Shown: in pieces, positions 1 to 35,292 of the stretch
Layout of the letters: the number at the start of each line of letters is the position of its first letter
Numbering within the stretch: position 1 is the stretch's first letter
Source of the DNA: Thermoleophilia bacterium
GTDB taxonomy: Bacteria > Actinomycetota > Thermoleophilia > BMS3ABIN01
DNA length: 35,292 bases
Direction of reading: 5' to 3'
Assembly: GCA_014874265.1 (NCBI GenBank)
Contig: JACWAM010000104.1
Span: 1 to 35,292 of the forward strand
Program-made: the position numbers and the translations under genes
The notes under the pieces: generated by a model
What the model was told of the DNA's origin: nothing
What the model saw: only the letters and a program-made list of their open reading frames with translations
The model's database searches: none

Positions 1-177
1 CCAGTAAGTCTTCCGACTCCTTGGAACCTGTTCTTAGTATACCCTTTTTTCAGAAAATAAACAGGGGTGTCCATCATAATTTGTGATCGGTTCCGAGGGG
101 ATGATCAGACGCCGTGATGATCCCGCACGGCAAGGGCAGACCCAAAAAACCGTTTCCCGGGCACGCCGGTGGCAAAA

Positions 178-1365
178 TTATTTGTCGGCGAGAACGGCGA
201 TGCCTGGAAGTTCTTTTCCCTCGAGGAGCTCCATGGCAGCGCCACCGCCGGTTGAGATATGATCGAGGCTGCCGCCAACTCCAAATTTGTTTACAGCGGC
301 CATGGTGTCGCCACCGCCGGTAACTGTAAGCGCATCCGCGGCAGCCACAGCTTCGGCGATGGCCCGGGTGCCGGCGGCAAATGGCTCCATCTCAAAAGCG
401 CCCATGGGACCGTTCCAGAAGATTGTACGCGCCGTCTTGATTTCATCGACATATGCGGCTACCGTCTCGGGACCGATATCGAGTCCCATCCAACCGGCAG
501 GGATCCCGCCGGCAGGGACCACCCTGAACTCAGCTTCGGCGTCATAGCGGTCGGCAGCCACCAGATCTGATGGCAGCAGGATGCGGCACTGTGAACTTTT
601 TGCCTTTTCGAGGGCAGCGGCGGCAATATCGATGGCGGATTCCTCCACTTTGGAGGCCCCTACATCGATCCCGTTGGCCTTGAGGAAACCGAAGCACATG
701 GCTCCACCTATGAGGATGGCGTCGGCGAAATCCAGAAACCGCTCGATCACGCTGATCTTGTCGGAGACCTTGACGCCACCGAGAATGATCACAAACGGGT
801 GTTCCGGATTTTCCGTCAGGCGCGAGAGCTGCTTCAGCTCCGTTTCCATCAGGAGGCCGGCCACGGCGGGCAGGTAAGCCGCCACGCCGACCGTGGTGGC
901 GTGGACGCGGTGAACGCAGCCAAAGGCGTCATCGACGTAGATGTCGGCCAATCCCGCCAGCTCTTTGGCCCACTGGGGATCGTTCTCCTTCTCTTGCGGA
1001 AAGAAGCGGCTGTTTTCCAGGACAGCGACTCCTCCCGGCGGGAGTTGCGCCAGATTGGTTTCCACGTCTGCTCCGGAACAATCGTCCAGTTTCATGACGG
1101 GATAGTGAAGCAGTTGTGAGAGACGCGCGGCCACCGGATCCATGCAGTAACATTCCTCCCGTCCCTTGGGCCTGCCCAGGTGAGAGACAAGAATGACGCG
1201 GGCCCCCCGCTGCTGCAGATATTCTATCGTCGGCAGCGCCGACCTGATGCGGGTGTCGTCCGCCACGCGGCTGCCATCCAGAGGCACATTAAAGTCTACG
1301 CGAACAAGAACACGCTTGTTGTCAACATCTATGTCCTTGATGGTTTTCTTCAAGGCGCTCATCAT
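178..1365 (-). CDS. pgk: Phosphoglycerate kinase
   Basis: 395-aa ORF with RVDFNVPLDG, SHLGRPKG and GGGDTMAAV motifs; adjacent to gap. Confidence 0.97.
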   Translation of the reverse strand: MMSALKKTIKDIDVDNKRVLVRVDFNVPLDGSRVADDTRIRSALPTIEYLQQRGARVILVSHLGRPKGREECYCMDPVAARLSQLLHYPVMKLDDCSGADVETNLAQLPPGGVAVLENSRFFPQEKENDPQWAKELAGLADIYVDDAFGCVHRVHATTVGVAAYLPAVAGLLMETELKQLSRLTENPEHPFVIILGGVKVSDKISVIERFLDFADAILIGGAMCFGFLKANGIDVGASKVEESAIDIAAAALEKAKSSQCRILLPSDLVAADRYDAEAEFRVVPAGGIPAGWMGLDIGPETVAAYVDEIKTARTIFWNGPMGAFEMEPFAAGTRAIAEAVAAADALTVTGGGDTMAAVNKFGVGGSLDHISTGGGAAMELLEGKELPGIAVLADK

Positions 1366-1386
1366 GCGTGATGCCCGGCGGACCGT

Positions 1387-2526
<1,140 letters not shown>

Positions 2527-2611
2527 TTAGCTGTTCCGTCAGACATTCATGATGACCACTAGAAATAAGCAAGAACCAGGCAACAACGATGGTGGCAGAT
2601 GGCTGCGAGCC

Positions 2612-3532
2612 TCATCCGGCTGATCGCACCAGCCGCCGCAGCCGGTGGTTGACTGCCGATTTGGATAACGGCGGGTCCGCCCTCCTGCCCAGCTCCGTGA
2701 TGGTCGCGGACGGATGTTTCAGGCGCAACTCCGCTATCTCGACCAGGTTGGGCGTCAACCGGCCCCAGACGGCGCTCCCCTTCAGCTTTTTGATCGCCCG
2801 GACCTGGCGGCCGGCGGCGGCGCTGACGCGAGCAGCGTTGGCCTGATCAAAGTTCGCGCGGCGGTTGGCCTCTGCCCGGAACGAGGCCAATACGGCCCGC
2901 TGCTCGAATTGAAGCGCGGCCTGGTGCGCTCCGGTGATGACCAGCAGATCGCGAAGCGTCGACAGGTTCTTTGCATATACGGCCGGATGACGCTCTCTGT
3001 GCCATAACCTCAGCTGGACGCCAAGACCGGCGGCGGCCTGCTGAACGGCGTCCAGGAACGGGCTGCTGTCAGAGTAAATCTCGATATGCGCCGGGCTTCC
3101 CGGCTCGCTGACAGATCCTGATGCGAGCAGCGCGCCCCTTAAGAATGCGCCCCGGCAGCAGTTTCGCTTGATGATCCGCTGCGGGATGCACCCGGCCGGG
3201 TGCATCCGGTCGGAAAGGACGCCAATCTCGTTGAGAAACTGAACCAGGTGGCCGCCGCCTTCCAGATAAATCTCATAACGCTTCCCCTGGCGCAAGCGCC
3301 TCTCTTCTCTCACCCTGATCTCAACCGGCAGATGAAAAGATTTCACCAGCGCCACGGCGGTGCGGGCGGTCGCTGAAAGGCTAAAGGCAGCCTCGAGGCC
3401 GAAGACATCGCTGCCGTGAATGTGAAAGCTGCCAGCGGAGCGAAAGAGAGCCGCCAGCTCGGCCGTGCGGCAGCAGGCCCGGTCGCGGGAAACCCGATTC
3501 AGCTCCTGCTTGACTGTGGTTGAGAAAGACAT
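2612..3532 (-). CDS. whiA: DNA-binding protein WhiA
   Basis: 306-aa ORF starting MSFSTTVKQEL; C-terminal HTH region (LTPNLVEIAELRLKHPSATITELGRRADPPLSKSAVNHRLRRL); located between gap and yvcK as is usual in Gram-positives. Confidence 0.94.
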   Translation of the reverse strand: MSFSTTVKQELNRVSRDRACCRTAELAALFRSAGSFHIHGSDVFGLEAAFSLSATARTAVALVKSFHLPVEIRVREERRLRQGKRYEIYLEGGGHLVQFLNEIGVLSDRMHPAGCIPQRIIKRNCCRGAFLRGALLASGSVSEPGSPAHIEIYSDSSPFLDAVQQAAAGLGVQLRLWHRERHPAVYAKNLSTLRDLLVITGAHQAALQFEQRAVLASFRAEANRRANFDQANAARVSAAAGRQVRAIKKLKGSAVWGRLTPNLVEIAELRLKHPSATITELGRRADPPLSKSAVNHRLRRLVRSAG

Positions 3533-3586
3533 CCGTGTTGAGCATGCTTAAGCACTCGAAAAGCGTGGCTAAATTTTCGGCCGCGA

Positions 3587-4579
3587 TCAGGCTTCCGGCA
3601 GCTCCGCTTCAGACAGCATCGCCATAATCGCACCGGCCAGCTTGCCGCTTTCGTGTCGAAAATAATCCCCCGCGGAGCCAATGTCCGCCCCGGCAACAAG
3701 GACGTCCATTTCGCGGAGGCGGCTTTCATCCACCAGCACCGGCCCAGCTCCGGTCGCCAGGTACATATCGACCACATCGGGCGGCGGCGGCACGCTGTTC
3801 ACCAGGATGATGTCGACAATATGGTCGCGGGAATGACCTGTAAGAGCCGCCAGATGATCGGCGGCGGTGAATTCCAGCGTCTCTCCCGGCTGGGTCATCA
3901 CGTTGCAGACAAAAATTTTCGGGCAGCCGGCTCCCTCCACAGCGGCGGTGATCTCTTTGACCAGTAGATTGGGAATGATGCTCGTAAACAGGCTGCCGGG
4001 CCCAAGAATGATGGCGTCGGCTGCCGCGATTGCTTCCAGGGCGGACCTGGTGGCCCGGGCTTCCTTCGGCTCGAGCCAGATGCGGCGGCAGGCCTGCTGG
4101 GAATTGGCGATCGCCGACTGGCCGTCGACTCGGCGTCCGTCGTTCAGCTCCGCGTGAAGGATGACGTCTTCCGGAGTTGCCGGCAAGACCCTTCCCCGGA
4201 TCGCCAGGATGCTGCTGGAGAGCCGCACCGCTTCCTCGAAATCTCCGGTAACCTTCGCCAGGGCCGCCAGGAAAAGATTGCCGAAACTGTGCCCGGATAG
4301 ATCGCCGCCAGCAAACCGGTATTGAAACAGCCTGCCCAGCAGCGATTCATCTTCCGCAAGGGCCACGAGGCAGTTTCTGATATCACCGGGAGGCAGAATG
4401 TCAAGCTCACGGCGGAGCCTGCCGGAGCTGCCGCCGTCATCGGCCACGGTCACGATCGCGGTTATCCTGCCTGTGTGATACTTGAGTCCTCTAAGCAGGG
4501 TGGGCAAGCCGGTGCCGCCGCCGATGACGACGATGGCGGGATCATCGCCTTTGGTTTGTCGGTTGATTTCGGGATTCAA
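3587..4579 (-). CDS. yvcK: YvcK/CofD-like gluconeogenesis factor
   Basis: 330-aa ORF with VVIGGGTGLPTLLRGLK, TVADDGGSSGRLRRELDILPPGDIRNCL and LGPGSLFTSIIPNLL; genomic context rapZ-yvcK-whiA. Confidence 0.93.
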   Translation of the reverse strand: MNPEINRQTKGDDPAIVVIGGGTGLPTLLRGLKYHTGRITAIVTVADDGGSSGRLRRELDILPPGDIRNCLVALAEDESLLGRLFQYRFAGGDLSGHSFGNLFLAALAKVTGDFEEAVRLSSSILAIRGRVLPATPEDVILHAELNDGRRVDGQSAIANSQQACRRIWLEPKEARATRSALEAIAAADAIILGPGSLFTSIIPNLLVKEITAAVEGAGCPKIFVCNVMTQPGETLEFTAADHLAALTGHSRDHIVDIILVNSVPPPPDVVDMYLATGAGPVLVDESRLREMDVLVAGADIGSAGDYFRHESGKLAGAIMAMLSEAELPEA

Positions 4580-4688
4580 TATTTATAAATCAACTATTGG
4601 ATGCCGGATTTTCGACGTTGGATCTTTTTATTTGGGCTTTTCTTTTTTTAATCCAGGATCCAATGTCCAGAATCCAGCACCCGCTCAA

Positions 4689-5612
4689 TCATTCTTTCTC
4701 AATGTCGCGGTGCCGCAGGATGACATTAAAATTCTGCTTCCGGTAACGAGTCGCCAGTCTTTCCGCGATGGCTACGGAGCGGTGATGGCCGCCGGTGCAG
4801 CCGATCCCGATCGTCAGGTTCGACTTTCCTTCTGCCTGATACTTGGGCAGCAAATAATCATAAAGCGGCATCAGGCGGTCAAGAAATTCCTGCGTTGCCA
4901 TGGTATTCATGACATAATCCCGCACAGCCGGATTGATGCCGGTAAGTCCCTTGAGGCTTGGCTCGTAGTTGGGATTGGGCAGGAACCGCACATCCAGGAC
5001 CAGGTCGGCGTCCAGCGGCGTGCCGTACTTGAAGCCAAAAGAGACCATTGACACAACCATGTTCATGCTCCCGGTGGGCACTACGCTCTCGACGACGCTG
5101 GCCCGCAGCTCGTGCACATTCATCTCGGTTGTGTCGATGACCCAGTCAGCCCGCAGTTTGAGGCCGGCCAGCATCTGCCGCTCCCGCTTGATCCCTTCGA
5201 AGATATCACCATGCACTGACAACGGATGCGGCCGGCGCGTTTCCTTGAACCGGCGCAGCAGCACCTCATCCGCGGCCTCCAGAAACAGCAGCCGGTATTT
5301 GATTCCCTTTGAGTCCAGATCTTTCAGGCAGCGCTCGATCTCCTCGAAATACTGGCCGCCGCGAACGTCGCTGACCACCGCCACTTTTTCCACTTTGCTG
5401 CCTTCATGTGAGAAGAGTTCCGCTGCCGGCAGAATCATTTGCGGCGGCAGGTTGTCAATGCAGAAAAAACCGGCATCCTCAAATGCGGCCAGCGCGTGCG
5501 ACTTACCGGCGCCTGAAAGGCCGGTTATCAAGGTGAGCTCAATGTGGTGACGCATCTCCCCGGCTGGCTGGCCTGCCGGCCTGGCAGTCTTCTTTAACGC
5601 TCTGCCTGCCAT
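4689..5612 (-). CDS. rapZ: RapZ/YvcJ family nucleotide-binding protein
   Basis: Walker A GLSGAGKSHALAAFEDAGFFCIDNLPP; C-terminal IGIGCTGGHHRSVAIAERL. Confidence 0.95.
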   Translation of the reverse strand: MAGRALKKTARPAGQPAGEMRHHIELTLITGLSGAGKSHALAAFEDAGFFCIDNLPPQMILPAAELFSHEGSKVEKVAVVSDVRGGQYFEEIERCLKDLDSKGIKYRLLFLEAADEVLLRRFKETRRPHPLSVHGDIFEGIKRERQMLAGLKLRADWVIDTTEMNVHELRASVVESVVPTGSMNMVVSMVSFGFKYGTPLDADLVLDVRFLPNPNYEPSLKGLTGINPAVRDYVMNTMATQEFLDRLMPLYDYLLPKYQAEGKSNLTIGIGCTGGHHRSVAIAERLATRYRKQNFNVILRHRDIEKE

Positions 5613-5732
5613 ATTTCCTCCTCTGCCCGGCCCGGCCGGAAAGGCCGGGAAGCTTCCAATCCTTTTTCGGCAGCGGAAGCGGGCATTAATAATCTCTTAA
5701 AATATAATCTCATAAATAGCTTATTTGTTACA

Positions 5733-6377
5733 TCATCCAGTTTCCAGGCAGGCGAGGCGAACTCCTTCCAGATTCAGCAGCCTTTGTTTCCATTCAGCGC
5801 CCGATGAAAAGTTCCCCAGCTTGCCGCCGTTTCTAATGACGCGGTGACAGGGGAGGATGAGCGGATAGGGGTTGCGCGCCATCACGCTCCCGACCGCCCG
5901 CCAGGCGCGCGGATGACCGGATCGGCGCGCCAGATCGCCGTAGCTCAGGACGTTTCCGTAACCGACCCCGGCAAGAGCCTGGCTGACATCAAGTTCAAAA
6001 TTTGTGAGTGAATCAAAATCAAGCGGCAAGCTCATAGCGTCAAAATCCACCCGCGCGCCGGCAAAGTACGACTCAAGGCTGGCTACGACCGGCGCCGCCA
6101 GGCGCCGCTGCCAGGGTTTGCTGCTTGCAAGCATCTTGCCGAACGGCTCTTCCCGGCCGCCGCTCCGGGCAACTGCGGACTTCTTGCTTTCCGGCGCCGG
6201 CAACTTGTGCTCCATCAGGATGCCGCCGCGCCAGGCGAGAATTCCCCGTCCGAACCGCGTGTCATAAAAGACGCGCCAGGCAGTCTCCCCGGAGGACTCG
6301 CCGGCAGATCCAGGCTTGAAACCCCGCCCGGGGCGAGCCATGGAGGCCGGCCTGCTTTTATCCAAGTTTGTGTACAA
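5733..6377 (-). CDS. ogt: Methylated-DNA--[protein]-cysteine S-methyltransferase
   Basis: Active-site PCHRVI motif, GYGNVLSYGDLARRSGHPRAWRAVGSVMARNP region. Start uncertain; the called start overlaps the uvrC 3' end by 20 bp. Confidence 0.88.
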   Translation of the reverse strand: MYTNLDKSRPASMARPGRGFKPGSAGESSGETAWRVFYDTRFGRGILAWRGGILMEHKLPAPESKKSAVARSGGREEPFGKMLASSKPWQRRLAAPVVASLESYFAGARVDFDAMSLPLDFDSLTNFELDVSQALAGVGYGNVLSYGDLARRSGHPRAWRAVGSVMARNPYPLILPCHRVIRNGGKLGNFSSGAEWKQRLLNLEGVRLACLETG

Positions 6378-8229
6378 GCGAGTAAACCTCTCTGGCTATC
6401 TTGGCCGGCAGACCGGGCACCGCTTCCAGCTCATCGCGGGTGGCATCCATAAACCGCTCCGGAGAGCCGAAGTGCGTCAGGATCGCCCGCTTGCGGGCTG
6501 GGCCGATTCCCGGCAGCTCATCCAGAATCGAGCTGGTCAGTTCCCGGCCGCGGCGTGAGCGGTGAAAGGTCACCGCGAACCGATGAGCTTCATCGCGAGC
6601 CCTGATGAGCAGGTTCAGCCCCGGTGAATCAAGCGCCAATACGAGAGGCCCGCGCCGGTCCTGGAGATAAACTTCTTCTTCCTTTTTTGCCAAACCGGCC
6701 ACCGGGATCCGCTTCAGCCCCAGTACTTGCAGCGCCTCCACGGCGGCGGACACCTGACCGGCTCCCCCGTCGACCAGGACAAGGTCGGGAAGGGAAGCAA
6801 AACTTTCGTCAGCTTCACCGGCGCCAGTATGGCCGCTGTGGCGCCGCATAAACCGCCGGGTAACAACCTCCGACATCATGGCAAAGTCATCCGGCCCCGC
6901 CGTGTGTACGCCAAATTTCCGGTAGTGATCACGGCGGGGCAGTCCGCCTTCGAAAACAACCATGGAGCCCACGGGGTGCTCGCCTCCGGTATTTGAGATA
7001 TCAAAACATTCAATGCGCATTGGCCGGCGGGACAGACCGAGCACGTCCTGCAGTTCTGTCAGCGCCCGGGCCGGCCGCGCGCGCTTCTCCTCCTCCCGGA
7101 GGATATCGTGCTTGAGCGCAAGCTCGGCATTCGTGGACGCCATCAAGCCGAGCTTGCGGCGCTTGTCCCGCACCGGACGCCTCACTTCTACTTTGGAACC
7201 CTTCAGCTTTGTCAGGAATTCCTGGAGGGCTCCTGTGCCTTGAAAGTCTTTCGGAACGACAACTTCCCGGGGCGGGCCAACGGGCATAGAGTAGTACTGG
7301 ATGAGGAACTGCTCCAGGATCTCTTCCTCATCTTCTCCGGAAACATTGTCCAGGAAGAAGCTGCGCCTGTCGCTCAGCAGACCGTCGCGGATCTGCAAAA
7401 CCTGAACATTGGCGGCGTTATCCGCCACAAAAAGTCCAAAGACATCAAGACTTTCAAGGCCGGCGGCTCCGGCCTGCTGGCTATCCAGTAGATGGTTTAA
7501 CGCCTGCAACCGGTTGCGCAGAACTGCCGCTTCCTCGTAACGCCTGGCAGCGGCGGCTTTTTCCATAGCGGCGGCGATCTCATCCGCCAGGCTGCCGGGC
7601 TTACCAGAGAGAAGCCGCTTAACATCGCCGATCAACTGGCGGTAGGCCGCGCTGTCCACTTTTCCGGCGCAGGGCGCCAGACATAGGCCGAGTTGATAGT
7701 TGAGGCAGGGAACACCGGACCGCCGCCCCGGCTCGCGGCCGTGACACTTGCGGAAAGGAAAGATCTTGCCCAGGAGCTCCAGAGTCTCGCGAACGCTGCG
7801 GGCGCTGGTGAATGGACCAAAGTAAGTGACGCCGGAGCGGTGCGGCTTGCGGGTAAAAATCACCCGCGGAAATTCTTCATTCGCGGTGATGGCGACAAAC
7901 GGGTAAGACTTGTCATCCCGTAGCATTATATTGTACGGCGGATGATGGTGCTTGATAAAATTTGACTCCACCAGCAGCGCCTCTGTCTCGCTGCCGGTGA
8001 CTACGAAATCAAAGTCGCGCACGCGGCTGACCAAACGGCGGATGCGCTCGTCGGTAGGACCACCTTCCCGGAAGTAGGACCTGACCCGCTTGCGGAGCGA
8101 CTTGGCTTTGCCAACATAAAGCGGTCGGCCCGCGCCGTCCCGGAACACGTAAATGCCAGGATTGTCGGGGAGCGAGCCCAGCAGTCGCCGGACTCCGTTT
8201 TGTTTATCATTTGCGGCGACGGAGGACAT
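6358..8229 (-). CDS. uvrC: Excinuclease ABC subunit C
   Basis: 623-aa ORF with GIY-YIG-like PGIYVFRDGAGRPLYVGKAKSLRKRVRSYF, UvrBC-like linker, DGGAGQVSAA and C-terminal HhH. Confidence 0.96.
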   Translation of the reverse strand: MSSVAANDKQNGVRRLLGSLPDNPGIYVFRDGAGRPLYVGKAKSLRKRVRSYFREGGPTDERIRRLVSRVRDFDFVVTGSETEALLVESNFIKHHHPPYNIMLRDDKSYPFVAITANEEFPRVIFTRKPHRSGVTYFGPFTSARSVRETLELLGKIFPFRKCHGREPGRRSGVPCLNYQLGLCLAPCAGKVDSAAYRQLIGDVKRLLSGKPGSLADEIAAAMEKAAAARRYEEAAVLRNRLQALNHLLDSQQAGAAGLESLDVFGLFVADNAANVQVLQIRDGLLSDRRSFFLDNVSGEDEEEILEQFLIQYYSMPVGPPREVVVPKDFQGTGALQEFLTKLKGSKVEVRRPVRDKRRKLGLMASTNAELALKHDILREEEKRARPARALTELQDVLGLSRRPMRIECFDISNTGGEHPVGSMVVFEGGLPRRDHYRKFGVHTAGPDDFAMMSEVVTRRFMRRHSGHTGAGEADESFASLPDLVLVDGGAGQVSAAVEALQVLGLKRIPVAGLAKKEEEVYLQDRRGPLVLALDSPGLNLLIRARDEAHRFAVTFHRSRRGRELTSSILDELPGIGPARKRAILTHFGSPERFMDATRDELEAVPGLPAKIAREVYSLVHKLG

Positions 8230-8464
8230 TATCGATTGAATTTACTATTTTGGCAGCATGCTACCAGCGCCAAAGCTCCGGGGTTTGCAGGGGGTTTTCC
8301 ACTAGATCATAGCACGACGAACAACCGTGGTAAAAGATTCTTCCCCATTCTCGTTGGAGCTTATCCCGGCAAAACCCAGTTACTGGACAAGTTTTTTAAC
8401 GGTTCCGGACGCGAGCGCAGTCGGTAAGCGTCAATCGGTTTTTTGGTCTGACAGATGCGTCCCG

Positions 8465-8719
8465 TCAGACAGGGAGCTTGCGAATCATCTTTTCCATCAA
8501 CCGGCTGCGTTTTTCATTCAAGCTGCTCACTGTCTCGGGACCGGGCTTGGGTGCCAGCAAGAGTCCGACCGCCAGCCCCAGCAGCATCCCTAACAGCAGT
8601 GTCCGGACAACTCCCCCGTGGCCATGTCCGTGTGGGTGCCCGTGATTGTGCCAAAGTCCCAGACCCAGGCCGTCCTGAGGAGGTCCGCCGGCGCCTTTTC
8701 TTCCATGTTTCTGAAACAT
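8465..8719 (-). CDS. Small His-rich, YtxH-like membrane protein
   Basis: 84-aa ORF with HNHGHPHGHGHGG followed by a single hydrophobic segment ending GLLLAPKPGPET, as in YtxH-type proteins. Confidence 0.55.
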   Translation of the reverse strand: MFQKHGRKGAGGPPQDGLGLGLWHNHGHPHGHGHGGVVRTLLLGMLLGLAVGLLLAPKPGPETVSSLNEKRSRLMEKMIRKLPV

Positions 8720-8813
8720 TATTACTCCTTGAAAAAGTCTTGCGAGTCTAAGCCGTTACCAGGAAGGGCTCTAATTTAAATTAGCAAACCGGGGCCGGGA
8801 GCCGCAAGCACAA

Positions 8814-8844
8814 GATAGCGGAGGCCGGCCGGGCCTCCGCTATC
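8814..8844 (-). terminator. Hairpin terminator candidate downstream of the 8873-9640 gene
   Basis: Perfect 13-bp stem gatagcggaggcc / ggcctccgctatc with 5-nt loop; only a weak T-tract follows. Confidence 0.6.
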
Positions 8845-8872
8845 AATATCACTTACGTATTTGGCTTGAAGT

Positions 8873-9640
8873 TTATCTCCGCTTTGCAGACCTGGCCCTG
8901 GCTTTCGCTTTGGCCTTTGGCTTCGGCTTGGCTTTGGCCTTTGGCTTTGCTTTAGCCTTTGGCTTTGCCTTCGGTTTGGCTTTGGCCTTGGCTTTGGCCT
9001 TGGCTTTAGCCTTCGGCTTGGCTTTGGCTTTAGCCTTAGGCTTGGCTTTAGCCTTCGCCTTGGCTTTGGCTTTGGCCTTCGCCTTGGCTTTCGGCTTGGC
9101 CTTAGGCTTGGCTTTCGGCTTGGCCTTGGCCGCGGTCGCCGATGGCTTCAACCCAAGCACTTTCTCGATGTCTCGTTTAAAAGCTTTCCAGTCGCGGCCG
9201 TAGAGGCGGTAAGGGTTCCAGGCCGTAACCGTCTTGGTGTAACGGTTAAACTCGTGGAAGTTGGGAGCCCGGCCCAGCTTCTTGGCGATGCGCACGCCCT
9301 CGTCAATATAGCGTTCTTTCGTTGGCTTGCGGGGCTTTTCCAGGCCGACGGTCACCTTGAGCTCGCGCACGCTCATGCCCATTCTTAAAGCCGGATATTT
9401 GGCGTCCACCTTGCCAAGCTTCACCAGCTTTTTCATCTCGTCTTTCGTCCGGCGGGCGGCGGGGATCATTCCCGCCTTGCGGACGGCATTGGTCCAGCCG
9501 CCAAACCTGGCCCTGATCGCTTCCGCGCTGGGACGATTCGGCCCTTCGAGATAGCCGTGATAAGTTGGCCCCATGAGGCCGTCCTTACTAGCTTTCTTAA
9601 GAGCATTTAGCAGATCCTGATCCGAATAAATTTTGTCCAT
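8873..9640 (-). CDS. Putative nucleoid-associated protein: two homing-endonuclease-associated-repeat-like segments plus an H1-like Lys/Ala/Pro-rich C-terminal tail
   Basis: 255 aa. N-terminal RPSAEAIRARFGGWTNAVRKAGM resembles homing-endonuclease-associated repeats; second related segment APNFHEFNRYTKTVTAWNPYRLYGRDWKAFKRDI; C-terminal (KAKPKAK)n tail ending RARSAKRR. Confidence 0.75.
   Translation of the reverse strand: MDKIYSDQDLLNALKKASKDGLMGPTYHGYLEGPNRPSAEAIRARFGGWTNAVRKAGMIPAARRTKDEMKKLVKLGKVDAKYPALRMGMSVRELKVTVGLEKPRKPTKERYIDEGVRIAKKLGRAPNFHEFNRYTKTVTAWNPYRLYGRDWKAFKRDIEKVLGLKPSATAAKAKPKAKPKAKPKAKAKAKAKAKAKAKAKPKAKAKAKPKAKAKAKAKAKAKPKAKPKAKAKPKAKAKPKPKAKAKARARSAKRR
8886..9138 (-). repeat. 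Low-complexity coding repeat for the (K/P-A)n tail
   Basis: Imperfect tandem repetition of ggctttggc/ggccttcggc-type units on the + strand. Confidence 0.85.
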
Positions 9641-9788
9641 ATTCCTACCTCTCTTGAATGGTCCCGCGGCAATGCTGGACCGGATTGAAGCCGCTCGAAA
9701 CGGCCTCCTGACGATTACCGGCTTTAATGCCGACCGACCAACAGTCCCCCGTGACTGTATTGCTTCGCGTCGGCTACTGGGTTAGAAC

Positions 9789-10991
9789 CTATCTTATTGT
9801 CTCCGCAACCAGATCCAGAATCCGGTTGGCACATGCCTCCTTGCTTGCCTTGCTGATGAAAACGTCCCGTTCGCCGGTAATAACGGTGACCTCGTTCTCA
9901 TCAGCCTCGAAACCGATATCATGCCTGGAAATGTCATTAAAGATGATCATGTCCAGTTTTTTCTGATTCAGCTTCCGGCGGGCCCGGTCAATCTCCCCTT
10001 CTCCGTATTCTGCCGCGAAGCCAATCTTTAGACCAATAGTATTATCAGTTCCTAAGTCAGAGACGATATCACCTGTTGGAATCAACTGCAAGTCAATTTT
10101 GTCCTCGCGTTGAAGTTTTCCCTTTGTTTCTGTGCCCGAAACCTTATAATCCGAAACTGCCGCCGCCATAAACAAAACATCAAGACGATCAATCTGCCGG
10201 TTGAGGACATCGCGCATCTCTGCGGCAGTGGTAACATCGATGTAATTGATGTCCGGCCGCCGCGAAAGCTCAACGTTTGCCGCCACCACCGTAACCTCTG
10301 CACCCCGCCGGCGCGCCGCCGCGGCAATGGCAAATCCCATCTTGCCGCTGGAGCGGTTTGAGATGAACCTGACCGCGTCAATCGGCTCCCGCGTTCCGCC
10401 GGCGGTGACAAGCACTCGCAGGCCCTCCAGATCACCCGAAACTTTTTCCCCGAGAAGCGCCTGTATCCTGTAAAAAATTTCCCGTGGCGACGCCAGGCGG
10501 CCGTCGCCGGTTTCGCCACAAGCGAGCACTCCGGGCTCCGGAGGCATTACGATAACCCCGCGCCGGTCAAGCAGCCTGACGTTGTGTTGCACAGCCGGAT
10601 GATGCCACATATGGTGGTTCATCGCCGGACAGATCATTACCGGGCAGTTGGCGGCGAGATATGTTGATAGCAAAAGATTATCGGCGATGCCGGCGGCCAT
10701 CTTGCCAATAGTGTTGGCGGTTGCGGGGGCTATCACGAGGAGATCGGCCCGGGCCAGCTCGATATGCGCAAAGGAATCCGTAACCGGCCCGTCACCGAAA
10801 AGGCGGCCCGTCACCGGGTGACCGCTGGCGGCCGCCAGCGACGGTTCACCAACAAAGCGGCTGCCGGACTCGGTGAGGATGACGCGCAGATTATAGCCCG
10901 CGCCCGCGAGGAGCCGCGCCAGCTCCACCGCCTTCACCGCGGCGATGCTGCCGGTTACCCCCAGCACAATCTGACAGCGGTTATTATTCAT
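9789..10991 (-). CDS. coaBC: Bifunctional phosphopantothenoylcysteine decarboxylase/phosphopantothenate-cysteine ligase
   Basis: 400-aa ORF with GVTGSIAAVKAVELARLL, PAMNHHMWHHPAVQHN and TAGGTREPIDAVRFISNRSSGKMG. Confidence 0.96.
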   Translation of the reverse strand: MNNNRCQIVLGVTGSIAAVKAVELARLLAGAGYNLRVILTESGSRFVGEPSLAAASGHPVTGRLFGDGPVTDSFAHIELARADLLVIAPATANTIGKMAAGIADNLLLSTYLAANCPVMICPAMNHHMWHHPAVQHNVRLLDRRGVIVMPPEPGVLACGETGDGRLASPREIFYRIQALLGEKVSGDLEGLRVLVTAGGTREPIDAVRFISNRSSGKMGFAIAAAARRRGAEVTVVAANVELSRRPDINYIDVTTAAEMRDVLNRQIDRLDVLFMAAAVSDYKVSGTETKGKLQREDKIDLQLIPTGDIVSDLGTDNTIGLKIGFAAEYGEGEIDRARRKLNQKKLDMIIFNDISRHDIGFEADENEVTVITGERDVFISKASKEACANRILDLVAETIR

Positions 10992-11192
10992 AAACTGAAC
11001 CTGGTTAAGATGCGTGGCGCGGCGGAGTCAGCCGGGTGGCAACCGGGCATAACTCCACAAAATCCGGCAGTTGCCTCCGAAGCTGGCATCTTCTTTGGAT
11101 CAAACGCCGGCCGGAACTGGGGACGCCGGCAGCCAACCTGCCGGTTTAAATATATTCCAGCATAACCCGCTGGGGGCGGGCTCCGGAAAGAT

Positions 11193-11423
11193 TTAAACGC
11201 GGTAACGGTAAGATAACTTGCCGGCCGCTATCTCCTCCAGAGCGATCGTGAGGATATTTTTACTCCGCGTGTCGACAAGCGGGGGCGGGATATCGTCGAT
11301 GCTGCCTTCCTCACGGCTGCGGTAATAATTGGTGATTTGACGGGCGCGCTTCGCAGCCAGCGCCACCAGGGCATATTTTGAATCAACCTTTTCCAGCAGA
11401 GTGTCAATTCGGGGATTGTTCAA
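11193..11423 (-). CDS. rpoZ: DNA-directed RNA polymerase omega subunit
   Basis: 76 aa; PRIDTLLEKVDSKYALVALAAKRARQI; located between gmk and coaBC. Confidence 0.93.
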   Translation of the reverse strand: MNNPRIDTLLEKVDSKYALVALAAKRARQITNYYRSREEGSIDDIPPPLVDTRSKNILTIALEEIAAGKLSYRYRV

Positions 11424-12061
11424 TTCTTACCTCCGCTCAATGCCGTCCCGATGGCCCCTTGCAGCTCATCGGCGGCTTTATCAACATCTTCATTGACTAT
11501 AATGTAATCAAATTCTTTCTGCGCCGCAAGCTCGCCACGGGCTCGCTGGAGGCGGGCGGCAATTTCCGCGGGAGTTTCCGTCTGCCTTGCCGTCAGCCTC
11601 CGGCTTAGCTCCGCAAAATCAGGGGGAGCAATAAATATCAAAACCGCCCCTGGAATCAGCCGCCGCACCTTGCGGGCGCCTTCCAGCTCGATCTCCAGGA
11701 TGATGTTTCTGCCGCTCTGGAGGTTTTTTTCGACTTCGCTTCTGAGCGTGCCGTAATAGCCGGAGCCATACTTGACAAATTCTATGAAGTCTCCCGCTTC
11801 CATCCGTTTTTCAAACTCTTTTTGAGAAAGAAAAAAATATTCCCGGCCCTGTTTTTCTTCCTGGCGGCGAGGTCTGGTTGTTGCTGATCTGGCAAGGAAA
11901 GTGTTATCGAGACGGGGCAGTACTTTGCCAATCAAAGTGCCCTTGCCGGCCCCGGAAGGACCTGAGACGACCAGCAGGCGGCCCGGTTTCGCCGGGCCTG
12001 AGGGCTTATCGGCGAAAAAAGGCAACCAGCTCCCGCCGCTGCCGCCCCGACAGCCCGCCAA
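11420..12061 (-). CDS. gmk: Guanylate kinase
   Basis: P-loop VVSGPSGAGKGTL, SATTRPRRQEEKQGREYFFLS. The called ATG overlaps the mIHF gene by 56 bp; an in-frame TTG near 12024 is an alternative start. Confidence 0.95.
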   Translation of the reverse strand: MAGCRGGSGGSWLPFFADKPSGPAKPGRLLVVSGPSGAGKGTLIGKVLPRLDNTFLARSATTRPRRQEEKQGREYFFLSQKEFEKRMEAGDFIEFVKYGSGYYGTLRSEVEKNLQSGRNIILEIELEGARKVRRLIPGAVLIFIAPPDFAELSRRLTARQTETPAEIAARLQRARGELAAQKEFDYIIVNEDVDKAADELQGAIGTALSGGKN

Positions 12062-12338
12062 CCGTTTTATTGGAACTGATGCGGCAGTGATTTAGCACCT
12101 TGGCCGATTTTACTTTGCCACAATTAGGGACCGATAACAAAACATCGACCACCTTTGCCGTCCTGATGAACTCAGGCGGGTCGGCAAGGATCTGATCGAT
12201 TTGCGTAATGCCTTTTTTGAGGTCTTTTTTGAGCTGCGCCCTTTTTGACCGTATCTCATTGGCGCGGCCGAGGGCGTCCAGCCGCTGTTCCAGAGTCCTT
12301 ATCGGAGTAGCCGATGCTTGTTCGGGAGGAGATGACAT
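12006..12338 (-). CDS. Integration host factor, actinobacterial type (mIHF)
   Basis: 110-aa ORF with KKGITQIDQILADPPEFIRTAKVVDVLLSVPNCGKVKSAKVLNHCRIS; immediately upstream of gmk as in actinobacteria. Confidence 0.9.
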   Translation of the reverse strand: MSSPPEQASATPIRTLEQRLDALGRANEIRSKRAQLKKDLKKGITQIDQILADPPEFIRTAKVVDVLLSVPNCGKVKSAKVLNHCRISSNKTVGGLSGRQRRELVAFFRR

Positions 12339-12491
12339 CGACGTTATTATATGAGCAAAAAGTGGGTCTTTGCAAGGATTATTTTACAGTTAAATTCCAT
12401 AAGTTAATCGGATAGCAAGGTCCCGTTTCCTGTGATATATTCAATCGATTCAGCGGGGAGGCTATATAAATTTTCAAAAGAAAGGGTCAAC

Positions 12492-13184
12492 ATGCGGAAA
12501 AAAATGTTGATGGCGGCAGCAGTGGTTCTCACGGGCGTGGCGATGATCATGGCGGCGGGCTGCGGCAGCAGCACCCCCCAGGCACAAAACCAGCCGAAGG
12601 CGCCGGCGTCCTCTCCCGGCAGCGGAGGCAGTAACGCCTTTAGCCAGCAGATAGACGCCCTCAAGAAGACGGCAATGACCGTGACAGAGACCGAAAACGG
12701 CAAGAAAACCGGCAAGTGGACGCAAGGCAGCGACGGCAGCTGGCGATGGGACGCAGAAAGCGGCAGTAGCAATTCCGTTATTATCTACAACGCCTCCCAG
12801 AAAAAAACGTGGACGATCGACGGCAATACCGCCACCGAATTAACAGTTCCAGCAACCGCTTATGAGGGGTTTAACCCCGCCATGATGCTGGCGGTTTTTG
12901 CCTACGTGCCCGGGACGGGCAGCGGCGATACGCGCGAGTATGATGCGAACGGGTCAAAACTGACAGTTGAGCTTAAGGGGCCCAATGGCCTTCCCAGCAA
13001 AGCCACATCTGTGAATGCGAGCAATACAACCGTATGGGTTTTCGATTACACCAGCGTCCCGAGCAGCGCCTTCGATCTGCCCAGCGGCGTGACCGTGCAG
13101 ACGGTTCCCGGCTTGGGCGGCGGCGCCAGTAGCACAAGCACGATTCCGGGTGGCGGCAGCGTGCCGCAGATTCCCGGCCAGTAA
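12492..13184 (+). CDS. Putative secreted lipoprotein (LolA-like fold possible)
   Basis: In-frame ATG at 12492 gives MRKKMLMAAAVVLTGVAMIMAAGCGSS with lipobox; the ORF track start at 12432 adds residues upstream of the signal peptide. Confidence 0.75.
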   Translation: MRKKMLMAAAVVLTGVAMIMAAGCGSSTPQAQNQPKAPASSPGSGGSNAFSQQIDALKKTAMTVTETENGKKTGKWTQGSDGSWRWDAESGSSNSVIIYNASQKKTWTIDGNTATELTVPATAYEGFNPAMMLAVFAYVPGTGSGDTREYDANGSKLTVELKGPNGLPSKATSVNASNTTVWVFDYTSVPSSAFDLPSGVTVQTVPGLGGGASSTSTIPGGGSVPQIPGQ

Positions 13185-13216
13185 TGTATTGATTACAATA
13201 CTCAAGTGAGCAAAGA

Positions 13217-13242
13217 CAGGGCCGCCCTTCCGGGCGGCCCTG
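13217..13242. terminator. Hairpin between convergent lipoprotein gene and pyrD
   Basis: Perfect 11-bp stem cagggccgccc-ttcc-gggcggccctg; no strong T-tract. Confidence 0.65.
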
Positions 13243-13345
13243 AAACCGATCCCTCGGCTTCGCCTCGGGACGACACATTTAACCTGGCCTTTTTACGTTC
13301 GCCTTGTTTTTTTCCACCACCCACCTCTACCATCCATCATCCGCT

Positions 13346-14266
13346 TTAATGCGCAACGCCGATCAGCTCGCTGGCTGAGCCGATGCCGTGCTCATTGATC
13401 AGCCGCCCGAGCTCGGGAGCCATGGCCGCCGCCAGCGGATCACGGAAACTTGCCGTCCCCACCGCTACCGCCGTAGCGCCGGCCGCCATGAATTCCAGCG
13501 CATCCTGAGCCGTAGTGACACCGCCCATACCAATGACGGGCACATCCAGCTCGCGGCTAACCAGAAAAACAGCCCTAAGCGCCACCGGCTTGATCGCCGG
13601 CCCCGAAAGACCGCCGGTGACATGGCCCAGTACCGGTTTGAGGCTGTAGCGGTCCAGCGCCATGCCGTGCACCGTATTGATGAGCGAGACACAGTCGGCG
13701 CCGCCGTCGACCGCCGCGGCGGCAACCTCAATGATGTCGGTGACATTGGGCGTCAGTTTGACGATAAGAAACTTTGAAGTGGCCTGGCGCGCCAGCACCG
13801 TGGCCTGGCGCGTCTTTTCCGGATCCAGTCCCAGCGCCCGGCCGTCAAGCTCAACATTAGGGCAGGAGACGTTAAGCTCAATGGCGGCAACCTCCTCGCG
13901 ACTATCGAGCATCGCGGCGCAGCGGCCGTAGTCTTCTGTCTCCTCGCCGGCGATGCTGGCAATAACCGGGACCGGCAGCGACTCAAGCCGGTGCAGGTCC
14001 TCCGTGATGAACGCCTCGATGCCGTGGTTGGCAAGTCCAATGGAATTAAGCAGTCCGGCCGCTGTCTCCTGGAGACGGGGCGGCGGATTGCCCGCGCGCG
14101 GCTGCAATGTCACGGTCTTGGGAATGTACGCGGCAAAGGGAAAGGAGACGAACAGATCTTCCTCGAGCGCCTTGTCCGCCGCCAGCACGTCAAACGTGCC
14201 CGAGGCGTTGATGATGGGATGGGCCAGCTCGAGCGGTCCAAGTTTGATCTCGAGGTTTACTGCCAT
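13346..14266 (-). CDS. pyrD: Dihydroorotate dehydrogenase B, catalytic subunit
   Basis: 306 aa; NASGTFDVL, ELNVSCPNVELDGRALG, VIGMGGVTTAQDALEFMAAGATAVAVGTA; paired with pyrK. Confidence 0.95.
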   Translation of the reverse strand: MAVNLEIKLGPLELAHPIINASGTFDVLAADKALEEDLFVSFPFAAYIPKTVTLQPRAGNPPPRLQETAAGLLNSIGLANHGIEAFITEDLHRLESLPVPVIASIAGEETEDYGRCAAMLDSREEVAAIELNVSCPNVELDGRALGLDPEKTRQATVLARQATSKFLIVKLTPNVTDIIEVAAAAVDGGADCVSLINTVHGMALDRYSLKPVLGHVTGGLSGPAIKPVALRAVFLVSRELDVPVIGMGGVTTAQDALEFMAAGATAVAVGTASFRDPLAAAMAPELGRLINEHGIGSASELIGVAH

Positions 14267-15045
14267 GAAATGTCTTCCACGTCAAAAACGGGACCGTCGT
14301 TGCAAACCCTGAGGTAGCCGCCGGCTCCCCGGATAACGCAGCCCTGGCAAGAACCGATGCCGCAGGCCATATGCGCCTCCACCGAGACCTGGGCCGCGTT
14401 GCCGCACTCGCGGGCGATCCGGGCAACCGCAGCCAGCATGGGGCTGGGACCGCAGGCAAATATCTCCGGTGTTGGCTTGCCGGGTTCGCGCGCCAGGCAA
14501 CCCGGCAATGGATCCGAAACCAGGCCCAAGCGGCCAACCGAGCCGTCTTCGGTAATCACGTCAGTTCTGACGCCGCTAAAAAGCTCCGTGGCAACCGCCT
14601 CCTTCCGGGTGCGGAAGCCGAGCAGGCAGCGGACCTCGCGCCCCTCGGCGGCGAGCGATCTGGCCAGCAGCTTCAGCGGCGAGATCCCGATGCCGCCACC
14701 TACCAAAACAGCAGGGGCTTCGCCTTCGAAACGGAATCCCATCCCCAGTGGTCCAAGCACGCTGACGCGATCCCCGATCCCGGCCGCCGCCAGCCTCGCC
14801 GTGCCCTTTCCAACCGGATCAATCAGCATCGTCACCAGATCCGATTCAACGTTGTGTATCCCCATCGGCCGCGGCAGCAACGGATCGAGCTCGTTACCGG
14901 ACATCCGGATCATCAGGAACTGCCCTGGGTGCGCCAGATTGGCGATCTGGGGGGCGACAAAAGAGATCAACCGGTAGGCGCCCACCTGCCGGCTCTCGAC
15001 GACGGCGCACTTAAGCAGCTCAGCTGGAATGAGCCCGGCGTCCAT
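14257..15045 (-). CDS. pyrK: Dihydroorotate dehydrogenase B, electron transfer subunit
   Basis: 262 aa; [27 protein letters not shown]-terminal 2Fe-2S cysteines [13 protein letters not shown]...VCNDGPVF. Confidence 0.94.
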
Positions 15046-18000
15046 GAAGATGCTGAAGGGTATGAAGCTGCATTCCCGGTTCCCGGCTGGCTTCGATGGC
15101 GGCGACGGCGGCTTCGGCTCCTGCCATCGTGGTAATGCACGGCGTCCCGGTGCGAAGCGTCGCGCGGCGGATCTCGTATCCGTCAGCGCGGGCGCCCCTG
15201 CCTCTGGGAGTGTTAAACACGGCGTCGATCTTGCCGGTGAGAATCAAGTCCACCACGTTGGGTTTGCCTTCGGAAAACTTGCGGACCGGCTCCGCCTCAA
15301 TGCCGGCCTCAGTCAGTGCCTTGGCCGTACCCTCAGTGGCGACCATCCGGAATCCCAGAGCGTACAGGCGCCGGGCCAGTTGCACCGCCTGCTCCTTGTC
15401 GGAGTCACAGTTGCTCATGAAGATCGTTCCTTTTTTCGGCAGCGTCTGTCCGGCGGCCTCCTGCGCTTTGGCGAACGCAATCGGAAAACTGGTGGCCACA
15501 CCCATCACTTCGCCGGTGGATTTCATCTCGGGACCCAGAGTGGTGTCGGCGCCGGGCAGCCTCGAAAACGGCAGCACCGCCTCCTTGACGGTAACGTGCG
15601 GATGAACCGGTCCTTCCGGCAGGCCCATATCCTTCAGCTTCTCACCCAGGATGATGCGCGTGGCAACCTTGGCCAGCGGCACCCCGATTGACTTGCTGAC
15701 GAAAGGCACTGTGCGCGAACCGCGCGGATTGGCCTCCAGGACATACACTTCACCGTCCTTGACAGCGAACTGGATGTTTATCAGTCCGATGACCCCCAGC
15801 TCCAGCGCCAGGCTGGCGGTGTGTTCCCTGGCTTTGACCGTCAGCTCATCCGAAAGCGAGAAAGCGGGGATGACGCAGGCGCTGTCGCCCGAATGCACTC
15901 CGGCTTCCTCCACGTGCTGCATGATGGCGCCGATGTAGACCTCGCCACCGTCGCAGACGGCGTCGACATCGATCTCCATAGCATCTTCAAGAAATTTGTC
16001 AAGAAGAATCGGGTGCTTTGGCGAAGCCTGGACGGCCTGCTCGATATACCGCTCCAGGTCCTCCCGCGAATAGACGATCTCCATGGCGCGCCCGCCGAGA
16101 ACGTAAGAGGGCCGCACCAGCAGGGGATAGCCAATCTTGGCGGCTATTTCCAGGGCTTCTTCCAGGCTGGGGGCCGTCCCGTAAGGAGGATGGGCGATGC
16201 CAAGCCGGCGGAGGATGCCGCCGAAGCGGCTGCGGTCCTCGGCCAGGTCGATCGCCTCCTGGGGTGTCCCCAGGATCGGCACGCCGGCAGCGGCCAGGCC
16301 GGCGGCGATCTTGAGCGGCGTCTGGCCGCCGAACTGAACGATCACCCCTTTTGGCTGCTCGTTCGCAACCACTTCCAGCACGTCCTCGAGAGTGAGCGGC
16401 TCAAAGTAGAGGCGATCGGAGATGTTGTAATCGGTACTGACCGTCTCCGGATTGCAGTTGACCATGATTGCTTCATAACCGCACTGGCGGGCGACCATGA
16501 CGGCATGCACACAGCAGTAGTCAAACTCGATGCCCTGTCCAATCCGGTTGGGTCCGCTCCCCAGGATGATTACTTTCTCGCGTCCGGACGCAAGCGCCTC
16601 GTTCTCGTCGTCGTAACAAGAATAAAAGTAAGGCGTCTCGGCATCGAACTCGGCAGCGCAGGTGTCTACCGCTTTGTAAACCGGCGTAATTCCGGCTCCC
16701 CGCCGCGCGGACCTGACGTCGGCTTCGGCCGATCCGGTAAAAGCGGCAATCTGGGCGTCGGAAAAACCGGTCTGCTTTGCCAGGCGCAACTCTCCGGGGG
16801 TCAGGCTGCCCAGCTCTCGGTCCCGGAGGTTGCCCTCCCTCCGGATGATCTCCTCAAATTCCCGGATAAACCAGAGGTTGATCTGCGTGGCCGCCTTGAT
16901 ATCCGCCGCCGGCGTTCCCCGCCTAAGCAGCTCCATGATCAGGTCGTACCGGTCAGCGCCCGGCGTGGCGATTGCCACTAGCAACTCCTTCGTGGCGGCT
17001 CCGGTCTTGATCTCCACGTCAAGCTCGCGCGAGCGCATCGATTTGAGGAACGCCTCCTTGAAGGTGCGGCCAATCGCCATGTTCTCGCCCACACTTTTCA
17101 TGTGCGTGGTCAAGGTGGCATCGACCTGGGGGAATTTCTCAAACGCCCAGCGCGGCGTCTTCACGACCACGTAATCGATCGTTGGCTCGAAGCAGGCCGG
17201 CGTCTTCCGGGTGATATCATTGGGGATCTCGTCCAGTGTGTAACCCACCGCCAGCCGGGCGGCGATCTTGGCGATGGGAAAGCCGGTCGCTTTGGAAGCC
17301 AGCGCCGAACTGCGCGATACGCGCGGATTCATCTCAATGACAACAATCTCCTCGGTGTCGGGGTTGACCGCAAACTGGATGTTGGAGCCGCCGGTCTCCA
17401 CGCCGATCTCGCGGATGATCGCCAGCGAGGCGTCGCGCAGCCGCTGGTACTGCGCGTCGGTAAGCGTCTGAGCCGGCGCCACCGTGATGCTGTCGCCGGT
17501 ATGGATCCCCATCGGATCCACATTCTCGATCGAGCAGACGATGACGACGTTGTCCGCCCGGTCGCGCATCACCTCAAGCTCAAACTCCTGCCAGCCCATC
17601 ACCGACTCCTCCAGAAGCACCTGGCCGATGGGGCTGGCGCTCGTGCCGTGCTCGACGGCCCGGCAGAAGGAATCGATGTCATGGGCGACGCCGCCGCCAT
17701 GCCCTCCCAGGGTAAAGCTGGGCCGCACGATGACCGGCAGCGTCAGATTGTTCAGCTTCTCACAGGCCTCCTTTACCGACCTGGCCAGATCGCTGCGCGG
17801 CACGCGCAGGCCGATCCGCTGCATGGCGCTGCGAAATTCTTCCCTCTCCTCGGCGCGGTTGATCGCCTTGGCATCGGCGCCGATCAGTTCGACTCCGTGC
17901 GTGTCCAGCACCCCGGCCCGGTGCAGGTCCATCGCCAGATTAAGCGCCGTCTGCCCCCCCAGCGTCGGCAGCAGCGCGTCCGGCCGCTCCTGTTCAATAA

Positions 18001-18235
18001 TGGCGGTCAGCGTGGGAACGTCCAACGGCTCGATGTAGGTGCGGGTGGCGAAATCCGGATCGGTCATGATCGTCGCCGGATTGGAATTTACCAGGATCAC
18101 CTCGTACCCTTCTTCCATTAGCACTTGGCAGGCCTGGGTGCCGGAGTAGTCGAACTCGCAGGCCTGGCCGATCACGATCGGCCCGGAGCCGATCAGCAGG
18201 ATCTTGTTGATATTGTCGCGGCGTGGCATAAGCAA
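15020..18235 (-). CDS. carB: Carbamoyl-phosphate synthase large subunit
   Basis: 1071-aa ORF with duplicated ATP-grasp regions; [20 protein letters not shown] and [20 protein letters not shown]. Confidence 0.98.
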
Positions 18236-18242
18236 GCTTTGG

Positions 18243-19436
18243 TCAGGCGGGGGCCCCCGCCCCCATCAAGCGGATGAACTGGGCAAACAGGTAACGCGAG
18301 TCGTGCGGTCCCGGGCTGGCTTCAGGATGGTACTGCACCGAGAACGCCGGCACGTCCAGGCAGCGGATGCCCTCGACGGTGCCGTCATAAAGATTAAGAT
18401 GGCTGACGAGAGTGCTGCCCGCTCCAGTCTCCAGAAGCATCTCCTCCCGGGCCGGCGCCTCGAAAAAAGCGCCGCTGCCGTTTCCGTGCTCGAAACGGCC
18501 GCGGGCGGCCGTCGGCAGCTTGACAGCAAAGCCGTGGTTTTGCGAGGTGATCTCCACCCGGCCGGTATCAAGATTCTTGACCGGATGGTTGGCGCCCCGG
18601 TGGCCAAACTTGAGTTTGTATGTTTCCAGGCCCAGCGCCAGGCTGAGGATCTGGTGGCCGAGACAGATGCCAAATACAGGCACTTTGCCAAGTAGCCCGC
18701 GCACGGTCTCAATGGCGTAGTCGAGCGCCGCCGGGTCTCCCGGCCCGTTGGAGAGAAAGACTCCTTGCGGGTTCAGCGCCAGGATCTCTGCCGCGGCAGC
18801 GCCCGCCGGCACCACGGCGACATTACAGCCCGCCGCCCCCAGCCGCTTGATAATAGAGCGTTTAATGCCATAGTCAACCGCCACCACCCGGCAGCCGGCG
18901 TTGAGGAATTCCAGATCGTAACGAGAACCACATGTCACGGCGGCGGCCAGATCAAGCCCGGACATGGACGGGGTTTCCCGGAGGCGGCGGGCGATCTCAT
19001 CTTCCCTAAAATCGCCCCAGTAGACGGAGGCCCTCATGGCGCCCCGGCTGCGGATGCGGCGGGTGAGGGCGCGGGTGTCAACCCCGCTCACCGCCGTGAC
19101 CCCCTGCTCCCACAGCCACTGGGCAAATCCCTTTTCGGCGGCCGAGTTGCCGTCGAAGTTATGGCCCTCGCGGACTATAACGGCACGCGAGTGCACCTGG
19201 TCCGACTCGCTCGCGGTGTCGTTGACTCCATAATTGCCAATCAAGGGGTACGTAAAAACGACCATTTGGCCGTGATAGGAGGGATCCGTGAGCACCTCCT
19301 GATAACCGGTCATGGCGGTGTTGAAAACGATCTCGCCGTAGACGGCTCCCGGAGCGCCGAAACCATGACCCTTGTAAACAGTTCCATCCTCGAGTATTAC
19401 GGCAGCCGGCATCGAAGTTTTTGGTGATTCGTTCAT
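18243..19436 (-). CDS. carA: Carbamoyl-phosphate synthase small subunit
   Basis: 397 aa; [51 protein letters not shown]. Confidence 0.98.
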
Positions 19437-19572
19437 GTTTTAGCTTAAGGTTTCACGTTTAATGTTTCACTTTATTTTCCAGCGGATCATCGCTCATGTT
19501 AATGATATTTAATCGATACCAACCATTTGCAACATAATTCATAATTTTACGCAAAAACGTTAACATTAAACG

Positions 19573-20892
19573 TTAAACGTCATGTTTGTGCGCTACCCGG
19601 CCGCCGGCCACAGTCAGTATAATCCGCCCCTTGACCCGGCGGCCGCCAAACGCGGTGTTGCGGGACTTGCTCCGGAAGTTCCCGGGGATAATGGCAAATT
19701 CTTCTTCTACATCAACAAGGCAGAGGTTCGCCTCCTCGCCGGCGGCGATCGCCGGCGCCGGCAGGCCGAAAGCCTCCGCCGGCCGGGTAGACATTGCCAG
19801 GACGAGCGCCTTCAGCGGCGCCTTGCCGGTTAAAACCAGCCCGGTGTAAAGAACGGGAAAAGCCGTCTCCAGGCCGGTGACGCCAAACGGCGCCTCCTCA
19901 AACGGCGTTTCCTTTTCCTGCGCCGCGTGTGGCGCGTGATCGGTGGCGATGCAATCGATAACCCCGGATGCCAGCCCAGTCACCAGCGCCTGCCTGTCAA
20001 GAGCAGTTCGGAGCGGCGGGTTCATCTTAAAGTTTGCGTCGAGGCTGGCGGCATCCGCCTCATCGAGCAGCAGATGATGGGGCGTTGCCTCGCAGGTAAC
20101 CCGCGTCCCGGCGTCCTTGGCCGCCTCGATCAGCTCCAGCGAGCGGCCGCAGCTGACGTGGGCGATGTGGACCCGGCCCTCTTCGTAAGCAGCCACCTCC
20201 AGATCGCGGGCAATGGCCGCCGTCTCCGCCGCCGCCGGCATGCCGGCCAGGCCCAGGCGGGCCGAGACTTCGCCCTCGTTCATCACCCCGGGACCGGCAA
20301 GGCTTTTGTCTTCACAGTGCAGGCTGAGCGGCAGCCCCACCAGTTTCGCCGACCGGAAAGCGCTGCTGAGCAGTCCGGCGCTGGCAACCGGGCGCCCGTC
20401 GTCCGAAAAAGCAACCGCGCCGGCTTCGGCCAGGTCCCACATGTCGCTAAGGTGGACTCCCTCCTGTCCGCGGCTGATGGCGCCCAGAAAAGCGACGCTC
20501 ACGGCTGCCGACGCTTCCGCCAGCTCCACCAGCGAAGAAAAAACAGCAGCATTGTCAACAACGGGCTCCGTGTTGGGCATGGCGCAGATGCCGACGTATC
20601 CCCCAGCGGCGGCGGCGGCCGTGCCGCTGGCGATATCCTCCTCATCCTCACGCCCGGGGGTGCGCAGATGTGCGTGCAGGTCAATAAACCCGGGCAGCAG
20701 CAGCCGGCCGCCTGCCTCAATTACCCTGTCCCCGGACGGTTCTTTGCTGCCCGGGGGAGTCACGGAGGCAATCCGGCCCTTGTCGATGGCGATATCCCCG
20801 GGGGCGTCAAGACCCAGGGCCGGGTCAAAGATGCGCGCGCCCCGGATGAGCATTGTTGCTTTTGTTCCCTTTTTTGCTATGGTTAAATTCAT
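19573..20892 (-). CDS. pyrC: Dihydroorotase
   Basis: 439 aa; LPGFIDLHAHLRTPGREDEEDIASG, CIATDHAPHAAQEKE. Confidence 0.96.
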   Translation of the reverse strand: MNLTIAKKGTKATMLIRGARIFDPALGLDAPGDIAIDKGRIASVTPPGSKEPSGDRVIEAGGRLLLPGFIDLHAHLRTPGREDEEDIASGTAAAAAGGYVGICAMPNTEPVVDNAAVFSSLVELAEASAAVSVAFLGAISRGQEGVHLSDMWDLAEAGAVAFSDDGRPVASAGLLSSAFRSAKLVGLPLSLHCEDKSLAGPGVMNEGEVSARLGLAGMPAAAETAAIARDLEVAAYEEGRVHIAHVSCGRSLELIEAAKDAGTRVTCEATPHHLLLDEADAASLDANFKMNPPLRTALDRQALVTGLASGVIDCIATDHAPHAAQEKETPFEEAPFGVTGLETAFPVLYTGLVLTGKAPLKALVLAMSTRPAEAFGLPAPAIAAGEEANLCLVDVEEEFAIIPGNFRSKSRNTAFGGRRVKGRIILTVAGGRVAHKHDV

Positions 20893-20937
20893 TTCTTTCG
20901 CATTATTGGCCTAATCTTGGCACAAAAAAATTTAACA

Positions 20938-21890
20938 TCAAACTCTTGTGGTTAAACGTGAAACGCTCGTTTCTTTCGCCACCGCGGCGCTGTCGATGAT
21001 GATGCGGTACAGGACCGCCATCCTTACCGCCAGCCCTGCCTCCACTTGCTGCAAGATGAGGTTCTCGCTGGAGTCCGCCAGCTCGCTCTCGATCTCAACG
21101 CCGCGGTTGATCGGGCCGGGGTGCAGCACCCGCTGGCCCTCGTGCAGGTGCCGGCGACCGACACAGAAGTGTGAGACATATTCTCGCAGCGATGGCACGA
21201 AATTGGCGCCCTCGTGCCGCTCCCTCTGCATCCGCAAGAGGTAGATCACATCCACGTTCGCCAGCTCATCCAGGCTGTGAAAGATCGCCGCTCCCAGCGC
21301 CTCTGCCCGCCGGGGCAGCAGCCCCGGCGGCGCTACCAGCGCCACCTGCATCCCCATATTCTGAAAGCCGGCAATATTCGAGCGCGCCACCCGGCTATGG
21401 AGGATGTCACCCACGATAGCCACCCTTAAGCCGCTCAAATCCCCGTAAGCCTGCTTCAGGGAAAAGATGTCCAGCAGACACTGGGTGGGATGCTCTCCCT
21501 TGCCGTCGCCGGCGTTGATGACGTGGGCGGTGGTATGCGCGGCCATAAACGCCGGGGCTCCGACATGCGGATGCCGGGCGACAATAATGTCCGGACAGTA
21601 TGCGTTCAGCGTCAGGACGGTGTCCTTTAACGATTCCCCCTTGCCGGCGGAGCTGGAATCGGCCTTGACATTGATCACATCCGCCGACAGGCGCTTGCCG
21701 GCCAGCTCGAATGACGTTGATGTGCGCGTACTTTTCTCGTAGAAAAGATCGATGACGGTGCGGCCCCGGAGCGTCGGCACCTTCTTGATGTCACGCTGGG
21801 ACAGCTCCAGGAAGTCTTTCTTGGCCGTCCCCAGCAGAGAGTTAATCTCCTCGCGGGTGAGATCGTTGATCGACAGCAGATGCCTGTTCA

Positions 21891-21891
<1 letters not shown>
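20938..21891 (-). CDS. pyrB: Aspartate carbamoyltransferase catalytic subunit
   Basis: 317 aa; FYEKSTRTSTSFELAGKRLSAD, HPTQCLLDIFSLKQ, HPGPINRGVEI. Confidence 0.97.
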
Positions 21892-22555
<664 letters not shown>

Positions 22556-22584
22556 TAAAGGGTAAACATTTGTCGCTTGTCAGT

Positions 22585-22749
22585 TTATCGGAACCAGGCA
22601 GCAAGAGTCAAATCGGGATTTGTAGGGGATAGACACTGGCGCAGACAGTAATCGCGACCCCCAGTTGCCGCCGTACCTGTCTGCACTTTCAGCTGACCGG
22701 CTACGTAGACCTCATAGTGGACTGGCTGGGCGTTTGGATTTGCGATCAT
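22585..22749 (-). CDS. Short ORF (54 aa), possible fragment of a larger secreted/surface protein
   Basis: Reads MIANPNAQPVHYEVYVAGQLKVQTGTAATGGRDYCLRQCLSPTNPDLTLAAWFR; protein-like composition but no recognised family; below the ORF-track size cutoff. Confidence 0.25.
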   Translation of the reverse strand: MIANPNAQPVHYEVYVAGQLKVQTGTAATGGRDYCLRQCLSPTNPDLTLAAWFR

Positions 22750-23074
22750 GACCCATCATCTGAACATAAAGCCAGCACTTTGCTATGTCCCGCAAAGCCT
22801 GGGCAATGTGATCCGGATAGTTAAACTCACCGGACTAGATTACCAAAAAGGTGTGACCGGGCACTGGCAGTCGAGGCGTTGTTTTAAATCGAGCTTTGCG
22901 TCAAATCGCTCTGACCGGAGCGAATTATATCGCTATCGGCCGCTCCCCGGATCAAATGGCGCCAAGAATACAAAAAGCGTATATTGTGATGAGAATACTT
23001 TTGGATATGAACGGCAGCCAGCCAGTGATTCCTCAGCTTCGCTCCGGACTGACAATTACCTGAGACTTAATTTT

Positions 23075-23239
23075 ATGAACGAAAAAAAACAGAACCCTAA
23101 GCCGTCGCCCGGTGCGCGGATTGCGATCATCGCCGCGGTCGTCGTCATTTTCATCGTGGCCGGAGCCCTGGTGCTGCTCGAGCGGACGGCCGGCGGCGAC
23201 CGGCCGGCCCCGCAGGTGACGGTGACGCAGTCGCGCTAA
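23075..23239 (+). CDS. Small single-pass membrane protein (54 aa)
   Basis: Internal ATG of the 22748-23239 ORF: MNEKKQNPKPSPGARIAIIAAVVVIFIVAGALVLLERTAGG..., one TM segment; the upstream part of the ORF looks non-coding. Confidence 0.45.
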   Translation: MNEKKQNPKPSPGARIAIIAAVVVIFIVAGALVLLERTAGGDRPAPQVTVTQSR

Positions 23240-23287
23240 CAGATTCCTCGGTCGCCGCGCACTCTCGAAACGACAGGATTCGTGAGA

Positions 23288-25339
23288 TTACAGCCGCCCG
23301 GCGACGATCTCGTCCACGACCTCCGGATCCGCCAGCGTCGAAGTGTCCCCCAGATCACGGGTCTCTCCCGCAGCCACCTTCCGAAGGATGCGGCGCATGA
23401 TCTTGCCACTCCGTGTTTTAGGCAGCCCGCGGACGAACTGGATCTTTTCCGGCCGGGCAATCGGTCCGATCTGGTCGCCGACCTCGGCCGCCAGCACCCG
23501 CCGCATGTCGTCGCCGCCGTCGTATCCCTGTTTCAGCACCACGTAAGCATAGATGCTGCTGCCCTTGACCTCGTGCGGGTAGCCGACGACCGCCGCCTCC
23601 GCGACAGCCTCCTGCGCCACCAGCGCCGACTCAATCTCGGCGGTTCCCAGCCGGTGGCCGCTGACGTTGATAACATCGTCGATCCGGCCCATGATCCAGA
23701 AATCGCCATCGGCGTCCACGGCGGCGCCGTCGCCGGTGAAATACTTGCCGGGAAATCTGTCGAAATAAACTTCCTTCACACGCTTGTGCTCGGGATCGCC
23801 GTAAGTGCCGCGTAGCATCCCCGGCCAGGGTTTGCCGATCACCAGGTAGCCTCCTTCACCCGGTGGCGCCGGCGAACCGTCCTGGCGGACGACTTCGGGC
23901 GCGACGCCGAAAAAAGGGCGGCTGGCGGAACCGGGCTTGAGCGTCATCGCCCCCGGGAGCGCCGAGATGACGATGCCGCCCGTCTCGGTCTGCCAGTAAG
24001 TGTCGACGATCGGCAGACGTCCCCGGCCGACGTTCCGGTAATACCACATCCAGGCTTCCGGATTAATCGGCTCGCCTACCGTGCCCAGGAGCCGCAGACT
24101 TTCCATCGGATGTTTCCGGACCCACTCCTCCCCCTCGCGCATCAGCGCCCGGATGGCGGTCGGGGCCGTATAGAAGATGCTTACCTTGTGCTTGTCGACG
24201 ATCTGCCAGAAGCGGTCCGGCCCCGGATAGGTGGGCAGGCCCTCGAACATCAGCGAAGTGGCGCCGTTGCTCAAGGGGCCGTAGACAATGTAGGTATGAC
24301 CGGTGATCCAGCCGATATCGGCGGTGCAGAAGTGGAGATCCTCCGGCTGATAATCAAATATCCACTTGAAAGTCAAATGAGCGTAGAGCAGATAGCCGCC
24401 GTTGGTATGCAGCACTCCTTTCGGCTGTCCGGTGGAACCACTCGTATAGAGGATGAATAAAGGATCTTCGGCGTCCAGCTCCTCGGGAGGACAGTAATTT
24501 TCAATGTCTGGCGCCTCCATTTCGTCACGCCACCAGGTATCGCGTCCTTCTTCCATGGCCACATGATGACCGCCCAGACGCTCGGCGACGATCACCTTCT
24601 CAACGGTGGGGCAGCTCCTAAGCGCCTCATCAGCGTGCGCCTTCAGCGGCACCACCTTGCCGCCCCGCATGCCGCCGTCGGCGGTGATTAGCAGCCGGGC
24701 GCCGCAGTCGCGGATGCGGTCCGCCAGCGACCCGGCGCTGAAGCCGCCAAAAACAATGCTATGGATAGCGCCAATGCGGGCGCAGGCCAGCATCGCGATC
24801 GCCAGCTCCGGGATCATGGGCAGGTAGATGCTGACGCGGTCGCCGCGTCCGACACCGTGCTTGAGAAGAACGTTGGCAAAGCGGTTAACTTCATAGGCAA
24901 GCTGCTCGTAGGTAAAGGTGCGGTACTCGCCGCCGTCACCTTCCCAGACAATAGCGGCCTTGTGCCGGCGGGGACTATCCAGATGCCGGTCCAGGCAGTT
25001 GTATGAGACGTTGATCTGCCCGCCGATAAACCAGGCTATTTCCGGCCGGTTAAAATCATATTCGAGAACCTTGTCCCAGCGCCGGTGCCAGTGCAGGTGC
25101 TCAGCGGCCATCTCGCCCCAGAACCCCTCGGGATCTTCAACCGAGCGGCGGTAGAGCGCCTCGTACTCCTCGAAGCTGGCGACGTGCGCGCGCCTGCTGA
25201 ACTCTGCCGGCGGCTGGAAACATCGCTTCTCGCTGAGAAGCGCTTCGATCGCTTCGCCACTGATGCCCGCCGCGTGCTCCTGCCCGGAGCCGCTGGCAGC
25301 TCCGGAGGCTTCCCCGGTCTGTTTTTCTTTTTTAGCCAG
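23288..25339 (-). CDS. acs: Acetyl-CoA synthetase (AMP-forming); probable non-canonical CTG start
   Basis: [42 protein letters not shown]. The in-frame region 25112-25339 encodes [36 protein letters not shown], an Acs-like N-terminus, although the ORF track starts at 25111. Confidence 0.9.
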
Positions 25340-25446
25340 AACCGCTCACTCCCTGTTTCGCTTCGCCCGTCGGGCAGCGGACTGCCTTGACCGACAGCAT
25401 GCCGGTCCGTTTATAAATAATGAACGTGAATGGTCCCGTCAAGAAT

Positions 25447-25484
25447 AACAGAAAAACCCCCGACTTCTCACGAGAAAGCCGGGA
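25447..25484 (-). terminator. Terminator-like hairpin upstream of acs
   Basis: Minus strand CCCGGCtTTCTCgtGAGAAGTCGGGggTTTTTC: stem with one bulge followed by T5. Confidence 0.5.
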
Positions 25485-25545
25485 TTTCAATTGCCGCAGG
25501 GAAGATGCCGCGAGAGCGGGAGAGCAATAAAGGACGGGGCGGCCA

Positions 25546-25589
25546 CAAAAATCGTGGAAGCCGGTGATATCGGGGAATCACCGGCTTCC
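25546..25589 (-). terminator. Second hairpin upstream of acs
   Basis: Perfect 13-bp stem GGAAGCCGGTGAT-tccccgat-ATCACCGGCTTCC followed on the minus strand by ACGATTTTTG. Confidence 0.5.
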
Positions 25590-25694
25590 TGCTTGCACGG
25601 ACATTATCTCGCCCACCTGTTAACAAAATCTTAGGAGAACGTAAAAATGATGTAAAATCGGACGTTGAATGTTGGATAAAATGGGCATCGCAGA

Positions 25695-26960
25695 ATGATT
25701 AACTCTGAAAAAAATGGCAAAGTCGCATTCTTCTGGGACGAATCGTATCTGTGGAGTTTACTCGCATATCACACGTTTCGCGGGCTGAGCGTTGATTTTG
25801 AGCTTCTCACCGGCAGCGAGATCCGCAGCGGTGCACTCAATCGTTTCGACGCGCTGTTCGTGCCTGGGGGCTGGGCCGGCGATAAAATGGAGGCGCTTGG
25901 CACGGAAGGCGCCGCGCGGATCCGCTCATTTGTCGAAAGCGGCGGCGGCTATCTGGGAATTTGCGGCGGCGCCGGCCTGGCGCTGACCCATGAAAGCGGG
26001 CTGGGCCTGGCGCCCATCGGGCGCTTGCCTACACGGGTGCGGGTGCCGAGTTTTAGCGGCCTGATCGGCGTTGAGCAGACACAACCGGCGCACGCCATGT
26101 GGGAAGGAATTGTCGAGGGGACTCCGTTTCATGCCTGGTGGCCCGGCCAGTTCTCGCTGGTTGATGACACAGCCGTCCAGGTGCTGGCCCGCTACCGCGA
26201 GCCTGTGCCGGGCATGTCTTACGTCACCGACTTGCCGGTTGAGCCTGAGGTAGACTGGCCAAAATGGGAGGCGAGTTACGGTATTAACCTTGACCCGGCG
26301 CGCCTAGGGGGGGAGCCGGGGGTAATCGAGACCCGTTTTGGCGAAGGCAGGGTCATCCTTTCCTATCTTCATTTCGATACGGAAGGCGACGCCGGCGGGA
26401 ACAACGTCCTAGCCAACCTGTTGACTTATCTGGCCGGTGGAGAAAAACCGGAGCCGGCGGCTGCGGTTTTACATCACACCCATCGGGCGGGCGAGGGCAG
26501 CCCGTCACCGGAGCCGGGGTCGAGAATTGCCTGCGAGGTGCATGAGACGATCTCCGCACTCATCGATTTCGGCCGGCACAACTTCCTCTGGCGCTGGCGC
26601 ACGCCTTGGGTGCTTCAGTGGCGCCGTGGGGTCCGGGGCATCGAGTATTCGACACTGTTTGTGCTTTCATCAGAGATATGTGACCATGCCGCCGTGATCG
26701 GTGAGAGCAAGGAAGATACCTCCCGGCTTAAGCGATTACGGATCATAACCCGGTCGTTTGCCACCGATGCCCGGAGGCTGCTGATGCTGGAACGATTCGC
26801 CATGAGCCGCGGCCCATTAAGTCCGTTAAAAATCAGCGACCCGGAGATCAAAGCGCTGCGAAAAGAGCTGTTTTCCAGCACGCGGCGCTGCGGCGGGCGG
26901 TACCGCGAGATAGTGGAGCTGATGGACAGAGTTCTGCTGCCAATGTTAAAGAAGGAATAA
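25695..26960 (+). CDS. BPL_N (biotin-protein ligase N-terminal)/class I glutamine amidotransferase-like protein with C-terminal extension
   Basis: 421 aa; FDALFVPGGWAGDKMEAL and GGGYLGICGGAGLAL (possible nucleophile Cys); about 150-aa C-terminal region without recognised family. Confidence 0.7.
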   Translation: MINSEKNGKVAFFWDESYLWSLLAYHTFRGLSVDFELLTGSEIRSGALNRFDALFVPGGWAGDKMEALGTEGAARIRSFVESGGGYLGICGGAGLALTHESGLGLAPIGRLPTRVRVPSFSGLIGVEQTQPAHAMWEGIVEGTPFHAWWPGQFSLVDDTAVQVLARYREPVPGMSYVTDLPVEPEVDWPKWEASYGINLDPARLGGEPGVIETRFGEGRVILSYLHFDTEGDAGGNNVLANLLTYLAGGEKPEPAAAVLHHTHRAGEGSPSPEPGSRIACEVHETISALIDFGRHNFLWRWRTPWVLQWRRGVRGIEYSTLFVLSSEICDHAAVIGESKEDTSRLKRLRIITRSFATDARRLLMLERFAMSRGPLSPLKISDPEIKALRKELFSSTRRCGGRYREIVELMDRVLLPMLKKE

Positions 26961-27005
26961 ACCGGGAAGCGGCGCCTGACGGCGGCGTGAAGTGAGAAAC
27001 TCGAA

Positions 27006-27038
27006 GGGGCGCACGGCTTCAGCCGTGCGCCCCGTTTT
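27006..27038. terminator. Rho-independent terminator between convergent BPL_N gene and dsrH
   Basis: Perfect 12-bp stem ggggcgcacggc-ttca-gccgtgcgcccc followed by gtttt on the + strand. Confidence 0.85.
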
Positions 27039-27063
27039 AAACAAGTCAATCGCGCAATTCCGC

Positions 27064-27354
27064 TTACCAGGAAGCCGCCTTGTTTTCTTCCACCAAGCCG
27101 ACGAAGCCGCTGTAATCAACTTCCTTGACGCCGTCGATCAGTTTTTCAATTCCCCGGAGGGCAACATCCTCCTTAAGCACATAAACGTCGTGTTTTGCCA
27201 TGATCTCCTTCATCCGCGCTTCCAGCGCAGAGCCGGCCAGGGCTCCGTAGATGCCGTCCTCATAAAGCAGAATCGGCGATCCATCCGATGCATAGCGCAA
27301 ACAGTCCTCCAGGCTGTTTGACTCAAAAGGAGACTTGTTAATCATGTGAAGCAT
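27064..27354 (-). CDS. dsrH: DsrH/TusB family sulfur relay protein
   Basis: MLHMINKSPFESNSLEDCLRYASDGSPILLYEDGIYGALAG; conserved Cys (residue 18) and terminal Trp typical of the family. Confidence 0.9.
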   Translation of the reverse strand: MLHMINKSPFESNSLEDCLRYASDGSPILLYEDGIYGALAGSALEARMKEIMAKHDVYVLKEDVALRGIEKLIDGVKEVDYSGFVGLVEENKAASW

Positions 27355-27401
27355 GGTCCTCCTTTACATTTCTGTCAGTTAATCAGCGGGCGACCTGCTG
27401 C

Positions 27402-27773
27402 TTAAAAGATCATAGTATTGCGCTGATCTTCCATCATCTTGTCAACCTGATCCGCGGCAATGACTTCCGGCTGGATGATCAGATCGTCCAGAGTCAGGCC
27501 GCGCGCCTTGAGCGAGTCGCCGTCGATATAGAGCTTTTCGACGTCATAAACCGGCTCCAGCGCCTTGAAAGTAGGCGAGAAGTCCTTGATGCCGGTGGCG
27601 GCGTTGTCCATTCCCTTCTTGAGCGCCAGGACACCGTCATCGATGAAGAGGACCGTCAGATCCTGCTCGTAGGCGGCCATCATCACCACATTTTCCAGTC
27701 CTTCAAAAGAATAGATACTCCCGTACGGAGCGGTACGAAAGACAACCATAAGTTTCGCTGCTTCATCATTCAC
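27402..27773 (-). CDS. dsrF: DsrF/TusC family sulfur relay protein
   Basis: VVFRTAPYGSIYSFEGLENVVMMAAYEQDLTVLFIDDGVLALKKG; between dsrE and dsrH. Confidence 0.9.
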   Translation of the reverse strand: MNDEAAKLMVVFRTAPYGSIYSFEGLENVVMMAAYEQDLTVLFIDDGVLALKKGMDNAATGIKDFSPTFKALEPVYDVEKLYIDGDSLKARGLTLDDLIIQPEVIAADQVDKMMEDQRNTMIF

Positions 27774-27790
27774 TCTTGCTCACCTCTTTC

Positions 27791-28150
27791 CTAAGCTCTG
27801 AAGGTTACCAGCCGGTCGGCCTCGATCGCGAGGTCGGTCAGCATCCCGAGACCGCCAATCTTGAAATTCTCGGCAACGACTTCATCAACGATGCCGCGTC
27901 GTTTGGCGGCGGCGACGCAGACGATGTACTCGATGCCGTGCTCCTTGGACAGATCCGTCCACCGCTCCTGAATATGACGATCATCTCTTTGGACATCCAT
28001 CAGTTTTGTGGCATTAAGAACGCCATCCTGATAAAAGAAGACGCGAGAAATCTCGTGGCCTTTCTCGACGGCGGCCTTGGCGAAATTGTAAGCGCTGTCG
28101 GATGCCTCGTGCTGATATGGTCCTTCCAGAATCAAAATACCGAATTTCAC
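27791..28150 (-). CDS. dsrE: DsrE/TusD family sulfurtransferase
   Basis: MKFGILILEGPY...VFFYQDGV...YIVCVAAAKRRGI; Cys at residue 78 matches the conserved catalytic cysteine. Confidence 0.92.
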   Translation of the reverse strand: MKFGILILEGPYQHEASDSAYNFAKAAVEKGHEISRVFFYQDGVLNATKLMDVQRDDRHIQERWTDLSKEHGIEYIVCVAAAKRRGIVDEVVAENFKIGGLGMLTDLAIEADRLVTFRA

Positions 28151-28247
28151 AGCCCATCACTCCTTCCTGAAAAAGATTGCCGGGGTTGGCGCGCAGATTG
28201 TGCGAACCTTAAAAGACCACTTGAGCCCCCACATCACACCCCGCGCT

Positions 28248-28276
28248 ATCGTATAGAGGCAGCGGAATATTGTCAA
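28248..28276 (-). promoter_or_regulatory. Candidate sigma70-type promoter for dsrEFH
   Basis: Minus strand TTGACA-N17-TACGAT in the 205-bp gap upstream of dsrE. Confidence 0.6.
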
Positions 28277-28355
28277 ATTCGGAGCTTCTTTGGCGGCGCG
28301 GGGATTTGTCGAAAAAGAGCTCGAAAGTGAAAACTTTGAACCTGGAACCGGCGGT

Positions 28356-30140
28356 TTACATCCCCATCTCGATGTAGCCGCAGGGGCAGCAGTCGGCGCA
28401 GACATGGCAGCCGATGCATTTGGTGTAATCAGTGAACATGATCTGGCCCACCGGCATCTTCATGTCCCGGCTGATAGCGTGCGTGGGGCAATTGACCCGG
28501 CAGCGATCGCAGGTAAAGCAGAGTCCGCAGCTCATGCAGCGGTACGTTTCCTCGGTGGCCCGCTCCCGGGAGAGTGGCAGATTTACCTCCTCAAAACCGG
28601 CGACGCGCTCGGCGTCCGGCAGCTCGCCCGCCTCATGGCGGGAAGCGGCGGCATAAAAATCGAGATCGATCCGGTCGTAATCAATCGGCTTGCGCGGGTG
28701 CGGCTCCTTGTATTCAAAACCGCGCAGGTAGGCGTCAATGGCGCGGGCAGCCTTGCGGCCGCGGCCCACGGCCATCGTGGCAACACCGGCCTTGATCAGA
28801 TCGCCGCCGGCAAAGACGCCGGGAGTGCCGGTCCACCCGAAAACCCCGGCCTCAATGCGGCCCGACTCGCCCGTCAGCGCGCTCATCCCTGTCAGATCGG
28901 CCCGCTGTCCGATAGCGGCCACGATCGTGTCTGCTTCCATGTCAAACTCCGATCCCGGAACCGGCACCGGCCGCCGGCGGCCGCTTTCGTCAAGCTCGCC
29001 GAGCTGCATCCGGATGCAGGTAAGGATCAGGCGGTGGGCGGCTCCCTCTCCCGCCGGGCGGATCTTTTCCGGCGCCGCCAGAAAGTCCAACTTGACACCC
29101 TCGTGGATCGCACCTTCAACCTCGGACTCCAGCGCCGGCATCTCCGCCTGCGTCCGGCGGTAAACCAGGCCGACTTCGGGTCCCAGTCTCAGGCAGACAC
29201 GCGCAACATCGACGGCCGAATTGCCGCCGCCGATAACAAGCACCCGCGATCCCAGCTCAAACTTCTCACCGGCGTTGAGCAATTTGATCAGGTCGATACC
29301 GGGCACGACGCCTGTCAGCTCCTCGCCATCGATATTTAACCGGATTCCTTCCCGCAGCCCCAGCGCCACGTAGACCGCGTCAAACACCTGGCGGAGGCCG
29401 TCCAGACTGACGTCCCGCCCCACCATCGTGCCCGGCCGGAACTCGACTCCTTCCATATCAATAATCCGCTGGACTTCCCGCTCGATTATCCCGCGCGGCA
29501 GCCGGTAGAGGGGCAGCCCGTACCTGAGCATGCCGCCCGGCTCGGCGTCGGCTTCAAGGACCGTCACCGGATAGCCGCGCCTGGCGAGCTGATAGGCACA
29601 GGAAAGGCCGGAAGGGCCGGAGCCGATAACGGCGACCTTTTTGTCCTTTTTCTTGTACGTGAGTTTCCGCAGCTTCAGGCCGCGCTCGAGGCCGTGATCA
29701 CCGATATATCGCTCCAGGCTGTGGATTGCGATCGGCTCATCCTTGTGGCCGCGATTGCACGCATCCTCGCAGGGATGGGGACAGATGCGGCCGTGCACTG
29801 CCGGGAACGGGTTATGATCGGTCAGAATGTACCACGCTTCATCCAACGACTCCTCATGCGAACGGCCAAACTGCAGCGCTTGGGCGATCTCGGTCAGGTA
29901 GCCGCGGGCATCCTCGCTGCTGGGGCAGGCGCCCTTGCAGGGCGCCTCGCGCCGGACATATACCGGGCAGCTGAGCCCGTCGCGGTCATAAACGGGGTAA
30001 GCCTCGGAAGGATCCGGGGTTTTGACATGAACTGTCTGCAGGCTGCGTTTGCCGGCGCTCATGACGGACAGCCCGCCGAAAACAAAGTCTGGAATCTCCC
30101 GCCATCGCCAGGCCGGCTTGCCGCGAGCCGCACACCCCAT
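28356..30140 (-). CDS. dsrL: DsrL-like FAD/NAD(P)H oxidoreductase with ferredoxin domain (module 2)
   Basis: 594 aa; PCKGACPSSEDARGYLTEIAQ, VIGSGPSGLSCAYQLARRGYPVTVLEA, GGGNSAVDVARV, C-terminal CMSCGLCFTCDRCRVNCP...CIGCHVCADCCPCGYIEMGM. Start may be internal (MSAGKR). Confidence 0.82.
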   Translation of the reverse strand: MGCAARGKPAWRWREIPDFVFGGLSVMSAGKRSLQTVHVKTPDPSEAYPVYDRDGLSCPVYVRREAPCKGACPSSEDARGYLTEIAQALQFGRSHEESLDEAWYILTDHNPFPAVHGRICPHPCEDACNRGHKDEPIAIHSLERYIGDHGLERGLKLRKLTYKKKDKKVAVIGSGPSGLSCAYQLARRGYPVTVLEADAEPGGMLRYGLPLYRLPRGIIEREVQRIIDMEGVEFRPGTMVGRDVSLDGLRQVFDAVYVALGLREGIRLNIDGEELTGVVPGIDLIKLLNAGEKFELGSRVLVIGGGNSAVDVARVCLRLGPEVGLVYRRTQAEMPALESEVEGAIHEGVKLDFLAAPEKIRPAGEGAAHRLILTCIRMQLGELDESGRRRPVPVPGSEFDMEADTIVAAIGQRADLTGMSALTGESGRIEAGVFGWTGTPGVFAGGDLIKAGVATMAVGRGRKAARAIDAYLRGFEYKEPHPRKPIDYDRIDLDFYAAASRHEAGELPDAERVAGFEEVNLPLSRERATEETYRCMSCGLCFTCDRCRVNCPTHAISRDMKMPVGQIMFTDYTKCIGCHVCADCCPCGYIEMGM

Positions 30141-30155
30141 TGCGTTTCTTTCACA

Positions 30156-31232
30156 CTACAACCTGACATGTGAAGAGGTGTTGAACGTTGTCCGCGCCCA
30201 CCGGTAGTTGTCAATGTGATATTTGGTGAACTCGAAACCGGTCAGGTCGAAAAAGTTCTTCCAGCCAATCCGGTCGATCCATTCGCCGACGCGCTCAAAC
30301 TCGCGGGCGCCATCCTTGTAAGCGTTAAGCAGGCGCTTAAGAGCGTCGCCTACCTCCGGCCAACGGGGCGGATTGTTAGGCAGTCCGATGGCAGCCAGTT
30401 TCATGAACGCCGGGCCGCTACGGGTGTGCGAAGATTTGCCTCCCACCCAGATCGAGAGGGTGTCGGTGTCGCCGTCCCTGATCTCGATGGCGGGGCATTG
30501 GGCATGGCAGGCGCCGCAATACATACACTTTTCTTCAATCACCTCAACAGTGTCATGGCCGTCTTTCCGGTCGGGCCGGATCGCCATCACCGGACAGATA
30601 GCAATCACTTTCGGCAGCTCGCATCTGCCCACCATTTCGTGGTCAATCACGGGCGGGTGGTGATGCTGCAAATTAATGGCGATGTCGGTCTGGCCGCCAC
30701 AGTTGATAGTGCAGCAGGAAGTTGATATTTTTACTCGCTGGGGGAAATTTTCGTGCGTAAATTCCTCGTAGAGCATGTCCATAATGGATTTGACCACGCC
30801 GGAGGCATCCGTATTGGGAAGATTGCAATGCAGCCATCCCTGCGTATGGATGATGTTGTGCACGGAGCGGCCGGTGCCGCCGACGGGAAAGCCAAGCACC
30901 TTTTCGATCTCATCGATGAGCGGCTGCACCTCCGCCTCGGTTTCTACCTGAAACTCAACATTATTGCGGCTGGTGAAGCGCAGCCGTCCCTGGCAGAATT
31001 TGTCCGCGACATCGCAGATCCGCCTCAGCAACCGGGCGCTCATCAGCCGCGGCGAGCCGGCGCGAACGGTAAACAGGTTGTCGCCGCTCTCGGCCTCATG
31101 GACAAAGACGCCCGGCCGGATGTCCCGGTGTCCGGTCCAGCGGCCATAATTCCGCTGCATCGACGGGTGCAGATAGGGCTCGTAATCGGGAGCGCCGTTG
31201 TCTCTCGGCGCCCGGGGCTTGATCGGGCTCAC
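30156..31232 (-). CDS. dsrB: Dissimilatory sulfite reductase beta subunit (module 2)
   Basis: GWLHCNLPNTDASG plus SCCTINCGGQTDIAI (siroheme/4Fe-4S cysteines), ferredoxin CMYCGACHAQCP. A GTG at 31232 with SD AAGGAG is preferred over the ORF-track start at 31343, which overlaps dsrA. Confidence 0.93.
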   Translation of the reverse strand: MSPIKPRAPRDNGAPDYEPYLHPSMQRNYGRWTGHRDIRPGVFVHEAESGDNLFTVRAGSPRLMSARLLRRICDVADKFCQGRLRFTSRNNVEFQVETEAEVQPLIDEIEKVLGFPVGGTGRSVHNIIHTQGWLHCNLPNTDASGVVKSIMDMLYEEFTHENFPQRVKISTSCCTINCGGQTDIAINLQHHHPPVIDHEMVGRCELPKVIAICPVMAIRPDRKDGHDTVEVIEEKCMYCGACHAQCPAIEIRDGDTDTLSIWVGGKSSHTRSGPAFMKLAAIGLPNNPPRWPEVGDALKRLLNAYKDGAREFERVGEWIDRIGWKNFFDLTGFEFTKYHIDNYRWARTTFNTSSHVRL

Positions 31233-31248
31233 CTCATTCTCCTTGTCT

Positions 31249-32511
31249 TTAAGCTTCCGCTTCCGGTCCTTCCGGCTCGCGGTTAAGCACGTTGGCCGCC
31301 TTGTGTGGCTCCCCTTCGATGCGGGGGGCCGTATATTCCTCAAACTTGATGTAAGGATTGCTGCGCGGCTGCCTCACCATCTGTGGATTCGGCTCGAGGC
31401 CAACGCCATCGAGGAAGGTCCCCAGCCCGACACGGTCGATAAATTCGCCGACCCGCTCGTGCTCGAGGCCGTGCTCGCCCCAGAAATCCCAGATTCGCTC
31501 GACGATGGCGCAGAACGTTTCGTAATCCTCATCAGTCTCCAGTTTGAGAAACGGAACCAGGGCCGAAGCAAGCATGTCGCCGTTGCGCACGGTGCGTTTG
31601 CCGCCGATGAGCAGGGTAACGCCACGATCGTTTCCCGGCGCCAGGGCGCCATGCATCACGTTGATGCAGTGCATGCAGCGAACGCAGTTACGATCGTCAA
31701 TCTCCATCCGGTCGCCTACCAGCCGCATGCAGAGCGTCGGGCAACGCGAAGTGACATTGCCGATCACCCAATCTGCCCCTTTTCCCGCGACGAACTCCTC
31801 AACCACTTCCTGATTAATTTGAATGTTGTCGCGCCAGGTGCCGATGACCGGCATGTCCGAACGCGAGGTGGCGTTAGAGCAGTCATTGGCGCATCCCGAC
31901 AGCTTGAATTTGTATTTGTAGGGAAACTCCGGCCGGTGCAGATAACCGATGTACTTGTCCGTCAGATACTTGGTCAGCTTCAGCGTGTCATAACATGACA
32001 TCTCACAGCGCGCCGGCCCGATGCAGCAGGGAATGGTCCGCATGCCATTGCCGGAGCCGCCAATATCCCAGCCGTCTTCCATGAGCACCTCGGCGGCTTC
32101 GAACAGCTTCTCATTGTCGTATCCGAGCAGGAGGATGTCGCCGGTCATCCCATGCAGTTGGAGGATGCCGGCGCCGTACTCTTCACTGATGTCCGCCAGC
32201 TGCCTGAGCGCCGCGGTCGAGTAGACAAAGGCCGGGGGCTCGATCACCCGGATCGTGTGAAACTGGGCCACATCCGGAAGCTTGTCGCCCAGATTGGAGT
32301 AACGGGCGATGACACCGCCGCCGTAGCCGGCTACGTTGAGGACAGTGCCGCGCCAGAAGTCCCAGCGGTTTTCATAAGATTCCTCCAGCTGCTCAAGCAA
32401 CTGGTTCAACTTCGGGTTGCGCTGCGCCTGATCCTTGAGATCCTTGACAAAGCTGGGCCAGGGACCTGTTTCCAGCTCGTCAAGCAGCGGCAGCTTCAGC
32501 TCATCTGACAC
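31249..32511 (-). CDS. dsrA: Dissimilatory sulfite reductase alpha subunit (module 2)
   Basis: 420 aa; CCIGPARCEMSCYDT (CX5C) and LSGCANDCSNATSRSD (CX3C), ferredoxin CVRCMHCINVMHGAL. Confidence 0.95.
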   Translation of the reverse strand: MSDELKLPLLDELETGPWPSFVKDLKDQAQRNPKLNQLLEQLEESYENRWDFWRGTVLNVAGYGGGVIARYSNLGDKLPDVAQFHTIRVIEPPAFVYSTAALRQLADISEEYGAGILQLHGMTGDILLLGYDNEKLFEAAEVLMEDGWDIGGSGNGMRTIPCCIGPARCEMSCYDTLKLTKYLTDKYIGYLHRPEFPYKYKFKLSGCANDCSNATSRSDMPVIGTWRDNIQINQEVVEEFVAGKGADWVIGNVTSRCPTLCMRLVGDRMEIDDRNCVRCMHCINVMHGALAPGNDRGVTLLIGGKRTVRNGDMLASALVPFLKLETDEDYETFCAIVERIWDFWGEHGLEHERVGEFIDRVGLGTFLDGVGLEPNPQMVRQPRSNPYIKFEEYTAPRIEGEPHKAANVLNREPEGPEAEA

Positions 32512-32781
32512 AAATTCTCCTTTCGTAAAACTCCTGCAAGCTGCGTCGAGTTGCCTTGATGCGTGGGAGATGTCCGAATTTTAACCGGTATTAGTGCTTT
32601 TTAAACTGGTGCAACAACTTGATCCAAGTTCAAAGTTCAAAAAATTTTTCAGTCATAAAATCAGAGGGGAACAGGTTTGACGAAATTTATCCGGAGCGAA
32701 GCCGAAGCGAGGCACCAATATCTGACATCCGGCTCATGAGGACGCCGCCTATGGCATTTGCAGCCAACCGTAGCAGAACGA

Positions 32782-32813
32782 ATGGGGCGCGGCCTGCGCA
32801 GGCCGCGCCCCAT
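32782..32813 (-). terminator. Hairpin separating the two dsr modules
   Basis: Perfect 14-bp stem atggggcgcggcct-gcgc-aggccgcgccccat, downstream of the 32838-34532 gene on the minus strand. Confidence 0.75.
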
Positions 32814-32837
32814 GAGACTACCCGATTGTTGCTGCTT

Positions 32838-34532
32838 TTACCCCATGTCAATATAGTTGCAGGGGCATTCCTCGGCGCACTTGGAGCAGCCGACACAGGA
32901 GTCGAGATAGAACTTGTAGTACTCGTGCTCGTGCGTGCGATTCTCGGGGAGCACCTTCTTGATCGCGTTGTACGAACAGAACGAGTAGCAGTTGCCACAA
33001 TCAAAGCACATGCCGCAGCTCAGACAGCGCTTGGTCTCTTCGAGGGCAACCTCATCCTGGAAGGTGGAGACGACCTCGGTGAAATTACTCTTGCGTTCAT
33101 CCGGCGACAGCGCCGCTTTCTGAGCCCGGTCGGCCGGCTGGTAATACGAAGCAGCCATATTATCGAACTTAACCACCTTCGCCGGGTACAGTTTGGGCAT
33201 CTCCTCGCCGCGGACATAGTAGTCGATCGCTTCAGCAGCCTTGCGGCCCAGGCCAATCGCTTCCGTAACCGTGCCCAGATGATTTGTGACATCGCCGCCG
33301 GCATAGACTCCCTCTTCGGAGGTCTGACCGGAAGCCTCATCCACGGTGATCCAGCCCCTCTCGTCCTTGAACGCCTCGATGCCGCCGAACTGCGGCCCCT
33401 GGCCGATCGCCGGCAGGACCATGTCGGCCTCGATGATAAACTCGGAGCCTTCCACCGGCTCCGGCCGCCGCCGGCCGCTGTCGTCCGGCTCGCCCAGTTC
33501 CATCTTGATGCACTTCAGACCCGTAACCTTGCCGCCGTCGCGGACGACCTCAACAGGTGCGGCCAGGTACTCGATGTGAATGCCCTCAGCCTCGGTGTCC
33601 TCGATCTCCTCTTCCTCAGCAGGCATCTCGTCACGGGTACGCCGGTACACGATCTGGGGCTCCGCGCCCATCCTGAGGGATGCGCGGGCCGCGTCTACGG
33701 CGCTGTTGCCGCCGCCGATGATCAGGACCTTCTTGCCCTTGACGTCAACAGCCTCGCCGCTGTTAACCATATTGAGAAATTCAACGGCGTTCATGACGCC
33801 TTCGCCCTCTTCACCGGGGATGCCGAGGTTCCAGCCCTCGTGCGCGCCGATACCGAGGAAGACGGCGTTATAGTCTTTCTTGACGTCGTCAATCGAAACA
33901 TCAGCGCCAACGCGCGTGCTGTACTTGATCTCGACGCCCAGTGCTTCCAAAGCCGCTACTTCGGCGTCCAGAATCTCTTCTGGCAATCTGTAGCTGGGGA
34001 TGCCGTAGCGAAGCATGCCGCCCGACTTCGGGAACGCCTCGAAAATCGTCACGGGATAGCCGCGGCGGGCCAGCTGAAACGCACAGGAAAGTCCGGCGGG
34101 ACCGGAACCGATGACCGCCACTTTTTCAGCATGCGCCTCGCCTTCGAGTTTCTCGTGCGCCAGTTTGCTGCTGATGCCAAAGTCGCCGATAAAACGCTCG
34201 ATCTGGTTAATTGAAAGAGCCTCATCCTTATACTGCCGGTTACAGTCCGTCTCGCAGAAATGCGGGCATACACGGCCCAGGACCGCCGGCAGCGGGTTGG
34301 TCTGGGTCAGCACGCGCCATGCCTTCTCGGTGGCGGCGGCCATATCCATCCCGTTATCCTCGCCCTGCGCAATCGACGTCAGGAAACCGCGAATGTCATT
34401 GTCGCTGGGACAGGCATTCTGGCAAGGCGGAATCTTGGCGACGTAGCTCGGCCGGAGGTGCGAACCCTCACGGCCACGGCTGTAAGTCGCCGCGCCGATC
34501 TCTCTTTTTCTTATCTTTAATACTACCGCCAT
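32838..34532 (-). CDS. DsrL-like/glutamate-synthase-small-subunit-like FAD oxidoreductase with ferredoxin domain (module 1)
   Basis: 564 aa; PCQNACPSDNDIRGFLTSIAQ, VIGSGPAGLSCAFQLARRGYPVTIFEA, C-terminal CLSCGMCFDCGNCYSFC...CVGCSKCAEECPCNYIDMG. Confidence 0.82.
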   Translation of the reverse strand: MAVVLKIRKREIGAATYSRGREGSHLRPSYVAKIPPCQNACPSDNDIRGFLTSIAQGEDNGMDMAAATEKAWRVLTQTNPLPAVLGRVCPHFCETDCNRQYKDEALSINQIERFIGDFGISSKLAHEKLEGEAHAEKVAVIGSGPAGLSCAFQLARRGYPVTIFEAFPKSGGMLRYGIPSYRLPEEILDAEVAALEALGVEIKYSTRVGADVSIDDVKKDYNAVFLGIGAHEGWNLGIPGEEGEGVMNAVEFLNMVNSGEAVDVKGKKVLIIGGGNSAVDAARASLRMGAEPQIVYRRTRDEMPAEEEEIEDTEAEGIHIEYLAAPVEVVRDGGKVTGLKCIKMELGEPDDSGRRRPEPVEGSEFIIEADMVLPAIGQGPQFGGIEAFKDERGWITVDEASGQTSEEGVYAGGDVTNHLGTVTEAIGLGRKAAEAIDYYVRGEEMPKLYPAKVVKFDNMAASYYQPADRAQKAALSPDERKSNFTEVVSTFQDEVALEETKRCLSCGMCFDCGNCYSFCSYNAIKKVLPENRTHEHEYYKFYLDSCVGCSKCAEECPCNYIDMG

Positions 34533-34634
34533 ATGGTTCTCCTTTGGTTCACGGGCGCTTGCCCACCAATTGCTTCGACGCGGACGAGCCGCTCCGGATT
34601 CAGCCTTGGAGTCAGCCCCTGCGATACCTTTCGA

Positions 34635-34883
34635 TTACTGATTTTCTGCAGCTTCCTTATGTGGCAGCTCGATGGAACTGCCGCCAAAGTAGCCGTAAAC
34701 CGTGCGCCCGGAATCCATCAAAATCTTGATGGCGGCCTTGACATCGGCGCGATTGACCTGGTCGCCATACTTGGCGGCCATGGCCTTCTGCAAATCGCCT
34801 GCCTTGACCTTTTTCTGCCCGGCGTTCTCAGCTACAATGGCGTAGCAATCTTCTGCCAGCTGCTCAACCGTTATATCCGCCAT
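34635..34883 (-). CDS. dsrD: DsrD-like winged-helix protein
   Basis: 82-aa ORF; length, position directly after dsrB, and a C-terminal YGYFGGSSIELPHK segment consistent with DsrD; SD AGGAGG upstream. Confidence 0.8.
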   Translation of the reverse strand: MADITVEQLAEDCYAIVAENAGQKKVKAGDLQKAMAAKYGDQVNRADVKAAIKILMDSGRTVYGYFGGSSIELPHKEAAENQ

Positions 34884-34897
34884 CCCAGAACCTCCTC

Positions 34898-35292
34898 CTA
34901 GTACCTGTTTTGAACGGACCTGTTGTAAGTCGTGCCCGCATGACGGAAATCATCAAGATGGTACTTAGTGAATTCAAGGCCGGTCAGATCGAAGAATTTC
35001 GGCCAACCGATGCGGTTGATCCACTCGCCGACACGCTCAAACGGCTTGGCGTTGGCGGCATAGACATCGACGATCTTCTTGACCGTTTCCGTTACTTCCG
35101 GCCAGCGAGGCGGATTGTTGGGAATGTAAGGCACGGCCAGCTTCGTGAACATCGGCTCAGTACGGGCGTTGGAAATCTTGCCGCCGACCCAGATGGAGAC
35201 GCCGTCGTTCAGCGGGTCCGCCAGCGGCATTGCCGGGCAGACCGTGAAGCAGTTGCCGCAGTACATGCATTTTTCCTCATCCACCTTGACCG
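34898..35292 (-). CDS. dsrB: Dissimilatory sulfite reductase beta subunit (module 1), C-terminal part, truncated by window edge
   Basis: VDEEKCMYCGNCFTVCPAMPL...SIWVGGKISNARTEP...IPNNPPRWPEVTETVKKIVDVYAANA; open through the window end. Confidence 0.92.
   Translation of the reverse strand, partial: VKVDEEKCMYCGNCFTVCPAMPLADPLNDGVSIWVGGKISNARTEPMFTKLAVPYIPNNPPRWPEVTETVKKIVDVYAANAKPFERVGEWINRIGWPKFFDLTGLEFTKYHLDDFRHAGTTYNRSVQNRY

Follow-up and report, generated by a model that had tools for sequence, protein, structure and literature searches.

The window (contig C95, the whole stretch of 35,292 nucleotides analysed here) ends in two dsr modules of different evolutionary type, one reductive and one oxidative, which probably furnish a single organism with two sulfite reductases for opposite directions that work with a common DsrC, DsrMK and Sat/Apr/Qmo set. 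The original prediction had put forward such a two-direction model: its two types are confirmed by phylogenetic trees, but the accessory genes on which it also leaned, dsrL and dsrEFH, do not serve as direction markers here.

The dsr genes all lie on the minus strand, in positions 27064–35290, and every gene named in the original prediction is present, in the right-to-left order dsrB1 (3′ part)–dsrD-like–dsrL1–hairpin–dsrA2–dsrB2–dsrL2–dsrE–dsrF–dsrH. Profile matches (TIGR equivalog models with NCBIfam cut-offs for DsrA, DsrB, DsrE, DsrF and DsrH; NF009410 for DsrL) bear this out for dsrA2, dsrB2, dsrE, dsrF, dsrH, both dsrL genes and the piece of dsrB1. Module 1 is represented by the last 130 aa of a reductive-type beta subunit (dsrB1, 34898..35290; positions 209–335 of TIGR02066, 196 bits), a dsrD-like gene for 82 aa (34635..34883) and dsrL1 (32838..34532; 564 aa; 620 bits, over cut-off), which goes with the reductive copy. 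Beyond the hairpin (32782..32813), module 2 begins with genes for an oxidative-type alpha subunit (dsrA2, 31249..32511; 420 aa; TIGR02064, 482 bits, over cut-off) and beta subunit (dsrB2, 30156..31232; 358 aa; TIGR02066, 450 bits, over cut-off). The open frame of dsrB2 extends to 31343, the GTG near 31232 being its likely start (relatives have about 358–360 aa). Then come dsrL2 (28356..30140; at most 594 aa; 592 bits, over cut-off), which goes with the oxidative copy, and dsrE (27791..28150; 119 aa; TIGR03012, 133 bits), dsrF (27402..27773; 123 aa; TIGR03010, 108 bits) and dsrH (27064..27354; 96 aa; TIGR03011, 90 bits), all three over their cut-offs. The translations of dsrE and dsrH show Cys78 and Cys18, respectively, which we take to be the active cysteines.

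Where does module 1 start? The genome (2.0 Mb; 126 contigs; completeness 97.4%, contamination 0.58%) was searched one family at a time, with limited stretches read directly. It contains a total of two dsrA genes, and the second, dsrA1 (about 556 bits against the DsrA equivalog model, over cut-off), is on contig C27. There the gene order is cobB/dsrN-like, a DVU0298-family gene, dsrM, dsrC, dsrK, a short dsrJ, dsrA1 and then a broken dsrB1, of which the first 255 aa (C27 22675–23440) match TIGR02066 positions 2–234 at 326 bits; neither of the two dsrB1 pieces (326 and 196 bits) reaches the cut-off of 341.5, since each contig holds only part of the gene. Extension of the contig, suggested with the original prediction, thus supplies dsrA1 and the start of dsrB1. 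C27 and the window share an 84-bp overlap at their ends, with five mismatches, which is what an assembly interrupted by strain variation would be expected to show, and in a near-identical genome (G005) the dsr genes are continuous across the position of the break (its dsrEFH genes are cut off because its contig stops within dsrL2). Chimeric assembly or mis-binning, recognized from the outset as a threat to the pairing, might be suspected from a contig break that falls within dsrB1 and from those five mismatches in 84 bp, but it is very improbable: contamination is estimated at just 0.58%, and all five other genomes of the genus (G001–G005) carry the two modules together on a single contig, ordered as in the window. 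For the genus, we therefore reject it, and the pairing is upheld.

The two DsrA proteins are 49% identical. In a tree of concatenated DsrAB sequences, with solved structures and a set of reference loci for comparison, copy 1 of this family (f1) forms a clade (support 99/99) on the reductive side, with a further family (f25) and the solved reductases, and copy 2 forms one clade (98/97) within the oxidative side (100/100), its neighbours being Nitrospinota UBA9963 and Nitrospirae RBG_19FT_COMBO_42_15, and then Chlorobium and Allochromatium. Forcing both copies into one clade costs 687 log units (AU test, p 8.75e-57). The phylogenies called for in the original prediction thus place the copies in reductive and oxidative clades, which means that they are not a tandem duplication. 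Recent duplication of one dsrABL set, which had been named as the finding that would weaken the two-type reading, is brought to mind by the arrangement of two A–B–L sets in tandem, but in view of the low identity, the separate clades and the AU test it is almost inconceivable, and we reject it. The two copies are of separate origin; on the simplest reading, a single, independent acquisition would have brought in copy 2 before this family diverged into genera.

A second comparison used 18 residues by which reductive references can be told from canonical oxidative ones. Copy 1 of the window is reductive at 17 of 17 (one column is missing), in keeping with the tree, and copy 2 has eight oxidative residues, three reductive and seven that are neither, as in the Nitrospinota-type branch. 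This branch, which lies deep in the oxidative clade and takes in Nitrospinota, Nitrospirota and some Magnetococcales, has, to our knowledge, no cultured or characterised member. That copy 2 agrees with the canonical oxidative references at just eight of 18 residues counts against the two-direction reading. Could copy 2 then, for all its oxidative ancestry, be another isoenzyme for sulfite reduction, used perhaps when sulfite is low? The partial retention of canonical oxidative residues and a clade from which we know of no characterised protein would fit such a role, but we consider it unlikely, as the phylogeny of A, B and L, together with the adjoining dsrEFH, indicates oxidation.

The DsrL proteins follow the same division. 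In a quick tree (with a long-branch warning at the root that leaves the DsrL1/DsrL2 split unaffected), DsrL1 falls among DsrLs from reductive operons, and DsrL2 joins the Nitrospinota and Nitrospirota proteins. Both window proteins are of the DsrL-2 type, with the YRR motif that sets DsrL-2 apart from DsrL-1 and is absent from the Chlorobium, Allochromatium and two Magnetococcales references. This motif has been linked to NADP(H) by Löffler et al. (PMC7596348), and from it both window DsrLs are predicted to be NADP(H)-linked. NADPH-driven sulfite reduction by an rDsrABL-2 system is also compatible with the sequence (PMC7596348), a point on the side of the isoenzyme. DsrL had at first been read as mainly a mark of oxidation; it cannot be one here, because both copies carry YRR and DsrL1 groups with the DsrLs of reductive operons.

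The arrangement is conserved across the genus and family. Among other genera of the family, one genome (SURF_19, G006) has both modules on one contig, and in four (G007, G013, G014 and G018) the two modules lie on different contigs; in two more (G010 and G016, 98 and 100% complete), module 1 alone was found, with dsrEFH directly 3′ of dsrL1. As these two are nested among genomes with both copies, it is suggested that copy 2 has been lost there. Across 397 sampled Actinomycetota, a dsrA over cut-off occurs in 19, and two copies are confined to this family. The dN/dS ratios of the dsrA, dsrB and dsrL genes (0.04–0.18) show that both copies are under purifying selection, and therefore that both modules are maintained. 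The DsrEFH proteins form one clade for the whole family, genomes without copy 2 included: there is a single dsrEFH set, vertically inherited and kept even in the absence of copy 2. The simple link between dsrEFH and oxidative DsrAB, on which the original prediction drew, therefore fails here. Retention of dsrEFH where copy 2 was not found also counts against the two-direction reading, as do the lack of soxB and of any narG match over cut-off in the genome of the window.

The strong hairpin reported between the modules was substantiated: it has a 14-bp stem, begins 24 nt past the dsrL1 stop codon, and at −32.9 kcal/mol stands at about z −5 against shuffled sequences. A strong stem-loop follows dsrL1 in all genomes of this family with enough sequence, and in family f25, and several of these conserved hairpins end in a T tract. 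Most likely, the hairpin already terminated the reductive operon when the oxidative cassette arrived downstream. The window hairpin is terminator-like and lacks a T tract, for which reason it may stop transcription only in part. A sigma-70 promoter scan gave results near chance (five found against 3.0 expected), and we assign no promoter to module 2.

The gene between dsrB1 and dsrL1 had been called dsrD. In its place after dsrB1, its size and its predicted fold (the AlphaFold2 model is a winged helix, pLDDT 83) the 82-aa protein fits that name, but its sequence does not: there was no match to Pfam DsrD (PF08679) at E values up to 10, a Pfam DsrD search of the genome gave no match at the dsrB1–dsrL1 position, and comparison with DsvD (the query being identical in sequence to PDB 1UCR) gave no profile match and an hhalign score no better than shuffles. 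The matches from a fold search with the model were all general winged-helix proteins; no E value fell below 0.001, and 1UCR was outside the best 50. Identity with DsrD by sequence is therefore rejected, and we regard the protein as DsrD-like by place, size and predicted fold only. Both the protein and its place are conserved in family f25 and one further genome (G427), the place being kept in the present family as well. Other studies have named the gene at this place dsrD in these lineages (PMC10591310; PMC9326234).

The wider genome supplies several of the partners that the original prediction had listed for a search. DsrC is present with both of its C-terminal cysteines, and contig C121 carries sat, an aprB-like frame, aprA and qmoABC together. 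The search for dsrMKJOP was answered in part: dsrM, dsrK and a short dsrJ are there, but there is no dsrO between dsrJ and dsrA1, and DsrP was not found anywhere in the genome. Relocation of dsrP was considered and rejected, the sole match being a 27% NrfD-like protein. The five-subunit DsrMKJOP complex is thus incomplete, and dsrOP is absent from this genus. Of the sox genes also proposed for the search, soxB is absent, and for narG the genome gave only weak molybdopterin-family matches. Cytochrome bd is encoded in six of six genus members; two other genomes with both modules (G006 and G007) have none, so that this acceptor does not go hand in hand with copy 2, a further point against the two-direction reading.

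We have considered whether the two DsrABs might operate simultaneously, in sulfur or thiosulfate disproportionation or in a reversible near-equilibrium pathway, instead of as alternatives. DsrC, DsrMK and Sat/Apr/Qmo would be common to both modules, and the two YRR DsrLs, as they are both predicted to be NADP(H)-linked (by the rule from PMC7596348), could exchange electrons via one NADP(H) pool; but simultaneous use seems rather unlikely, given the terminator-like hairpin that divides the modules and the cytochrome bd of every genus member, which suggests that an external acceptor is used. Its fullest form, with both opposite-type reductases active together on one NADP(H) pool, sharing DsrC and DsrMK, in disproportionation or a self-contained sulfur cycle, is quite unlikely. 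Moreover, the disproportionators with reductive-type Dsr that we know of manage without a second DsrAB.

We return to two reductases for opposite directions as the preferred reading. Here a dsr operon of the sulfate-reducing type (dsrN-like–M–C–K–J–A1–B1–D-like–L1) leads up to a terminator-like hairpin, on the far side of which lie rdsrABL genes of oxidative type and then dsrEFH. DsrAB1, together with DsrL1, would most likely convert sulfite to the DsrC trisulfide, and DsrAB2 with DsrL2 would most likely oxidize DsrC-bound sulfane sulfur to sulfite, with electrons passing to NADP+, the sulfane sulfur on DsrC being supplied by DsrEFH. The two modules would draw on the same single DsrC, DsrMK and Sat/AprBA/QmoABC set; direction would depend on which module the cell expresses.

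The dual arrangement is not new, because it has been published for a member of the same genus and one of the same family. Ayala-Muñoz et al. (2022; PMC9326234) reported reductive and oxidative dsrAB copies in the Thermoleophilia MAGs ACT_02 and ACT_11. ACT_02, from the Cueva de la Mora pit lake, appears to be our locus L057 (genome G003), in the genus of the window: it has the same gene order, with reductive dsrAB near dsrMKC and dsrD and oxidative dsrAB near dsrEFH, but it is another species (DsrA2 79% identical), and that report holds no genus-wide description of the operon. Sulfate-reduction genes were expressed in ACT_02, and dsrEFH in both actinobacterial MAGs (PMC9326234), observations that favour the two-direction reading. 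Gaiellales bacterium SURF_19 (GCA_003599855; G006, loci L060 and L070), described by Löffler et al. (2020; PMC7596348) and Diao et al. (2023; PMC10591310), who proposed switching, likewise carries the two types on the same contig, along with two DsrL-2 types and dsrEFH; it differs in having dsrEFH ahead of A2–B2–L2, a third (oxidative) dsrAB set, and dsrOP reported in the cluster. Löffler et al. (PMC7596348) took both DsrAs of its main cluster to be oxidative and the third reductive; our tree, in agreement with Diao et al., has two oxidative DsrAs and a single reductive one, the latter in the main cluster. More distant parallels are the CG2-30-53-67 MAG (PMC7596348; PMC10591310), with reductive dsrABDL-2 and oxidative rdsrABL-2, each with its DsrL-2, but from another phylum and not described as one juxtaposed operon; Desulfocapsaceae MAGs (PMC10591310) with both DsrAB types, but on separate contigs and with DsrL-2 reported for the oxidative set only; and Moorella thermoacetica (PMC10504309), with two dissimilar dsrAB copies in one genome, the second of which is early-branching, not oxidative.

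New here are the conservation of the arrangement across genus and family, the position of the oxidative cassette behind the terminator-like hairpin of a reductive operon, the single vertically inherited dsrEFH set that is kept even without copy 2, and the absence of dsrOP in the genus. For this lineage, the worry about misassembly that attended earlier reports is answered. The direction of Dsr in MAGs is commonly guessed from marker genes, of which dsrL and dsrEFH prove weak ones here. For the question whether Dsr can switch between sulfite reduction and sulfur oxidation in one organism, this family provides a natural comparison, between near relatives with both copies and relatives in which copy 1 alone was found, with dsrEFH present in both.

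The contig of the window's own genome that bears sat, an aprB-like frame, aprA and qmoABC (C121; L147/L148/L152) carries a second gene cluster adjoining sat-apr-qmo. This comprises genes for an HdrDE-like fusion, HdrB, HdrC, a reductase, a lipoate ligase, LipS1, a GcvH-like lipoate-binding protein, TusA and a DsrH-like protein, and is partly similar to sHdr-LbpA, a system for sulfur oxidation, although no sHdrA was seen in it.

Bacterium isolate Dive96_bin10.193 (G427; L198, L199), from outside the window genome's family, also has reductive- and oxidative-type dsrAB together: the reductive dsrAB is accompanied by a dsrD-like gene and dsrL, and the second set is an oxidative dsrABL. Two oxidative-type dsrA genes per genome were found in G429, G430, G440 and G441, and the paired copies of G429, G440 and G441 occupy separate branches of the tree.

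Two further window genes deserve mention. One, convergent to dsrH (25695-26960, plus strand), encodes a 421-aa BPL_N-domain protein and adjoins the dsr locus in many genomes of the family; the other (8873-9640, minus strand) encodes a protein of 255 aa that combines a homing-endonuclease-associated repeat with a long tail rich in Lys, Ala and Pro.

In most members of the window genome's genus, dsrJ specifies only about 101 aa (950-1255 of C27, the window genome's dsrM-dsrC-dsrK-dsrJ-dsrA1 contig, = L007; L037-L041), compared with about 140 in other genera. This short form has two haem motifs; the genus also lacks dsrO and dsrP. In genus g62 of another family, f25 (L191, L195), the interval from dsrC to dsrA1 holds just a short piece of dsrM, without dsrKJOP.

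Finally, the dsrC-dsrK gap contains a strong hairpin 3' of dsrC (-29 to -38 kcal/mol in C27, L040, L041, L044, L048, L050, L054 and L056), which is present in most genomes of the family (the congeners G001 and G002 are without it) and may raise the level of dsrC transcript.
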